Below the pieces are notes generated by a model. It worked only from the letters and a program-made list of their open reading frames with translations. It did no database searches and was not told the origin of the DNA. A DNA stretch of 64,000 nucleotides from Eubacterium sp. (GTDB taxonomy: Bacteria; Bacillota; Clostridia; Lachnospirales; Lachnospiraceae). Made by a program: the position numbers and the translations under genes. Where the stretch lies: NCBI GenBank assembly GCA_017539165.1, contig JAFYHN010000020.1:1-64000 (forward strand). Reading direction: 5' to 3'. Within the stretch, counting starts at the first letter, position 1; every line of letters starts with the position of its first letter. Shown in pieces: positions 1 through 64,000 of the stretch.

Positions 1-69
1 CTACAAAACCATTTCACTAAATGTCACCTCCAAAAGCCATTTCGTTTAGTCCACGAAACTCAAAAATAA

Positions 70-483
70 TCATAAAACCATCAGCAACGTACCTGCTCCA
101 ATCAGGAAGCAACCAATCACTGACTTTGGCGTAAACTTCTCATGAAGAAATACAAACGCCAAAACAAGAGTGATCACTACACTCAGCTTATCTATCGGAA
201 CTACCTTCGATGCGTCGCCCATCTGCAGAGCCTTGTAGTAACAAAGCCAGGAGGCTCCGGTAGCAAGGCCGGACAGGATTAAGAACATCCAGCTTTTCCT
301 GCTTATCGTGGCTATTCCTCCCTGGGAGTTCGTTATAAATACCATTCCCCAGGCCATTGTAACTACAACAACGGTACGTATAGCCGTTGCCAGATTTGAA
401 TTAACACCTTCGATTCCGACCTTCGCCAATATCGAAGTAAGTGCGGCAAATACTGCCGATGCAAGTGCAAACCAAAACCACAT
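70..483 (-). CDS. EamA-family small membrane transporter
   Basis: A 137-residue, very hydrophobic protein with about five membrane segments (roughly residues 3-22, 32-51, 63-86, 92-113 and 121-137). It matches one EamA/DMT repeat, including the YYKAL and VVPIDKLS stretches typical of the family. Canonical DMT exporters carry two repeats in about 300 residues; single-repeat proteins near 140 residues are a known subgroup and probably dimerise. It starts 18 bases after the flavodoxin stop and looks like the last gene of a three-gene operon. The substrate cannot be told from sequence. Confidence 0.85.
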   Translation of the reverse strand: MWFWFALASAVFAALTSILAKVGIEGVNSNLATAIRTVVVVTMAWGMVFITNSQGGIATISRKSWMFLILSGLATGASWLCYYKALQMGDASKVVPIDKLSVVITLVLAFVFLHEKFTPKSVIGCFLIGAGTLLMVL

Positions 484-501
484 TATCTTATCTCCCCGCT
501 C

Positions 502-990
502 TTAAAGCCACTCAGCCACTTTCTGCTTTGAATTCTTAGCCTGAGAACCGACAATGGCCAGACCCTTCATGTCCACGTCGGCACCTTTGCACATCTTCTT
601 CACATCAGACGGCATACTTGCCAGTCCGGAGCCTTCGTGTGTGCTTACGACTCTTACTCGTTTTCCTGCAAAGTCCAGCCCTTCAAGCGCCGTCTCAATT
701 TCAGGGGCATATGTTCCCCAGTAAATAGGGCTCATAACATAAATCGTATCGTAAGCGGAAACACCCGTCAGTTTCTCCTTGATGGGAGCATTTCCGATAC
801 GCTTCTTTGCCTCTTCAATACAAGTCTTGTAATCGGCAGCATACGGAACCGCAGGTTCAACCTTAAACATATCAGCCCCAGTCAGTTCCTGTACAAACTC
901 TGCAATATATTCCGTGTTTCCCTTATCAATATAACCAACAGAATAGTTCTCATCAGCTCTTGAAAAATAGATAATCAAGCTTTTACTCAT
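502..990 (-). CDS. Flavodoxin
   Basis: A 162-residue flavodoxin-fold protein. The N-terminus (LIIYFSRADENY, then GNTEYIAEF at about residues 24-32) gives the phosphate-binding loop that holds FMN, and the SPIYWGTYAPE segment near residue 88 is the usual flavin-contacting loop. It should be a soluble one-electron carrier or a small NAD(P)H-dependent reductase. Its start overlaps the stop of the ABM-domain gene by four bases (ATGA), so the two are translationally coupled. The partner reductase cannot be named from this context. Confidence 0.88.
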   Translation of the reverse strand: MSKSLIIYFSRADENYSVGYIDKGNTEYIAEFVQELTGADMFKVEPAVPYAADYKTCIEEAKKRIGNAPIKEKLTGVSAYDTIYVMSPIYWGTYAPEIETALEGLDFAGKRVRVVSTHEGSGLASMPSDVKKMCKGADVDMKGLAIVGSQAKNSKQKVAEWL

Positions 991-1310
991 TTCCGTACAA
1001 ACCTCCTGTCTTCCTCATTCTCTTCAATCCCCATAAAACGTTCCACAGTCATATGAAGATTGTACTTTTCTCTAAGTTTGGCAATTGTATCCATCATTGG
1101 CGATGCGTGATGAGCATCAATGGCCTCCTGGTCACGCCAACTGTCTATGAGAAGAACAGTCTCAGGCTCTTCCAAAGAATAATAATACTCATACCTCAGA
1201 TTCCCTTCTTCCGCACGAATCTTATCTACAGTCCCTGAAGATATCATTTCTTCAGCAAACTTTCGGGCGTTGCCATTTGTTCCCGTGTACCGTAAATTCA
1301 CTGTAATCAT
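987..1310 (-). CDS. ABM-domain (putative quinol monooxygenase) protein
   Basis: A 107-residue protein with the antibiotic-biosynthesis-monooxygenase ferredoxin-like fold: an early beta strand, then LIDSWRDQEAIDAHHASP with the conserved W and HxxS spacing near residues 55-71. Such proteins (YgiN-like) are small dimeric oxygenases, quinol oxidases or scavengers of reactive compounds. GAGGAG lies 7 bases before the ATG. It is first in an ABM-flavodoxin-EamA operon, which fits a small redox or detoxification unit; that role is inferred. Confidence 0.8.
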   Translation of the reverse strand: MITVNLRYTGTNGNARKFAEEMISSGTVDKIRAEEGNLRYEYYYSLEEPETVLLIDSWRDQEAIDAHHASPMMDTIAKLREKYNLHMTVERFMGIEENEEDRRFVRK

Positions 1311-1420
1311 TTATAACTCCTCATAGTGCATAAAATTAAAATATAATTTGCCTCTAAAAATTCCGATTTATCAAAATAAGCACTTTTTCATGCTGCTTCT
1401 TATCTTAACACACTATAGCT

Positions 1421-1711
1421 TTATATTCTTGTTAATAATTCCTTTAAGCAACCAATCCCTTCTGCTCCCCATATAGTTAATGCTTGAGGAACCACTGCAA
1501 CAATAATACCTACAATAAGTCCTTGCCATCCAAGTGATGCAGATCCATTAATAAACGAGCAGATGCCTCCAATTACAAAGAAAACTCCCAGAACCCAACA
1601 TACAAGATTTGCCAGGCCACCAATAAAGTCAATTGCAAGCATTAAAAGTGTAAGCATAGCCTGAACTGGCAACAAAACGATTCTAAGCATAAATCTTATA
1701 ACTATCATCAT
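1421..1711 (-). CDS. Small membrane protein resembling conjugative-element CD1845 family
   Basis: A 96-residue protein with two or three hydrophobic segments (about residues 8-30, 34-54 and 62-80) ending in a short polar tail. The pattern of basic N-terminus, long first helix, LGWQGLIVGIIVA and a Trp-containing end resembles the CD1845-type proteins carried by clostridial conjugative transposons, but this is judged by eye. It overlaps the upstream HTH gene by four bases (ATGA), and GGGGGA precedes its ATG, so the two form one operon. Function unknown. Two adjacent ATG codons are possible starts. Confidence 0.6.
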   Translation of the reverse strand: MMIVIRFMLRIVLLPVQAMLTLLMLAIDFIGGLANLVCWVLGVFFVIGGICSFINGSASLGWQGLIVGIIVAVVPQALTIWGAEGIGCLKELLTRI

Positions 1712-1980
1712 AGGTTCCCCCTTTCCTTCTCCATCTTAACTTTATAAGCAATCAATCGAAGGACATAATCTGGAGCCTGTCTACGCCCCAGTTCCCATTC
1801 CTGCATTGTTCGATAAGGAATTCCAAGCCAATCAGAAAAGTCTTTACGATTCATACCAGCTTGTTCTCTAATAGCTTTAAATTGGTATGCTACAAGTCTA
1901 CGCTCACGATTAGCATCATTCTTATCTATATGCTCCACTTCAATTTCAATGCCTTCAACATTGTAAATTTCTTTCATCAT
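1708..1980 (-). CDS. XRE-type helix-turn-helix regulator
   Basis: A 90-residue DNA-binding protein. Residues about 32-78 form an HTH with the sequence RKDFSDWLGIPYRTMQEW followed by a WELGRRQAPDYVLRLI helix, a layout common in regulators of clostridial mobile elements. GGAGG precedes the first of two adjacent ATGs. It is cotranscribed with the 96-residue membrane protein from a consensus promoter at 2023-2052. That promoter is overlapped by a 19-bp direct repeat that is a good candidate operator for this protein (autoregulation, inferred). Confidence 0.8.
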   Translation of the reverse strand: MMKEIYNVEGIEIEVEHIDKNDANRERRLVAYQFKAIREQAGMNRKDFSDWLGIPYRTMQEWELGRRQAPDYVLRLIAYKVKMEKERGNL

Positions 1981-1993
1981 AGGCGCCTCCTTT

Positions 1994-2047
1994 ATGTAGT
2001 CATTGCGTATATCTCTATCTATATTATAATGTAGTCAATGCGTATAT
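1994..2047. repeat. Tandem 19-bp direct repeat, probable operator
   Basis: Two copies of ATGTAGTCATTGCGTATAT (1994-2012 and 2029-2047, one mismatch) are spaced 35 bases apart. A further GTCAATGC fragment follows at 2048-2055. On the minus strand one copy fills the -35/-10 spacer and the other lies over the start of the transcript, a typical arrangement for steric repression. The adjacent XRE gene is the obvious candidate ligand. Confidence 0.7.
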
Positions 2048-2052
2048 GTCAA
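2023..2052 (-). promoter_or_regulatory. Promoter of the XRE/membrane-protein pair
   Basis: TTGACA at 2047-2052 and TATAAT at 2023-2028 (minus strand), separated by 18 bases. Both hexamers are perfect consensus. The transcript would begin about 35 bases before the XRE start codon. Confidence 0.8.
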
Positions 2053-2055
2053 TGC

Positions 2056-2096
2056 AAAAAAATACCCGCAAAGCAGATATCATCTGCAATGCGGGC
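2056..2096 (-). terminator. Intrinsic terminator after the second XRE gene
   Basis: A two-part stem on the minus strand (CCCGCA/TGCGGG closing GCAGAT/ATCTGC with a three-base loop, 2065-2095) is followed by seven Ts (2056-2062). It ends the 2117-2452 transcript and abuts the -35 of the next promoter. Confidence 0.85.
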
Positions 2097-2116
2097 ATTC
2101 CGAACCTTATTCAGTT

Positions 2117-2452
2117 TTAAAGCAATCCTTCTACCTTACGCTTCATTACCCAAAAAACATCCTCTACTTCTCGATCAGAAAGTTTTTCAAGCAATTTAAA
2201 GAATGAACTGTACTTAGCAGCAAGCCTCTGTTCTTCTCCTTCAGCTGTGAAATCCACAAATAGTAGTTCTCTTACATCCACATTATAGATACGAGAGAAT
2301 TGAGCAAGCTCATCAGCAGATATATTTCTCTTTGCTGATTCAATATCACTGATTGTAGTCTTCTTAATCTTCATCAGAGTAGCTGCTTCGTCCTGAGTAA
2401 TTCCAGCTCTAACACGAGCCTCTTTAATCTTTTTTGCTGTAAATTCCGACAT
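2117..2452 (-). CDS. XRE-family transcriptional regulator
   Basis: A 111-residue protein with an N-terminal HTH_3 domain (about residues 9-64): IKEARVRAGITQDEAATLM, recognition-helix region KTTISDIESAKRNIS, then YNVDVRELL. The C-terminal 40 residues form a charged helical tail, probably for dimerisation. There is no peptidase or ligand domain, so it is a simple repressor type. It is monocistronic: terminator downstream, and two 17-bp palindromes upstream (2471-2487, 2514-2530) that probably serve as its operators. Confidence 0.85.
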   Translation of the reverse strand: MSEFTAKKIKEARVRAGITQDEAATLMKIKKTTISDIESAKRNISADELAQFSRIYNVDVRELLFVDFTAEGEEQRLAAKYSSFFKLLEKLSDREVEDVFWVMKRKVEGLL

Positions 2453-2470
2453 TTACAAACCTCCTTCCAA

Positions 2471-2530
2471 GTTCGGAAATCCCGAACTTTTTTCAAAATG
2501 GTCATTTTTTCGTGTTCGGAAATCCCGAAC
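2471..2530. promoter_or_regulatory. Two identical 17-bp palindromic operators
   Basis: GTTCGGAAATCCCGAAC occurs at 2471-2487 and again at 2514-2530. Each has six-base inverted arms (GTTCGG/CCGAAC). Between them lies a third inverted repeat, AAAATG-GT-CATTTT at 2495-2508. The pair sits directly upstream of the XRE gene starting at 2452. Confidence 0.75.
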
Positions 2531-2613
2531 TTTCATCTCAAAATTTTGATAAAAGCATTCAGAAAAGGTTTGTATCATGATCTCATGGTCGGCTGATGAA
2601 AAATATTTTTTGT

Positions 2614-2648
2614 AAAAAAATATAGGGTGTCTTTGCAGACACCCTATA
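2614..2648 (-). terminator. Intrinsic terminator of ppdK
   Basis: Perfect 11-bp arms TATAGGGTGTC (2621-2631) and GACACCCTATA (2638-2648) around a six-base loop, followed on the minus strand by seven Ts (2614-2620). It lies 127 bases beyond the ppdK stop. Confidence 0.9.
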
Positions 2649-2774
2649 CTAGGAATAGCTTTATTTCAAGCTTTTCTGGGTAATGAAACGAATTATCAGG
2701 ATGATAAATCCTCATACATTGTCTCATGTAATCCTTCGAAATTTCGAAGGTTCCCAAAAAACAGCTCGGATCTT

Positions 2775-5417
2775 TTACTGACGTGACTCGGCGATAGCTG
2801 CCTGTGCAGCAGCAAGTCTAGCAACAGGTACACGGAATGGTGAACATGATACATAGTCAAGTCCGATCTTGTGGCAGAACTCAACTGATGAAGGATCTCC
2901 ACCGTGCTCTCCACAGATACCGCAGTGAAGTGATGGATTAACTGGCTTACCAAGCTTAAGAGCTGTCTCCATAAGCTTACCAACACCATTCTGATCAAGC
3001 TTAGCAAATGGATCATTCTCGAAGATCTTAGCATCATAGTAAGCATCAAGGAACTTACCAGCATCATCTCTTGAGAAACCAAATGTCATCTGTGTAAGGT
3101 CATTTGTACCGAAGCAGAAGAAGTCAGCCTCTGTAGCGATCTCGTCAGCTGTAAGTGCAGCTCTAGGGATCTCGATCATTGTACCAACTTCGTACTTAAG
3201 GTTAACACCTGCAGCAGCGATCTCAGCGTCAGCTGTCTCTACTACTACCTTCTTAACATACTTAAGCTCTTTGAGCTCGCATGTAAGAGGGATCATGATT
3301 TCAGGCTTAACATCCCAATCAGCATGTGCCTTCTGTACTTCGATAGCTGCTCTGATAACAGCCTTTGTCTGCATCTTAGCAATCTCAGGATATGTAACTG
3401 CAAGACGGCATCCTCTGTGACCCATCATAGGGTTGAACTCCTTAAGTGACTCAACGATAGCCTTAACTTCGTCAAGTGACTTTCCAAGGTCATTTGCAAG
3501 TTTAACCTGCTCAGCTTCCTCGTGAGGAACGAACTCATGAAGAGGTGGATCCAGGAATCTGATTGTAACAGGACATCCCTCAAGAGCCTCATAGAGTGCC
3601 TTGAAGTCGCTCTGCTGATATGGAAGGATCTTATCAAGAGCCTTCTCTCTAGCTTCTACTGTATCTGCACAGATCATCTCACGGAATGCAGCAATTCTGT
3701 CTTCCTCGAAGAACATGTGCTCTGTACGGCAAAGTCCGATACCCTCTGCTCCAAGCTCACGAGCCTTCTTAGCATCTGCAGGTGTATCAGCATTTGTTCT
3801 AACTTTAAGCTTTCTGAACTGATCAGCCCAAGCCATGATACGTCCAAACTCACCAGCAATCTGAGCATCAACTGTAGGGATAAGTCCCTGATAGATGTTA
3901 CCTGTTGTACCATCGATAGAGATCTCTGATCCTTCTACAAACTCAACACCTGCAAGTGTGAACTTCTTGTTTTCCTCATCCATGTTGATGTCGCCACAAC
4001 CAGATACACAGCATGTACCCATACCACGAGCAACAACGGCAGCGTGTGATGTCATACCACCACGAACTGTAAGGATACCCTGAGCACTCTTCATACCTGT
4101 GATATCTTCTGGAGATGTCTCAAGTCTTACAAGTACTACCTTCTCACCACGAGCTGCCCATTCAACAGCATCGTCAGCTGTAAATACAACCTTACCACAT
4201 GCAGCACCAGGAGAAGCTCCAAGTCCCTTTCCAAGTGGTGTAGCTGCCTTAAGAGCTGCTGCATCGAACTGTGGGTGAAGAAGTGTATCAAGGTTACGAG
4301 GATCGATCATAGCTACTGCTTCTTCAGGTGTCTTATGTCCTTCATCAACAAGGTCACAAGCAATCTTAAGAGCAGCTGGAGCTGTTCTCTTACCATTTCT
4401 ACACTGAAGCATGTAAAGTTTCTTGTTCTCTACTGTGAACTCCATATCCTGCATATCATGGTAGTGATTCTCAAGAGTCTCACAAACCTTAAGGAACTCA
4501 GCATAAGCTTCTGGGAATTCCTTCTCCATCTGAGCGATTGGCATAGGTGTACGAACACCAGCAACTACGTCCTCGCCCTGTGCATTGATGAGGAACTCAC
4601 CCATGAGCTTGTTCTCACCTGTAGCAGGATCTCTTGTAAATGCAACACCAGTACCTGACTCGTTGTTAAGGTTACCAAATACCATAGGCATTACGTTTAC
4701 AGCTGTTCCCCATGAATAAGGGATATCATTGTCACGACGATATACATTTGCACGAGGGTTATCCCATGAACGGAATACAGCCTCGATAGCGAGCTTAAGC
4801 TGCTCTACTGGATCTGAAGGGAAGTCCTGTCCAAGCTGGTTCTTGTACTCAGCCTTGAACTGCTCTGCAAGAGTCTTAAGATCCTGAGCTGTAAGATCTA
4901 CGTCGAACTTAACACCCTTCTCTTCCTTCATCTTGTCGATAAGCTGCTCGAAATACTTCTTACCAACTTCCATAACTACGTCAGAGAACATCTGAATGAA
5001 TCTTCTATATGAATCATATACGAATCTCTCAAAAGCTGGATCTGGGTTTCCCTTGATCATAGCTTCTACTACTTCATCATTAAGACCGAGGTTGAGGATT
5101 GTATCCATCATACCAGGCATAGAAGCTCTAGCACCTGAACGAACTGATACGAGAAGTGGATTGTTAAGATCACCAAACTTCTTTCCATTTACTTCTTCCA
5201 TCCAAGCTACGCCTTCCATAGCCTGTGTCATGATCTCATCGTTAATCTTACGACCATCTTCATAGTACTGTGTACAAGCCTCTGTTGTGATAGTGAAACC
5301 CTGTGGTACAGGAAGACCGATCTCAGTCATCTCTGCAAGGTTTGCACCCTTACCACCAAGCAAGTTACGCATAGACATATTACCTTCTTTGAAGGTGTAT
5401 ACCCATTTGTTTGCCAT
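2775..5417 (-). CDS. ppdK: Pyruvate, phosphate dikinase
   Basis: An 880-residue enzyme of full family length that interconverts PEP + AMP + PPi and pyruvate + ATP + Pi. In anaerobes it serves glycolysis or gluconeogenesis in the cytoplasm. The N-terminal ATP-grasp domain includes GGKGANLAEM and SVRSGARASMPGMMDT. The swivelling phosphohistidine domain has GGMTSHAAVVARGMG with the catalytic His at about 458. The C-terminal TIM-barrel PEP/pyruvate domain contains GHRGCRLAV, FGTNDLTQM and HCGICGEHGGDP with the catalytic Cys at about 832. The gene is monocistronic with its own terminator, and AGGAGG precedes the ATG. Confidence 0.98.
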   Translation of the reverse strand: MANKWVYTFKEGNMSMRNLLGGKGANLAEMTEIGLPVPQGFTITTEACTQYYEDGRKINDEIMTQAMEGVAWMEEVNGKKFGDLNNPLLVSVRSGARASMPGMMDTILNLGLNDEVVEAMIKGNPDPAFERFVYDSYRRFIQMFSDVVMEVGKKYFEQLIDKMKEEKGVKFDVDLTAQDLKTLAEQFKAEYKNQLGQDFPSDPVEQLKLAIEAVFRSWDNPRANVYRRDNDIPYSWGTAVNVMPMVFGNLNNESGTGVAFTRDPATGENKLMGEFLINAQGEDVVAGVRTPMPIAQMEKEFPEAYAEFLKVCETLENHYHDMQDMEFTVENKKLYMLQCRNGKRTAPAALKIACDLVDEGHKTPEEAVAMIDPRNLDTLLHPQFDAAALKAATPLGKGLGASPGAACGKVVFTADDAVEWAARGEKVVLVRLETSPEDITGMKSAQGILTVRGGMTSHAAVVARGMGTCCVSGCGDINMDEENKKFTLAGVEFVEGSEISIDGTTGNIYQGLIPTVDAQIAGEFGRIMAWADQFRKLKVRTNADTPADAKKARELGAEGIGLCRTEHMFFEEDRIAAFREMICADTVEAREKALDKILPYQQSDFKALYEALEGCPVTIRFLDPPLHEFVPHEEAEQVKLANDLGKSLDEVKAIVESLKEFNPMMGHRGCRLAVTYPEIAKMQTKAVIRAAIEVQKAHADWDVKPEIMIPLTCELKELKYVKKVVVETADAEIAAAGVNLKYEVGTMIEIPRAALTADEIATEADFFCFGTNDLTQMTFGFSRDDAGKFLDAYYDAKIFENDPFAKLDQNGVGKLMETALKLGKPVNPSLHCGICGEHGGDPSSVEFCHKIGLDYVSCSPFRVPVARLAAAQAAIAESRQ

Positions 5418-5520
5418 TTTGTTTAGTACCTCCTAAAAAATGTATTATTATTGTCGGAAACCTTGGAAAATCCTAGTCCAAATGGACATAGTATCCCCCT
5501 AGAGTCCGTAACTAGCAGAC

Positions 5521-5549
5521 ATTATAACACAAACTCTAAAATAAATGAA
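5521..5549 (-). promoter_or_regulatory. Probable ppdK promoter and leader
   Basis: TATAAT at 5521-5526 (minus strand) with a weak TTCATT 17 bases upstream (5544-5549). The roughly 95-base leader that follows contains a small stem around GTCC-AAAT-GGAC. No riboswitch class is recognisable. Confidence 0.55.
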
Positions 5550-5599
5550 CATAATTTTTTATAAATTTCTTCTTTTTTCAAAAGGTCTGTCTTATAACC

Positions 5600-5640
5600 A
5601 AAATATGACAGTTGAAATCTGATTTCAACTGTCATATTTT
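5600..5640 (-). repeat. Palindromic repeat unit R1, terminator-like, after glyS
   Basis: Perfect 20-base arms around a single central base (5600-5619 and 5621-5640), core ATGACAGTTGAAATC. It lies 13 bases after the glyS stop, and the minus-strand transcript ends the stem in ATATTTT, so it can act as an intrinsic terminator. It is one member of a family also found at 11964-12035, 15093-15121 and 36161-36225. Confidence 0.85.
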
Positions 5641-5653
5641 CAATTAATGTATA

Positions 5654-7060
5654 TTAGAAATCCATTTTTGCTTCGAAGTAAGCCTTGAGGTCTTCAATCT
5701 TAACTCTCTCCTGCTCCATTGTGTCGCGGTCGCGGACTGTAACTGCTCCGTCTTCTTCTGAATCGAAGTCGTATGTGATGCAGAATGGTGTACCGATCTC
5801 GTCCTGACGACGATATCTCTTACCGATAGCTCCTCTGTCGTCGTACTCACAGTTCCAGTATTTGCTGAGCTGAGCGTAAACTTTTTCAGCACCCTCGCCA
5901 AGCTTCTTTGAAAGTGGGAACACACCAATCTTAACAGGTGCGATCGCAGGATGGAAATGAAGTACTGTACGTACATCGTTCTTCTCTGCATCGAGAACTT
6001 CCTCATCGTATGCTTCGCAAAGGAATGCAAGTGTAACACGGTCAGCACCGAGTGATGGCTCAACGACGTAAGGAATGTACTTCTCATTTAACTCATCATC
6101 GAAGTATTCCATAGGCTCACCAGATGTATTCTGATGCTGTGTAAGGTCGTAGTCTGTTCTTGAAGCTATTCCCCAAAGCTCGCCCCAGTCTGTGAATGGG
6201 AATGCGTACTCTATATCTGTTGTATGGTCTGAGTAGAATGAAAGCTCTTCCTGATCGTGATCACGAAGTCTTAAGTTCTCTTCTTTGATTCCAAGATTAA
6301 GAAGCCACTCGAAGCAGAACTTTCTCCAATACTCGAACCACTCTGTCTGTGTACCTGGCTTGCAGAAGAACTCAAGCTCCATCTGCTCGAACTCTCTTGT
6401 TCTGAATGTGAAGTTACCAGGTGTGATCTCATTTCTAAATGACTTACCAACCTGTCCGATTCCGAAAGGAACCTTCTTACGGGATGTTCTCTGAACATTC
6501 TTGAAGTTTACGAAGATACCCTGTGCTGTTTCAGGTCTGAGATAAACTGTATTCTTAGCATCCTCAGTAACACCCTGGAATGTCTTGAACATAAGGTTGA
6601 ACTGACGGATTCCTGTAAAGTTATGCTTTCCACATGATGGACATGGTACGTTATGATCTTCAATGAACTTCTCCATCTCTTCATTTGACCATCCATCAAC
6701 AGATGATGTAAGCTCGATTCCGTTCTCTGCGGCAAATGCCTCTATAACCTGATCTGCTCTGAATCTTTCATGGCACTCTTTACAATCCATAAGAGGATCG
6801 GAGAAACTTCCGAGATGACCTGAAGCTACCCATGTCTGAGGGTTCATAAGAATAGCTGTATCAACTCCAACATTGTAAGGACATTCCTGAACGAACTTCT
6901 TCCACCATGCCTTCTTTACGTTGTTTTTAAGCTCAACTCCGAGATTACCGTAGTCCCAAGTATTTGCAAGACCACCGTATATCTCTGAACCCGGATATAC
7001 GAAACCTCTTGATTTAGCAAGAGATATAATCTTCTCCATAGTCTTCTCTGATTTATCCAT
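5654..7060 (-). CDS. glyS: Glycyl-tRNA synthetase (single-chain type)
   Basis: A 468-residue class II aminoacyl-tRNA synthetase that charges tRNA-Gly. It is the alpha2, eukaryote/archaeal-like form rather than the bacterial alpha2beta2 form. Visible features are [14 protein letters not shown] at the N-terminus, a zinc-ribbon pair (CKECHERF near residue 93 and [11 protein letters not shown] near 141), motif 2 ([23 protein letters not shown]), and motif 3 ([20 protein letters not shown]). The anticodon-binding domain occupies roughly the last 100 residues. No T-box fits in the 41-base gap to the lipoprotein gene upstream, so the two may share a transcript. A palindromic terminator follows. Confidence 0.97.
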
Positions 7061-7101
7061 TAATAAATTCCTCCTAATTATTTTTCTACATCATTAGCGT
7101 A

Positions 7102-7941
7102 TTACATACCGAAATCATAAACGATGACAGCTTTTCCATCACCGATTGAATGTGCACTGCTGTCATTAACCTTCTCGGCATGTTTATTTGTATAGCAGAC
7201 CTTTCCACTATTGAAGACGAACTTCATATCAACATCTGTGATAAGCATCATGTATGTTTCGCCGGAAATATCCTTCGATTCAACAACATTCTGACCATCT
7301 GCATCTGTAAATGTAGCAACTGCATCTGTAACAGAAGCTGAATCTGAACCGGAAGGTGATTTACCCTGACGCTCTTCCTTGATTCTCTCTAGATCCTCGA
7401 GGGTATAACCTGCTGCTTCAAGTTCTTCTTCACTGATATTTTCAAAATCCTCATCATCAACGTCCGACATAGCGTCATTTAAGCTTGCTATCTCAGCAGC
7501 TTCTTTCTTAGCTATCTCGTCCGGAGTTTTAGGATCATACTTTGTAAGCTGAATGTTGTATCCGTTAAATTCATTGTATGTATCAATGTCATTAAACTGG
7601 ATGCATGTTCTTACGGTATTGCCTTTTATATCAATCTCCATAAGGGAAATGTCACAAGCCCCTCTTTTTCCGTTGAACTTGTCAATCTCTCCTTTAACGT
7701 AACTTTCTACAGAAGAAGTATCTACATCTGAATCTGAATAATCCTCAACAGCTATCTCTGTAATAATGCCGTTAGGGCTGATCTTTACAGTATTCTCATG
7801 CACATCACCGATTACTGATACATGATCTACCGGCTGATCATTCTCTGTCTTTTCTTTCTTTCCACATGCAGAAAGTGCAAATGTCAGTGCAAGCATGCAT
7901 GTGATAAAAACACGTTTTGTTTTGCATTTGTTAAAACTCAT
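7102..7941 (-). CDS. Hypothetical lipoprotein
   Basis: A 279-residue protein with a lipoprotein signal: basic KCKTKR, a hydrophobic run, then lipobox LSAC with the lipidated Cys at about 26. It is therefore predicted to be exported and anchored to the outer face of the membrane. The mature part is acidic, with a repetitive Asp/Glu/Ser-rich stretch at about residues 150-215 (a likely flexible linker), and a final beta-rich region with an NKHAEKVN motif. I do not recognise a domain. It has its own TTGACA promoter overlapped by an inverted repeat and precedes glyS by 41 bases. Confidence 0.75.
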   Translation of the reverse strand: MSFNKCKTKRVFITCMLALTFALSACGKKEKTENDQPVDHVSVIGDVHENTVKISPNGIITEIAVEDYSDSDVDTSSVESYVKGEIDKFNGKRGACDISLMEIDIKGNTVRTCIQFNDIDTYNEFNGYNIQLTKYDPKTPDEIAKKEAAEIASLNDAMSDVDDEDFENISEEELEAAGYTLEDLERIKEERQGKSPSGSDSASVTDAVATFTDADGQNVVESKDISGETYMMLITDVDMKFVFNSGKVCYTNKHAEKVNDSSAHSIGDGKAVIVYDFGM

Positions 7942-7991
7942 ATTTGCTATGCCTCGTTATATATATTTTTACGCAACATACTTTGATTTTT

Positions 7992-8018
7992 CACAGTGCG
8001 ATATTTTATCACACTATG
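7992..8018. repeat. Inverted repeat over the lipoprotein-gene promoter
   Basis: Arms CACAGTGCGATA (7992-8003) and TATCACACTATG (8007-8018) pair over all 12 positions on the minus-strand RNA if two G-U wobbles are allowed, with a three-base loop. The repeat covers the -10 hexamer and most of the spacer of the promoter at 8003-8031. It may be an operator or part of the recO 3' end. Confidence 0.55.
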
Positions 8019-8031
8019 CTTTTAGTGTCAA
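8003..8031 (-). promoter_or_regulatory. Promoter of the lipoprotein gene
   Basis: TTGACA at 8026-8031, 17-base spacer, TAAAAT at 8003-8008 (minus strand). The -35 overlaps the recO stop codon. Confidence 0.75.
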
Positions 8032-8774
8032 AAGAAAACACCTTTTAATATGTCGAGAGATTTAAAATGTCTATCGACGTGAAGTTCGAGATATTTTGTG
8101 ATAATCCTCTCGATTTCTTTATACGTATCTATGGAAATGTCGAACGAGTAGACCGCCGCAATTCCACGACTCAGAATGAATCGGAGTGCATATATTGCCT
8201 CGTCCGATATGACAAATGTATTCTTAAGCTTTGAAGCTGCTGCGTCATTTACTAGTCCCCCATCTGAAAGGCTGATGTGATGAAGGTCCGTCTCCACGCC
8301 AGTTTTGACGCATTGGGTCATTTCCAGTCCGAGCCCTTCAACGTCGAGCAGTTTACATTCGAAGATTGTCTTGATAAGTCCAATCGACTGCCGCTCAGCG
8401 AGTATCGCCTTAAATGTCACATACAGTAGGTTCAGTTCGTCTTTGGCGCCGATACCGTCCTGGGTGAAATATCCTGCCAGTTCGCAGGCGTATGAAGCAT
8501 AAGCCATCTTCTCGATATCGTAGGATAGTTCGATAAATGTCTCGTCGATATCCGCGCCGAGAAGCGTATAAGTCGTTCGGCACGGATGAAGTTTAAATGT
8601 CCCCATGACGAACTTCTGACTGACTGCAGTGAGCTGGGAATTCTTCTTCCGGGCTCCATTCGCAAAAACAGTGATACGTCCGAGTTCGGCCGTAAGGATT
8701 ACAAGTCGCTTGTCGTATTCCTTCAGCAGCGAAGTATCGAGAACTATTCCTTTAACACTTATGCTATCAACCAT
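8028..8774 (-). CDS. recO: DNA repair protein RecO
   Basis: A 248-residue RecO, the mediator that loads RecA on SSB-coated DNA in RecFOR recombination. The N-terminal OB-fold is clear (GIVLDTSLLKEYDKRLVILT, then GRITVFANGARK at about residues 33-44), followed by the alpha-helical C-terminal domain with YACELAGYFTQDG. Length is normal. It starts one base after the RNase G/E stop, so both genes are almost certainly cotranscribed. The family's optional zinc-binding cysteines are not evident. Confidence 0.93.
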   Translation of the reverse strand: MVDSISVKGIVLDTSLLKEYDKRLVILTAELGRITVFANGARKKNSQLTAVSQKFVMGTFKLHPCRTTYTLLGADIDETFIELSYDIEKMAYASYACELAGYFTQDGIGAKDELNLLYVTFKAILAERQSIGLIKTIFECKLLDVEGLGLEMTQCVKTGVETDLHHISLSDGGLVNDAAASKLKNTFVISDEAIYALRFILSRGIAAVYSFDISIDTYKEIERIITKYLELHVDRHFKSLDILKGVFF

Positions 8775-8775
8775 T

Positions 8776-10044
8776 TTATGAAAAATCCTCCATAGTGAGG
8801 GGCCGGTTTTCTTTTTTTCTTGTCAGCTCGACCAGCCCGAGAGGTGTCATATCAATATAGTTAACTTTTATCTCATCCCTGCTGATCTCACGCTTCAGTG
8901 TATCCAGCAGTTCCTTAATGTCTTCAGGCTCTGTAAGATTGATGAAGTCGATTACGATGATCCCGGATATATTCCGGAGGCGTATCGTTCTTGCAATCAT
9001 TTCTGCAGCTTCTTTGTCAATCTTGAGAAATGTCTTCTGAACATTTTTACCTTTGACAGCCTTGCCTGTATTTACATCTATGACCGTCATCGCCTCGGTC
9101 GGTTCAACTACGATAGATCCACCGGACTTAAGATGAATATGCTTGGCAAATCCTTTTATAATCTTAGTCTCAAGGTCGAACACAAGATCAAGACTAGTCA
9201 TCTCATCCTTGAACAGTTTGACTGCAAACCTATCAGAATCTATTCCTTCATAATTATATAAACCTGCGGTAACTTTGGTAAAGCCTACACCGTCATCACC
9301 GAGTTCACTATTCTTCTCAACTAGTACATCATGAATCTCATCATATTCCGATTGATCATCTGTTATAATGGTAAGCTTCTTATATCTCGACTTATATATA
9401 AGCTCCTCTACATATCTGAGAATACTATCCTGATGCTTAAGCACTAGTTCCTTCGCCATCCTGTGTGCGGAAGAATCTATTATATCTTTGACCTTTTTGA
9501 GAAGCATTTCAAGCTCTTCACAGATTTCATCTGCGGAGACATTTTCGGCAGAAGTCCTTATGATAACACCCGCCTTGATGTCACTATACTTATCAAGCAC
9601 TGGTGTGACAACATCCTTAAGACGTTCTCTCTCTTCCTCATCCGTAATCTTCGATGATACGCCAATCTTTCCGGTCCTGTTCACGACAACATACTTACCA
9701 CGGAAGCCAATATCAGAAGTAGCGACCGCCTTCTTCGACTTGATCGCATCCTTACTGATCTGAACCAGGATCTCATCTCCGATACAAACCCTGTTAGACT
9801 TGCCGTGCTTCAGAAAGATCGTCTTATCCTCATCATCCACCAGCGAATAGTACAGATAATCACTCGAGCCAATATTCAGGAAGACAGCATTTATCGACTC
9901 AACCTTACTGACAACCTTTGCGGTGTAGATATCCCCGACCATGCTGTTACTCTCAAGAAACTTGACCCGAACAAGCCTTCCATCCTCAAGAAGGAATCCC
10001 ATCCTGCGTCCCTTATATTCAGTTATGATAAATTGAGCTTCCAT
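8776..10044 (-). CDS. Ribonuclease G/E family protein, short form
   Basis: A 422-residue endoribonuclease of the RNase E/G family, acting in mRNA decay and rRNA maturation. An S1-like RNA-binding segment (GDIYTAKVVSKVESINAVFLNIG, residues about 37-60) is followed by the catalytic DNase-I-like region with both metal-binding Asp motifs, TVIDVNTGK and GIIVIDFINL. The protein ends just after DMTPLGLVELTRKK, where longer members continue into the Cys-based zinc link and small multimerisation domain; both are missing. Other clostridial homologues usually sit near rplU, but here it precedes recO. Confidence 0.93.
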   Translation of the reverse strand: MEAQFIITEYKGRRMGFLLEDGRLVRVKFLESNSMVGDIYTAKVVSKVESINAVFLNIGSSDYLYYSLVDDEDKTIFLKHGKSNRVCIGDEILVQISKDAIKSKKAVATSDIGFRGKYVVVNRTGKIGVSSKITDEEERERLKDVVTPVLDKYSDIKAGVIIRTSAENVSADEICEELEMLLKKVKDIIDSSAHRMAKELVLKHQDSILRYVEELIYKSRYKKLTIITDDQSEYDEIHDVLVEKNSELGDDGVGFTKVTAGLYNYEGIDSDRFAVKLFKDEMTSLDLVFDLETKIIKGFAKHIHLKSGGSIVVEPTEAMTVIDVNTGKAVKGKNVQKTFLKIDKEAAEMIARTIRLRNISGIIVIDFINLTEPEDIKELLDTLKREISRDEIKVNYIDMTPLGLVELTRKKENRPLTMEDFS

Positions 10045-10163
10045 CCAACTACTATCCTTTTTTATCTTCCTTTTTTATCCCTGCAGCTATTCGCAATATT
10101 CACTGTACTTTTCATATATATACAGAAACTTTTTTATAGTTTGCTCATCGACTTTGCGAACTA

Positions 10164-10269
10164 AACGACATAGCACGTGTGAATACATTTATACAAGACC
10201 ATAAAGGTCTGTGCCACATCGCAAAAGCGATGTCTTGTATAAATGTATTCTCACGTGCATGTCAGTTTT
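10164..10269. repeat. 106-bp imperfect palindrome with internal hairpins
   Basis: Left arm 10174-10200 and right arm 10233-10259 match over 27 bases with one mismatch. The stem extends outward through GACAT/ATGTC (10168-10172 and 10260-10264) and AAAC/GTTT. The 32-base centre holds two small hairpins, GACC-ATAAA-GGTC and CATCGC-AAAA-GCGATG. It lies between the UPF0210 gene and the RNase gene. There is no U-run after the stem in the minus direction, so a classical terminator is not obvious. Confidence 0.8.
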
Positions 10270-10287
10270 ATTCACTAAAGTATTTAA

Positions 10288-11652
10288 TTAGTTTTTGAAT
10301 GAATGAATAGGAGCAGGAATTCTTCCCTGTCTCTTTATGAAGTCTTCACAGCTGTATTTATTTACAGGCATTACTGGTGCTTCTCCAAGAAGTCCACCGA
10401 GTACTGCTCTGTCTCCTACTGTTTTTCCGATGATAGGCATGATACGAACAGCTGTTGTCTTCTGATTGATCATTCCGATAGCCATCTCATCAGCTATAAT
10501 ACCTGAAATAGTTGATGCAGATGTATCTCCAGGAATTGCGATCATATCAAGTCCAACCGAACAAACACATGTCATAGCTTCAAGCTTCTCGATAGTAAGT
10601 GCTCCGATCTCAGCAGCCTTTATCATTCCCTGATCTTCTGAAACAGGGATAAATGCTCCTGAAAGTCCTCCGACATAAGAAGAAGCCATGATACCACCCT
10701 TCTTAACCTGATCGTTAAGAAGTGCAAGACATGCAGTAGTTCCTGGTGCACCTGCATACTCGAGACCCATTTCACAGAGGATGTCTGCAACCGAATCTCC
10801 GATTGCTGGTGTTGGAGCAAGTGAGAGGTCAACGATTCCGAATGGAACGCCAAGTCTCTGTGATGCTTCCTTAGCAACAAGCTGCCCAACTCTTGTTATC
10901 TTGAATGCAGTCTTCTTGATTGTTTCACAAAGTACTTCGAAACTTTCTCCGCGTACTTCCTCGAGGGCTGTCTTTACAACTCCAGGTCCTGAAACGCCGA
11001 CATTTATTACGCAGTCACCTTCTGTAACTCCGTGAAATGCACCAGCCATGAACGGGTTATCATCAGGCGCGTTACAGAATACAACGAATTTAGCTGTTCC
11101 AAGACTGTCTCTGTCTTTTGTAAGCTCAGCTGTTTCCTTGATCATCTCACCGATCATTCTTACAGCATCCATGTCGATTCCTGTCTTTGTTGAACCACAG
11201 TTTACAGATGAACAAACAAGTTCAGTCTGTGAAAGAGCATTAGGAATTGATTCTATAAGAAGCTTATCTGCAGGAGTCATTCCCTTAGAAACGAGTGCTG
11301 AATAACCACCGAGGAAGTTAACTCCAACAGTGTGCGCTGCTCTATCGAGTGTCTTTGCTATCTCAACAAAGTCATCAGCAGTCTTACATACAGAACCACC
11401 TACAAGGGCGATTGGGGTAACAGACACACGTTTATTTACGATAGGGATTCCATACATGGAAGTAATCTCTTCACCGACCTTTACAAGATCTTTGGCCTTA
11501 TCAGTGATCTTGTTGTAGATGTTATCGCATGTTTCCTGAACATCCTTGCCGACACAGTCGAGAAGGCTGATTCCCATGGTTATAGTTCTAACGTCGAAAT
11601 TCATTCGACGTATCATGTCATTTGTCTCTAATACTTCATCTAAAGTTATCAT
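10288..11652 (-). CDS. UPF0210 / PFL-like (DUF711) family protein
   Basis: A 454-residue cytosolic protein of the DUF711 family. Recognisable stretches are [17 protein letters not shown] at the N-terminus, [31 protein letters not shown] and [15 protein letters not shown]. Length is normal. The family is fold-related to glycyl-radical (pyruvate formate-lyase-like) proteins but lacks a demonstrated activity; I see no glycyl-radical loop signature here. It lies 10 bases after an ACT-domain gene of family UPF0237, a conserved pairing that suggests one functional unit sensing or handling an amino-acid-like ligand (inference). Confidence 0.92.
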
Positions 11653-11662
11653 AAATATTCTC

Positions 11663-11935
11663 CTATATACGATGCATCATATGAAAAATCTCTTCCTTCT
11701 GCGCCTTGATCTGAACACCGATCTCACGTCCAAGGCTCTCAAGCTCACCTGCAAGCTCGCTGTGCTGCTTAAGTGACTCAGAAGTATCTACGAGCATCAT
11801 CATATTGAAATATCCCTGCATTGTAGTCTGAGTAATGTCGTTGATGTTGATATTGTTGCTGGCCAGATAGTTACAAACCTTGGCGATGATACCAACTGTA
11901 TCCTTACCTACAACTGTAATGATTGTCTTATCCAT
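11663..11935 (-). CDS. UPF0237 ACT-domain protein
   Basis: A 90-residue protein that is essentially a single ACT domain: [34 protein letters not shown], with the ligand-pocket GKDTVGI loop at about residues 9-15. ACT domains bind amino acids and dimerise. The start is set at the ATG for MDKTIITVV because GGAG sits nine bases upstream; an in-frame ATG five codons earlier lacks a ribosome binding site. It is cotranscribed with the UPF0210 gene, which begins 10 bases downstream. Confidence 0.9.
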
Positions 11936-11963
11936 GTTTCTTCTCTCCATTCTTATATCAAAT

Positions 11964-12035
11964 TATGACAGTTGAAATCAGATTTCAAGTGTCATACTTT
12001 TTTATGACAGCTGAAATCTGATTTCAACTGTCATA
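11964..12035 (-). repeat. Two tandem palindromic repeat units R2a and R2b
   Basis: Unit 11964-11996 and unit 12003-12035 are each two 16-base arms around one central base, with one mismatch per unit. They follow the stop of the WalJ-like gene within four bases and share the core ATGACAG(T/C)TGAAATC with the units at 5600, 15093 and 36195. On the minus strand they would terminate that gene. Confidence 0.85.
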
Positions 12036-12038
12036 TTT

Positions 12039-12836
12039 TTATAGGTCGACGACTGCACCACACTCATTTCGCGATGCAACGCAAAGTCCGAAATCTCTCA
12101 CGTCATCTGTGAAGGGATTGTCGGCCAGTGCCTGTTTGACTGTTTCATACGCCAGGCTTTCATAGTTGTTCTTTTCAGACAGATGTCCCAGCGCTATATA
12201 TTTTATATTATCATTTAGAAGTCTTCTTATCAGCCCGCCCGATGCCTCGTTACAGAGATGTCCTTTTTCACTGAGGATTCTCTGTTTCAGCATGAACGGG
12301 TACGGCCCGACTTCCAGCATACGTATATCGTGATTTGCTTCAATCAGGAGCGCCTCGCTGTCCGCAAGGAAGTCGACGATATCTTCATCGTAGATTCCCA
12401 TGTCGGTAGCAACGCTCATCTTGTGGCCACCCGACTCGAACGAGTAACAGACCGGATCTGCCGCATCATGCGACACGGAATGCGCATTTATCTTTATATC
12501 TCCGATCTCGAAGCTTTCATTATTCTTAATAGGCTTAAACAGGTTATAGTCAAATGTACCCAAAGACTTTACTGTCATCAGCCCATCGAGTGTTCCATAC
12601 GTAGCGTATATCGGTACCCCGTACTTACGAGCCATAACACCTAAACTTTTTATATGATCACTATGCTCGTGGGTGAGGAGGATTCCATCAACTTCCTTTC
12701 CCGACACGCCGACGTTCTTCAGTCCCTCTTCAATCCTCTTCATGCTGATTCCAACATCAAGGATCAGAGACGTCGTATCCGTGCCGATGTAGGAGGCATT
12801 TCCGGAGCTCCCACTCGCTATACTCATGTATCTCAT
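12039..12836 (-). CDS. MBL-fold metallo-hydrolase, WalJ/YycJ-like
   Basis: A 265-residue metallo-beta-lactamase-fold hydrolase. The N-terminus (SIASGSSGNASYIGTDTTSLILDVG) and the metal motif THEHSDH at about residues 55-61, with later SHDA and LGHLSEKN (third and last histidines), fit the YycJ/WalJ group. That group is linked in Bacilli to the WalRK regulon and probably acts as a nuclease. Here no walRK genes are adjacent; it lies 20 bases after ilvA and is followed by two terminator-like palindromes. The exact activity is unproven. Confidence 0.9.
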   Translation of the reverse strand: MRYMSIASGSSGNASYIGTDTTSLILDVGISMKRIEEGLKNVGVSGKEVDGILLTHEHSDHIKSLGVMARKYGVPIYATYGTLDGLMTVKSLGTFDYNLFKPIKNNESFEIGDIKINAHSVSHDAADPVCYSFESGGHKMSVATDMGIYDEDIVDFLADSEALLIEANHDIRMLEVGPYPFMLKQRILSEKGHLCNEASGGLIRRLLNDNIKYIALGHLSEKNNYESLAYETVKQALADNPFTDDVRDFGLCVASRNECGAVVDL

Positions 12837-12856
12837 CTAATACCGCCTATGAATTA

Positions 12857-14080
12857 TTACAGAACAGCCTTGTGACTCTTATCTTTAGGTCTGTATCCTT
12901 TTTCAGCAAGAACTTTCATGATCTTGTCTTTATGCTCAGGGCCAAATGCCTCAATAGTGATAATAAGCTCAACTGCTGCATTTCTGTTGAGGGAAACGAA
13001 CTGATTGTGCTCGAGCTCGATGATATTTCCCTGAAGCTCAGCGATGATCTGAGAAACCTTTCCAAGTTCGCCCGGCTTATCCGGAAGAAGTACAGAAACC
13101 GTGAAGATTCTGCTTCTAGCAACGAGACCATGCTGAACAACGGACGAAAGAGTTATGACATCCATGTTACCACCGGAAATGATAGCAGCAACCTTCTTTC
13201 CTTCTGGCTTGAGGTGTTTGAGTGCAGCAACTGCCAGCAGACCTGAATTCTCTGCAACCATCTTATGGTTCTCGATCATATCAAGAAATGTAACTATGAG
13301 TTCACTGTCATCAATAGTTATTATCTCATCCAGATTCTTCTGAATATATGGGAATATCTTATCTCCAGGTGTCTTAACTGCAGTACCATCTGCGATTGTA
13401 TTTACATTTCCGAGAGTTGTAACCTCACCCTTCTCGAGAGATGCTTTCATACAGGCAGCGCCCGCAGGCTCAACTCCGATAACTTTGATAGCCGGATTCA
13501 GCATCTTAGCAAGAGATGCAACTCCTGTAGCAAGTCCGCCACCACCAATAGGAACGAGAATCGTATCGATGAATGGCTGTTCCTTGAGAATCTCCATAGC
13601 AACAGTACTCTGGCCTGTTGCAACCTGAAGATCATCGAAAGGATGGATAAATGTATAACCCTTCTCTTCAGCAAGTTTCAGAGCATATTCGCATGATTCA
13701 TCGTATACATCTCCGTAAAGAACAACTTCAGCGCCGTAGCTTTTTGTTCTATTTACCTTAATAAGAGGTGTTGTTGTAGGCATAACAATAGTAGCCTTTA
13801 CTCCATAAGCTTTTGCAGCATAGGCAACACCCTGTGCATGGTTTCCGGCAGATGCTGTGATAAGGCCTTTCTCTCTGTCTTCCTCAGACAGCTGGCTTAT
13901 CTTGTAGTAAGCACCTCTGATCTTGTATGCACCTGTAAGCTGCATATTCTCAGGCTTCAGGAAAACCTTATTACCGGTAAGCTTGCTGAAATACTCACTC
14001 TCGATAAGCCCGGTATTACGAGCTACCTTTGAGACGATCTCATAAGCTTCTTCACACTTCTCTCTTGTGATCTCTTCCAT
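12857..14080 (-). CDS. ilvA: Threonine ammonia-lyase
   Basis: A 407-residue PLP enzyme converting threonine to 2-oxobutanoate and ammonia, the entry step to isoleucine or to threonine catabolism. The PLP lysine is K53 in TGAYKIRGAYY. The glycine loop that holds the PLP phosphate is PIGGGGLATG, and SAGNHAQGVAYAA binds substrate. The C-terminal 80 residues form one ACT-like regulatory domain (SVLLPDKPGELGKVSQIIAEL). This one-ACT architecture differs from the long two-domain biosynthetic IlvA, so a catabolic TdcB-like role is possible. It follows ftsY by 18 bases. Confidence 0.93.
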   Translation of the reverse strand: MEEITREKCEEAYEIVSKVARNTGLIESEYFSKLTGNKVFLKPENMQLTGAYKIRGAYYKISQLSEEDREKGLITASAGNHAQGVAYAAKAYGVKATIVMPTTTPLIKVNRTKSYGAEVVLYGDVYDESCEYALKLAEEKGYTFIHPFDDLQVATGQSTVAMEILKEQPFIDTILVPIGGGGLATGVASLAKMLNPAIKVIGVEPAGAACMKASLEKGEVTTLGNVNTIADGTAVKTPGDKIFPYIQKNLDEIITIDDSELIVTFLDMIENHKMVAENSGLLAVAALKHLKPEGKKVAAIISGGNMDVITLSSVVQHGLVARSRIFTVSVLLPDKPGELGKVSQIIAELQGNIIELEHNQFVSLNRNAAVELIITIEAFGPEHKDKIMKVLAEKGYRPKDKSHKAVL

Positions 14081-14098
14081 CTATATCATCCCTTTCAT

Positions 14099-15040
14099 TT
14101 ATATCTCGTCTGCAAGTATCTCTTCATCAGTCTTAAGATCAAAATCTTCAAAAAGAGCACTGATATATTCGTCAGGATCAAACTTCTGAAGATCATCGAT
14201 CTTTTCGCCTACACCAATATATTTAACAGGAACTTTGAGCTCTGACTGGATCGCAACTGCTATACCACCCTTTGCTGTTCCATCAAGTTTTGTAAGTATG
14301 ATTCCATTTATCTCAGTAACACTGGAGAACTGTCTTGCCTGCTCAAGAGCGTTCTGTCCTGTTGAACCGTCGAGAACAATGAGTGTCTCCACATAACACT
14401 CAGGATACTCACGAGCGATGACTCTTCTCATCTTTGCAAGCTCGTCCATCAGGTTCTTCTTATTGTGAAGTCTTCCTGCAGTATCGATAAGAGTGATATT
14501 TGTCTTACGAGCCTTTGCTGCATTAACTGCATCAAATACAACCGCTGAAGGATCTGCTCCCTCACCCTGTGCGATAATATCAACTCCTGCTCTCTCAGTC
14601 CAGGTTCTAAGCTGTTCGATCGCGCCTGCTCTAAATGTATCAGCAGCGGCAACAAGAACTGATCTTCCCTGGTTCTTATACTGAGCTGCAAGCTTTCCTA
14701 TAGATGTAGTCTTACCTACTCCGTTAACACCGATGATCAGCATTACTGACTTGGCATCCTCGAAGCAGTATGCATTGTCAGGAACAAGCATCTGACTCTT
14801 GAGAGAGTTCATAACAAGCTCCTTACACTCAGCAGCATCTGTAATGCCAAGTTCTTCTACCTTTTCACGAAGCTCATCTATAACTCGCTCGGTTGTCTCA
14901 AATCCCATATCAGCAGATATGAGTGTTTCTTCGAGCTCATCATAGAAGTCTTCATCTATCTCTGCGGTCTTGGTGAAGACACTGGCAATACTGTCACTTG
15001 TCTTCTTCAGACCTTCTTTTAGTCTTTGAAAAAAGCCCAT
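14099..15040 (-). CDS. ftsY: Signal recognition particle receptor FtsY
   Basis: A 313-residue SRP-receptor GTPase that docks ribosome-SRP complexes to the membrane for cotranslational export. A short N domain leads into the G domain with [16 protein letters not shown] (G1), [20 protein letters not shown] (G3) and [10 protein letters not shown] (G4), ending in [17 protein letters not shown]. It lacks the long acidic A domain found in enterobacteria, as usual for Firmicutes. AGGAG stands eight bases before the ATG at 15040; an upstream in-frame ATG 11 codons earlier has no such site. It follows smc, with a repeat unit between. Confidence 0.96.
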
Positions 15041-15092
15041 ATTGTATTCTCCTATTAAATATTTTAAAACCATACAGTTTTACATAAAAATG

Positions 15093-15121
15093 TGACAGTT
15101 GAAATCAGATTTCAAGTGTCA
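15093..15121 (-). repeat. Palindromic repeat unit R3 after smc
   Basis: Arms TGACAGTTGAAATC (15093-15106) and GATTTCAAGTGTCA (15108-15121) around one base, with one mismatch. It ends five bases after the smc stop and is followed on the minus strand by a T-poor stretch, so termination may be partial and ftsY could still be reached by read-through. Confidence 0.8.
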
Positions 15122-15126
15122 TATTT

Positions 15127-18100
15127 TTAATCATCGAGTTTATCTTCGATGAGATTGACGGATACGAGGGTAGATACCCCCTTCTCCTGCATGGTGATAC
15201 CATACAGACGGTTGGCAGCCTCCATTGTACCTTTTCTATGCGTGATAACGACGAACTGAGTATGTTTCGTCAGTTTGTCAAGGTAATGTGCAAATCTGCC
15301 GACATTGGAATCATCCAGCGCAGCCTCGATCTCGTCGAGAAGACAGAACGGTGATGGCTTCAGACTCTGAATAGCGAAGAGGAGGCTGATAGCCGTCAAA
15401 CTCTTCTCTCCACCGGAGAGCTGCATCATATTCTGAAGTTTCTTTCCAGGCGGCTGTGCATTTATGATGATACCTGTTTCGAGAATGTCATCCTCATCAA
15501 CCAGTATCAGATCACCCTTACCACCTCCGAAGAGTTCCTTGAATACCTTGTTAAATGTAACTCTGATATCTTTGAACTTCTCGGCAAATGTCTCTTTCAT
15601 GGCTCTGTCCAGATCTGCAATGATTCCACGCAGATTGTTCTCGGCCTCAAGTATATCATCTCTCTGTTCTTTAAGGAACTCGTATCTTTCAGAAACTTCC
15701 TTATATTCTTCGATGGCATTTACATTGACATCGCCCAGAGATTTAATCTTCTGACGTACTGCTCCCATTTCCTTCTTAATCTCTGCAGGTGTACCAAGGT
15801 CATCTGATCTGAGCTGCTCAGCAGAGCTGTATGTGAGTTCGTACTCTTCCCACATATAGTTAGAAGCTTTGTCTCTTTCTTCTTCCAGTTTCTCAATAGA
15901 AAGCTTAAGTGTATAAGCTGCTTTCTCGAGTCCATTTATATCCTGTGATAGTTTCTCACGTTTAGCGAAGAAATCCTTATGGCTCGAATTGATCGACTCT
16001 TTCTCTTTAACGAATCCTTCAAGTTCGCCACTCTTTTTCTCAATGATAGCCATGTTATCAGCTTTAGTCTTATCAAGAGAAGTGAGTTCTTTCTCAAGTT
16101 CTTTGACATTTGAAGAGTTATCAAGAAGCCTCTTCTGAAGTATATCAACTTCTTCCTGAAGGTCTTCAATATCGAAGATTACACGATTTATATCATTGTC
16201 AGAATGTGACAGATTCTGCTTGACTCCGGCAATCTCAAGTGCGATAGCGGAAAGCTTCTCCTCTACAGCATGCTTAACATCTCTCTTAGCTGAAAGTTCT
16301 GTCTCCAGCTGAGCGATCATGCTCTCACGCTCTGTTATCTGACTCTCATGATGTTTTTCTGTATCGAAAATATCTTTCTTATTCTGATCTATCTGATCAA
16401 CCTGTGTATCAAGCTGAACATCTTCCTTCTTAATATTGGCAAAACTCTTCTCGATATCTTCAAGTCTTTCAGACACATTCTTCAGACCGATATTAACTGA
16501 GTTCTGATCGATGGAAAGTTTCTGAATAAGACTTGTAAGGTTTGTTCTCTCCTCACGAAGAGTTTCCTTACGCATTGAAAGAGTACTGTCCTCTTCTCTA
16601 GCCTTACGGAGCTTTATATTCGTATCTCCGATCTCTTTCTGAATATCTTCCAGCTCTCTCTTACGTCCGAGAAGATTGCTTGAATTCTTAAATGCACCAC
16701 CGGTCATGGCACCACCCGGAGTGATAAGGTCTCCGGCAGGAGTCACAAGTCTAAGTGACTGATTGTACTTACGCGCGATCCTGATAGCATTATCGATATT
16801 ATCAACAACGATACTTCTACCAAGAAGACTCTCGATGATTCCAGCATACTTCTTATCAGTCTTAACAAGCTGCGAAGCAACTCCGATAACACCTGTTTCG
16901 TTAAGTGCCTCGGGACTTACATTTCCTCGACGCGTAACACTTGTAATAGGGAGAAATGTAGCTCTACCGAACTTATTCGTTCTAAGGTAAGCGATCATCT
17001 CTTTAGCTGTATTCTCATCCTCGGTAACAATATTCTGGATAGAACCACCAAGTGCTGTTTCGATAGCTGTTTCGTATTCTTTCTCAGTGGAAATGATATC
17101 AGCAACAACACCTACTATCTTCTTATTCTGAGTCTTTCTCTCCATGACTTTCTTGATACTCTGGCCGAAACCTTCATATCTCTCTGTCAGGTTACGAAGA
17201 CTCTCATATCTTGACTGGAGGCTGATGATTCTCTGGTTGTACTTCTGAATATCAGTTTTAACAGTTCCTGACTTGTCAGAAACATCTCTCAGTTCAGTCT
17301 CGCACTTAGAAAGTTTGCTTCTGTTTTTCTCGAGCGATTCATTTACATTATCAAGCTCAGTCTCCAGCGTCTGCTTCTCTGAAAGAGCAGCCTGCTGCTC
17401 ACTCTTATCAGCAAGATAACGAGAATTCAGCTCAGACTTACGAAGCTTGATATTCTCAAGCATTGTATCGTATCTGGCGATCTTCTCCTTGAGATTACCG
17501 CCTTCGTTAATGAACTCGATGATGTCAGACTTTGCCGTCTCAATCTTTGCAGCAACCTTCATCTCCTCGTTCTCAGCCTCGATACGTTCCTTATCTATCT
17601 CAGAAGAAAGCTTCTCCTTAGCCTTCAGTTCGTCCTGAATGAGAGCCTTTGCATCCTCATAAGACTTCTTCTGTTCATTTAATTCATTTATCTTGGACAG
17701 TGTCTTCTCGATCTGTCCGTTAATCTCTGAATTAATAACATCCTCTGATGAAATACGTTCTCTTATAACGCGCGCCTCACCATCAGCATGCTCATTCTCG
17801 AGTTTTTTCTCATTTATAATGCCCTTGGCATCATCTATACTGAGATTCAACTTTTCAAGTGACTCTTCAAGTCTCTCGTACTCAGCTTTTGTAAAGTCGA
17901 ACTCTTCCTTGAGTCTTTCTGTATCAGCCTCAGTGATCCCGAGATTCTCCCTCTTCTCGTCGAGTTCTTCTCTGATCTTATCTACCTGGAAGAGAAATGA
18001 CCCAATATCGAGAACCTTCTGTCTATCCTTTAACTCCAGATAGATCTTGGCTTTCTCAGACTGCTGGCGAAGAGGCTCAACTCGCTCTTCAAGTCCCGAC

Positions 18101-18684
18101 AGGATGTCATTTACACGATTAAGATTCACATGTTCAGCATCAAGCTGTTTCTCTGTGATCTGCTTATTCTTCTTATACTTAACGATACCGGCAGCTTCAT
18201 CAAAAAGCGCACGTCTGTCATCCGGCTTGTCAGACATAATACGTTCGATCTGACCCTGTCCGATGATAGAGTAGCCTTCTTTACCGATACCTGTATCAAA
18301 AAAGAGCGAGTTGATATCTTTAAGTCTGGAAACATTTCCATTCAGCAGATACTCGCTTTCTCCGGAACGGTAGACTCTTCGTGCAACCGTTACCTCGTTA
18401 TAATCTATAGGAAGACTATGGTCCGAATTATCCAGAGTTATAGCAACATATGCTGCAGCCTGCGGCTTTCTCAGCTCAGTTCCCGAGAAGATAACATCCT
18501 CCATCTTGGAACCTCTCAGCTTTGATGCGCTCTGCTCACCGAGCACCCATCTTACGGCATCAGCTACATTACTTTTACCTGAACCATTCGGTCCTACAAT
18601 ACCTGTTATTCCCTGTTCAAATCTGAAATCTATCTTATTGGCAAATGACTTGAATCCATTTACCTCAATACTCTTGAGATACAT
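15127..18684 (-). CDS. smc: Chromosome segregation protein SMC
   Basis: A full-length 1185-residue SMC ATPase, the core of condensin with ScpA and ScpB (both encoded at 44465-45836). The head has Walker A GPNGSGKSN at about residues 32-40. Long coiled coils flank a hinge at about 500-650 (GVVADIISTEKEYETAIETA and TPGGAMTGGAFKNSS). The C-terminal head carries the signature LSGGEKSLTAISLLFAI and Walker B PFCLLDEIEAALDDSNV. The ATG at 18684 (MYLKSIEVNGFKSF) is preferred over one seven codons upstream because AAGGA precedes it and overlap with rnc disappears. Confidence 0.98.
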   Translation of the reverse strand: MYLKSIEVNGFKSFANKIDFRFEQGITGIVGPNGSGKSNVADAVRWVLGEQSASKLRGSKMEDVIFSGTELRKPQAAAYVAITLDNSDHSLPIDYNEVTVARRVYRSGESEYLLNGNVSRLKDINSLFFDTGIGKEGYSIIGQGQIERIMSDKPDDRRALFDEAAGIVKYKKNKQITEKQLDAEHVNLNRVNDILSGLEERVEPLRQQSEKAKIYLELKDRQKVLDIGSFLFQVDKIREELDEKRENLGITEADTERLKEEFDFTKAEYERLEESLEKLNLSIDDAKGIINEKKLENEHADGEARVIRERISSEDVINSEINGQIEKTLSKINELNEQKKSYEDAKALIQDELKAKEKLSSEIDKERIEAENEEMKVAAKIETAKSDIIEFINEGGNLKEKIARYDTMLENIKLRKSELNSRYLADKSEQQAALSEKQTLETELDNVNESLEKNRSKLSKCETELRDVSDKSGTVKTDIQKYNQRIISLQSRYESLRNLTERYEGFGQSIKKVMERKTQNKKIVGVVADIISTEKEYETAIETALGGSIQNIVTEDENTAKEMIAYLRTNKFGRATFLPITSVTRRGNVSPEALNETGVIGVASQLVKTDKKYAGIIESLLGRSIVVDNIDNAIRIARKYNQSLRLVTPAGDLITPGGAMTGGAFKNSSNLLGRKRELEDIQKEIGDTNIKLRKAREEDSTLSMRKETLREERTNLTSLIQKLSIDQNSVNIGLKNVSERLEDIEKSFANIKKEDVQLDTQVDQIDQNKKDIFDTEKHHESQITERESMIAQLETELSAKRDVKHAVEEKLSAIALEIAGVKQNLSHSDNDINRVIFDIEDLQEEVDILQKRLLDNSSNVKELEKELTSLDKTKADNMAIIEKKSGELEGFVKEKESINSSHKDFFAKREKLSQDINGLEKAAYTLKLSIEKLEEERDKASNYMWEEYELTYSSAEQLRSDDLGTPAEIKKEMGAVRQKIKSLGDVNVNAIEEYKEVSERYEFLKEQRDDILEAENNLRGIIADLDRAMKETFAEKFKDIRVTFNKVFKELFGGGKGDLILVDEDDILETGIIINAQPPGKKLQNMMQLSGGEKSLTAISLLFAIQSLKPSPFCLLDEIEAALDDSNVGRFAHYLDKLTKHTQFVVITHRKGTMEAANRLYGITMQEKGVSTLVSVNLIEDKLDD

Positions 18685-18685
18685 A

Positions 18686-19378
18686 TCAAAAATCCTTATC
18701 CTCAAAGTTAAGTTTTATGATGGTCTTGTGGGCAGCAACCTGCTCAGCCATCTTCTTGGTCTGTCCTGTACCGGAAGCCATGGTCTCACCATTAAGTCTT
18801 GCGATACATTCATATACACGGTTATGTTCCGGACCGTGCATGGACACAAGCTTATAATCAAGCTTAAGGCCTTCTGCCTGTGCATACTCCTGAAGAGTAG
18901 ACTTGGCATCGAAAAATGTTGATTTATTCTCTATATCATTCAGCAGGAATTTGTTGACGTACTTCTCAGCTTCTTCCATTCCCCCATCGAGAAATATTGC
19001 CCCCAGAACTGACTCGAAAAGGTCACATAGTATGGACGGTCTGTTCATACCACCTGTAAGCTCTTCACCATGGCTTAGATATAAATACTCTCCGAATCCC
19101 AGTTCCTTAGTAATCTGTGACAGCGTATACTCGCAGACAAGACTTGCTCTTAGTTTAGTAAGCTCACCTTCCGACTTCTCAGGATACTTAAGAAACAGTT
19201 CTTTACTTGTAACATACTCAAGAATCGCATCCCCGAGAAATTCATATCTCTCATAGGAGCTGTTCTCCATATGCATTTCATTTGCATATGATTTATGAAT
19301 AAACGCTGTGTCTATATGTTTTTTATCTTTGAAGTGATACCCGAGTATCTCTTCAAGTTCTGAATAATCTTTATTCAT
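18686..19378 (-). CDS. rnc: Ribonuclease III
   Basis: A 230-residue double-strand-specific endoribonuclease for rRNA and mRNA processing. The catalytic domain shows the signature ERYEFLGDAILEYV (about residues 43-56) and the second acidic site FESVLGAIFLDGG. The C-terminal dsRNA-binding domain runs from DAKSTLQEYAQ to EQVAAHKTIIKL. It overlaps plsX by eight bases and ends one base before the smc start, so plsX-rnc-smc is a single transcription unit. Confidence 0.97.
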   Translation of the reverse strand: MNKDYSELEEILGYHFKDKKHIDTAFIHKSYANEMHMENSSYERYEFLGDAILEYVTSKELFLKYPEKSEGELTKLRASLVCEYTLSQITKELGFGEYLYLSHGEELTGGMNRPSILCDLFESVLGAIFLDGGMEEAEKYVNKFLLNDIENKSTFFDAKSTLQEYAQAEGLKLDYKLVSMHGPEHNRVYECIARLNGETMASGTGQTKKMAEQVAAHKTIIKLNFEDKDF

Positions 19379-20384
19379 TATTATCCTCGAATCCTTCTAC
19401 AATCTTACGGCTTACGTCATTCTTGACAAATGACACACACTGATCAATAGCGGATATAACTTCACCCTCTTTGGAATTGCCATGAATCTTCACAACAAGT
19501 CCCTTGAGTCCGAGAAGCGGTGCACCTCCCTTGTCGGATGCATCAAACTTCTTGAGAGTCTTCTTCATGCTAGACTTAATAAGCATAGCTCCCACCTTAC
19601 TCTTGAAGGATGAGAGAAAGGCCCCTTTAAGCTCTTTAAGAATCATCTTAGAGAGACCTTCATAAAGTTTTATGATAACATTACCGACAAAACCGTCAGC
19701 AACTATGACATCCGCCTTTCCGTAAGGAATGGCTCTGGATTCGATATATCCGGTATAATTGATATCTTTGTTTTCCTTGAGAAGTTCATTTGCCGCTTTA
19801 ACGAGAGCATTTCCCTTCTCTTCTTCGGTTCCAACATTTGCAAGAGCAACTCGCGGATTCTTGACTCCGCAGACACATTCCATATAGATGGAACCCATCT
19901 CAGCAAACTGGTTGAGAACCTCGGGCTTTACATCGACATTGGCACCACAGTCAAGAAGAAGTGAAGGCTTAGCAGAAGTTGGAAGCAAATGTGCAAGAGG
20001 AGTCCTCTTAACTCCCTTGGCTCTTCCGACAACGAACTGGCCGCCGGCAAGTATCGCACCGGTGCTGCCCGCAGAGATAAATGCATCTGCTTTTTCTTCC
20101 TTAATAAGATTAAGTCCGACAACAAGCGATGAATCCTTCTTCTCTCTGACTGCCTTGACTGGAGATTCGTTAAGACTTATCTCCTCGGTGGCATTTACAA
20201 TCTCGATCCTATTCTTATCATATTCATACTCGGAAAGCAGTCTCTCAAGCTCACTCTCATGGCCGGTGAGAAAAATCTTGACATCCTGATTTCTCTTTAT
20301 ACCTTCGACGGCGCCCTTGACACAGAATGCTGCTCCGTTATCTCCGCCGATCGTATCAATGACAATTCTGATATAATCTCCCAA
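19371..20384 (-). CDS. plsX: Phosphate acyltransferase PlsX
   Basis: A 337-residue enzyme making acyl-phosphate from acyl-ACP, the first step of phospholipid synthesis in Gram-positives; PlsY (46836-47513) uses its product. Family stretches include IRIVIDTIGGDNG at the N-terminus, DAFISAGSTGAILAGGQF and DVIVADGFVGNVIIKLYEG. It uses a TTG start with GAGGTG just upstream. Immediately 3' is rnc rather than the fabD/fabG/acpP genes often found between plsX and rnc. Confidence 0.95.
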   Translation of the reverse strand: MGDYIRIVIDTIGGDNGAAFCVKGAVEGIKRNQDVKIFLTGHESELERLLSEYEYDKNRIEIVNATEEISLNESPVKAVREKKDSSLVVGLNLIKEEKADAFISAGSTGAILAGGQFVVGRAKGVKRTPLAHLLPTSAKPSLLLDCGANVDVKPEVLNQFAEMGSIYMECVCGVKNPRVALANVGTEEEKGNALVKAANELLKENKDINYTGYIESRAIPYGKADVIVADGFVGNVIIKLYEGLSKMILKELKGAFLSSFKSKVGAMLIKSSMKKTLKKFDASDKGGAPLLGLKGLVVKIHGNSKEGEVISAIDQCVSFVKNDVSRKIVEGFEDNNE

Positions 20385-20433
20385 TTTTCACCTCGGTATA
20401 AATTTTTTAATAGTTTTACGCGTTAACTTGTCT

Positions 20434-20462
20434 ATTGTAGCCTATAGAGAATATAATTGCAA
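20434..20462 (-). promoter_or_regulatory. Promoter of the plsX-rnc-smc operon
   Basis: TTGCAA (20457-20462), 17-base spacer, TACAAT (20434-20439) on the minus strand, about 45 bases before the plsX start and downstream of the rpmF terminator. Confidence 0.75.
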
Positions 20463-20467
20463 GCGAC

Positions 20468-20508
20468 AAAAAGAAAACCGACAGAGAGAATTATGCTCAT
20501 CTGTCGGT
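20468..20508 (-). terminator. Intrinsic terminator of rpmF
   Basis: Nine-base arms ACCGACAGA/TCTGTCGGT (20477-20485 and 20500-20508) with TTTTCTTTTT following on the minus strand. It separates rpmF from plsX. Confidence 0.88.
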
Positions 20509-20536
20509 TTAATTTGTTCATTCATTCTGCAATCTA

Positions 20537-20716
20537 TTAGTTAACTGCGATGATCTCCTTGTTACCATATGATCCACAGTTCTTGCATACTCTGTGAGGC
20601 ATCATAAGCTCGCCACACTTTGGGCACTTAACAAGATTAGGAGTAGCCATCTTCCAGTTAGCTCTTCTCTTGTCACGTCTAGCTTTTGAAATCTTTCCCT
20701 TAGGACAAATTGACAT
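20537..20716 (-). CDS. rpmF: 50S ribosomal protein L32
   Basis: A 59-residue protein, MSICPKGKISKARRDKRRAN at the N-terminus, with the zinc-ribbon form CPKCGELMMPHRVCKNCG (two CxxC pairs) near residues 31-48. It is a component of the large ribosomal subunit near the peptidyl transferase centre. AAGGAGGTG precedes the ATG by a good spacing, and a perfect consensus promoter lies 50 bases further up. The rpmF-plsX order is conserved in many bacteria, but here a terminator and a separate promoter split the pair. Confidence 0.96.
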   Translation of the reverse strand: MSICPKGKISKARRDKRRANWKMATPNLVKCPKCGELMMPHRVCKNCGSYGNKEIIAVN

Positions 20717-20769
20717 ATCGATTACACCTCCTTAATGTAAGACTTGGTTTTTCAAACCACACTTGACCT

Positions 20770-20798
20770 ATTATACTTATGGACACTATTCTTGTCAA
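20770..20798 (-). promoter_or_regulatory. Consensus promoter of rpmF
   Basis: TTGACA (20793-20798), 17-base spacer, TATAAT (20770-20775), minus strand. The leader includes the small hairpin TGGTTT-GAAA-AACCA. Confidence 0.88.
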
Positions 20799-20865
20799 CA
20801 AGTTTTTTCGATCAAGACAAATTATTTTTTTACTTAGTTTTTTCTAGGTTTTTTCTTATTATTCT

Positions 20866-22059
20866 TTACAGGAGTGCAGCTGTCTCTCTGGCGATCGCAA
20901 GTTCCTCATTTGTAGGAAGTACAACTACCTTAACTTTTGAATCTGCTGTAGAGATTTCAGCGTACTTTCCGCGGATTGTCTTGTTGAGTTCTTCGTCGAT
21001 CTTAACTCCAAGATATCCGAAGTTCTTCATAACTTCGCTTCTTACATGAGCATCGTTCTCGCCGATACCAGCTGTAAATGCGATGAGGTCAACTCCATTC
21101 ATAGAAGCAACATAGCTACCAACGAGCTTAACTACGCTGTGAACAAATACATCAAATGCATACTGGCATCTCTTGTCACCTTCTTTGATACCTGCATCGA
21201 TATCTCTTGCATCTCCAGACTTACCTGAGATTCCAAGAAGTCCTGACTGCTTATTAAGGATGTTGAGTATCTCATCGATGCTCTTTCCTTCTTTATTTGC
21301 GATGTACTGGATTATAGCTGGATCGATGTTACCACTTCTTGTAGCCATAACTACACCTTCAAGTGGTGTAAGACCCATTGATGTATCTACTGACTTTCCA
21401 CCCTGAACAGCTGTGATACTTGATCCACCACCGAGATGGCAAACGATGATCTTAGTATCTTCAACTGGCTTATTAAGAAGCTTAGCAGCTTCTTTAGATA
21501 CGAAGCTGTGGCTTGTTCCGTGGAAACCGTATCTTCTTACCTTATACTTATCATAGTATTCAAATGGAATTCCATAGAGGAACGCATTTGCTGGCATTGT
21601 CTGATGGAATGCTGTGTCAAATGTAACACACTGAGGTACATTTGGCATAAGCTTCTGGCATGCTTTGATACCGAGAAGGTTAGCAGGATTGTGAAGAGGT
21701 GCAAGGTCTGAGCACTGCTCGATCTTAGCGATAACATCGTCATCAACCTTAACTGAAGCGTTGAAGAACTCTCCACCATGAACAACTCTGTGTCCTACTG
21801 CATCGATCTCGTCAAGAGACTTAACTGCTCCGTCAGCAGGGTCAAGAAGAATATCTATTACAGCCTGGAATGCTACACCGTGATCAGGTAACGCGATGTT
21901 GAGCTCTTTCTTCTCACCTGATGCTGTATTATACTTAACACAGCCCATATCCATTCCTATTCTCTCGCAGAGACCTTTTGCAAGTACTCCCTCTGTCTCA
22001 GAATCGATCAACTGATATTTTAATGTAGTTGATCCGGCATTAATTACTAGAATCTTCAT
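20866..22059 (-). CDS. ackA: Acetate kinase
   Basis: A 397-residue enzyme interconverting acetyl phosphate + ADP and acetate + ATP, the ATP-yielding end of mixed-acid fermentation. The ASKHA-fold signatures are present: MKILVINAGSTTLKYQL at the start, FDTAFHQTMP, YGFHGTSHSFV and CHLGGGSSITAVQGG, with TAGIGENDAHVR near the end. Length is exactly that of the family. The usual partner pta is not adjacent; a diguanylate cyclase gene lies 70 bases upstream and rpmF downstream. Confidence 0.97.
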   Translation of the reverse strand: MKILVINAGSTTLKYQLIDSETEGVLAKGLCERIGMDMGCVKYNTASGEKKELNIALPDHGVAFQAVIDILLDPADGAVKSLDEIDAVGHRVVHGGEFFNASVKVDDDVIAKIEQCSDLAPLHNPANLLGIKACQKLMPNVPQCVTFDTAFHQTMPANAFLYGIPFEYYDKYKVRRYGFHGTSHSFVSKEAAKLLNKPVEDTKIIVCHLGGGSSITAVQGGKSVDTSMGLTPLEGVVMATRSGNIDPAIIQYIANKEGKSIDEILNILNKQSGLLGISGKSGDARDIDAGIKEGDKRCQYAFDVFVHSVVKLVGSYVASMNGVDLIAFTAGIGENDAHVRSEVMKNFGYLGVKIDEELNKTIRGKYAEISTADSKVKVVVLPTNEELAIARETAALL

Positions 22060-22129
22060 TTTATTTTACCTTCTTTCTTGAAAAAAATAATTAGCTTGGT
22101 TAAAGACATCGTGTGTCGCAAACGACGCC

Positions 22130-23863
22130 TTATGCAGGAGTGGCTTCCGCTTCTCTTCCATTGATCACAATAAGACCACGTCCATGCATTTTACTGTAAT
22201 ACATTGCCTGATCCGCCCTGTCAACAAGATCATCTATCCTGTCGCAGTTTTCTCTGTACGAAGCAAGTCCCATGCTTACATTTATATTTATCTTCATATC
22301 CTCAAATTCTATAACCTGTGATGTGATCTCATCATGCATATCTTTGAGAATCTGATAAGCTGTATCTATATCAACATTTCGAAGTATAAGCAGGAATTCC
22401 TCACCACCGAATCTCACGGCAGTTCCATGATATTTCTTCGCGTATTTGTCATCAACCCGGGCAACAGCCTTGATGACTTCATCACCGGCTAGATGTCCAT
22501 ACGTGTCATTGATTGTTTTGAAATGATCTATATCCATCATGGCAACAGTCAGTGTATCGCCAGTCTCATGAATCTCTTCTTTAAGTTCCTGATAGAACTG
22601 ATTAAAATATGTACGGTTGAATATCTTCGTAAGTCCATCTTTCTTGGCCATATCTTCTGCTCGAAGATAAAGTCTGGTGGAGATCATAGCGGATGTGAAA
22701 TCCATCATGGAAGTCTCGTAGAACGAATATCCGTTACTGAAGAAGTCGAGCTTACTTGAAGTTACGACCATAACTCCATATACCTTTCCATTTTCATAAG
22801 CCGGAAATGCAACAGCATTACATATTCTTCCTTCCTGAAGATATTCTGATTTAAATACACCATTTTCGCAAAGAACTATAGGATCTACAGTATTCTTCAG
22901 TTTAACCATCTGATATATATCAGGAAGATCCTGTCTAAGCACGTCTTCAGATATGCTATTTACCGACTTATAAACCTGAAATGGTTCTTCGTTCATATAA
23001 ACATTACTTTCAACATATAAGCCAACAGCTCCGGCACTTTTAACACGGATTACATTTTCCAGCATAAAGACCGCATTCTTCTCAATATCAAAGCTCGAGG
23101 CAAAATGCTTCATAACTTCTATAAGAGAACGAGTTTCCAGATTGCTTTCAGCAAGATCATTATTGACCTTGGTAAGATTGATCTTCTGGAAATTAATCTC
23201 GCTGTTTACCTTTTCAACTCTTTCACGGAATTCAACGAGCTGTTTATTCTCTTCAACTATATCAGAATTCGCAAAAAAGAGTTTCGTGTACTTATCGTCC
23301 AGAATCTTCACCATATCGACAAATATCATATGCATCGCATCACATACGATAACAGCAACTATTACAACCGGCCAATAGATTATGATCCATATTCCGTGAA
23401 CAAACGTCTTATAATGAAAAATTGTTAGTATCATTACAGCCACAAATACCGTGAGTGTAATGAGAATATAATTGGTAAATGAATTAAAAATATCGCAAAA
23501 CAGCGTGTGCTGAATTACGAGATAGATCATACATAGATATATACATACTAATAATCCACGTGGAATAAGCGTTATAAGGCCACCGGATGCAAGTGCTAAT
23601 ATATAGCAACACATTCTTAACGCATATATTATGCCTGGTATATTCTCCTCTTTGGGATCGAGATTCTTTATCTTTTTGAAAAAAATAGTCTCATCCAAAA
23701 TAAGCATAGTCATCGGTACCACGATATAGTACACAGTGATGCCGGTATGCTTGGTGATACCACTAATCCTGATCAGCACCATCAGGACTGCCATTAAACC
23801 GTATATAATCCTGTTAAATATATAGAACCTGCTTAGCAGGCTCTGCTTAAATTCAGTCGTCAT
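22130..23863 (-). CDS. Membrane diguanylate cyclase with GAF-like and GGDEF domains
   Basis: A 577-residue sensor enzyme that makes cyclic di-GMP. About six membrane segments occupy residues 20-190, then a short coiled coil, a GAF-like domain (about 235-395) that may sense a ligand, and a C-terminal GGDEF domain (about 405-570). The active-site loop is RFGGEEFLLI, so catalysis should be intact. The position of the inhibitory I-site (RxxD five residues before the loop) reads KYHG, so product feedback is probably absent. It has its own likely promoter (23900-23928). No c-di-GMP effector or phosphodiesterase is nearby. Confidence 0.92.
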   Translation of the reverse strand: MTTEFKQSLLSRFYIFNRIIYGLMAVLMVLIRISGITKHTGITVYYIVVPMTMLILDETIFFKKIKNLDPKEENIPGIIYALRMCCYILALASGGLITLIPRGLLVCIYLCMIYLVIQHTLFCDIFNSFTNYILITLTVFVAVMILTIFHYKTFVHGIWIIIYWPVVIVAVIVCDAMHMIFVDMVKILDDKYTKLFFANSDIVEENKQLVEFRERVEKVNSEINFQKINLTKVNNDLAESNLETRSLIEVMKHFASSFDIEKNAVFMLENVIRVKSAGAVGLYVESNVYMNEEPFQVYKSVNSISEDVLRQDLPDIYQMVKLKNTVDPIVLCENGVFKSEYLQEGRICNAVAFPAYENGKVYGVMVVTSSKLDFFSNGYSFYETSMMDFTSAMISTRLYLRAEDMAKKDGLTKIFNRTYFNQFYQELKEEIHETGDTLTVAMMDIDHFKTINDTYGHLAGDEVIKAVARVDDKYAKKYHGTAVRFGGEEFLLILRNVDIDTAYQILKDMHDEITSQVIEFEDMKININVSMGLASYRENCDRIDDLVDRADQAMYYSKMHGRGLIVINGREAEATPA

Positions 23864-23899
23864 ATATACCTCACAAATAGATATGCAATCACATGTGTA

Positions 23900-23928
23900 A
23901 TTCTATCACAACGGGTATGTTCCATCAA
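23900..23928 (-). promoter_or_regulatory. Probable promoter of the diguanylate cyclase gene
   Basis: TTGATG (23923-23928), 17-base spacer, TAGAAT (23900-23905), minus strand, 37 bases before the start codon. Confidence 0.55.
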
Positions 23929-23959
23929 GACAAGAATGTTGGTATTTATATAGTATCTA

Positions 23960-25084
23960 TTATTTTCCAAATATAATATCTCGCAGAGTCGGATGAATGG
24001 TATCATATGCCATACCAAAGTTTCTAACATGCATAAGATATACAAAGCTCGTCTTTGAAACTGTATCCATCTGGATACATGCTCCGGCAGCTCCATCCCA
24101 ACCGAATATTCCGACAGGAGAAGTTGAACCGACAAGTTCAGGATGCATCAGAATCTGCATACCGCATCCATAACCGTATCCTTTTCTCCCCATAGTCGTA
24201 GCTATATCTTCTATACCTGCTTCACACAGAAGATTCTTCTTAAAACGTTCTACTGATTCCGCTTTCAAAATCCTTGTTTCATCCGCAGTCACTCCACCAC
24301 AAGCTAATGTATCTGCTAGTCTCGCATAATCTTCAGTACAACTTATGAGTCCCGCTCCACCGCTCTGATAACTTTCCGAGAACTGATAGTTACAGGTCTG
24401 TTCCATAGGAACTATTCCGTCTTCATTTGCAATGTACTGCTGTGCCAGACGTTCCAAGCCATCGTTCTCCGGCTTAGCAAAAAACGTATCATTCATTTTA
24501 ACTGGTTCCCAGATATTCTTCTTCAGATATTCGCCAAAGCTCATTCCTGATACTACCTCTATTATTGCCGCAGCCACATCATGGCTCAGACTATAAAGGA
24601 AATGTGTTCCTGGTACGAATTCCAGCGGAGTTTCAACAAATGAATCTACAATCTCTCGAGTAGTAGCTTTCTGTCCTTTTTCTTTTAATACACGCATAAT
24701 CCCGGGACGAGTCAGAACGTAATCAAGACCTGACTGCATAGATAAAAGATGCCATATCTTCATCGGCTCTTTTAGATCACGAACACCATCTTTATCTTTA
24801 ACCTTCAGATTCTGATAAGCCGGAAGATATCTGCCCACTTCATCACCAAGAGATATCTTTCCCTGTTCGATAAGCTGCATCATCGAAGTCATAGTCTGAA
24901 TCTTAGTCATCGAAAACATCAGATATCTCTGATCAGTCTGAACCTGTTTGGTCTTATTAACATCAACAGTACCCTTCATATGTCTGTATACCTGCTTATG
25001 ATCACGATATACAATACAATCCACAGATGGTATCCCTATATCCAGTAGAGAATCGAGATAGCTTGTTAGTTTATCTTCATTCAC
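23960..25084 (-). CDS. Serine hydrolase of the beta-lactamase/esterase fold
   Basis: A 374-residue cytosolic-looking protein (no signal peptide) of the class C beta-lactamase/family VIII esterase fold. The nucleophile motif SxxK is SMTK in LMFSMTKIQTM. The Tyr motif is FLYSLSHDVAAA, with Leu where penicillin-binding relatives have Asn (YxN). The third motif is FGWDGAAG, the WxG form seen in esterases of this group. An esterase or amidase is therefore likelier than a true beta-lactamase. The GTG start at 25084 follows GGGGAG; an upstream TTG (25129) sits only a few bases past the -10 and is not credible. Confidence 0.85.
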   Translation of the reverse strand: MNEDKLTSYLDSLLDIGIPSVDCIVYRDHKQVYRHMKGTVDVNKTKQVQTDQRYLMFSMTKIQTMTSMMQLIEQGKISLGDEVGRYLPAYQNLKVKDKDGVRDLKEPMKIWHLLSMQSGLDYVLTRPGIMRVLKEKGQKATTREIVDSFVETPLEFVPGTHFLYSLSHDVAAAIIEVVSGMSFGEYLKKNIWEPVKMNDTFFAKPENDGLERLAQQYIANEDGIVPMEQTCNYQFSESYQSGGAGLISCTEDYARLADTLACGGVTADETRILKAESVERFKKNLLCEAGIEDIATTMGRKGYGYGCGMQILMHPELVGSTSPVGIFGWDGAAGACIQMDTVSKTSFVYLMHVRNFGMAYDTIHPTLRDIIFGK

Positions 25085-25131
25085 TTTGATTATTACTCCC
25101 CTCGTAAAATCATTTAATACATATGACAAAC

Positions 25132-25160
25132 ATTATAAAACAATCGAACGCTATTGGCAA
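25132..25160 (-). promoter_or_regulatory. Promoter of the serine hydrolase gene
   Basis: TTGCCA (25155-25160), 17-base spacer, TATAAT (25132-25137), minus strand. Transcription should begin near 25125. Confidence 0.78.
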
Positions 25161-25204
25161 AATAAACGTGCGACTGTTTTTAAGGATTATATATTGGGTC
25201 TGTA

Positions 25205-26512
25205 TCATCCGGCTATCGCCTCTAACGGTTTGATTTTAGCAGCCCACCTGGCCGGAAATGCTCCTGCGAGCACAGATACAAGAACTGATGCCGCAATCGC
25301 GCCTACAATAAGCCAGGCCGGTGTTGTCATGATCCACGTTTCTTCCGGCAGTTTCATAAACTCGACCATCTTCTTATTTATAAATATATCAACTATCAGT
25401 GATAGTCCAACTCCAAGAACGCCTCCAATGAATCCCATAAGCGCAGATTCAAAAAGAAACATTAAGCTTATATCGTCGCTGTCGGAGCCTATCATCTTAA
25501 GAAGACCTATTTCTCTGACTCTGTCATAGACTGCCGTCATCATAGTATTGATAATCCCGATAACTGCAACCAGCGCTGCTATGATTCCAAGAGCTCCTAG
25601 TACAAACTGAATTGTACCTATAGTTGTAGTGACACTCTTCAGATTTTCAAGATTATTACTAACCTCAAAGCCCATATCTTTTACAATCTTTGATACCCGC
25701 TCCACATTACCAACGCTGTCTACTCTTATATAAAGCGAGTCATAAACCCAGACTGAATATGGACGATCATTCTTATCGACTGGCTGCCCGGGTATCCTTC
25801 CGTCTACAGCCTGTCTTTTCAGATAGAACTTCATCGTATCCAGATCCGTATATATATTAAAATCATATTCATTATCAGTCTCGCCAACTATTCTCAGTTT
25901 CTGATAATTATGTTCCTCTTCACCTTCCTCAGACTCAGTCGACTCAGCGTCGGATGGAGAACCGTTATCAACCTTTTCCGTTTCATAGTCAAACCGTTTT
26001 CCTACCAGCGAATCATTCATCTTGGAGCTATCACTAAAAAGCTGCCAGGTTTTTTCATTAAACATAAAGTATCTTATACCATTACCGACAAGTAGTTCTG
26101 GTCGTGAGCCATTTTTAGCAGGAAGCTCTCCTTCTTTCAAGGTCAGATTCTGCATATATTCGACTGGTACACCTGAAATCTCTCCAAAATACATATATCC
26201 GCTTAGTTTAGCATTTCCCTGTATTCTTATCACCGGATAAACTCCATCTACATTATCAAGTTTTCCTATCTTCTTTACAACTGAGTCAGTAATGATCCGA
26301 TCTTTCCTCTGTTTATTCAGAGATGAAACCTGAATCTCCTTAAAGCTTCCATTCTTTTCCACTTCTTCCAACATCGACTTCTTAGCACCAAGACCAATCG
26401 TAAGCATAGTGACAATGGACATGATACCAATCATTATACCGACTATAGTAAGAGCTGTTCTTAGCTTTCTGAGTTTTATATTGGCAATACTGAGTCGTAT
26501 TATATATCCCAT
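25205..26512 (-). CDS. ABC transporter permease, MacB-like
   Basis: A 435-residue FtsX/MacB-type permease. One N-terminal membrane helix (TALTIVGIMIGIMSIVTMLTIG) is followed by an extracytoplasmic MacB-PCD-like domain at about residues 45-300. Its low-complexity acidic insert is rich in Ser and Glu near 195-210. Three C-terminal helices contain the coupling sequence DRVREIGLLKMIG and end in PLEAIAG. It is the last gene of an ATPase-permease-CARDB protein-permease operon, beginning four bases after the CARDB-like gene. Such systems export lipids, peptides or antibiotics by a mechanotransmission mechanism. Confidence 0.9.
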   Translation of the reverse strand: MGYIIRLSIANIKLRKLRTALTIVGIMIGIMSIVTMLTIGLGAKKSMLEEVEKNGSFKEIQVSSLNKQRKDRIITDSVVKKIGKLDNVDGVYPVIRIQGNAKLSGYMYFGEISGVPVEYMQNLTLKEGELPAKNGSRPELLVGNGIRYFMFNEKTWQLFSDSSKMNDSLVGKRFDYETEKVDNGSPSDAESTESEEGEEEHNYQKLRIVGETDNEYDFNIYTDLDTMKFYLKRQAVDGRIPGQPVDKNDRPYSVWVYDSLYIRVDSVGNVERVSKIVKDMGFEVSNNLENLKSVTTTIGTIQFVLGALGIIAALVAVIGIINTMMTAVYDRVREIGLLKMIGSDSDDISLMFLFESALMGFIGGVLGVGLSLIVDIFINKKMVEFMKLPEETWIMTTPAWLIVGAIAASVLVSVLAGAFPARWAAKIKPLEAIAG

Positions 26513-26516
26513 ATCA

Positions 26517-27434
26517 TCAGAATTCCCTTTCCAGTTTCTTCCTCTTCATCCTTCTTTTAATGACAAATGCAGCTATAAGAATAACGATAATCGCTATAAC
26601 TATTTCCAGCTTATTTACAGCTGTCAGATGTCTGCTTGTATCTTCTTTAACTTTTATAACGTCTGAATAATCCTGTTCCAGAACTACAATATTCCCAAGC
26701 CCGACTTTCTCAGTATATTTTTTCCCATTTATATCCTCATAAGTTATAATCACATCATTATCATACTGAGTATTATCACGAGGATCATCATGCTTGATCG
26801 CCTTGGTAATTATATCTGCATTTGCACTTTTCCCGGATTTGATATTTCCTATATAACTTGTCGAATCAGCAATATTATGTCCGGTTACCTGAGCACTTAC
26901 TTTGTAAATGTCAGCCGCACCAACGTTGTTAATAGTTGAGACAACTTCAATATTATCTCCAAGACGGATTTCTTCCTCAGCAACATAGGTGTCTGAGATC
27001 AGAACCTCTGACTTCAGCGTGACAGGAACATATATCGTATCTTCCGCCTTATAGCTTCCATCCCAATCTTCGTATTCAGTCATCACCTTAATACTGTAAG
27101 TTTTTTCGGTTAATGTTTTGGCACACTCTAGTTTGAATGATAATTCTTCCTCTGATTCACCATATATCTCTTCTATATATTCCGTGCCAACACTATCAAC
27201 CGGAATGAATTCTCCATCAGAAGGTGAAACTACACACTTAAGATTCATTATTCTATATTTAGATGTATTTCTTAGCTTGAATCTAACAGTAAATGTATCT
27301 CCTGGATATATCTCCTTCTTATCAATAGAAAAATCTATCATCATAACTCTTGGAGTCATGGCGTTTGAAGTAAAAGAATATCCACTAACCAGAACAAGTA
27401 CCATCAGAATCGAAATTATTAAAGACTTTCGCAT
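26517..27434 (-). CDS. Membrane-anchored extracytoplasmic protein with CARDB-like domains
   Basis: A 305-residue protein with an N-terminal signal peptide (IISILMVLVLVSGYSFTSNA), two immunoglobulin-like regions of the CARDB/COG1361 type (about residues 33-135, with YPGDTFTVRFKLRNTS, and 145-245, with RLGDNIEVVSTINNVG), and a C-terminal helix (IVIAIIVILIAAFVI) before a basic tail. It should stand on the outer face of the membrane. It is encoded between the two permeases of the same operon, so it may act as an external accessory of the exporter. Confidence 0.78.
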   Translation of the reverse strand: MRKSLIISILMVLVLVSGYSFTSNAMTPRVMMIDFSIDKKEIYPGDTFTVRFKLRNTSKYRIMNLKCVVSPSDGEFIPVDSVGTEYIEEIYGESEEELSFKLECAKTLTEKTYSIKVMTEYEDWDGSYKAEDTIYVPVTLKSEVLISDTYVAEEEIRLGDNIEVVSTINNVGAADIYKVSAQVTGHNIADSTSYIGNIKSGKSANADIITKAIKHDDPRDNTQYDNDVIITYEDINGKKYTEKVGLGNIVVLEQDYSDVIKVKEDTSRHLTAVNKLEIVIAIIVILIAAFVIKRRMKRKKLEREF

Positions 27435-27452
27435 TTTTACTCCTTTTACAAA

Positions 27453-30059
27453 TTATTCACCTGACCTTGTCAGTTCTTCGCCAACAATCAGATTCATTTG
27501 ATTAAAGAAAACATAGTTTGAACCGCACAATACTATCAGCGATAAGATAGCAACAGCTATTATGCCCGGCCAGAAAATCACCATTGACGAACCGATGATA
27601 TATCTCAGAATTTTTAAATATAAAATATATTCTATTCCAGTTCCAAGAATCACTCCCAAAACCGTAGAAATAATCCAAACTATTCCTCCCTCAAGAAGAA
27701 CCGCTTTAAGCAGACTCCTCTTAGTCATACCAATAGATCTGAGCTGCGCGAATTCATTTCTCCTTGTCTGCAGTCCACTTATAGTAACATTCATTGTATT
27801 CAGTATACTTATGATTATTATGACTATTATGCATGCAGCGAACCAAAGCATATTCTTAACAGTTTGAACCATAGACAACAAATTTGAAAAATATAATGAA
27901 GTCTGAGAATTACAAGATGGAATATCATCAGTCTCATATAAAGAGTAATAAAACTTTTCTTTTTCTTGTAACGCCTGCTGAACTTTCTCATTTTGCAGAT
28001 CTCTACTGAATATATTACTGATATGGAACTGCATACCATTATAATCAGATTCAGTTCTCCCTGTTATATCATAGAATCTGTCTAGAGGAACTATAATTGA
28101 TGGTTGTGTCACTCTTCTGTTAGGATCATCTTCTATAATCCCCTCAACGGTAAATGTCTTACATTTTCCTTCTTCAATAAGTTGTTCTCTGGCAGAATTA
28201 ATTATCCACTCCTTTTTATATTCTGTTTTCGGAATATCAGTATACAATTTATAAGGATTCTCTATCACATTACCATTTTCATCTTTTTCCCCATGATGTT
28301 CTCTATCCCACTCATCAGCTTTTTCATGCATCATCTCATCATACGCTTTTGCGTTCTTTATCTCTCCTTGAACAAGATTGTATAGTTCTTTAGGATCAAC
28401 TATGGTAATCTCATCGCCTAACTTAACATCAGTAAACTTGAAAGATTCCATTTCATCATAAATTGCATATGCTTTAAAATCATTAAATGAATTCAGATGA
28501 GCCTGATTTACAAGTAGTACTCCATTCTCGGATAGTTCAGTTGTCCCTTCAACGAGAGATTTTTCATATCTTGAATAATCTTCACTATCGTAACCATATA
28601 TTGGAAGAGCGCCTTCATAAAGCTCTGGTTGTACCATTATATCTTCCCAGCTTTTATTCTTCTCATCATATCTTTCGCTGTTTTCATAATCTACAAGACC
28701 TTTGCCACTATCTCTATATGCCTTCCTTGCATTATAACCATCACTCAATTTTTTATTTACAATCGAGCTCTTCGTTCCATAATCATGTCCCTCAACAGTA
28801 AAATCATTGTATACTTTATTTATATTCTTATAAATCCATCTATCTTCAGAAGTAAAAACCGTATCCATATAGATGAACTTTGTATCTTCAACTCCTTTTG
28901 CATTACTTATAGTTTTAAGTGCCTCTGGAGAATAAAGATCCGCTCTTTGTTCCTCGTAAGAATCGACTGAACCCGGTCCATGATAAACAATATATTGTTG
29001 ATAATGACCAAATATTTTATTTTGGTTATTGTAGAATTTAAAGAAAGCACTCATCCACCCACAAACAACGATAACGATTATCATACCGAATACCATTGCC
29101 ATAATTGTCTTTATGAATCTTCCGTTGTTCCTCTTTATATTTTTATAAGCATAGTCTCCTTCAACACCGAAGATAAGTCCCCATATTCCACTGCTTCTAC
29201 GTTTGACACCTTTGGCTTTAATTCGATAATTACCGCGAACAGCCTCGGATGGACTAACCGATAGAACTTTCTTTAATCCATCATCTACTGCAAAAAACAT
29301 GTCACAGTAAAATGCGATTACAACAAATAAAACAGGTATAATATGAAATCCAACAGGATACTGTCTTGCCGGACTCAAGCATATCGGTATACTAAGAATA
29401 AATCCAACAAAGATACCGGCTATTATTCCAACAGTTTCAAGTAAAAATGCCTCTCTGAAAACTATACATTTAAGTTGTTTTTTAGTTGCACCTATACATC
29501 TTAGATCTCCATAATCTTTTACTCTAGCCAAAGCTGAGATAGATATGTTATTACGAAGTACACCTACTCCAATGATTGCAAGGATATATGCAATAAAGAA
29601 ACCACCCAGCAACACAAGATATCCTGTACCCTCATTATCCTGACAATAAGTCCATGCCAGATCTTCATTAAGCTTTGTTTCAACACCATATGTCTTAGAA
29701 ATGTATTTTGAATAATATTTTATAAGAAATTTTTCTTTTACATTGATATGAAGTACATTGGAATAAACAGTATTCGCTTCATCATGTTCAGACCACGAAT
29801 ACGCTTTTCCAAGATATGATGAGCTTACAAAATCTTCGTTAATTATTTTCTCGATTATTTCTTTATCTTCTGTAAGAACGCTTATCTCGCTGTCATTTAC
29901 CTTTCTTGCATCCATCCTCCATTTCTCAACCCAGCAGAACATGGAATTAAGAAACATGTAAAGACCAGCGGCAACTATAAAGCAGCCAAGAACAGTAATA
30001 ATTGATCTTTTCTTATTTTGGCTTAGGTATTTAGTTCCTAATTGTCTGTAATCTTCCAT
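27453..30059 (-). CDS. Large FtsX-type ABC transporter permease
   Basis: An 868-residue permease with about eight membrane helices: one at the N-terminus (ITVLGCFIVAAGLYMFLN), a first FtsX-like set at about residues 145-335, and a second at about 735-850 (RRNEFAQLRSIGMTKRSLL). Between them is a large, hydrophilic extracytoplasmic region of some 370 residues (about 350-720). The layout recalls BceB/YtrF-type permeases. The ATG at 30059 (MEDYRQLGTKYL) is chosen because AAAAAGGA precedes it; the longer frame would overlap the ATPase gene. Substrate unknown. Confidence 0.88.
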   Translation of the reverse strand: MEDYRQLGTKYLSQNKKRSIITVLGCFIVAAGLYMFLNSMFCWVEKWRMDARKVNDSEISVLTEDKEIIEKIINEDFVSSSYLGKAYSWSEHDEANTVYSNVLHINVKEKFLIKYYSKYISKTYGVETKLNEDLAWTYCQDNEGTGYLVLLGGFFIAYILAIIGVGVLRNNISISALARVKDYGDLRCIGATKKQLKCIVFREAFLLETVGIIAGIFVGFILSIPICLSPARQYPVGFHIIPVLFVVIAFYCDMFFAVDDGLKKVLSVSPSEAVRGNYRIKAKGVKRRSSGIWGLIFGVEGDYAYKNIKRNNGRFIKTIMAMVFGMIIVIVVCGWMSAFFKFYNNQNKIFGHYQQYIVYHGPGSVDSYEEQRADLYSPEALKTISNAKGVEDTKFIYMDTVFTSEDRWIYKNINKVYNDFTVEGHDYGTKSSIVNKKLSDGYNARKAYRDSGKGLVDYENSERYDEKNKSWEDIMVQPELYEGALPIYGYDSEDYSRYEKSLVEGTTELSENGVLLVNQAHLNSFNDFKAYAIYDEMESFKFTDVKLGDEITIVDPKELYNLVQGEIKNAKAYDEMMHEKADEWDREHHGEKDENGNVIENPYKLYTDIPKTEYKKEWIINSAREQLIEEGKCKTFTVEGIIEDDPNRRVTQPSIIVPLDRFYDITGRTESDYNGMQFHISNIFSRDLQNEKVQQALQEKEKFYYSLYETDDIPSCNSQTSLYFSNLLSMVQTVKNMLWFAACIIVIIIISILNTMNVTISGLQTRRNEFAQLRSIGMTKRSLLKAVLLEGGIVWIISTVLGVILGTGIEYILYLKILRYIIGSSMVIFWPGIIAVAILSLIVLCGSNYVFFNQMNLIVGEELTRSGE

Positions 30060-30087
30060 AGTTTTTTCCTTTTTATTTTTTATGCAA

Positions 30088-30765
30088 TCATTTACCAGCT
30101 TCAATCATACCATCAGATATTTTCACAATACGATCGGCTTCTCGGGCAAGATCCATGTTGTGTGTGATAATGACTAGTGTTTGTCCAATGTCATGGACTG
30201 ACTTCATAAGAAGATCCATAACTTCCTGACCATTCTTTGAATCAAGTGCTCCTGTCGGCTCATCAGCGAGAATGAGTGCTGGATTATTGGCCAGTGCTCT
30301 TGCTATAGCACATCTCTGTTGCTGTCCACCTGAAAGCTGATTCGGAAGATATTTTCTTCTATCTGATAAACCAAGAAGTTCGATGATATGATCTATATAT
30401 TCTTTATCAGGTTTTCTATGATCGAGAAGAACCGGCATTTTTATATTTTCCTCAACAGTGAGAACCGGGATCAGATGATAAGCCTGGAAGATAAATCCAA
30501 CCTTTCTTCTTCTGAATATACTAAGTTCATCATCATTGTATTTTGTAATCTCTTTTCCATCGACAAAGATTGTTCCGTCTGATGGCGAATCAACTCCGCC
30601 CATAATATTGAGGAGTGTAGATTTACCACTTCCTGAAGCTCCAACTACTGAAACTACGCTACCTCTCTTGATATCCAGATCTACATTGTGAAGAGCAAGA
30701 ACCTGATTCTCCTTCTCGCCATATATTTTAGTAACGCCTCTCATCTCAACTATATTCTCGTCCAT
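30088..30765 (-). CDS. ABC transporter ATP-binding protein, MacB/LolD type
   Basis: A 225-residue ATPase with Walker A GASGSGKSTLLN (about residues 37-48), Q-loop FIFQAYHLIP, signature LSGGQQQRCAIARAL, Walker B LILADEPTGALDS and switch His in VIITHNMDLA. It energises the two FtsX-type permeases encoded next. AGGAGG precedes the ATG. It starts a new transcription unit, since a strong terminator closes the sensor-kinase gene just upstream. Confidence 0.95.
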   Translation of the reverse strand: MDENIVEMRGVTKIYGEKENQVLALHNVDLDIKRGSVVSVVGASGSGKSTLLNIMGGVDSPSDGTIFVDGKEITKYNDDELSIFRRRKVGFIFQAYHLIPVLTVEENIKMPVLLDHRKPDKEYIDHIIELLGLSDRRKYLPNQLSGGQQQRCAIARALANNPALILADEPTGALDSKNGQEVMDLLMKSVHDIGQTLVIITHNMDLAREADRIVKISDGMIEAGK

Positions 30766-30899
30766 ATTATTCCTCCTAGCTTTTCTGTATTCCTATTCTT
30801 TCCTGAAAAATGAAAAATCACAATACATGATTCTATTCAATCTATTAACTTCAAGTATACTTTATCACTTTCATCTTACATTGCCGTGACAAAAAGAAA

Positions 30900-30931
30900 A
30901 AAGTAATCTTACGTTTTTGTAAGATTACTTT
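30900..30931 (-). terminator. Intrinsic terminator after the histidine kinase gene
   Basis: Perfect 13-base arms (30900-30912 and 30919-30931) around GTTTTT, followed on the minus strand by a T-rich tract (30891-30902). The stem overlaps the kinase stop codon. It separates the two-component genes from the exporter operon. Confidence 0.9.
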
Positions 30932-31964
30932 AAAACTGAACTTTAAAGCAGCTTCCCTCACCCAGTTTACTGTCAACGGATAACTTGCCGCCCATTCCTT
31001 CTACTATTGATTTTGATAGCGAAAGTCCGATTCCAACACTATTCGGATTCACTTCATTACTTGCTCTATAGAATCTGTCAAATATGTGAGTCATGGTTTC
31101 TTCTGTCATTCCGATTCCATGATCTCTGATATATATTCTTGTAAATACTGCATTCTGTTCGACTTCTATCTCAATATCATTCTCATCAGAATAGTCCGAC
31201 GCATTCTTCGTAATATTTATCAGTGCTTCGACAAGCCAGTCGAAATCAGCTTTTACAGTAACATCATCCGGACATGATATTATAAGTTTTTGATTCTTTG
31301 AATCTGTTAGATAATGTGTTCCGCTTCTTACCTCCTCAAGAACCATTTTTAGATCGACATCTTTTATATCAAATGTAATCGCACCCGCCTCGATTCTCGC
31401 AAGTTTCAGCATGGATAATACCATCCATTCCATGCGGGTTACCTGATTACCTGTTTCTTCAAGAATCTGTTTCTGCTCTTCAACAGATGTGACTTTATCA
31501 TTCAGGAGAAGCTCAACGAATACTTCCATTGAGGCAAGTGGCGTTTTAAGCTGATGAGATATATCCGACATAACGTCTCTCAGATATTCCTTCTCATCCT
31601 GTTCCCTTCTTTTGGCTTCCTGAAACATATTTACAAGGTTACCAAAATTATTATACAGGATTCCTATACTTCCTTCTTCAAGATCAGACACCATTCCAGT
31701 CTCTCTTCCTTCAACCATATCAAGCATCATATCAGAAGCTTTTTCAATCGAAATATACGCCCTGTCTATATCGTTTTTTGAACGAAAGAAAAGAATCAGC
31801 GTCATAATGATAATACACAAAGCGAGTATAACTGTAAGTATTTTTACAACATCGCTTCCACTTGAATAGATCACAAACATCAAAACAAGACCGACAGCAA
31901 GGAAAGGTCCAGCTATCGACCAGAATTTAGATATAAATTTATTTCTCTCGTAATTACTCTTCAT
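30930..31964 (-). CDS. Sensor histidine kinase
   Basis: A 344-residue kinase with two adjacent N-terminal membrane helices (about residues 15-33 and 41-60) joined by a very short loop, so it has almost no external sensing domain. HisKA holds the phospho-accepting H137 in MSDISHQLKTPLAS. The HATPase domain has ALINITKNASDYS (N box), IRDHGIGM (G1) and VGIGLSLSKSIVEGMGG (G2). Kinases of this minimal-sensor type often take their signal from a partner ABC transporter (BceS-like); the exporter operon downstream is the obvious candidate, by position only. Confidence 0.93.
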   Translation of the reverse strand: MKSNYERNKFISKFWSIAGPFLAVGLVLMFVIYSSGSDVVKILTVILALCIIIMTLILFFRSKNDIDRAYISIEKASDMMLDMVEGRETGMVSDLEEGSIGILYNNFGNLVNMFQEAKRREQDEKEYLRDVMSDISHQLKTPLASMEVFVELLLNDKVTSVEEQKQILEETGNQVTRMEWMVLSMLKLARIEAGAITFDIKDVDLKMVLEEVRSGTHYLTDSKNQKLIISCPDDVTVKADFDWLVEALINITKNASDYSDENDIEIEVEQNAVFTRIYIRDHGIGMTEETMTHIFDRFYRASNEVNPNSVGIGLSLSKSIVEGMGGKLSVDSKLGEGSCFKVQF

Positions 31965-31975
31965 ATTCTTTATAA

Positions 31976-32722
31976 TTATTCGAACCTATATCCAACACCT
32001 TTAACCGTCTGAATAAATGACGCATCTTTTCCAAGTTTATCTCGCAGTCTTTTTATATACACAGACAGGGTATTATCATCTATAAATGCATTTTCCGTAT
32101 CATAAAGTCGTTCCATAAGCTGATTTCTGGTTATGACAATACCTTTATTATACAGAAATTCTTTGAGAAGTCTTAGTTCAGCAGGAGTACAGTCTACTAT
32201 CTCATCCCCGTTATATAATCTAAATGCACTTATGCTAAACATGTGACTACCGAAAGAAACTTCATCCATTCCTGATGAATTATTTTCAGAAACAGGATCC
32301 ATTGAATCACTAGAATCACTAACTTTTCCTGCAAGTCTGAGGGCTCTTTCCTGTCTTCTTAGAACAGCTGCGATACGTGATAACATTTCCTTCACCTTAT
32401 AAGGCTTGGTAATGTAATCATCAGCTCCCAGGTCAAGACCACGAACGATATTCGCCTCATCTCCAACAGCCGTTGAAAAGATGACAGGAATATCAATCTC
32501 CTTTTTTACAAGTTCTTCGAAAAATGAAAAGCCATCTCCATCAGGAAGCATAACATCCAGAAGAATAAGATCAATACCTGATCTTACATCCGAAGAATTG
32601 ATATAATCCCGAGCTTCGGAAAGCTTCTTCGCATGAAGAACGTCGTACCCTTCAGCCTTAAGCGTGTAGGTAGTTCCCATGGCTAGTGCATAATCATCTT
32701 CAACTAATAGAATTGTTTTCAT
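31976..32722 (-). CDS. OmpR-family response regulator
   Basis: A 248-residue regulator. The receiver domain has the acidic pair EDD (8-10), phospho-acceptor D56 in ILLDVMLPDGDGF, and K in YITKPYKVKEML. A Ser-rich linker (about 125-150) precedes the winged-helix DNA-binding domain ending in QTVKGVGYRFE. The start at MKTILLVED is preferred to an ATG five codons earlier because GGGTGGG precedes it. It overlaps the upstream membrane-protein gene by 23 bases and lies 11 bases before its kinase. Confidence 0.95.
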   Translation of the reverse strand: MKTILLVEDDYALAMGTTYTLKAEGYDVLHAKKLSEARDYINSSDVRSGIDLILLDVMLPDGDGFSFFEELVKKEIDIPVIFSTAVGDEANIVRGLDLGADDYITKPYKVKEMLSRIAAVLRRQERALRLAGKVSDSSDSMDPVSENNSSGMDEVSFGSHMFSISAFRLYNGDEIVDCTPAELRLLKEFLYNKGIVITRNQLMERLYDTENAFIDDNTLSVYIKRLRDKLGKDASFIQTVKGVGYRFE

Positions 32723-33389
32723 ACTTATCCCACCCATTCATCATATGTTCCTTATTATAATCCACATCAAACAACATACCGTTAAAGTCATTCTCTAACA
32801 TGTCAAATCTATAATCGCTATATCCATTAATAACATAAGGAACCATCTTAAATATATCCGTTAATATATTGTCTGCATCCTTTTTCTTTTTTACAATGCA
32901 GCAATACTTTACCTTCTTTCTATCATATATTACTATTTCTGAATATCTAGTGGTTTCTTCCCAAGCTTTATCTTTTATAACATAATCATCTGAGTACATG
33001 AAAACAATATCACTCAAACGGATAACATGCACATCCGTTGCAAACAATATACAAAACTTCTGCCCGACAAAAACCGAAGAATACTTCGATGCATGCTCGA
33101 TGTCATTTCCAATTTCATCTAATTCAATAGCTTGTTCTTCTAATGATTTATAAAAAGTAGTTTTATAATATCCAGATAAAAATAAAATCAGTAATAGAAT
33201 CCCAAATATCATCATCGCTATCAGAAAAAGCGTAAGCAGGCAATCACGTATTATCTCCTCTGGCTGGACAAACAATTCAGATGAAAAAAGGAAGATAAAA
33301 AAGAATAAAGGAATCGCTATAAGTATGATCCCCGGAATGCAATATCTTTTAAACGTAAGCTGTCTTGTTTTTTTGTTTATCAAATCCAT
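32700..33389 (-). CDS. Membrane protein, possibly YcxB-like
   Basis: A 229-residue protein with two membrane helices (about residues 18-38 and 46-70), then a soluble region with ATDVHVIRLSDIVFMYSDDYVI followed by beta-rich sequence. Proteins with this layout (two helices plus a PH-like or YcxB-like domain) are frequent in Clostridia, but the match is by eye and I do not claim a function. It lies between a PadR regulator (2 bases upstream) and a two-component system that it overlaps, so it is cotranscribed with both. Confidence 0.72.
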   Translation of the reverse strand: MDLINKKTRQLTFKRYCIPGIILIAIPLFFFIFLFSSELFVQPEEIIRDCLLTLFLIAMMIFGILLLILFLSGYYKTTFYKSLEEQAIELDEIGNDIEHASKYSSVFVGQKFCILFATDVHVIRLSDIVFMYSDDYVIKDKAWEETTRYSEIVIYDRKKVKYCCIVKKKKDADNILTDIFKMVPYVINGYSDYRFDMLENDFNGMLFDVDYNKEHMMNGWDKYENNSIS

Positions 33390-33391
33390 GA

Positions 33392-33946
33392 TTATTTATT
33401 CTTCAACATCTCCTTAGCTTTAGTACACCACCTGATATAACCTTCGTAGGTTTCGATTCCAAACAGGACCGTAAGGTAATAGTATTTATGATCTATATCA
33501 ACATTTATTGCCTGATCCAAAATATCACGATAACTTTTAAGTAGATATAGATCCCGTTTTATATCATCCTCAAAGATCTCAATATTTCTTACAGTCACTT
33601 CTGGCTTTGCCGCACCACCGAAGAATAGTTTTAAGAGAGTTTCATACTTAATATCATTCGTCACCTTGATATCACTCACCCATTCTTCAAGAGCTTCACG
33701 GCCAGATTCAGTTATTCGATATTTTACCTTTTCTCTTTTACTTTCTGTTTTAAAGTCATCTCCCTCAAGTTTTTCGATTAGTCCAAGCTTCACCAATTCT
33801 GATAATGACGGATAAATGCTTCCATAACTGGCCTTCCAGAAAAATCGAATATCATCATCTATTCTTTTCTTTATATCATACCCTGTCAGATCTTCGTGAC
33901 TTAGCAGTCCGAGAACAACCATATCTATCTTTCTGTCTTTTGGCAT
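33392..33946 (-). CDS. PadR-family transcriptional regulator
   Basis: A 184-residue regulator. The N-terminal winged helix has VVLGLLSHEDLTGYDIKKRI and FFWKASYGSIYPSLSELVKLGLIEKL, the diagnostic PadR pattern. The C-terminal half is a four-helix-like dimerisation segment as in the long PadR subclass. GGAG-like sequence precedes the ATG. PadR proteins usually repress adjacent transporter or detoxification genes on binding small aromatics or antibiotics. Overlapping AT-rich palindromes at 34789-34820, upstream of the first gene of this operon, are its likely operators. Confidence 0.92.
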   Translation of the reverse strand: MPKDRKIDMVVLGLLSHEDLTGYDIKKRIDDDIRFFWKASYGSIYPSLSELVKLGLIEKLEGDDFKTESKREKVKYRITESGREALEEWVSDIKVTNDIKYETLLKLFFGGAAKPEVTVRNIEIFEDDIKRDLYLLKSYRDILDQAINVDIDHKYYYLTVLFGIETYEGYIRWCTKAKEMLKNK

Positions 33947-33988
33947 ATTTTACTCCTATCCTCTCCTATATTTAACCTATATATTTTT

Positions 33989-34723
33989 TTATCTACTCCA
34001 GGTCCATCGAAATTTCAGAACTTTCTTTGGACATTCATCTACACAAGAACCGCATTGAATACATTCGGTACATTTAGATGTCACACCTGTTTCCACCATA
34101 GATTTCACATCAAGGCCCATTGGACAGGCTTTATTACATTTACCACATGATATGCAATCTTTCTTTTCTGCTTCAATATGAAGTTGTGGCAGATGAAGCG
34201 CTCTCCCGATACTGCTTCCGATTACCATAAATGGCGCCATCCAGCATATATAGTGACAAGCACTTCTTCTTCCATGAATAAGCCCCGGAAGAACAAGTAT
34301 AAGTAAAACGCCATAATAAATAACATAATTATATATTTCTGCAACTGAGATTCCATGGTCAGTCATATAGAAAAAATCAACTTTAACATCATTCTTCCCT
34401 AATACAAATGTAATAATAACAGCTAACATCCAAAGAGTCCATATCACATATTTTATCATATCCCTCTTTCCCTGTTTCGCAATTTTATCATCACATCGCA
34501 TAAGACATTCCTGAAGTCCTCCAGCAGGACAAAGAAATCCGCACCACGCTCGACCAAGAAACATAGATGAAACTAACATAGTTAAGAACACTATAAAGCT
34601 TCCATTAATGATATGTTTATAAGCCGCTTGAATGATCAGGTATGGAGAGAAATAAAATATTGTGATAGGAAACAACAAAAATGAAATAAAAATCAATGTT
34701 TTTCTAATCTTTTGTCTTTTCAT
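33989..34723 (-). CDS. NapH/NosR-like membrane 4Fe-4S ferredoxin
   Basis: A 244-residue integral membrane protein with about five helices and redox motifs. LGRAWCGFLCPAGGLQE (CxxxCP, near residues 61-65) follows the second helix, and the C-terminus holds two ferredoxin clusters, CISCGKCNKACP and CTECIQCGSCVDECP. This is the NapH/YccM pattern, which passes electrons across or along the membrane. The ATG at 34723 (MKRQKIRK) follows GAGGA; a TTG six codons earlier has no such site. It is first in an operon with PadR, a membrane protein and a two-component system. Confidence 0.9.
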   Translation of the reverse strand: MKRQKIRKTLIFISFLLFPITIFYFSPYLIIQAAYKHIINGSFIVFLTMLVSSMFLGRAWCGFLCPAGGLQECLMRCDDKIAKQGKRDMIKYVIWTLWMLAVIITFVLGKNDVKVDFFYMTDHGISVAEIYNYVIYYGVLLILVLPGLIHGRRSACHYICWMAPFMVIGSSIGRALHLPQLHIEAEKKDCISCGKCNKACPMGLDVKSMVETGVTSKCTECIQCGSCVDECPKKVLKFRWTWSR

Positions 34724-34788
34724 GATATCCTCTTTTCGCAAAATCTTACATTAAATAAACTATCTAAAATATATATCAAAAATTTTTA

Positions 34789-34820
34789 ATATATCGTTTT
34801 GATATATCGTTTCGATATAT
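34789..34820. promoter_or_regulatory. Overlapping palindromic operators, likely for PadR
   Basis: ATATATCG-TTT-CGATATAT at 34802-34820 is a perfect inverted repeat. It overlaps ATATATC-GTTTT-GATATAT at 34789-34807. A third related half-site, ATATATCAAAA, starts at 34771. The cluster lies just downstream of the putative -10 of the ferredoxin-PadR operon. Confidence 0.7.
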
Positions 34821-34823
34821 TAA

Positions 34824-34852
34824 AAAATAACACTATACAATATCCATGTCAA
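34824..34852 (-). promoter_or_regulatory. Putative promoter of the ferredoxin-PadR operon
   Basis: Perfect TTGACA at 34847-34852 with a weak TATTTT 17 bases downstream (34824-34829), minus strand. An alternative -10, TATAGT at 34832-34837, has no good -35. Confidence 0.5.
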
Positions 34853-34952
34853 TAAAAAAGATGCCCGAAATCCGATTCATACCATCCGATTCTCCGCCAT
34901 TTTCTATTACTTTCAATCTTTTTGTATGTATATTCCAATATTCAAAAACTCG

Positions 34953-35363
34953 TTACGCTTCTTCAAACTTTTTTACAAATAAATAGAAACTGATGTTGGC
35001 CCAAAGAAATAAACCTAATATAATAAGACCAACTCCGTGAAGATAAAGTGCACCGATCATTAATATTATTATCATAATACATGAAATTATTGTTATCACT
35101 AATAATGGTTTTATATTTTTTCTATCCTTCACAGCTATTAACGCAAAGATTCCTTGAAGTATAGGACATAATGACACTATCGCTAAGAATATACCAAAAA
35201 ATAACGATATATATATGCCATGTGACACATACTCATTCGGATCATGCAGTGACCTCACACAATCTACCGCTAAAAACAATCCAAAAACCTCAAAGATGGA
35301 ACTCGGAATCAAATATATCAAACCCAACTTCTTCAGTAATCTAACATTTTTATCACAACTCAT
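34953..35363 (-). CDS. Small four-helix membrane protein
   Basis: A 136-residue protein of unknown function with about four membrane segments (residues 12-34, 48-70, 82-106 and 110-130) and short loops. AAAAGGAG precedes the ATG, so it is probably expressed. It stands alone between coaE (with terminator) and the ferredoxin operon. Base composition is more AT-rich than in the housekeeping genes around it, as in the whole 25-35 kb block. I do not recognise its family. Confidence 0.65.
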   Translation of the reverse strand: MSCDKNVRLLKKLGLIYLIPSSIFEVFGLFLAVDCVRSLHDPNEYVSHGIYISLFFGIFLAIVSLCPILQGIFALIAVKDRKNIKPLLVITIISCIMIIILMIGALYLHGVGLIILGLFLWANISFYLFVKKFEEA

Positions 35364-35500
35364 TTATTTTTTCTCCTTTTACTTCACTAATTGATTCAGA
35401 CATAACATTAATATCCGATTTAAGATTTTATGTTTAAACCTTACAAATATGAATCATCAGAACTAATACGAATAAACATTATTTTGCAATCAAAAGAAAA

Positions 35501-35531
35501 ACAAAAAAACCGCCGGAATTACTCCAGCGGT
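35501..35531 (-). terminator. Intrinsic terminator of coaE
   Basis: Arms ACCGC(C)GGA (35509-35517) and TCC(A)GCGGT (35523-35531), followed on the minus strand by seven Ts. Confidence 0.88.
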
Positions 35532-35542
35532 ATAAATAACAA

Positions 35543-36127
35543 TTAGTTTTTAATTTTCTTTAATTCGTCTTCAAGCTTTTCAACCGTCCCCGAATTGTCA
35601 ATGATTCTATCCGAATTTTCGATATAGAACGTCTCATCAGGCTGATTTTTGATAACCTGAAGAGCTCGTTCCTCAGTATATCCCCTGGACTCTATAAGAC
35701 GGCTAATCCTCGTTGACTCATCAGCTTTGATGTACCACATCTCATCGCAGATTTTCTTATATCCGCCCTGAATAAGAAGCGCAGCCTCAATAACATAAAG
35801 CTCTGTAGAATTATTCCTGCATTTCTCTATATCTTCAAGAATATACTTCTTAACACCAGGATGAACTATAGAGTTCAACTGATCAAGCTTTGATTCATCA
35901 TTCATTACGAGTTTACCCAGCTTGATCCTATCGATTGAATCATTTTCATCTAAGATGTCATTTCCAAAGGTATCTACTATTTTGTTGTAAATCGGCTGGC
36001 CAGGTTTCTGGAGTTCATGAGCCACCTTATCCGCTTCAACGATTCTTGCTCCATATACGTCATGAAGCATATTCAAAACGACAGACTTACCCGAACCTAT
36101 ACCTCCTGTGATACCAATTATTTTCAT
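35543..36127 (-). CDS. coaE: Dephospho-CoA kinase
   Basis: A 194-residue P-loop kinase that phosphorylates the 3'-hydroxyl of dephospho-CoA, the last step of coenzyme A synthesis. IIGITGGIGSGKSVVLNML holds the P-loop (about residues 7-15). GARIVEADKVAHEL carries the substrate-binding Asp, and SRGYTEERALQVIKNQ is the lid region. Length is normal. It follows polA, a frequent clostridial neighbour, with the R4 repeats between them, and ends in a strong terminator. Confidence 0.95.
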   Translation of the reverse strand: MKIIGITGGIGSGKSVVLNMLHDVYGARIVEADKVAHELQKPGQPIYNKIVDTFGNDILDENDSIDRIKLGKLVMNDESKLDQLNSIVHPGVKKYILEDIEKCRNNSTELYVIEAALLIQGGYKKICDEMWYIKADESTRISRLIESRGYTEERALQVIKNQPDETFYIENSDRIIDNSGTVEKLEDELKKIKN

Positions 36128-36160
36128 TATATAACATCCTTGTAATAATCAAAATCTAAT

Positions 36161-36225
36161 ATGACAGTTGAAATTTTATGACAGTCGAAATCTGATGACA
36201 GTCGAAATCTGATTTCGACTGTCAT
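36161..36225 (-). repeat. Compound repeat R4 after polA
   Basis: Three successive left-arm copies (ATGACAGTTGAAATT at 36161, ATGACAGTCGAAATC near 36178 and again at 36195-36209), with only the last followed by a matching right arm (GATTTCGACTGTCAT, 36211-36225). Relative to the other loci the arms carry T to C and A to G at the same pair position, so the stem is preserved. It ends four bases after the polA stop. Confidence 0.85.
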
Positions 36226-36228
36226 ATT

Positions 36229-38862
36229 TTATTTGGCTTCGTAGAGTGATTCTCCTGTGTGTACATCAACATACATTGGAACTGAGAGTTTCACTGCATT
36301 CTCCATGTTACGTGTGAGGAGTTCGGTGACAACTTCTATCTCACTATTTTCTGCCTCGATAAGAAGTTCATCATGGATCTGAAGAATAAGTCTGGAATTT
36401 AGATTGCGTTCCTTAAGTTCACGTCTAACATTTATCATAGCAAGTTTTATGATGTCAGCTGCAGTACCTTGGATTGGCGAATTCATCGCAACTCTCTCTC
36501 CAAATGAACGCTGCATGAAGTTTGAACTGCTCAGTTCAGGGATTGGACGGATTCTGTTCATCATCGTCTTAACGTACCCCAGTTCTTTGGCCTTCTTCAC
36601 CGACTCATCAAGATAGTTCTTGATCTTAGGGTATGTAAGGAAGTATTTCTCGATATATTCCTTCGCCTCATTTCTGCTGATCCCAAGATCCTCTCCAAGT
36701 CCAAATGAACTGATTCCGTATATGATTCCGAAGTTTACAGCCTTAGCCTTTCTTCTGAGGTCAGGCGTTACATCATCTATATCAACTCCAAACACCTGAG
36801 CTGCTGTTATAGCGTGTATATCCTTCGACTCATTAAATGCCTTGATAAGTGATTCATCTTCAGATATCGCAGCCATCACACGAAGTTCAATCTGTGAATA
36901 GTCAGCATCCACGAATGTATAACCATCAGCCGGTATAAATGCTTTTCTTATCTCTCTTCCGAGCGCAGTTCTAGCCGGAATATTCTGAAGATTCGGCTCA
37001 GTTGAACTGAGTCTTCCTGTAGCAGTTACTGTCTGATTAAATGTACTGTGAATTCTTTCATCACTTCTCACAGTTCCTGTAAGACCATCTACATAAGTCG
37101 ACTTAAGCTTTGTAAGAGATCTGTATTCAAGAATCTTTGGAATGATAGGATGCTCATCCTTCAGTTTTCCTAAGACATCAACACTTGTTGAGTATCCACT
37201 CTTAGTCTTCTTTCCGCTCTTAAGTCCAAGCTTCTCAAAAAGTATAACTCCAAGCTGTTTCGGGGAATTGATGTTAAAGCTTTCTCCTGCAAGCTCTGTT
37301 ATATCTTCTTCAAGCTGTTTGATCTGAACATCGAGTTCATTTCCATAATCATGAAGGCTCTTACTATCAACTCTTATTCCGAAGTCTTCCATATCTCTAA
37401 GTACGAAGATTGTCGGATATTCTATCTCATCATACAGCTTCTCTTCACCGAGCTCTGCAAGTTTATCTTTAAGCACTCCGGAAACAGCATATGAAACATA
37501 CGCATTATATGCCAGATACTTTCTAAACTCCGGCTCATCAAACGAGAATATAGTTATGTCCTTCTTTCCAAGAAGAGACTTCTCATCATCTACATCTATC
37601 TCTAAATATGTTGTTGCAAGCTTATCATAAGTATATCCACCGGCAAGTGGATCAACAAGGTAAGCAGCAACAGCAACATCGAATACATTGCTCTCCTCTT
37701 TAATTCCGAGCAGAGCGATATAGTCTTTTATATTATTTATTGCAATCTTCGCATATTTTTCTACGTCACTTACGAAACTTGATACAACTGTGTCTCGTAT
37801 TATGTAAATCTTTTTATCATCAAGAGAAACAGCACCACCCTGAACCTGTCCATCGATAACAACAGGGTAGAATCCAATCATATTCTTATTTGTTTTATCA
37901 GATACAGACGTCTTTATAACCTCAACGAGTTCCTGATAACTTATATCTACTGTTTCAAGTTCAAGCTCTTTCTTTACTACTTCGCCCTTATCTTCAAATC
38001 TTTTCAGCACACTGTTAAGCCCAAGCTCACTGAACATATCATATGCTCTCTGTCCGAAGAGAACATCGATACCCACTACCATATCCTGAACACTCTTCTC
38101 AAGATCGCAGTCCAGTTTAATTGTCGCAAGGTCTCGTGAGAATAGGGCCATATCTCTCATCTCATCCAGATTCTTCCTTGCTTTATCAGGTTTTACATTT
38201 TCAATATCTTCAAGTGCAGCCTCTATGCTGTGATACTTCTGAATGATTTGAGACGCAGTCTTAGGTCCTATCCCCTGTACTCCAGGGATGTTATCAGAAG
38301 TATCTCCCATAAGTCCCTTCATCTCAATAAATTCAATCGGAGTAACTCCATACTCAGCCATAACGTCTTTATCGTAGTAATTCTCTACAGTCGTTTTTCC
38401 AGCCTTTGTCTTAGGTATACGAACAAGAACCTTGTCAGTTGCAAGCTGAAGAAGGTCTCTGTCTCCCGAAAGAATAGTCACATCCATTCCTGCAGCAATT
38501 CCCTGTCTGGAATATGTTCCGATAATATCATCAGCCTCATATCCACCCTTCTCAACACAAGTAATACCCATAGCTTTCAGGATATCCTTGATGAGTGGAA
38601 ACTGCTCTCTCAGTTCATCATCCATAGGATGTCTTGTACCTTTATACTCGGCATACATTTTATGGCGGAATGTTGGTTCGTGTACGTCAAATGCCACCGC
38701 AATATGATCAGGTTTCTCCTCATCATATATCTTGTAAAAGACATTAAGAAAACCAAGAATGGCATTCGTATGAATACCATTCCTGGCTGTAAGTGTCTTA
38801 GGGAGGGCAAAATACCCTCTATTCATTATGCTGTTACCGTCAATTAGAAGTAGTTTTGACAT
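36229..38862 (-). CDS. polA: DNA polymerase I
   Basis: An 877-residue enzyme for Okazaki-fragment maturation and repair synthesis. The N-terminal 5'-3' exonuclease domain (about 1-290) shows LLLIDGNSIMNRGYFALP, GYEADDIIGTYS and GLMGDTSDNIPGV. The middle domain lacks the DxE proofreading motif (IGFYPVVIDGQ stands where it should be), so 3'-5' exonuclease is inactive, as in many Gram-positives. The polymerase domain has motif A VDADYSQIELR, motif B RRKAKAVNFGIIYG and motif C LQIHDELLIE. It overlaps the preceding zinc-finger gene by 23 bases. Confidence 0.97.
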   Translation of the reverse strand: MSKLLLIDGNSIMNRGYFALPKTLTARNGIHTNAILGFLNVFYKIYDEEKPDHIAVAFDVHEPTFRHKMYAEYKGTRHPMDDELREQFPLIKDILKAMGITCVEKGGYEADDIIGTYSRQGIAAGMDVTILSGDRDLLQLATDKVLVRIPKTKAGKTTVENYYDKDVMAEYGVTPIEFIEMKGLMGDTSDNIPGVQGIGPKTASQIIQKYHSIEAALEDIENVKPDKARKNLDEMRDMALFSRDLATIKLDCDLEKSVQDMVVGIDVLFGQRAYDMFSELGLNSVLKRFEDKGEVVKKELELETVDISYQELVEVIKTSVSDKTNKNMIGFYPVVIDGQVQGGAVSLDDKKIYIIRDTVVSSFVSDVEKYAKIAINNIKDYIALLGIKEESNVFDVAVAAYLVDPLAGGYTYDKLATTYLEIDVDDEKSLLGKKDITIFSFDEPEFRKYLAYNAYVSYAVSGVLKDKLAELGEEKLYDEIEYPTIFVLRDMEDFGIRVDSKSLHDYGNELDVQIKQLEEDITELAGESFNINSPKQLGVILFEKLGLKSGKKTKSGYSTSVDVLGKLKDEHPIIPKILEYRSLTKLKSTYVDGLTGTVRSDERIHSTFNQTVTATGRLSSTEPNLQNIPARTALGREIRKAFIPADGYTFVDADYSQIELRVMAAISEDESLIKAFNESKDIHAITAAQVFGVDIDDVTPDLRRKAKAVNFGIIYGISSFGLGEDLGISRNEAKEYIEKYFLTYPKIKNYLDESVKKAKELGYVKTMMNRIRPIPELSSSNFMQRSFGERVAMNSPIQGTAADIIKLAMINVRRELKERNLNSRLILQIHDELLIEAENSEIEVVTELLTRNMENAVKLSVPMYVDVHTGESLYEAK

Positions 38863-39412
38863 TCATCATGCCCTCCCCTATATTTAATATTTTATCATTT
38901 TCTTTTTCCATCCGGTGATAGCCTCTGATCCTGTCGAATTCAGTTACCTTAAGATCATCTCTTATCTTATCACTCTGGTAAACCCGATCCGTATCATCGT
39001 ATATCAGTTTTTCATGCAGCATATCCGAAAAATAAAATGCTCCTTGATTACATTGCTTGGTATCCTGTTCAAATGCATAAACCCTGTTCAGTGCACCAGC
39101 ATATATAAGTCCAAGAATTATGATCATTCCGGACATGACAAAAGAAAATGCCGAGAACTTGAAATTCTTTCTCTTGCGGACATGATGTCCCATGGCATTC
39201 AGCTCTTCTTCCAGATCACGATTGAAATCAGAAGAAAGCTCAACTCTGTTATCAAGCTGCTTCATACCAACAAGAAGAGTATAGTATATCTCAAGTTCAT
39301 CATGACACTTCTTACAGTTTTTCATATGCATGACAAACTCTTCCTGCTTATGTTCAGGAATAGTCCCTTCTATGAAGGGCATGATATAAGATTGTGCCTC
39401 CAGATGGTTCAT
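38840..39412 (-). CDS. Anti-sigma-factor-like zinc-finger membrane protein
   Basis: A 190-residue protein with an N-terminal putative zinc-finger (zf-HC2-like) domain: EGTIPEHKQEEFVMHMKNCKKCHDEL, with the HxxxCxxC ligands at about residues 29-36. One membrane helix (about 88-108, VMSGMIIILGLIYAG) is followed by an external tail with two further cysteines. This is the layout of membrane anti-sigma factors. No ECF sigma gene is adjacent; its 3' end overlaps polA by 23 bases, so the two are translationally coupled. Regulation of some sigma factor elsewhere is possible but unproven. Confidence 0.75.
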   Translation of the reverse strand: MNHLEAQSYIMPFIEGTIPEHKQEEFVMHMKNCKKCHDELEIYYTLLVGMKQLDNRVELSSDFNRDLEEELNAMGHHVRKRKNFKFSAFSFVMSGMIIILGLIYAGALNRVYAFEQDTKQCNQGAFYFSDMLHEKLIYDDTDRVYQSDKIRDDLKVTEFDRIRGYHRMEKENDKILNIGEGMMNVKTTSN

Positions 39413-39473
39413 ATTTCCCTTTCAGAATATTCACAAAGCTTTGGTAAAACAAAAATGTGAATAGCAAAATATA

Positions 39474-40328
39474 TTAAGCATTAAGGATGCTGCCTGCTAT
39501 ACTTCCGGCAAGTCCTCTAGATGATGTAGGTGTACTCTCTGGTCCGTTTAAAAGTGACATACCTGTTCCATCTGTAGTTGGAGCCATAAGAACTTTACCC
39601 GTTCCACGGAATACATTTACAAATCCCTCGCCTGTAGCAGCTGATCCGATGGCATTTCCTGTTACTGTCTCAACAGTGAACTGAAGAGAACTTGACCATG
39701 CTATAGCCATATTTCCATCAATTCTTAAAATGTCATCCTGAAGAATGAACTCGAAAAGCTCAGCTCTTGGAACCGGGCTTTCAAGAACTGCAAATCCCTG
39801 TCCCTGAAGGCAGAGATTGAATAATCCTTCTCCTCCGAGAACTGCTGAAGAAATATTACTTCTTTTATTTAGTGTCTCCTGAAGTGTTGTATCACATGCA
39901 AGAAAAAGTCCATCATCAAGTACCATACCTGGTCCCCAGGATCCAACATCTTCGATAAGGAGATGCTTAAATGTTGGTTCAAGCATAACATATCCCATTC
40001 CGGAATATTCAGGTTTAACTGCCGACTCACCTGTCATCGCTCCCTTTACCATCTTGCCGATGAAATTGCCCACTCCTTTAACACCTGAAGAAACATTTAC
40101 ATTTCCGGCAATCCACTGCATAGCTCCAGCCTGCGTCTTACAGGATGAATTGTTCAGCTGAATGAGAAGCTGTCTTCTTTTTACATTCATCTGATGCATG
40201 AAATATGCGCTCTGAGCGGAAAATGGTGTTACGGAAAGATCTGCCTGGTGTTCGTATACAAAATACTGACCAGCACTAGCGATCACTTTCATGTTCTCGT
40301 TATTAAAGACATTATTAAGTTGAATCAT
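39474..40328 (-). CDS. AIM24 family (TIGR00266-like) protein
   Basis: A 284-residue, beta-rich, glycine-rich protein of the AIM24/DUF124 family: SAQSAYFMHQMNVKRRQLL, GSWGPGMVLDDGLFLACD, GEGLFNLCLQGQGFAVLES and TGEGFVNVFRGTGKVLMAP near the C-terminus are the repeated strands of the fold. There is no signal peptide. The biochemical role in bacteria is not established. GGGGG precedes the ATG. An 8-bp inverted repeat with a 20-base loop (39428-39463) lies in its 3' gap before the zinc-finger gene. Confidence 0.88.
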   Translation of the reverse strand: MIQLNNVFNNENMKVIASAGQYFVYEHQADLSVTPFSAQSAYFMHQMNVKRRQLLIQLNNSSCKTQAGAMQWIAGNVNVSSGVKGVGNFIGKMVKGAMTGESAVKPEYSGMGYVMLEPTFKHLLIEDVGSWGPGMVLDDGLFLACDTTLQETLNKRSNISSAVLGGEGLFNLCLQGQGFAVLESPVPRAELFEFILQDDILRIDGNMAIAWSSSLQFTVETVTGNAIGSAATGEGFVNVFRGTGKVLMAPTTDGTGMSLLNGPESTPTSSRGLAGSIAGSILNA

Positions 40329-40381
40329 TTTAATACCCCCTTTGTATTATATAGTTTTTATTATTCCCCAGATTAGAACAA

Positions 40382-40503
40382 AGAGTGTCGCTTGCGACAC
40401 TCTCCGCGCGAGGCGCGTATTGCCGCAGGCAACTATATTCCTATCGCGCCGAGACGCATCCTCAGCGGAGCGTTTTTTATGTAATAGGAGACGCAGTTTC
40501 CTA
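40382..40503. repeat. Chain of GC-rich hairpins between ilvC and the AIM24 gene
   Basis: Successive inverted repeats: AGAGTGTCGC/GCGACACTCT (40382-40403), CGCGC/GCGCG (40405-40417), TTGCC/GGCAA (40420-40432), a weaker CGCATCC/GGAGCG pair (about 40455-40472), and perfect 16-base arms 40474-40489/40499-40514. The last stem runs into the ilvC terminator. The stretch is far richer in GC than flanking DNA and shows no open frame. Confidence 0.75.
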
Positions 40504-40509
40504 TTACAT

Positions 40510-40534
40510 AAAAAGGCGCAGACAAGCTGCGCCT
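40510..40534 (-). terminator. Intrinsic terminator of ilvC
   Basis: Arms AGGCGCAG (40514-40521) and CTGCGCCT (40527-40534) with a five-base loop, followed by TTTTTATG on the minus strand. Its T-tract is also part of the 16-bp inverted repeat beyond. Confidence 0.85.
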
Positions 40535-40551
40535 ATTAAATATTCTAATGA

Positions 40552-41589
<1,038 letters not shown>

Positions 41590-41606
41590 TTAAAATATAT
41601 AAAAAT

Positions 41607-42098
41607 TTATTTGTTAGCATATAAACCACGAGTAAGACCTGTGATACCTGTTCTTACTATCTGCTCTATATCAAATCCGTCAAGGAGATTGATAAATGCC
41701 TGAATCTTATTGACATTTCCTGTGATCTCTATCATAAGAGAATCAGGAGATACGTCAACTATATTAGCTCTATATACATTTGCCACAGATATGATCTGCT
41801 GTCTCTCTTCTATATTAGCTTTAACCTTAACGAGTACAAGCTCACGACAAACAGATTCACCATCTTTAAGCTCTACTATATCAACCACATCCTCAAGCTT
41901 GTTCAGCTGGCTTTTAATCTGTGAAAGAATCTTGTCGTCACCCGAGACGACAACAGTCATCCTAGAATACTTAGGGTCCTGAGTGACGCCTACTGTTAAG
42001 CTGTCAATATTATAGCCTCTTCTACTGAACATTCCGGATACACGGCTGAGCACACCGGAAGTGTTGTCCACAAGAAGTGATAAAACTTTAGTTTTCAT
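41607..42098 (-). CDS. ilvN: Acetolactate synthase small (regulatory) subunit
   Basis: A 163-residue regulatory subunit. The N-terminal ACT domain (LSLLVDNTSGVLSRVSGMFSRRGYNIDSLTVG) confers valine feedback on the catalytic subunit, and the C-terminal domain contains MIEITGNVNKIQAFINLL. The ATG at 42098 follows AAGGAAG. The large catalytic subunit IlvB/IlvG is not in the window, so the complex must be completed from another locus. It is first in an ilvN-ilvC operon with a perfect promoter. Confidence 0.95.
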   Translation of the reverse strand: MKTKVLSLLVDNTSGVLSRVSGMFSRRGYNIDSLTVGVTQDPKYSRMTVVVSGDDKILSQIKSQLNKLEDVVDIVELKDGESVCRELVLVKVKANIEERQQIISVANVYRANIVDVSPDSLMIEITGNVNKIQAFINLLDGFDIEQIVRTGITGLTRGLYANK

Positions 42099-42137
42099 AT
42101 TCACACTTCCTTTCAAGTTAAAATGATAACTTTTTTT

Positions 42138-42166
42138 ATTATATTTTTTTCATATAACAATGTCAA
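42138..42166 (-). promoter_or_regulatory. Consensus promoter of ilvN-ilvC
   Basis: TTGACA (42161-42166), 17-base spacer, TATAAT (42138-42143), minus strand. The leader is only about 35 bases, too short for a T-box or leader-peptide attenuator. Confidence 0.88.
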
Positions 42167-42188
42167 TCTTTTATTAACTCTTATCGAA

Positions 42189-43556
42189 TCAATAAACTAT
42201 AACAGGCATTCCTTCTTCAGCAATACTATAAAGCTCTTCTGCCGCATAATAAGGCATATTTACACATCCGTGAGATCCACCGTAATAATACAGGTCACCA
42301 CCAAAAGCGCCTCTCCAGTTTGCATCATGGAAACCTATACCACCGTTAAATGGCATCCAGTAAGATACATTTACCTCATAGTCAGCTCCTTTAAGAACTG
42401 CAGGACTCTGCTTAAATGTAATGTAATAAAGACCGCCCGGAGTTCCGTGACCGTTAGCAACACAACCTGATACAAAATCAGATTCAAGAACCATCTTGCC
42501 ATCCTGATATACATACATATGCTGTGCACCGATATTAACTTCGCAATAGAAATCACCGATGTCATTATTCTCATCTACATAAGTATATGCTCTGCAATCG
42601 AACGCAGGCTCTCTCTTTATATTCTTTTTATGTACTAAATCGGCATAGAGAGCAGGAGTTTCTTCTTCTACACTGATAAGCCATCCATAGTCATCACTGT
42701 CAAGTTCCAACTCATCTTTACCACGAGTTCTGAACTTACGTACTTTACCAAATGTATCGTGTTCTTGAGAAAACTTCTTAAGTAATCTCTCTACCTTTCC
42801 TTCATTTATCTTGGTTTCGTACATATTAGATATGTCGATAGTAGAATAAAGTTCTTCAGGAGTAAACGCGATAAACTTACCAGCATAATCATACTCTATA
42901 TCCAGGTTAGCGATCTGATTACAATAATCAACACATTTTACAACGCCTGGACTTTCAACATTAAACTGTGAAACCTCATAGCATTCTTCTGCCTCAAGAT
43001 CTAGTTCAGGTTTCAGATATCTGATGCAATCAGAAACAAGATTTTTAACCTGAGCAATATCCTTTATGCTATTTCCCTGATCTCCAGGAACTGAAACAGC
43101 TTTGCCATCCTTGAATTCGATAGTCGGATTCTTAGGGCTCTTCATATTAGCACGCTTAAGTTCCTTGAACTTATCTAACTTCTGCTTTACAAGATCTTCT
43201 TCAAAAGTAATGATCTTCTCTATCTTATATTCATGGTTTACAAAAGTTGTAGGCCAATAAAACGGATTCTGATTAGCTTTTATCTCCTGAAGAGCTGTCA
43301 TATAATCCAGCTTAAGAGATACATCATCTCCGTTAATAATCTCTTTTCCATCTCGGAACTTAATCTCAAGATTATAATCCGAGGCTTTCTCATGAATTAC
43401 GTGTTCTACATAATCAGGAGTTTTAAAACCACACTGTATCCCGTTTATAACAGTTCCGGGATAATAAAGATTTCTACAAAGATAAACTGGTGTAAAATAA
43501 GCAACCGCGAGTCCCACAACGAGACAAATCATAATAATTTTTACTACTTTCAACAT
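42189..43556 (-). CDS. L,D-transpeptidase (YkuD) with PG-binding-4-like region
   Basis: A 455-residue membrane-anchored enzyme. One N-terminal helix (VVKIIMICLVVGLAVAYFTPVYL) is followed by a long extracellular region with two related segments typical of the PG_binding_4 type (about 40-300), and a C-terminal YkuD domain. Its catalytic motif is YGGSHGCVNMPYYAAEEL (HxxxxxxHGCVNMP pattern with the nucleophilic Cys). It should form 3-3 crosslinks or attach proteins to peptidoglycan. The ATG at 43556 is chosen; a GTG four codons earlier lies too close to the GGAAAG site. It ends the der-to-YkuD gene run. Confidence 0.9.
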   Translation of the reverse strand: MLKVVKIIMICLVVGLAVAYFTPVYLCRNLYYPGTVINGIQCGFKTPDYVEHVIHEKASDYNLEIKFRDGKEIINGDDVSLKLDYMTALQEIKANQNPFYWPTTFVNHEYKIEKIITFEEDLVKQKLDKFKELKRANMKSPKNPTIEFKDGKAVSVPGDQGNSIKDIAQVKNLVSDCIRYLKPELDLEAEECYEVSQFNVESPGVVKCVDYCNQIANLDIEYDYAGKFIAFTPEELYSTIDISNMYETKINEGKVERLLKKFSQEHDTFGKVRKFRTRGKDELELDSDDYGWLISVEEETPALYADLVHKKNIKREPAFDCRAYTYVDENNDIGDFYCEVNIGAQHMYVYQDGKMVLESDFVSGCVANGHGTPGGLYYITFKQSPAVLKGADYEVNVSYWMPFNGGIGFHDANWRGAFGGDLYYYGGSHGCVNMPYYAAEELYSIAEEGMPVIVY

Positions 43557-43590
43557 TCTTAACAACACTTTCCAGATAAATTTTTTTGTT

Positions 43591-44463
43591 TTACTTAAAG
43601 TCTAATACAACTATTTCAGGAATATTCCCGATTCTGATCTTCAAAGAATGCTGCCCAATTCCATTAGTCACGATCATCGTCGTATCCCCCTTTTTGAATC
43701 GTCCGTAATCATACTTTGGAAAAAGTCTGAGTCGCGGAGAAACAACACCACCTAAAAGCGGCAACCTGACAAGTCCTCCATGAAAATGCCCCGATAGAAC
43801 AAGATCCGCATCCCAATCAGCGTATCCTTCTATAAAATCAGGAGTATGTGCCAGAAGAATCGAATACTCTCCAGGCTTTCTTTTACCTAGGAGTCCAGAT
43901 AGATTATAACTATCCAACTTAGGATAAGAAATCCTTGCATAATATTCTAAAGGTATATCAAGTCCATAAAGAGTTACATTTCCGAGGCCGATACTATCAA
44001 GGCTGACACTCTCATTCTGTAGGAAATGAACGCTGTCCCCTATCTTCTCGGTGAATTCTTCCCACAACTGCTTCGTATCATAATAGTCAGATTTTACCTT
44101 TCTCTCATGATTTCCGAAGGCATAGTAAATAGGATACTTTCCAGCAAGCCCTGTTATAAGGTCTGCTGCCGGAGTAATTTCTTCCATAGGATTTTTTCCA
44201 TTCAGCATATCACCACCAAGAAGAATGGCAGCCGGCTTTACCGAATCAATCTTCCCGATGATCCGATCATTTAATGCCCCTTCCACGGCCTCATGATAAT
44301 CTGAAAGAAAAACAAGACTTTTACCCTTTAACTGAGCCGGTATACTTTTGTCAGTAATCGCATATCTGGTAAGGCGAATCTGCCTTAGTTCACGGTAGCT
44401 TTCTACCACTACTGCAGCTGCCAATATCAGAAGTATGACAAGGATTACCAAAAAAACTTTCAT
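43591..44463 (-). CDS. Membrane-anchored metallophosphoesterase, YkuE/YaeI-like
   Basis: A 290-residue calcineurin-like phosphoesterase with an N-terminal membrane helix (VFLVILVILLILAAAVVVESY). Metal motifs in order: FLSDYHEA (SDxH), LGGDMLNG (GGD), FGNHERK (GNHE), LLAHTPDF and SGHFHGGLVRLP (GHxH). Relatives act on the cell surface or on lipid-linked substrates (UDP-diacylglucosamine-type hydrolases). It starts one base after scpB and precedes the transpeptidase, fitting an envelope role. Substrate unknown. Confidence 0.92.
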   Translation of the reverse strand: MKVFLVILVILLILAAAVVVESYRELRQIRLTRYAITDKSIPAQLKGKSLVFLSDYHEAVEGALNDRIIGKIDSVKPAAILLGGDMLNGKNPMEEITPAADLITGLAGKYPIYYAFGNHERKVKSDYYDTKQLWEEFTEKIGDSVHFLQNESVSLDSIGLGNVTLYGLDIPLEYYARISYPKLDSYNLSGLLGKRKPGEYSILLAHTPDFIEGYADWDADLVLSGHFHGGLVRLPLLGGVVSPRLRLFPKYDYGRFKKGDTTMIVTNGIGQHSLKIRIGNIPEIVVLDFK

Positions 44464-44464
44464 A

Positions 44465-45046
44465 TCAGGTAGTTACCTCGATTCCGGCTTCCTCTTCTGC
44501 CTGTTTTCTGAAGTCCTCAATCTTATCAGGCGATATATCGGGAAGCTCATCCATAGAAGAGATTCCGAAACTCCTAAGAAAATCATCCGTTGTTCCAAAA
44601 AGGATAGGATGCCCGGGAGCATCGAGTCTTCCAACTTCCGCGATAAGATTATATTCAACAAGTCGATTCACAGCATGACTGCATGAAACGCCTCGTATCT
44701 TTTCTATCTCTGCCCTTGTAACGGGCTGTTTGTAAGCAACTATCGAAAGTGTCTCGAGAAGAACATCTGTCAGAACATGTTTCTTAGGCATATTAACTAT
44801 CTTCGCGAGAACATCATAATATTCATTTTTAGTACAAAGCTGATATTTACCATCAAGTTCTATCAGGCGGATTCCTCTATCTTCGCTATCATACTCTTCA
44901 ATAAGTTCGCTGACAGCTTCCTTGAATGCTTTCTTATCAGCCGGTTCCTCTTCCGTACCAAGAGCAGCCAGTAATCTTGACTCCTCAACCGCACCGCCTA
45001 TTGCGAACAGTATTGCTTCAATAGAGGGTTTGTATACATTTTTCAT
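44465..45046 (-). CDS. scpB: Segregation and condensation protein B
   Basis: A 193-residue kite-family protein with two winged-helix domains, including LSIVAYKQPVTRAEIEKIRGVSCSHAVNRL and IAEVGRLDAPGHPILFGTTDDFLRSFG. It binds ScpA in the SMC-ScpAB condensin. It lies 40 bases after scpA. smc itself is encoded at 15127-18684, some 26 kb away. Confidence 0.96.
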   Translation of the reverse strand: MKNVYKPSIEAILFAIGGAVEESRLLAALGTEEEPADKKAFKEAVSELIEEYDSEDRGIRLIELDGKYQLCTKNEYYDVLAKIVNMPKKHVLTDVLLETLSIVAYKQPVTRAEIEKIRGVSCSHAVNRLVEYNLIAEVGRLDAPGHPILFGTTDDFLRSFGISSMDELPDISPDKIEDFRKQAEEEAGIEVTT

Positions 45047-45086
45047 CTTATAATTCCTTCATTGAACAATGACCAACTTTTCACTT

Positions 45087-45836
45087 CTATTCCAGAGAGT
45101 CGATCAGTATTTCTCCGAACATTTCGTCCTGTCTTATAGTTAGGGCACCTGTTTTCATAAGCTCAAGGATGGCAAGAAATGAAACAATGATATTCAGCTT
45201 TCCTCTTCTTTTTCCGAGAAGGGTTCTGAAGTTTATGCTTCTAAGTCCTTTTATCTCAGATCTTATCTCTACCATTCTATCTTCAAGCTTTATCTCATCG
45301 CGAGTGATAGTTCCGAACTTACTTCTGACTGGATCGACTCTGTCTATCTCTCGTCTCAGAAGTGTCTGGAATATCTGACTAAGTTTTTGCATAGTCAGGT
45401 CTCCTATGAGTTCTGCCGGATCAACCTCTTCTTTAACTTCCTTTACTTCTTTAGGAATAGATGCTCCTTTGAAATAAGCATTTGACGCATCTATAGACAT
45501 ATCTTTAAGTTCAAGTGAAGCATACTTGTACATTTTGTACTCAAGAAGACTCTTAACAAGTTCTGCTCTAGGGTCATCCTCTTCCTCGTCTTCTGCTTCC
45601 TCTTCCTTAGGAAGGAGCATCTTGGACTTGATGGATATAAGTGTAGCTGCCATAACCAGAAACTCACTCATAACGTCCATATTCTCTTCTTCCATGGAAT
45701 CAAGATATGAAAGATACTGCTGCGTTATCTCAACAATAGGTATATCGAATATATTGTATTTATTCTTCTCAATAAGATGTAAAAGCAGGTCAAGCGGCCC
45801 CTCAAATACATCCAGTTTTATATCTAATTTGTCCAC
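45087..45836 (-). CDS. scpA: Segregation and condensation protein A
   Basis: A 249-residue kleisin that bridges the SMC heads. The N-terminus LDIKLDVFEGPLDLLLHLIEKNKYNIFDIPI is diagnostic, followed by an acidic linker (EEEAEDEEEDD, near residue 85) and a C-terminal winged helix (VSFLAILELMKTGALTIRQ). It uses a GTG start that overlaps the end of gpsA by 13 bases, and AAGGAG lies 14 bases upstream, a somewhat long spacing. Confidence 0.96.
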   Translation of the reverse strand: MDKLDIKLDVFEGPLDLLLHLIEKNKYNIFDIPIVEITQQYLSYLDSMEEENMDVMSEFLVMAATLISIKSKMLLPKEEEAEDEEEDDPRAELVKSLLEYKMYKYASLELKDMSIDASNAYFKGASIPKEVKEVKEEVDPAELIGDLTMQKLSQIFQTLLRREIDRVDPVRSKFGTITRDEIKLEDRMVEIRSEIKGLRSINFRTLLGKRRGKLNIIVSFLAILELMKTGALTIRQDEMFGEILIDSLE

Positions 45837-46834
45837 GACAATGACTCTGTCTCCTTCTTCCTATCTCTGGTAAGAAGTTCATGAAGTGCATCTTTGGCTG
45901 AATAGTTATCAAAGAGAACCTTGTTGATATTCTCAACAATAGGCATCTCAACATCGTATTTGTTCGTAAGATCCATAGCTGCCTTAGCTGAAAATACTCC
46001 TTCAACAACCATCTGTACTTCATCCATAGCTTCCTGGTAGGATTTTCCCTGTCCCATAAGGAAGCCAGCTCTTCTATTACGGCTATGCTGTGATGCACAT
46101 GTAACGATAAGATCTCCTATTCCTGAGAGACCAGAAAATGTTTCTGCCTTACCTCCCATTACAGTACCAAGAGCTGTTATCTCATGAATACCTCTTGTAA
46201 TAAGAGCAGCTTTGGTATTATCACCGCATCCAAGTCCATCTGCAATGCCGGCCGCAAGAGCTATGACATTCTTAAGTGCACCACCAAGCTCGATTCCTAT
46301 CAGATCCGGACTTATATAAACTCTGAAGAAGTCATTCATGAATACATCCTGAACCTTCTTGGCAAGCGCTTTATCTGCAGCACCAACAACTACAGTTGTA
46401 GGCATAGACTTTCCAACTTCCTCAGCATGGCTAGGACCGGAAAGAACTGCAACCTTAGCATTTGGAATCTCCTGATTGATCACCTCAGAAAGACGAAGAA
46501 GCGATTCTTCTTCTATTCCTTTTGCAACATTTACGATTATAGTATCATCTTCAATATATGGAGCAGCAGACTTAGACGTACTTCTGATAAATGGAGAAGG
46601 AACAGCCATAACGACGAGCTCTTTTCCCTCTAGAGCCTGCTTCATATCTGTTGTATAACTTATAGTTCCCGGAAGCATTACTCCCGGAAGCTTTGTCTTA
46701 TGCTGTGAATACTCTTTAAGCATTGATACTTCTTCAGCATCGATGGACCAAACTGTTACTTCATGGCCATTCAGATCAAGAAGTCTGGTAAGTGCGATTC
46801 CCCAGCTTCCTGCACCCAATACACATATTTTCAT
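45824..46834 (-). CDS. gpsA: Glycerol-3-phosphate dehydrogenase [NAD(P)+]
   Basis: A 336-residue dehydrogenase reducing dihydroxyacetone phosphate to sn-glycerol 3-phosphate, the backbone precursor for phospholipids. KICVLGAGSWGIALTRLL is the Rossmann loop, and LSGPSHAEEVG and ELGGALKNVIALAAGIADGLG (with the catalytic Lys) mark the active site. AGGAAGGG precedes the ATG at 46834; an upstream in-frame ATG 15 codons earlier would overlap plsY. It directly follows plsY, which uses its product. Confidence 0.97.
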   Translation of the reverse strand: MKICVLGAGSWGIALTRLLDLNGHEVTVWSIDAEEVSMLKEYSQHKTKLPGVMLPGTISYTTDMKQALEGKELVVMAVPSPFIRSTSKSAAPYIEDDTIIVNVAKGIEEESLLRLSEVINQEIPNAKVAVLSGPSHAEEVGKSMPTTVVVGAADKALAKKVQDVFMNDFFRVYISPDLIGIELGGALKNVIALAAGIADGLGCGDNTKAALITRGIHEITALGTVMGGKAETFSGLSGIGDLIVTCASQHSRNRRAGFLMGQGKSYQEAMDEVQMVVEGVFSAKAAMDLTNKYDVEMPIVENINKVLFDNYSAKDALHELLTRDRKKETESLSWTN

Positions 46835-46835
46835 A

Positions 46836-47513
46836 TCAAATCCCTTCCTGCTTTTTAAAGCGGACCTTGTTTTCTTCATGATTAATAAGTCTGATGATAT
46901 TCGCCTTGTGCTTGTAGATAGCTATTCCTGCAAAAAGAATAACAACCACCACACTTTCAATAAATACAGTCTTTGAAGAAGGTATGCTCATATCAAAACA
47001 AAGAAGCCCCTTAACTCCGAAAATGATATATGCAATTACCACTTCAACCATCAGAGAGATTGATCCAACTGACATATACTTTGTAATAGCTACAGTGGAT
47101 ACAAAGAGTATGAGAAGTATTATAATCATAAGTGGCTGGAGAAGTCCTACGATAGTACCACCGATAGTGGCGATACCTTTTCCGCCCTTAAATCCAAGGT
47201 AGAATGGAAATATATGACCAAGAACAGCACCAAATCCCACATATATAACATATAATAGAAAAGTATCAGGATATAATCCTTTTAGCAAAAGTCTGGCAAT
47301 AAGACAAGGAATAAATGATTTGCAAAAATCCCCAAGGAATACGACCAATCCAGCTTTAAAGCCAAGCACTCTGAGTGCATTTGTCGTACCGGAATTACCA
47401 CTTCCATGCTGTCTTATATCTGTACCACTTAGTTTTCCGTATATAAAACCGGTCTGAAGAAGACCGCAACCATATCCTGCAATCAAACAAACTATTCTAA
47501 GAAGAATCGTCAT
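46836..47513 (-). CDS. plsY: Acyl-phosphate:glycerol-3-phosphate acyltransferase PlsY
   Basis: A 225-residue multi-spanning enzyme that transfers the acyl group from acyl-phosphate (made by PlsX) to glycerol 3-phosphate. The three conserved motifs are visible: GSGNSGTTNALRVLG, AVLGHIFPFYLGFKGGKGIAT and the C-terminal IYKHKANIIRLINHEE. It is slightly longer than the typical 195-210 residues. It overlaps der by four bases and ends one base before gpsA. Confidence 0.96.
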   Translation of the reverse strand: MTILLRIVCLIAGYGCGLLQTGFIYGKLSGTDIRQHGSGNSGTTNALRVLGFKAGLVVFLGDFCKSFIPCLIARLLLKGLYPDTFLLYVIYVGFGAVLGHIFPFYLGFKGGKGIATIGGTIVGLLQPLMIIILLILFVSTVAITKYMSVGSISLMVEVVIAYIIFGVKGLLCFDMSIPSSKTVFIESVVVVILFAGIAIYKHKANIIRLINHEENKVRFKKQEGI

Positions 47514-48847
47514 AGTTCTTTCTCTTTTCTTTCCCTGATTATTATTCTGACAGGAGTTCCCTTGAAGATAAATGCCTCTCGAAGTTTATTCTCGATATAT
47601 CTTACATAAGAGAAATGTGCCAGTTCTTTGCTGTTTACGAACAGCACAAATGTAGGCGGCTTAACCGATACCTGTGTGATATAAAACAGTTTAAGCCTCT
47701 TACCCTTATCATTAGGCGGTTCATTTTCTGCAACTGCCTCTGCAAGTATCTCATTAAGGACACCAGTCTGTACTCTGAGGCAGCAATACTGCTCTACAAA
47801 GTCGATAGTGTCATAGAGTTTGTTGAGACGCTGTCCTGTAAGTGCTGAAACAAAAAGCATCTCAGCATAAGGCATGTATGCAAGCTTCTGACGGATTTCT
47901 TTCTCCATCTTCTTCATAGTATTGGTCTCTTTTTCTACAAGATCCCACTTATTGACTACTATGATCATTCCTTTACCGCGTTCATGAGCAATACCGGCAA
48001 TCTTTGTATCCTGCTCGGTCACGCCCTCTTCGGCATCTATAACAAGAATAGCAATATCACATCTTTCAACTGCGGCAACAGTTCTAATGATACTGTATCT
48101 CTCAATCTCATCTTTAATCTTACTTTTACGTCTAAGTCCAGCGGTATCTATAAATATATATTCACGGCCGTTTCTCTTTATTCGGGTATCTACTGCATCT
48201 CTTGTAGTTCCGGCTATATTCGAAACTATAAGACGTTCAGATCCTATAAGACGGTTAATGATTGACGACTTTCCTGTATTAGGTTTTCCAATAACAGCAA
48301 TCTTCGGAGTATCTTCGTCATCGTCATACTCTCCACTGTTCTCACCAAGTCCAAGCTCTTCAACAACCTTTTCAAGCATATCTCCGAGCCCCTGTCTGTT
48401 AGCTGCAGAAACAGGATACGGATCTCCTATACCCAGGTTATAGAATTCATATACAAATGACTCGAACTTTTCAAAATCATCAACCTTATTGACACAAAGA
48501 ACAACAGGCTTCTTTGATTTTCTAAGCATATCAGCAACCTGAATATCAGCTGCTGTAACACCTGCTCTTACATCGGTTACAAAAACTATAACATCAGATG
48601 TTTCGATTGCTATCTCAGCCTGTTCTTTCATGGATCTCATGATGATATCTTCAGCACCATCATCTATTCCACCTGTATCTATAATTGTAAACTTATTATT
48701 CAACCATTCAACATCAGCATAGATCCTGTCACGGGTTACTCCTGGAGTATCCTTAACGATAGATAGTCTCTCACCTGCCAATGTATTAAAAAGTGTTGAT
48801 TTACCAACGTTGGGACGTCCAACGATGGCTACCATTTTCTTAGCCAT
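47510..48847 (-). CDS. der: Ribosome biogenesis GTPase Der
   Basis: A 445-residue tandem GTPase (EngA) needed for 50S subunit assembly. The first G domain has GRPNVGKSTLFNTLAG, DTPGVTRDR and CVNKVDDFE. The second has GKPNTGKSSIINRL, DTAGLRRKSKI and VVNKWDLVEK. The C-terminal KH-like domain ends in GTPVRIIIRERK. Length is normal. It heads the der-plsY-gpsA-scpA-scpB gene run. Confidence 0.98.
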   Translation of the reverse strand: MAKKMVAIVGRPNVGKSTLFNTLAGERLSIVKDTPGVTRDRIYADVEWLNNKFTIIDTGGIDDGAEDIIMRSMKEQAEIAIETSDVIVFVTDVRAGVTAADIQVADMLRKSKKPVVLCVNKVDDFEKFESFVYEFYNLGIGDPYPVSAANRQGLGDMLEKVVEELGLGENSGEYDDDEDTPKIAVIGKPNTGKSSIINRLIGSERLIVSNIAGTTRDAVDTRIKRNGREYIFIDTAGLRRKSKIKDEIERYSIIRTVAAVERCDIAILVIDAEEGVTEQDTKIAGIAHERGKGMIIVVNKWDLVEKETNTMKKMEKEIRQKLAYMPYAEMLFVSALTGQRLNKLYDTIDFVEQYCCLRVQTGVLNEILAEAVAENEPPNDKGKRLKLFYITQVSVKPPTFVLFVNSKELAHFSYVRYIENKLREAFIFKGTPVRIIIRERKEKEL

Positions 48848-48983
48848 AAATCTGTCCTATTTGTTTAATCTTTTTGTCTGTTAATCCCTCAGTTTTTATA
48901 TAGGGTATATCTTGTCCATATTACATAAACATACTTTTCTATTCTACAATACATAGATAACCTTGTAAAGAGGATATTAACTG

Positions 48984-49343
48984 TTAAAATGCATTTTTTA
49001 TATGCTCTGTTTTATCTCCTTCAACACCTACAACATCAAACCTGATAAAGGTATTTTCAATATCATAATTATGCTCCATAAGAAAATATCTGGCAGCATT
49101 CCTGATACGTTTCTGTTTACCTGATGTAACAGCCTCCAGAGGTGTACCTTTTTGTTCATTATATCGATATTTCACTTCAATAAATACAAGTTCATCACGG
49201 TCCTGAGCTATGATATCTATTTCAGCAAAACGAGTTCTATAATTCATGAATAGTATAGTGTAACCCTTACGTCGAAGATATTCAGCAGCATTCCGTTCCC
49301 ATGACTTTCCAACTTGTCTTTTATTTGTAGATGATTGATTCAA
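48984..49343 (-). CDS. YraN/UPF0102 family nuclease-like protein
   Basis: A 119-residue protein of the YraN family, a restriction-endonuclease-like fold. GKSWERNAAEYLRRKGYTIL and FAEIDIIAQDRDELVFIEVKYR contain the D-(x)n-ExK triad typical of this nuclease superfamily. The start is TTG, supported by GGAGG eight bases upstream. A role in DNA processing or repair is inferred from the fold. rnhB, a common neighbour of yraN in Firmicutes, lies about 5 kb upstream, with the sugar-transport operon in between. Confidence 0.9.
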   Translation of the reverse strand: MNQSSTNKRQVGKSWERNAAEYLRRKGYTILFMNYRTRFAEIDIIAQDRDELVFIEVKYRYNEQKGTPLEAVTSGKQKRIRNAARYFLMEHNYDIENTFIRFDVVGVEGDKTEHIKNAF

Positions 49344-49402
49344 AGATCATATCCTCCAATCAGACTTATATAATTAATAATATATCTATTATAAACCCAA
49401 GT

Positions 49403-49426
49403 GGTGCCGTGAAAAAGCACGGCACC
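49403..49426. repeat. Strong hairpin after the sugar-binding lipoprotein gene
   Basis: Nine-base arms GGTGCCGTG/CACGGCACC around AAAAAG. It lies 36 bases beyond the stop of the 49462-51222 gene but has no U-run on the minus strand, so it may protect the mRNA 3' end rather than terminate. Confidence 0.75.
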
Positions 49427-49461
49427 TCTCTATTTAATAAGTGTTTATTTTAAGTATTTAT

Positions 49462-51222
49462 TTACTGAGCTGCTTTTCTAGCCTCCAGCATTGGCTGATA
49501 CTTATTTGTATCAAATTCTGTAACGTCTTTCCAACCAAGTCCTTCAAGCTCGGATACCATAGCATCCCACTGAGCATCGAAGTCAGCATCGTCTGCTGCG
49601 AAGATCATTCTCCAAGAAGCATCCTTGATTGCGTTACCGCACTGCTCACGTGCAAGACTTACGTCTGTTGTATCGATGTCAAGTGCCATGTTGATACTTG
49701 GAACAACAGTCATCATGTTGTTCTTCTGGAGATATTCAACATCATTTGCTGCACCGAACTTCTCTGACCACTCATTTGTAGTCTTTGTCTTGTTCATCTC
49801 GATTGTTGATGACCAAAGATCACTGTTGTATGCCTCGCCAGTATTAGGATTAATCTCGCATGAAGCAACGATCCACTGGTTGATCATGTTATTACCATCA
49901 TTCCAGTTACCGCCACCAAGTTCCTCAGGAACAGCAACTTCAGCTGAGAATCTGTTAATACCATCTTCTGTAAGTTTGTTCTTACCGTCTACAACATCAT
50001 ATATAAGTCCTTCTGTACCACTATGCTGAATCTGTACACCTTCTGGTGATGCATACCAGTCAAGGAACTCCATAAGTCTGTCAAGCTGTTCATCAGAAAC
50101 CTGAGAACCAACACCTAATACACGACCATTACCATAGTATGTATCTGATGGCTGATAAAGCTTTGTATCTGCTACAGGAATCTCAATATAGTTAGTTCCT
50201 TCTTCACCTCTTGCAGGGCTGTTCCAGAAACCATACTGCCAACTGTACCAATACAGATAAACTCTCTTATCCTGCATCTTTGTAACAACAGTATTCCAAT
50301 CCTGTGTTGCAGAGTCAGGATCAACAAGTCCCATCTGATTTGCCTGATAGAAGAACTTCAGCATCTTGTAATAAGCGCCGTTCTTGTCTGTAAGTGGTGT
50401 GATAGAATTATCTGTTCCAATAAGCACAGAACCGTTAACTTCCTGACCATACCACTTTGTAAGCTGAGCTACACACTCCATGTATGTGCTATCCCAGTCT
50501 TTCCAAAGGCTGATTGCATAAGCATTGTCGCCCTTGTCATTCTGTGGATGAGCATCCTGGATCTTCTTAAGACAATCAAGAAGATCATCAAGGTTCTTAA
50601 GTTCAGGCTGACCTGCCTCTGTGTACATATCCCATCCCATACGAGGGTATGTATAAACGTGAAGCTGATTATATGCTGTAGGTCCATTTGTGTTCATCTC
50701 AAGTGGAATAGCATAAATCTTAGATCCATCACCCATCATACCATTGAACTTCTCAATCTGTTCCTGGAACTTCCACAGATTAGGATATTTCTTAATAACA
50801 TCTGTAAGATCACGTACAAGACCTGACTCGATACACTCCTGCATATCTGCATTGTCAAGTAATATAAGATCTCCAAGATTACCTGCTGCACAACGTGTCT
50901 GGTAAAGAGCTCCGCCGTCACCTGAAACCTGTGGAGCGATAATGTTCATTTCCATGTTGAACTTATCTTTGATAATCTTTCCATACCATCCCGGCTGTAC
51001 ACCCTGAAAGTTTGCTGCTACGTTGTAGAAATCAACAGTATAGGTATCGCCATGACTTACATCTGAAGTAGCTGCGTCTGAGCTTGAACCTGTGTCTGAA
51101 GTAGCTGCTGTTGTTGATTCGTTTGCGCCACTACCGCTATCTTTAGAACCGCCACATCCTGTAAGTAATGAAGCGACCATTGCACCTGCGATAGCAAGTG
51201 ATGCTAATTTCTTAAACCTCAT
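49462..51222 (-). CDS. Carbohydrate ABC transporter substrate-binding lipoprotein
   Basis: A 586-residue LplA/YtcQ-type solute-binding lipoprotein. The signal peptide ends in lipobox LLTGC (Cys about 23), followed by a Ser/Thr-rich linker. The mature domain resembles family 1 extracellular sugar-binding proteins of the large (about 500-580 residue) class that capture oligosaccharides such as pectin- or mannan-derived units; the precise ligand cannot be read. It lies 97 bases after its two permease genes and is transcribed with them. No glycoside hydrolase is adjacent. Confidence 0.92.
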   Translation of the reverse strand: MRFKKLASLAIAGAMVASLLTGCGGSKDSGSGANESTTAATSDTGSSSDAATSDVSHGDTYTVDFYNVAANFQGVQPGWYGKIIKDKFNMEMNIIAPQVSGDGGALYQTRCAAGNLGDLILLDNADMQECIESGLVRDLTDVIKKYPNLWKFQEQIEKFNGMMGDGSKIYAIPLEMNTNGPTAYNQLHVYTYPRMGWDMYTEAGQPELKNLDDLLDCLKKIQDAHPQNDKGDNAYAISLWKDWDSTYMECVAQLTKWYGQEVNGSVLIGTDNSITPLTDKNGAYYKMLKFFYQANQMGLVDPDSATQDWNTVVTKMQDKRVYLYWYSWQYGFWNSPARGEEGTNYIEIPVADTKLYQPSDTYYGNGRVLGVGSQVSDEQLDRLMEFLDWYASPEGVQIQHSGTEGLIYDVVDGKNKLTEDGINRFSAEVAVPEELGGGNWNDGNNMINQWIVASCEINPNTGEAYNSDLWSSTIEMNKTKTTNEWSEKFGAANDVEYLQKNNMMTVVPSINMALDIDTTDVSLAREQCGNAIKDASWRMIFAADDADFDAQWDAMVSELEGLGWKDVTEFDTNKYQPMLEARKAAQ

Positions 51223-51252
51223 GTTTTGTCCTCCTTAATATTATAAACACCC

Positions 51253-51266
51253 CCCGGTATTCCGGG
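51253..51266. repeat. Small GC hairpin between permease and binding-protein genes
   Basis: CCCGG-TATT-CCGGG in the 97-base gap before the binding-protein gene. A short stem here could stabilise or differentially terminate the operon mRNA, as is common before sugar-binding protein genes. Confidence 0.5.
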
Positions 51267-51319
51267 TAAACACTTATATTGGTTTCTTTGTTTCTATGCT
51301 AATGTATCTTCCGATACTA

Positions 51320-52246
51320 TTAACCCTTAACGGCACCGATCATGATACCCTTCTCGAAATATCTCTGGAAGATAGGGTATACAAGCATGATAGGTATAAC
51401 AACGATAACCGTGATAGTCATTCTTATACTTGTACTTGTCTGAGCAGTAGATGCTGCTGCTGCAAGAGATGATGTACTTGTATTACTCTGAGCAAGCTGT
51501 TTAAGTGAAGTAGCCTGATTCAGATACTGATAAAGTACGAACTGCAAAGGATACAGTTTATCATCTGTCATGAGAAGAAGTGTATCCTGGAAAGCATTCC
51601 ACTGTGCAACTGCAGAGAAGATTGCAACTGTAGCCATGATAGGCTTGATTACAGGAACGATAATCTTAAGGAATGTTATCATAGTTCCTGCACCGTCGAT
51701 CTCGGCAGCTTCTGTCATTTCCTTCGGAATTGACTCAACGAATGTCTTAGTAAGAACAAGGTTGAATGGTGAAACTATAACAGGAAGAATATATCCCCAG
51801 AAATTGTTTGTAAGATGCATAGTCTTCATAACGAGATACCAAGGAATGATACCTGCATTGAAGTACATAGTTGCAACGATTACTCTATACCAGACTTTTC
51901 TAAGCCACATTTTTTCAATTGTAAACATGTATCCAAGATAAGCCGAAGCCATAACTGTACAAGATGTACCGATAACTGTTCTGAGAACAGAAATCATGAA
52001 TGCATGAGGAAGTCCCTTAATCTTAAATGCTGATGTATAGTTCTTAAAATGAAGTCCTTTAATCCAGAAGTTGATATCACCTTTTGCACTAAGATCATTG
52101 GCACTCAAACTATTTATAATTACATAGTAGAAAGGATAAACACAGATGAGAGCTGCAATAATGAATATAATATAACAGATCACTTCAAGTGTGCGGTCAC
52201 CTTTACCAACCTTTACTTTTGAACCAGTTTTAATTCTATTATTCAT
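51320..52246 (-). CDS. Carbohydrate ABC transporter permease (LplC/YtcP type)
   Basis: A 308-residue permease with about six membrane helices. The EAA loop that contacts the ATPase reads EAAEIDGAGTMITFLKIIVP, and the end GIMIGAVKG is typical of the LplC/MalG-like partner. It has an insert rich in Ser, Thr and Ala (TSSLAAAASTAQTS) in the last extracellular loop. It starts 15 bases after the companion permease. Confidence 0.94.
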   Translation of the reverse strand: MNNRIKTGSKVKVGKGDRTLEVICYIIFIIAALICVYPFYYVIINSLSANDLSAKGDINFWIKGLHFKNYTSAFKIKGLPHAFMISVLRTVIGTSCTVMASAYLGYMFTIEKMWLRKVWYRVIVATMYFNAGIIPWYLVMKTMHLTNNFWGYILPVIVSPFNLVLTKTFVESIPKEMTEAAEIDGAGTMITFLKIIVPVIKPIMATVAIFSAVAQWNAFQDTLLLMTDDKLYPLQFVLYQYLNQATSLKQLAQSNTSTSSLAAAASTAQTSTSIRMTITVIVVIPIMLVYPIFQRYFEKGIMIGAVKG

Positions 52247-52261
52247 TGTCGTCCTCCCTCA

Positions 52262-53170
52262 TCAAAGAATACTCTCGCCTCTGACAGCCTTAGACGTGCC
52301 ATTAACGATACAAAGTAATACTACACTGACAAGACTCTTCAACATACTAATAGCAACTGAAACTGAATATCCACCACTACCCATAGCGATGTTATATACG
52401 TAAAGGTCAAGCACCTGAATATACTGTTTATTGAATGAATTCTGGAATACATAGTACTGCTCCATTCCGTTATTCAGGAAGTTAGCAACATTAAGTACCA
52501 GAAGTACAAAATATGTAGGTAAAAGACTAGGGATAGTGATGTGTCTGATGACCTGCATTCTTGTAGCACCATCTACCTTAGCAGCTTCGATCATCTCATC
52601 ATCAATACCAGAGATTGCTGCAACGTACATGATAGCTGCCCATCCAAGATTCTTCCATGTAAGCCACAGCCACTGTGTGAGCCATACATGATTAGACTGC
52701 TGTAAGAATAATATAGGTTCACTGATAACTCCCATCTTCATAAGGATAGAGTTCATCATACCTGTACTACTAAACATTGAAAAAGCTATTGAATAAACCA
52801 TTACCCAGCTGACGAAGTTAGGCAGTGTTGTCATTGTCTGGATAACCTTACGGAATTTGCTGTTCTTGATCTCGTTAAGAAATACAGCAAAAATCATAGG
52901 TAACCAGCTGGTTCCGATTGTGATTCCACTCATGGCAAATGTGTTCTTCAGAACCTGTCCTATCTGCTCCAACTTTGTTTTACTACTTACAAGTGACTGG
53001 AACCACTTGAAGCCTACGAATTGGCTATCAGCCAGAGTTCTTGGCGGTTTGTAATCATAGAAAGCATACATCCATCCGTAAAGTGGATAGTAGCTAAAAA
53101 CGAGAACCAAGATGATGAATGGTAAAACCATCAAGAACAGTTTAAATGATTGTAATTTTTTCTTTGACAC
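52262..53170 (-). CDS. Carbohydrate ABC transporter permease (LplB/YtcP type)
   Basis: A 302-residue permease with about six helices. The EAA loop is EAAKVDGATRMQVIRHITIP. It starts with GTG, supported by GGAGG seven bases upstream. It is the MalF-like partner of the next gene. No ATP-binding subunit is encoded here; such importers commonly share an MsmK-type ATPase encoded elsewhere. Confidence 0.94.
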   Translation of the reverse strand: MSKKKLQSFKLFLMVLPFIILVLVFSYYPLYGWMYAFYDYKPPRTLADSQFVGFKWFQSLVSSKTKLEQIGQVLKNTFAMSGITIGTSWLPMIFAVFLNEIKNSKFRKVIQTMTTLPNFVSWVMVYSIAFSMFSSTGMMNSILMKMGVISEPILFLQQSNHVWLTQWLWLTWKNLGWAAIMYVAAISGIDDEMIEAAKVDGATRMQVIRHITIPSLLPTYFVLLVLNVANFLNNGMEQYYVFQNSFNKQYIQVLDLYVYNIAMGSGGYSVSVAISMLKSLVSVVLLCIVNGTSKAVRGESIL

Positions 53171-53217
53171 TCTTACGCCTCCTTAAATATTTTTCTCTAG
53201 AATGCTAAAAAATATAA

Positions 53218-54267
53218 TTACCTAACATAAACAGAATCTCTAAGTATCAGTTCACATGGAACTTTTATGACATCAGTTTCCACTTTGTCATCAACATTAT
53301 CCTCCGTGTGATTGATCTTATTCAACAATTGTTCTGCTGATATTCTGCCGATCTCTCTGAGCGGCAGTTCCATCGTTGTAAGCTGAGGTCTGAAAAATGA
53401 TGAGATACTTTCATTATCAAAACTCGCAACAGATATATCCTTGCCTATCGACAAGCCTTTCTCATAGAGATAGTCATAAACGCCTCCGGTCATACGATCA
53501 GAAAGACTAAACAGAGCAGTTATGTTCTGTTTCAGTAATTCCTTCGCCCCCTTATACCCGGATTCTCTGGTCCAGTCTCCATAATATATCAGATTCGGGT
53601 CAAATAACAGCCCGTTTTCGAACATAGCTCTCTGATATCCCATAAGTCTCTGACCAGTATGAATATTCTCCATCTGTCCCCCAAGAAAGCCTATTCTTTC
53701 ATGTCCGTTTTTAATCAGATATGAAACCATCTCATAAGTACTGTTCTCATCATCTATAACTACTGATGGTACTCTGGACGATTCCGAGTAAGCATAACAC
53801 ATAACAACCGGTATATCGTAAACGTCGTTAAATGTTTTGATCACTCTAGCATGTCCCGCTACATAAACAACTCCGTCAACCTGTGCCGACATGATATCAT
53901 CAAGCACAGGATAAACTACCGAATTGTACTTATCGTACCGGCTGTACCATGTATCCGACCATCTGTCATATAAACGCAGATTGTAGACAACTGCTCTGTA
54001 CCCCTTCGCTTCGCAGTATTCCATGATACTTTCGATAATCGGTGGCGATGTAAACTGTGCAATATCTTCAGCAACAATACCAATTATTTTGGATCTCTTG
54101 TTTCGGAGCCCCCTTGCAATCTCATTAGGTTTATAACCGGTCTCGTCAATGACCTGCAAGATTCTCTGTTTGGTTTCTTCGCTGGTCTTCGCCTTGCCGT
54201 TTATCACATTGGAAACCGTAGTCGCAGAAACATCACATCTTTCTGCTATCTCTTTCAATGTAACCAT
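53218..54267 (-). CDS. LacI-family transcriptional regulator
   Basis: A 349-residue repressor. The HTH and hinge are at residues 1-60 (VTLKEIAERCDVSATTVSNV, then TGYKPNEIARGLR), followed by a periplasmic-binding-protein-like ligand domain with GIVAEDIAQF, IGFLGGQ and ISVASFDNES. It lies 47 bases upstream of the two permeases and the binding protein and probably controls them in response to the imported sugar. Candidate operators lie at 54462-54485 and just downstream of its own -10. Confidence 0.94.
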   Translation of the reverse strand: MVTLKEIAERCDVSATTVSNVINGKAKTSEETKQRILQVIDETGYKPNEIARGLRNKRSKIIGIVAEDIAQFTSPPIIESIMEYCEAKGYRAVVYNLRLYDRWSDTWYSRYDKYNSVVYPVLDDIMSAQVDGVVYVAGHARVIKTFNDVYDIPVVMCYAYSESSRVPSVVIDDENSTYEMVSYLIKNGHERIGFLGGQMENIHTGQRLMGYQRAMFENGLLFDPNLIYYGDWTRESGYKGAKELLKQNITALFSLSDRMTGGVYDYLYEKGLSIGKDISVASFDNESISSFFRPQLTTMELPLREIGRISAEQLLNKINHTEDNVDDKVETDVIKVPCELILRDSVYVR

Positions 54268-54327
54268 TTTTACTCCTTAATGTTTATGCAAGTGGTAAAA
54301 CGTTAAACATAACTCAAACACACAAAT

Positions 54328-54356
54328 AATATAAAGCACATAGAGGGTAATGTCAA
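54328..54356 (-). promoter_or_regulatory. Promoter of the lacI-sugar importer operon
   Basis: TTGACA (54351-54356), 17-base spacer, TATATT (54328-54333), minus strand. GTAAAACGTTAAAC, a LacI-type near-palindrome centred on ACGT, begins at 54295, just inside the transcript. Confidence 0.8.
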
Positions 54357-54461
54357 CACTTTTTAAACATTTTTGACATATTATTTTTATATTATTGTAA
54401 GTTATTTATACATGTTTTACATCCTTCGTTTTTTAGGCCATAAAAAGTTCACAAAACCCAT

Positions 54462-54485
54462 GTTTATCGTTTAACCGCGATAAAC
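54462..54485. promoter_or_regulatory. LacI-type palindrome upstream of the lacI promoter
   Basis: Arms GTTTATCG (54462-54469) and CGATAAAC (54478-54485) enclose TTTAACCG. The core CGTTTAACCG matches the CGnTTAAnCG pattern of LacI-family operators. It lies about 110 bases upstream of the -35. Confidence 0.6.
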
Positions 54486-54486
54486 C

Positions 54487-54523
54487 AAAAAAAGTCCCGG
54501 AAACTCTAAGGTTCCAGGGACTT
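54487..54523 (-). terminator. Intrinsic terminator of rnhB
   Basis: Arms AAGTCCC (54492-54498) and GGGACTT (54517-54523) with an additional inner GGAA/TTCC pairing, followed by seven Ts on the minus strand. Confidence 0.85.
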
Positions 54524-54550
54524 CAATTACCTATTTGTAGAATATACTTT

Positions 54551-55348
54551 TTACACAAAATTCTTTATAAAGCTCTGCCTATGAATTGCGCAAGGACCCA
54601 TCTCTTTGATAGCCGCAATATGAGCAGCAGATCCATATCCCTTGTTACTTGCAAATCCATAGCCAGGATACTTGCTGTCATATTCGTCCATAAGCCTGTC
54701 TCTCGTTACTTTTGCAACGATACTTGCAGCCGCTATTGAAACGGATAAAGTATCACCCTTGACAATAGCAACCTGCTTCAGATCAAGCTCAGGGATTTTG
54801 AATGCATCAACCAGAACCATATCCGCTTTCGGCTCAAGCCCGAGCACGCTGTCTCTCATTGCTGCACTGTCAGCCACAGCAATCCCCATCTCGTCAATCT
54901 CTTTCTCAGTCTTGCTTCCGACGCATACAGCAACCGCCTTATCCATTATAATATCATATAGTTCTTCACGTCTTTTTTCATTTACCTGTTTAGAATCATT
55001 AAGATATGGTATAACGAGCCCAGGTGGGAGAATCACAGCAGCAGTTACGATAGGCCCTGCCAGAGGACCTCTTCCTACTTCATCTACACCACATATAAAC
55101 TTATATTCATCAGAATATTTATTTTCAAATGTCATCATACTCTTTACACGTTCTATTTCTTTCTCGAGCTGATTTTTCCTCTTTTCAGCGGAAGCTAAAA
55201 TATTCTTCACTCCGCTTCTTTCATCCGCATCATGTTTCTTGCAGAATTCATCCAGAGCAGCAATCTCCAGATCATAATCCATAATTCCAAGGTTCGATAT
55301 CGACTTATACTCGTCCTTAACACTTTGAATGCTGATCTTCTTCTCCAT
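54551..55348 (-). CDS. rnhB: Ribonuclease HII
   Basis: A 265-residue type 2 RNase H that removes ribonucleotides from DNA-RNA hybrids. The catalytic domain starts at about residue 85 with FICGVDEVGRGPLAGPIVTA (DEVG motif). The later acids are in VLVDAFKI and VTRDRLMDEYD, and it ends GYGSAAHIAAIKEMGPCAIHR. About 80 helical, charged N-terminal residues precede the core; such extensions occur in Firmicutes. The ATG at 55348 follows GGGAG; an earlier in-frame ATG does not. Confidence 0.95.
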   Translation of the reverse strand: MEKKISIQSVKDEYKSISNLGIMDYDLEIAALDEFCKKHDADERSGVKNILASAEKRKNQLEKEIERVKSMMTFENKYSDEYKFICGVDEVGRGPLAGPIVTAAVILPPGLVIPYLNDSKQVNEKRREELYDIIMDKAVAVCVGSKTEKEIDEMGIAVADSAAMRDSVLGLEPKADMVLVDAFKIPELDLKQVAIVKGDTLSVSIAAASIVAKVTRDRLMDEYDSKYPGYGFASNKGYGSAAHIAAIKEMGPCAIHRQSFIKNFV

Positions 55349-55371
55349 ATCTTCTCCCTTCATACTAATAA

Positions 55372-55409
55372 TTTATAAAAGACAACCCCGACAGATCATT
55401 CCATCGGGG
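55372..55409 (-). terminator. Terminator of the first lepB gene
   Basis: Arms CCCCGA (55386-55391) and TCGGGG (55404-55409), followed by TTGTCTTTTAT on the minus strand. Confidence 0.75.
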
Positions 55410-55443
55410 CTCATATTTCATATTAAATATATACTATATACGA

Positions 55444-56289
55444 TCAGTCTTTATCAATCTTTCCAATCTTCTTAATAGGAGTAAGACGGAACACCGCCCT
55501 TCCCACTATTCGATCTCTATCAATATCACCAACATCAGAGAAACGACTGTCTCGACTGTCGTTTCTGTTATCACCTAGAACGAAATATTCATCCTCACCA
55601 AGAGTATGAGGCTCGCTCGCAGTTCCGCTGTCAGTTATAATTTCTTTACCGTAACTTTCAGTCAGTCTCTGTCCATCAATGATTATAGAACCATCACTGG
55701 TAATCTGAACTGTTTCTCCCGGAAGTCCAATGACTCTCTTGATGTAGAAATCATTGTCATCATATGGGAAAACAATGATATCAAATCTCTTAGGATCAGT
55801 GAAATGATATGTGAACTTATCAATCCACAGATTATCACCATTATTGAGTGTATTCTCCATAGAGCATCCATTAACAGTTGTTCGCTGGCCAACATATGTT
55901 ATAATGCAGTAACATATGATAATGACAATTCCTATATATATAATAAGACTAAGCAATTCTTTTACGATATTAACATCCTGATCAACTTTTTTCTCAGGCT
56001 CCTTCTCCTTTTTAAGGATTGAGGAATCAAACTTTTCTTCTCTTTCCTCTTCAGTTTTTCTATCTCTAACAACTGCATCAAGATTATCAGATGTATTTCT
56101 TTCTGCATCTCTTTCAGCATTGAATCTTGCAAGATCTTCTGCGTTTGGTCTGGCAGATCTTCTTGTAGATTTCTTTTCCTGTTTAAGTCTGATTTTTTCC
56201 TGTTTCTTATGTTCCTTCTCTTCTTCGTAGCTCATTTCCTCTGCCCACTTGGCAAAGTCAGAGCGTCTATCCTCTGAATCAAATGGCAT
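55444..56289 (-). CDS. lepB: Signal peptidase I with long charged N-terminal extension
   Basis: A 281-residue type I signal peptidase. The catalytic part follows a single membrane helix (about 113-134): the nucleophile is S143 in NGCSMENTL, the general base K184 in DFYIKRVIGLPGE, and box E is GDNRNDSRDSR. Unusually, the first 108 residues are a Lys/Glu/Arg-rich, probably coiled-coil cytoplasmic extension. It starts 21 bases after rbgA; a second lepB lies on the other side of rbgA. Confidence 0.94.
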   Translation of the reverse strand: MPFDSEDRRSDFAKWAEEMSYEEEKEHKKQEKIRLKQEKKSTRRSARPNAEDLARFNAERDAERNTSDNLDAVVRDRKTEEEREEKFDSSILKKEKEPEKKVDQDVNIVKELLSLIIYIGIVIIICYCIITYVGQRTTVNGCSMENTLNNGDNLWIDKFTYHFTDPKRFDIIVFPYDDNDFYIKRVIGLPGETVQITSDGSIIIDGQRLTESYGKEIITDSGTASEPHTLGEDEYFVLGDNRNDSRDSRFSDVGDIDRDRIVGRAVFRLTPIKKIGKIDKD

Positions 56290-56310
56290 CTTTCTATTAT
56301 CCCTTCGTTA

Positions 56311-57153
56311 TTACTCTGGCTGTTCCAGTGATATTCTTCCAAGTCTGCAGCTTCTAAGATCATCTATAAGCAAAGCTGCTGCACGTTCAAGATGAGGTTC
56401 TCCACCTTTGAGAAGACAATTCTTCTTTTCAGCAATTCTGGAGAGCACTTCATATGCCTCACCCGACTCATCTATCATATACCTTTTTTCCATCAATTTG
56501 CAATAATTATCTCGAAGAAAATCTATCAAAATATAACTTAGTTCAATAGTATTCAGAATATCGTCATTTATAGAACCAATAAGCGCCAGATTCTGACCAA
56601 CTTTCTGATCCTCAAACTTAGGCCAGAGAATTCCAGGAGTATCCAGAAGCGATATATCCTTCGATATCCTTATCCACTGGTTACCTCTGGTAACGCCGGG
56701 CTTATTACCTGTTTTAGCAGTCGACTTACCAACAAATGAATTAATAAATGTAGATTTGCCGACATTGGGAATTCCTGCGACCATAGCCTTGATAGGTCTG
56801 GCAGCTATTCCGCGTTTTCTATCCCTCTCAAGCTTTTCCTTACATACTTCCTTGGCAGCATTTGTAACCGCCAGAGTCTGCTTTCTAACTCTGGAATCCA
56901 TAGTCACAACTTTTTCGCCCTGTGAAGTATAGTAATCTATCCACTTTTCGGTAATCTTAGGATCAGCCAGATCAGTCTTATTCAGAATTATAACTCTTTT
57001 CTTCTGCCCCTTGAGGTTTTCCAGATCAGGATTCTTGCTGCTGCCGGGTATACGGGCATCCAAAAGCTCTATTACAACATCGCAGAGCTTTATATCCTCC
57101 TGCATCTTCCTGCGGGCACCGGTCATATGTCCGGGATACCAGTTTATATTCAT
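56311..57153 (-). CDS. rbgA: Ribosome biogenesis GTPase RbgA (YlqF)
   Basis: A 280-residue circularly permuted GTPase: the G4 motif NKTDLADP (about residue 58) comes before G1 GIPNVGKSTFIN (about 127) and G3 DTPGILWPKF. The N-terminus INWYPGHMTGARRKMQ is diagnostic. It drives a late step of 50S subunit assembly. It lies three bases after the second lepB and downstream of rplS, a conserved Firmicutes neighbourhood. Confidence 0.96.
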   Translation of the reverse strand: MNINWYPGHMTGARRKMQEDIKLCDVVIELLDARIPGSSKNPDLENLKGQKKRVIILNKTDLADPKITEKWIDYYTSQGEKVVTMDSRVRKQTLAVTNAAKEVCKEKLERDRKRGIAARPIKAMVAGIPNVGKSTFINSFVGKSTAKTGNKPGVTRGNQWIRISKDISLLDTPGILWPKFEDQKVGQNLALIGSINDDILNTIELSYILIDFLRDNYCKLMEKRYMIDESGEAYEVLSRIAEKKNCLLKGGEPHLERAAALLIDDLRSCRLGRISLEQPE

Positions 57154-57156
57154 ACT

Positions 57157-57759
57157 TTACCTTCCGATTTTTCCTCTTTTTTCCTTAGGCGATAAGCGAT
57201 AAACAATCTTGCCTTTTATCTCCGACTTCTGAACATTTCCAAAGTTAGCATATCTCGAATCTTCGCTATTACTGGTATTATCACCTATACAGAAGTACTC
57301 TTCATCTCCAAGTTTAACACCATCTTCAAGTACACCCGGTGAATTAATATGAGAATAAGGCAGATCTTCACTCACCTGTTTTCCATTTATTACAAGTCTT
57401 CCTCCGACAACAGATATATTGTCACCCGGAAGCGCAATCACTCTCTTCAGATCATAGTAATTATTTTCACCGATACGTTTAATAGCGACGATATCATTAC
57501 GTTTAACTCTCCCGAACAGATAAGACAGTTTATTAACTATCAAAACATCACCATCATGAAGTTCAGATTCCATAGAAGGCCCAGTCATATACACGGTCTG
57601 ACCACAGAACTGAATAAGGCCATACCCCAGAATAACAGCAGTAAAAACTATCAAAAATGTATTCGAAAACGAACGAATAAAAGAAGGCTTTTGTACCTTC
57701 TTATCTTTCTTCTGAAGTCTGAAATCATGAGATTTTCTTCTCTTAACTGTCCTTCTCAT
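57157..57759 (-). CDS. lepB: Signal peptidase I
   Basis: A 200-residue type I signal peptidase of ordinary size. A basic N-terminus and one membrane helix (about 33-51) precede the nucleophile S62 in TGPSMESELHDGD, the base K105 in YYDLKRVIALPGD, and box E GDNTSNSEDSR. It cleaves signal peptides outside the membrane. It differs from the second copy (55444-56289) by lacking the long charged extension. It starts 70 bases after rplS, past the rplS terminator. Confidence 0.95.
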   Translation of the reverse strand: MRRTVKRRKSHDFRLQKKDKKVQKPSFIRSFSNTFLIVFTAVILGYGLIQFCGQTVYMTGPSMESELHDGDVLIVNKLSYLFGRVKRNDIVAIKRIGENNYYDLKRVIALPGDNISVVGGRLVINGKQVSEDLPYSHINSPGVLEDGVKLGDEEYFCIGDNTSNSEDSRYANFGNVQKSEIKGKIVYRLSPKEKRGKIGR

Positions 57760-57777
57760 AGTTCGTGATTACCTCTT

Positions 57778-57817
57778 AGTAAAAATGGGACATAGGTTTT
57801 TGACCTTGTCCCATTTT
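57778..57817 (-). terminator. Intrinsic terminator of rplS
   Basis: Arms AAAATGGGACA (57782-57792) and TGTCCCATTTT (57807-57817) with inner AGGT/ACCT pairing, followed by Ts on the minus strand. Confidence 0.88.
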
Positions 57818-57829
57818 GAAATGTTGTAA

Positions 57830-58183
57830 TTATTTAACGATTTCCTTAACCTTAGCTCTCTTACCAACTCTATCACGTAAGTAATAAAGCTTAGCACGTC
57901 TAGCCTTACCTCTTCTTACTACGTCAATCTTCTCAACGAGTGGTGAGTTTAATGGCCATGTCTTCTCAACTCCAACACCGTTAGAATTCTTTCTTACAGT
58001 GAATGTCTGTCTAGCGCCATGTCCCTGAACCTTGATTACTGTTCCTTCGAACACCTGAATTCTTGTCTTCTCACCTTCCTTGATCTGAGCAGAAACCTTA
58101 ACTGTATCACCAACATTAAAGTTAAATGGCTGCTCACGAAGCTGAGCATCTTCGATGTTCTTAATAATGCTTTCGTAACTCAT
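57830..58183 (-). CDS. rplS: 50S ribosomal protein L19
   Basis: A 117-residue ribosomal protein at the 30S-50S interface. [30 protein letters not shown] and [23 protein letters not shown] are family signatures, ending in [23 protein letters not shown] stands before the ATG at 58183; a TTG five codons earlier would place the ribosome binding site inside the frame. It has its own promoter, a leader of over 100 bases and a strong terminator. Confidence 0.97.
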
Positions 58184-58300
58184 TTGTACTACCTCCAAAA
58201 ATATGATAATAAGTTTTCGGACGTTCTTTCTATCTGATACATCGTAAATGTACTCATGCGATACAGCGGACCGTCTTAATTAAGCCTTCTACAGGCAACT
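58184..58300 (-). other. Long structured leader of rplS
   Basis: From the predicted start of transcription to the start codon there are about 115 bases, with several possible stems (for example CGAT-containing complementary segments near 58220-58255). L19 leader RNAs that bind the protein for autoregulation are known in other bacteria. I cannot match this one to a specific family. Confidence 0.4.
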
Positions 58301-58305
58301 TCCGA

Positions 58306-58334
58306 AGTATATCATATATACTTTAATTCTGCAA
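58306..58334 (-). promoter_or_regulatory. Promoter of rplS
   Basis: TTGCAG (58329-58334), 17-base spacer, TATACT (58306-58311), minus strand. The -35 lies inside the end of the upstream gene. Confidence 0.7.
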
Positions 58335-61067
58335 GCATTTTTTATACTCAACCGAGAAATCAGTATGTGCCTTCGCAAGCAACTTCCTAACTGAAGCATA
58401 AAACATCTTCGCTTTTTCAAACTGCTCCTGTGTTACCCCAACATATTTATCCAGAAATGTATTTTCATCTAAACCAGTTTTTTCAAAGTAATCATTGTAG
58501 TATTTTTCTACACGATCATAATTCTTTACAACCGCTTTAGACTCAGAACTTATATCATCCATATTCTCAAGCTGTTCATATACCAGGTTCTTATAATAGA
58601 TACTCTCATAATAATCCCACAGTTCACGAAGAGCTTCTTCGTAAATTCTTATCTGAGTATTCTCATCAAGGTCTATATAGAAGGTACAACTTATATCTGT
58701 AGGCTCCAGAGTTACATAGAGTGTTTCATCAGCATACTTCTCTAGTCCGAGAGTATTCTTTGGCACAACATACTCTACTTCCTGCTTATCTCCAATACTC
58801 ATATTCAGAAGAGCATCATCAAGAACTTCGATAACACCACATTTGCCAACTGTAACACTTGTATTCTCCATCTTAAGGACTTGTTTTCCATCTTTATCCT
58901 TGACAAAGATATTGAGGAATACCGAATCAAGCCTCTGAATCTTCTTTCTTCCATGGAGATCTCTCTCAGCAACTGCAGTAGTCTTACCGATTCTGTACTC
59001 AGCCAGCTCTTTTGCCTTTGCTATAACAGATTCATAGTTTCCGTTTAAGAGTTCATTTGATATAGCAAGATCCTCTTCTGATATCTCTTCTCTTTCATTA
59101 AAGAGTTCATATAATGAAGGACCACCCTTATAAGAATCCTTCTTTACTACATCATAATATGTAAGAGTACCTCGAAGAGCCTTTACTTCTTTTGCATCAC
59201 CTATATAGTATTTTGCAGAAAGCTTATTGAGACAGTAGCTGTCATCTTCCTTATGATACGGGACACTGAAGTATATACCCTTATCTGACACACGGCCTCT
59301 AAATATCTGTCCATTGTAGGAAAGGTCCTTGTAAGGGAAAAACTTTCTGGAATCCTCAACGGCGTACATCATTAGATTAGATACGCCCGGCTGTCCGATA
59401 GTATAATAAGCTCGTTTACCTTTATCATCATTCCAGCCAATTCTATAGTAGATACTGTTACCATCAAGATGAACTCCTGACTGAGGAGTCATCTGATAAG
59501 CCGGAAGATATATATTCATATCAGAATTATACCCACTCTCATCAAGCATCTTATCGATAGCTTTATCAAGCCAAGCATATTCGTAATTCGTAACTCCACC
59601 ATCACCAAAGTATCTGTCTTCAGGGACATTTTCATAATTCATGGTCTTCCCGCCACCGATAGGAACCTCATCAAACCAGAATCTTGTTACCGGGTCAACA
59701 GTATTAAATGTCTCTATAAACATCAGCGCAGCTGTGACTATTGCAACAGTATTGAAAAGCCACTTCTTTGAAACATTATCTAGAAGAATGCACATAAGCA
59801 TCACAAGACATACTGCAAAGAAAGTATTATAGCGTTCATGAGGAGATATCTTAAATACAACACCGAACGCTCCAAACAACGTCATCGCCCCAACAATGCC
59901 AAGCAGAGAAGCCATTCCGTCTCTCTTCATTACAGGCTTACGAGTCTTACGATATCTAACAACTATAATGATAAACGATATTATAATGAAAAATGAAACA
60001 ATCCACGCAAAGTTTGTGAATAGAAACTGCTTCATACGAATAGTTATATAAGTATAGCTGAGTCGTAAAGCATTCTCATTATAAGTAGACTCACTCCAAT
60101 CTCGTGCGTTGAGCTTTTTAAAGAAGAAAAATACAGCACCCGATACAGTTGCAATCCAGAACGAACTCCGTCTCAGCACGTTCTTAATCTTCTCTCCAAA
60201 CTTACCTTTATATGTCACAAAATCATACAGTATCCTCATACCATAAAATCCGCATATGATGAGTGTCGACGTCTCTTTCACCAAAACAAGGTTTATAATC
60301 ATCGCACATTCAAGCACATACTTCTTCTTAGAACCGAAATATATAGCATATATAAAGAAAAGAAGAAGAAAATAATCCGGAGTATCATACGCACTAAGCC
60401 CATAAAATATCGGAACGCAGCTTATCATGAGCGTGCCAAAAAAAGCCCTCGCATCCGAAAGTTTCCAGACATTTCTAAAAATACTATAAATACAAACTAT
60501 ACCAAACATCGTAAAAATAAGCTGCCAAATATTTACTGCACCAATATCTCTAGGAAAGATAAACTGAGGAATTGCATTTATAGATGAATAGGCATAATTA
60601 ACATGCGCACTAATAGAAAACCATTCAAGGAAATTCTTGAAATGAAAATTGTATTCATCACATGCAGTTCCTATACGATAAAAATACTCTCCTGCATCCC
60701 ATCTTGCTTTCGTTCCTATCATAGGGATACGCATAGAAAGAGTTATAAGAAACAGAATCACAAAATATATTTTAGTTGATATAGAAGATCTATTTTTACT
60801 TGATAGAGAATCATCTTCTAAATCATTGGTTTTTGCTTTTTTTCTAAATACGCCAGCCTTTATACCGACAACAAATATTGAAACCAAAAGAACTATAAAT
60901 ACAGCGAAAAAAAAGCCCGGAAATAAATACGATTTAAATCCGTCAGCCGGTAATCCATATCTTATAATCGCCGCAACCTGAAACATAACCGGAAAGATCA
61001 TTGCAATCTCAAGCTGCACAAGAATATCAAAGATTTTATTAAGTCTATTATTTTTTAAATGTTCCAT
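58323..61067 (-). CDS. GT-C-like membrane protein fused to FKBP/trigger-factor-like tail
   Basis: A 914-residue protein. Residues 1-455 hold 10 to 12 membrane helices. The first large outside loop has RWDAGEYFYRIG with D124, the acidic position typical of GT-C glycosyltransferases (PMT/ArnT-like) that use lipid-linked sugars. About 456-712 is a soluble, presumably extracytoplasmic region I do not recognise. Residues about 713-793 look like an FKBP prolyl isomerase domain (VIEVLDDALLNMSIGDKQEV, VTLEPTDISC), and 797-914 is helical with DENTFLDKYVGVTQEQFEKA, resembling the C-terminal part of trigger-factor-like proteins. The frame is continuous. The ribosome binding site is weak. Confidence 0.75.
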   Translation of the reverse strand: MEHLKNNRLNKIFDILVQLEIAMIFPVMFQVAAIIRYGLPADGFKSYLFPGFFFAVFIVLLVSIFVVGIKAGVFRKKAKTNDLEDDSLSSKNRSSISTKIYFVILFLITLSMRIPMIGTKARWDAGEYFYRIGTACDEYNFHFKNFLEWFSISAHVNYAYSSINAIPQFIFPRDIGAVNIWQLIFTMFGIVCIYSIFRNVWKLSDARAFFGTLMISCVPIFYGLSAYDTPDYFLLLFFIYAIYFGSKKKYVLECAMIINLVLVKETSTLIICGFYGMRILYDFVTYKGKFGEKIKNVLRRSSFWIATVSGAVFFFFKKLNARDWSESTYNENALRLSYTYITIRMKQFLFTNFAWIVSFFIIISFIIIVVRYRKTRKPVMKRDGMASLLGIVGAMTLFGAFGVVFKISPHERYNTFFAVCLVMLMCILLDNVSKKWLFNTVAIVTAALMFIETFNTVDPVTRFWFDEVPIGGGKTMNYENVPEDRYFGDGGVTNYEYAWLDKAIDKMLDESGYNSDMNIYLPAYQMTPQSGVHLDGNSIYYRIGWNDDKGKRAYYTIGQPGVSNLMMYAVEDSRKFFPYKDLSYNGQIFRGRVSDKGIYFSVPYHKEDDSYCLNKLSAKYYIGDAKEVKALRGTLTYYDVVKKDSYKGGPSLYELFNEREEISEEDLAISNELLNGNYESVIAKAKELAEYRIGKTTAVAERDLHGRKKIQRLDSVFLNIFVKDKDGKQVLKMENTSVTVGKCGVIEVLDDALLNMSIGDKQEVEYVVPKNTLGLEKYADETLYVTLEPTDISCTFYIDLDENTQIRIYEEALRELWDYYESIYYKNLVYEQLENMDDISSESKAVVKNYDRVEKYYNDYFEKTGLDENTFLDKYVGVTQEQFEKAKMFYASVRKLLAKAHTDFSVEYKKCLQN

Positions 61068-61122
61068 TTACCATAACTCACATGTCTAATATTTATAACG
61101 ATTCACAAATAACAACACACAC

Positions 61123-61151
61123 AATATAATACATATGTATCAATTTGTCAT
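61123..61151 (-). promoter_or_regulatory. Probable promoter of the GT-C/FKBP fusion gene
   Basis: ATGACA (61146-61151), 17-base spacer, TATATT (61123-61128), minus strand, between the ispH terminator and the gene. Confidence 0.55.
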
Positions 61152-61161
61152 CACTAAACCG

Positions 61162-61195
61162 CAAAAATACCCTGAGAGAAAAACCTCTCAGGGTA
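61162..61195 (-). terminator. Intrinsic terminator of ispH-S1
   Basis: Perfect 11-base arms TACCCTGAGAG (61168-61178) and CTCTCAGGGTA (61185-61195), followed by TTTTTG on the minus strand. Confidence 0.92.
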
Positions 61196-61211
61196 AAACT
61201 TCAAATTCAGA

Positions 61212-63242
61212 TTACTCAGCGTCAACAGTTTCCTCTGCAGCAGCAAGTACATCATCTACAGGAATAGACTCTGCAATATCTTCGCTTACAGGAACTTCCT
61301 CTGTCTCCTCTGAAGCTTCTTCAGCGTCCTCAGGCATCTGATCCTTCAGAAGAGCCTTGATTGAAAGGCTAATCTTCTTATCAGGAATTCTGAGATCAAC
61401 AACCTTAGCCTCGATCTCCTGTCCGCTCTTAAGAACATCTGATGGCTTCTCAATGTGCTGAAGTGCAATCTGTGAAACATGAAGGAGAGCGTCGATACCA
61501 GGCTCAAGAACAACGAATGCTCCAAAGTCTGTCATACGAGCAACCTTACCCTTAACAACTGTTCCAATTGCATACTTCTCTTCAGCTGAAAGCCATGGAT
61601 TAGCATCATCAAACTTAAGTGAAAGTGCAATCTTATTACCATTGATTTCTTTAATGAAGCACTTAACTGTGTCACCAACCTTGAAAATCTTTCTAGGATT
61701 TTCAACTCTTCCCCATGACATCTCTGAGATATGAAGAAGTCCATCAGCACCACCAAGATCAACGAATGCTCCGAAATCTGTGATATTCTTGATTGTCCCT
61801 TCAACAACATCACCAACTTTAATTCTTGAGAAAAGTTCCTCAGCTGCAGCAGCCTTAGCTTCAGCAACGATTTTCTTTCTGTTACCGATAACTCTTCTCT
61901 TGCGTGGCTCATATTCTGTAAGTACGAACTCAACTTCCTGGTCGAGGTACTTAGAAAGATCTCTTTCAAATGTATCAGATACAAGACTAGCTGGAATGAA
62001 TACTCTGCACTCGCTTACCTGAACACTAAGTCCTCCTGAAAGAACCTGTGTAACCTTACCCTTAAGGATAGTTCCGTTATTGAATGCTTCTTCAAGCTCA
62101 GCGTATGCCTTCTCTGCTGCTACTCTCTTATGTGAAAGTAAAACCTGTCCATCACCATCGTTTGTCTTTATAACCTTAACAGTTATAGGATCTCCTGGCT
62201 TTACTACTGTTGTAAGATCAACAGGTGTGTTGGAATACTCATTAGCAGTAACAATTCCGTCGGACTTGTAGTTAATATTTACAACTAATTCATCTGGCTT
62301 AACAGTTATTACCTCTCCTTCAATCACCTGTCCAGGTCTAATTGAAACAACAGGACTTTCATCTTGTAATAATTCTTCAAAACTTTGTTCTGACATACTG
62401 TTTTGAACCTCCTTAATAATGTAATTTGGGGTAGATGCCCCAGCAGTAATACCTACCCTACTAGCGGATTCAAAAACAGTTAAATCCAAATCAACGAGTG
62501 TCTGTATATAGTAAGTATTGTTACATTTCTGTCTGCTTATCTCATATAGTTTTTGTGTGTTTGAACTGTTCCTACCTCCGATAACTATCATAGCGTCAAC
62601 CTCGCCAGCCAGTTGCTCGGTCTCCTTCTGACGTTCTTCGGTAGCATTGCAAATTGTTTTACAAACATTAACATTATAATATCTATCTTGCAAAACTGCA
62701 ACTAATTCTTTAAATTTTTTTAAAGAAAATGTAGTCTGAGCAACTACAGTCATGTTTTTTCCAGTCATATCGGGAAGTGCATCGATATCGCTGATGTCGT
62801 TTATTACATAAGGTTCGTTAACCGACCACCCTATCGTTCCTTCAACTTCCGCATGACCCGGATTACCGATAATAAGAATCTCATCTCCAGCTTCTGATTT
62901 TTCTTTGACGATCTTATGAATATTCATGACGAATGGACAGGTCGCATCAACCACTTCCATCCCTGCGTTCTGAATAGAATCATAAATATCTTTACCAACG
63001 CCATGAGATCTGATTATTATCTTGGAGCCCTTCGGTATGGAATCAAGTTCACTAATATCTTCTATGATCCCAACACCAGATTCTTCAAGTTTCTTTGTAA
63101 CCTCTTCATTATGAATTATAGGTCCAAACGTAAAAACTTTCTGACTGCTGTCAGCACAGCTTTTGGCCTCGTCAAAAGCTTTATCTACAGCTTTCTGAAC
63201 TCCGAAACAGAATCCAGCTTTTTTTGCAAGTATAACTTCCAT
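61212..63242 (-). CDS. ispH: IspH (HMBPP reductase) fused to four S1 RNA-binding domains
   Basis: A 676-residue two-part protein. Residues 1-282 are IspH, which makes IPP and DMAPP from HMBPP in the MEP pathway, with the three 4Fe-4S cysteines C12 (KAGFCFGV), C102 (DATCPFV) and C198 (KTICNATEERQ). Residues about 300-630 hold four S1 domains; the third and fourth (KNITDFGAFVDLGGADGLLH, ARMTDFGAFVVLEPGIDALL) are best conserved. An acidic tail follows. The fusion is known from Clostridia. The join at M283 has AAGGAGG 11 bases upstream, so the S1 part might also be made alone. It starts 18 bases after cmk. Confidence 0.96.
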   Translation of the reverse strand: MEVILAKKAGFCFGVQKAVDKAFDEAKSCADSSQKVFTFGPIIHNEEVTKKLEESGVGIIEDISELDSIPKGSKIIIRSHGVGKDIYDSIQNAGMEVVDATCPFVMNIHKIVKEKSEAGDEILIIGNPGHAEVEGTIGWSVNEPYVINDISDIDALPDMTGKNMTVVAQTTFSLKKFKELVAVLQDRYYNVNVCKTICNATEERQKETEQLAGEVDAMIVIGGRNSSNTQKLYEISRQKCNNTYYIQTLVDLDLTVFESASRVGITAGASTPNYIIKEVQNSMSEQSFEELLQDESPVVSIRPGQVIEGEVITVKPDELVVNINYKSDGIVTANEYSNTPVDLTTVVKPGDPITVKVIKTNDGDGQVLLSHKRVAAEKAYAELEEAFNNGTILKGKVTQVLSGGLSVQVSECRVFIPASLVSDTFERDLSKYLDQEVEFVLTEYEPRKRRVIGNRKKIVAEAKAAAAEELFSRIKVGDVVEGTIKNITDFGAFVDLGGADGLLHISEMSWGRVENPRKIFKVGDTVKCFIKEINGNKIALSLKFDDANPWLSAEEKYAIGTVVKGKVARMTDFGAFVVLEPGIDALLHVSQIALQHIEKPSDVLKSGQEIEAKVVDLRIPDKKISLSIKALLKDQMPEDAEEASEETEEVPVSEDIAESIPVDDVLAAAEETVDAE

Positions 63243-63260
63243 CTATTCACCTTAAACTTA

Positions 63261-63923
63261 TTACTGCTTTTTTTCTTTTGCAAGTCCGACGATCTCATCA
63301 ACAACCTCTGATATAGTCATATCAGAACTATCAATCAAGACTGCATCATCAGCCTGTTTAAGAGGAGCAATATCACGATTCATATCCTGATAATCTCTTG
63401 TCTCGATACCCTTCTTGATATCTTCAAGATCAGGTTTTTCACCGTGAAGGATCAGCTCATCATATCTTCTCTTAGCTCTCACATCAACAGATGCAGTAAG
63501 ATAAATCTTAAGCTCTGCATTCGGAAGAATATTAGTTCCGATATCACGACCATCCATTATTACATCATTCTTGGCTGCTATATCTCTCTGAAGATCAAGA
63601 AGTTTCTCTCTTACAGGTGCCATGGCTGATGCCTTGGAAGCCATATTCCCCACTTTCTCACTTCTTATCTCTGTCGAAACATCCTGCAGATCAAGAAAAA
63701 CATGCTGAACATTTGACTCGTAAACTATATTTATGTGTATATTTGAAAGGGCATTCTTCAGTGCTTTCTCATCATTTATATCTGTCTTAGTATCAAGAAG
63801 ATATAAAGCGATTGCTCTGTACATAGCTCCCGTATCAACATACACAAATCCCAGCTCATTAGCAGCCAGTCTCGCTATAGTACTTTTTCCGGCTCCTGCC
63901 GGTCCGTCAATTGCAATATTCAC
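63261..63923 (-). CDS. cmk: Cytidylate kinase
   Basis: A 220-residue P-loop kinase phosphorylating CMP and dCMP. IAIDGPAGAGKSTIARLAA is the P-loop, VYVDTGAMYRAIALYL binds CMP, MDGRDIGTNILPNAELKIYL the base and sugar, and RGxxD-like residues occur in ETRDYQDMNRDIAPL. The start is GTG with GGAGG eight bases upstream. The cmk-ispH-S1 order is common in Clostridia and links nucleotide supply, isoprenoids and translation in one operon. Confidence 0.96.
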   Translation of the reverse strand: MNIAIDGPAGAGKSTIARLAANELGFVYVDTGAMYRAIALYLLDTKTDINDEKALKNALSNIHINIVYESNVQHVFLDLQDVSTEIRSEKVGNMASKASAMAPVREKLLDLQRDIAAKNDVIMDGRDIGTNILPNAELKIYLTASVDVRAKRRYDELILHGEKPDLEDIKKGIETRDYQDMNRDIAPLKQADDAVLIDSSDMTISEVVDEIVGLAKEKKQ

Positions 63924-63962
63924 AGCAATTACCTCCGATTACCTAAAATATGACAAGTCAAA

Positions 63963-63991
63963 ATTATAACATAATCCACTCAGTTTTTGAA
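63963..63991 (-). promoter_or_regulatory. Probable promoter of cmk-ispH
   Basis: TATAAT (63963-63968) with TTCAAA 17 bases upstream (63986-63991), minus strand, 40 bases before the cmk start. Confidence 0.6.
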
Positions 63992-64000
63992 GTGCATTTT

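Follow-up and report, generated by a model that had tools for sequence, protein, structure and literature searches.

How glycosyltransferases that act outside the cytoplasmic membrane find their unfolded acceptor protein is, to our knowledge, unsettled for many bacterial systems. The stretch of 64,000 nucleotides of Eubacterium sp. DNA analysed here, subsequently called the window, contains a gene that joins a PMT-like membrane enzyme and a trigger-factor-like module in one chain, and the question arises what such a module might do at such an enzyme.

Architecture of the fusion protein

The complete fusion gene, 914 codons plus stop, occupies positions 58323-61067 on the minus strand, while frame 1 of the plus strand contains many stops over the same positions. 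The single uninterrupted frame joining all domains, as described in the initial annotation, is thus confirmed. Equally confirmed is the sequence feature as such, which is not a product of chance, as full-length homologues with 34-36% identity exist and both parts of the tail match their relatives with probabilities far above those obtained with column shuffles (see below).

The protein starts with two extra membrane helices (residues 1-79; 60831-61067, minus strand), located by AlphaFold2 at residues 2-37 and 44-79, the even number of which would leave the orientation of the following core unchanged. The GT-C glycosyltransferase core spans residues 88-457 (59697-60806, minus strand) with 11 membrane helices, which were set by hand from the model. 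Compared with the 10 to 12 helices initially proposed, a strict hydropathy window gives 10, while the hand count on the model, with the two N-terminal helices included, amounts to 13. The multi-helix core of the GT-C fold is present, which supports the proposed nature of this half, and PMT_2 (PF13231) matches residues 170-246 with 27.5 bits (gathering cut-off 26.1) in a Pfam scan of the window protein. Four homologues reach 20-24 bits, under the cut-off, and Pfam scans gave no PMT_2 match in L002, L013, L049 and L050, with L002 and L049 lacking a Pfam match of any kind. Identity to the known structures of PMT/ArnT-type GT-C enzymes, the Pfam PMT_2 group with Pmt1-Pmt2, Pmt4 and ArnT, is just 8-11%. 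The motif RWDAGEYF was correctly placed and numbered from the outset: it forms residues 122-129 (60681-60704, minus strand) in the first outside loop, and D124, present in 19 of 20 aligned family members, is by analogy the presumed catalytic acid; the AlphaFold2 model has low confidence at residues 118-125 around it. An outward soluble domain follows, delimited by alignments to residues 458-680 (59028-59696, minus strand), modelled poorly at 454-497 and, in its first part to about residue 640-645, common to tail-less relatives as judged by alignments and a profile match.

The tail comprises a domain of FKBP fold in which most pocket residues of a prolyl isomerase are missing (residues 698-797; 58677-58976, minus strand) and a helical part resembling the beginning of the C-terminal domain of trigger factor (residues 802-914; 58326-58664, minus strand), that is, an FKBP domain and subsequently about the first half of the trigger-factor C-terminal helical domain. 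AlphaFold2 predicts FKBP-type strands at 698-797, close to the limits of 713-793 initially assigned to an FKBP-like segment, and four helices at 802-913, where a trigger-factor-like helical tail had been placed at 797-914; with an FKBP/trigger-factor fold predicted within 700-914, the assignment of the tail holds. The pLDDT of the tail model is 85.8, with most 10-residue blocks above 80 and dips to 59-77. Searched alone, the FKBP part matches trigger-factor-like proteins with a probability of 96.6 versus at best 2.1 in 100 column shuffles, and the helical part with 92.4 versus at best 5.1 in the same number of shuffles. Among the family models suggested by the initial annotation, PMT_2 passed its cut-off, FKBP_C stayed under it in the window protein (residues 708-765, 16.8 versus 21.1 bits in Pfam; 19.5 bits with the tail alone) and Trigger_C matched none of eight fused tails. 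FKBP_C is found at E 1 or better in seven of the eight tails, and three homologues pass its cut-off (23.8, 25.1 and 26.9 bits). The ribosome-binding domain Trigger_N was absent from the Pfam scans, and the GT-C enzyme precedes the tail instead. Eighteen columns are invariant in eight tail rows. Topology and loop charge support the extracytoplasmic location proposed for the tail and would put the last 215 residues and D124 on one side of the membrane.

Loss of most of the isomerase pocket

Nine fused tails were aligned with 13 stand-alone relatives at the pocket positions, for which we assume the FKBP12 numbering, and the alignment was judged firm at I56-W59 and looser at Y26-F46. The F36 and F99 positions hold phenylalanine in 12 of 13 relatives each, and the G58 position holds glycine in all 13; none of these residues occurs in any fused tail. 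At the W59 position, aromatic in 12 of 13 relatives, the nine tails are uniformly aliphatic. The D37 position is acidic in 12 of 13 relatives versus two tails (glutamate, in near-identical rows), and the tyrosine at the Y82 position, present in every relative, is found in five of nine tails. Residues are aliphatic at the I56 position in eight of nine tails and aromatic at the Y26 position in two of nine, with the F46 position variable among tails and relatives alike. From this comparison it follows that the fold has stayed while most of the isomerase site is gone. Hence the 'own prolyl isomerase' of the initial annotation is not supported: that an active extracytoplasmic isomerase is fused to a protein glycosyltransferase is highly improbable, considering that the F36, G58 and F99 equivalents and the aromatic residue at W59 are missing in all nine tails and that the D37 position is acidic merely in two near-identical ones. 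As far as sequence and model can tell, the C-terminal 215 residues derive from a trigger-factor-like chaperone with its fold kept and most of the isomerase pocket lost. The fused copy is an extra, since the window genome also encodes an ordinary trigger factor and, in addition, a lipoprotein resembling trigger factor. The gene for the latter (L082:721-2091 on contig C101), with a lipobox-like motif, is located upstream of a GreA-like gene as read by eye.

Gene neighbourhood in the window

Upstream of the fusion gene and in the same direction lie a gene which, from its sequence, we take to encode IspH fused with ribosomal protein S1 repeats (61212-63242), and cmk. The downstream genes, named from sequence without a scan, are presumably rplS, a signal peptidase gene, ylqF, a second signal peptidase gene and rnhB. 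Fusions of IspH with S1 repeats occur in clostridia; here, IspH (HMBPP reductase) and the repeats form one 676-aa frame on the minus strand, as seen by eye, and long frames resembling it are also present in genomes G016 and G373. Equally by eye, two signal-peptidase-like genes (55444-56289 and 57157-57759, minus strand) flank the ylqF-like gene within at most 2.5 kb. An intrinsic-terminator-like hairpin with 12 pairs and a T run (61168-61195, minus strand) is located 3' of the ispH-S1 gene, with 6 such sites in the window versus 1.4 in shuffles. A promoter-like site, ATGACA-17-TATATT (61123-61151, minus strand), is found about 55 bases 5' of the start codon as a consensus match, which is weak evidence given 16 such matches in the window versus 13.6 (sd 3.5) in shuffles. 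With the hairpin behind the upstream gene and the promoter-like site ahead of it, the fusion gene may have its own transcript.

Distribution and origin of the fusion

At a threshold of E 1e-9 or better, 11 of 61 genomes sampled from the genus contain a match, altogether 12 copies. Ten copies are complete, nine of them with the whole tail; the copies of G374 and G004 are ended by contig ends, and the copy of G372 is without the FKBP part, with the helical end kept. In this last genome (L013:5998-8184), where the FKBP part is cleanly missing, two genes for M2-like membrane proteins (546 and 731 aa; M2 is described below) come next. Orthologues thus keep both halves, and the whole architecture is present in eight genus genomes. 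Most of the genomes are draft assemblies, but no sign of an assembly or annotation artefact that joined two genes was found, and the occurrence in separate assemblies of eight genomes, including the single-contig G005, rules this out for practical purposes.

Searches of 299 genomes of the family and of the order scored the two best candidates per genome, with the consequence that counts are lower bounds. In the family, at least 15 genomes besides the window's contain relatives of the GT-C half, among which only G267 has the tail. One such relative (L050:5410-8181, G071) has about 265 extra C-terminal aa that differ from the tail and were not recognised, and another (L053, G323) has its extension at the N-terminus. 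A family frame of 2634 codons in G231, which looks like a secreted repeat protein, was taken as a chance match. In the order, at least 4 of 392 genomes matched, the window's own included, with no new tail-bearing case; extra length in an 801-aa protein of G682 resides at the N-terminus. In the phylum, 69 of 398 genomes match the tail, and the longest frame besides the window's has 658 codons, too short for the fusion. Plasmid and phage records gave no match.

Stand-alone relatives of the tail start with a signal sequence in 13 of 13 cases, as read by eye, and have a lipobox-like cysteine in 12 of 13 (13 of 14 loci). An origin of the tail from the cell's own cytoplasmic trigger factor is possible but not favoured. 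In a tree with 14 lipoprotein-type relatives and trigger factor, ten fused tails group together with a support of 92/97 (not starred), with a program warning on the long branch of L049 and a donor that cannot be named from the tree. A split into short and long forms appears in the tail tree and in the GT-C tree, the window row being unplaced in the latter and joining the short forms with just 83/69 in the former. Most simply, these sequences may go back to a single fusion event with joint inheritance thereafter. The fusion protein is only 36% identical to its counterparts L010 and L011 (of G016 and G373), versus 83-88% for cmk, ispH-S1 and rplS and 63-74% for lepB, ylqF and rnhB at the same loci.

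A CDP-3,6-dideoxyhexose gene cluster accompanies the fusion

Short forms (the window genome G000, G016, G373, G361 and G004) adjoin rplS, with ispH-S1 on their other side wherever the contig extends far enough. For 30 of 53 rplS loci the place can be given: 5 have the fusion, 17 have S1 beside rplS without it, and 8 have neither within reach. Long forms reside elsewhere, directly 3' of a GT2 gene, itself placed after RfbF, RfbG, RfbH and a reductase/epimerase, and ahead of M2, RmlC and a Wzm/Wzt-like exporter. This order is complete in L015 and L018 and present from RfbG on in L014 and L016; the loci L012 and L017 end at contig ends, and L013 is without an intact reductase frame. RfbF, RfbG, RfbH and RmlC were scanned in L015, where each exceeds its NCBIfam cut-off, and the other loci were read by their like starts. 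The long-form records are NE2001, AC2031, UBA3850, UBA4381, RUG12891 (cut) and one further uncultured Lachnospiraceae MAG, while the FKBP-less form stems from RUG12023.

The window genome has the cluster on contig C30 (L131 8485-16147), apart from the fusion, with RfbF, RfbG and RfbH, all three above their cut-offs, the reductase, GT2, M2 and an RmlC-like gene; here GT2 and M2 abut with no fusion gene between. Likewise, the cluster of G373, of G361 on contig C25 and of G030 runs from GT2 to M2 without the fusion gene, which in G000, G373 and G361 sits between ispH and rplS instead. Among NCBIfam models, PgfS matches the cluster GT2 best, with 173-174 bits versus a cut-off of 500 (window copy, E 3.1e-51), and two C-terminal hydrophobic stretches are present (residues 235-253 and 269-287). 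Being far under the PgfS cut-off and having relatives in 38 of 61 genomes at E 1e-60, this GT2 is not specific on its own. Four other carriers have a cluster GT2 with 84-90% identity to that of L015, and the pieces of the G373 copy have 87 and 76%; the latter gene (L134:11302-12215) is apparently in two frames through damage or sequencing error. Conserved donor-making genes and a diverging transferase would fit either changing acceptors or weak constraint.

M2 is a membrane protein of no known family, with 731-1016 aa in long-form genomes (L015:9144-11444, L018:9071-12118) compared with no more than 553 aa in the window genome; in L015 it is extended by a charged stretch at the N-terminus and one rich in Thr/Glu at the C-terminus. 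Its hydrophobic stretches and a WFDPDELD motif had led to its consideration as a second GT-C enzyme, which was rejected, with no Pfam or NCBIfam support and four segments only by strict hydropathy.

Taken as marker of the cluster at E 1e-15 or better, M2 occurs in 10 of 61 genomes, nine of which have the fusion. G004 and G374 (58 and 69% complete) have the fusion without M2, and G030 (89% complete, rplS not found) has M2 without the fusion. Among 31 good genomes, both occur in the same six (G000, G005, G016, G366, G372, G373), lying apart in G000, G016 and G373; in G016, a contig break falls at the junction of GT2 and M2. Fisher's test, which ignores kinship and involves no species tree, gives p 3e-8, and carriers and non-carriers are interspersed by rplS identity. 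G361, with 6% contamination, has two clusters, a double content that may reflect a mixture. This co-occurrence of the fusion with a donor-sugar cluster lies outside the account of the initial annotation.

Possible roles of the tail

By what we take to be the pathway, a CDP-3,6-dideoxyhexose would be the product of RfbF, RfbG, RfbH and the reductase. A GT2 of the PgfS/ArnC kind would load the sugar onto polyprenyl phosphate in the cytoplasm, and the GT-C core could use the polyprenyl-phosphate sugar on the outer side with D124, a transfer for which the sole support is the cluster GT2 with its C-terminal hydrophobic stretches. With its fold but no longer its chemistry, the tail would hold a polypeptide outside, an ability that is probably retained along with the predicted fold. 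On balance we consider it probable that the protein is an extracytoplasmic GT-C glycosyltransferase with a trigger-factor-derived module that holds a secreted polypeptide, acceptor or partner, at the enzyme. The narrower proposal of a protein O-glycosyltransferase with a built-in client holder, in which a pseudo-isomerase chaperone presents secreted polypeptides for modification with 3,6-dideoxyhexose from a polyprenyl-phosphate donor, is put forward tentatively. Polypeptide holding has to be reconciled with the presence of the tail in just one of at least 15 other-genus genomes with GT-C-half relatives, with the loss of the FKBP part in G372 and with the fast evolution of the tail. The coupling of glycosylation to folding proposed initially remains an inference; the isomerase idea is set aside and the chaperone/adaptor idea is kept.

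As the cluster holds the Wzm/Wzt-like exporter and M2, the acceptor may on the other hand be a glycan. The GT-C enzyme might then decorate an ABC-exported polysaccharide, with the tail as an adaptor that docks to M2, the exporter or the Sec machinery and does not bind clients as a chaperone; its FKBP fold would be a scaffold, like human FKBP11 at the translocon. The exporter, the co-occurrence with M2 and the pocket changes all suit this possible, if somewhat doubtful, role, which partly overlaps with polypeptide holding, but four genomes (G000, G373, G361 contig C25 and G030) lack a fusion gene within the GT2-to-M2 stretch of the cluster, and most other-genus relatives dispense with the tail. 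Close operon linkage is not needed, as three of these genomes have the fusion at ispH-rplS, outside the cluster. Alternatively, the tail might be a decaying passenger left from a single fusion event, with its FKBP part and its helical part no longer of any importance. The clean absence of the FKBP part in G372, the pocket changes and the fast divergence (36% versus 63-88% for neighbours) would agree with decay, which is nevertheless unlikely in view of a full tail without frame break in nine of ten complete genus copies, the confident tail model, the helical end retained by G372 and the invariant columns. The probable role of the tail in holding a polypeptide does not depend on the nature of M2.

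Relation to known systems and implications

A literature search at title and abstract level, mostly outside subscription journals, retrieved no report of a GT-C enzyme with a trigger-factor module. Trigger factor and trigger-factor-like exported Lachnospiraceae proteins have the same order, with the beginning of the C-terminal helical domain placed behind an FKBP domain, whereas the fused tail has neither N-terminal ribosome-binding domain nor lipobox, its pocket is mostly gone, its C-terminal domain is shortened and a membrane enzyme is attached covalently. In the Pgf system of Streptococcus mutans, the GT2 PgfS and the PMT_2 membrane protein PgfM1 modify surface adhesins (PMC5856776). The combination of a GT2 with a PMT_2-family membrane protein is shared, PgfS being the best model for the cluster GT2, although at 174 bits far under the 500-bit cut-off; Pgf has an epimerase, CDP-dideoxyhexose genes are not mentioned for it in the parts of the source consulted, and the paper nowhere speaks of a chaperone (PMC5856776). 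At the human Sec61-OST translocon, FKBP11 is a lumenal FKBP-fold protein next to a GT-C glycosyltransferase and is argued to be a non-isomerase there, and in the sections consulted FKBP11-less cells have no GRP94 hyperglycosylation defect, so that a role in glycosylation is not shown even there (PMC12804085). As far as these sections describe it, the likeness consists of a lumenally placed FKBP fold next to a GT-C glycosyltransferase, while FKBP11 is a separate eukaryotic protein that acts in trans at N-glycosylation and is without the trigger-factor helical part.

The fusion suggests that a trigger-factor fold was transferred to the outer side of a membrane enzyme and gave up most of its isomerase site, and that the enzyme carries its own protein-gripping device. 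If the tail indeed holds clients for glycosylation, bacteria would have, in covalent form, a counterpart to human FKBP11 beside OST at the translocon. With a PMT-like enzyme and a trigger-factor module in a single chain, and with the homologue without the FKBP part and the tail-less relatives as natural controls, the question of how such an enzyme finds its acceptor becomes testable.
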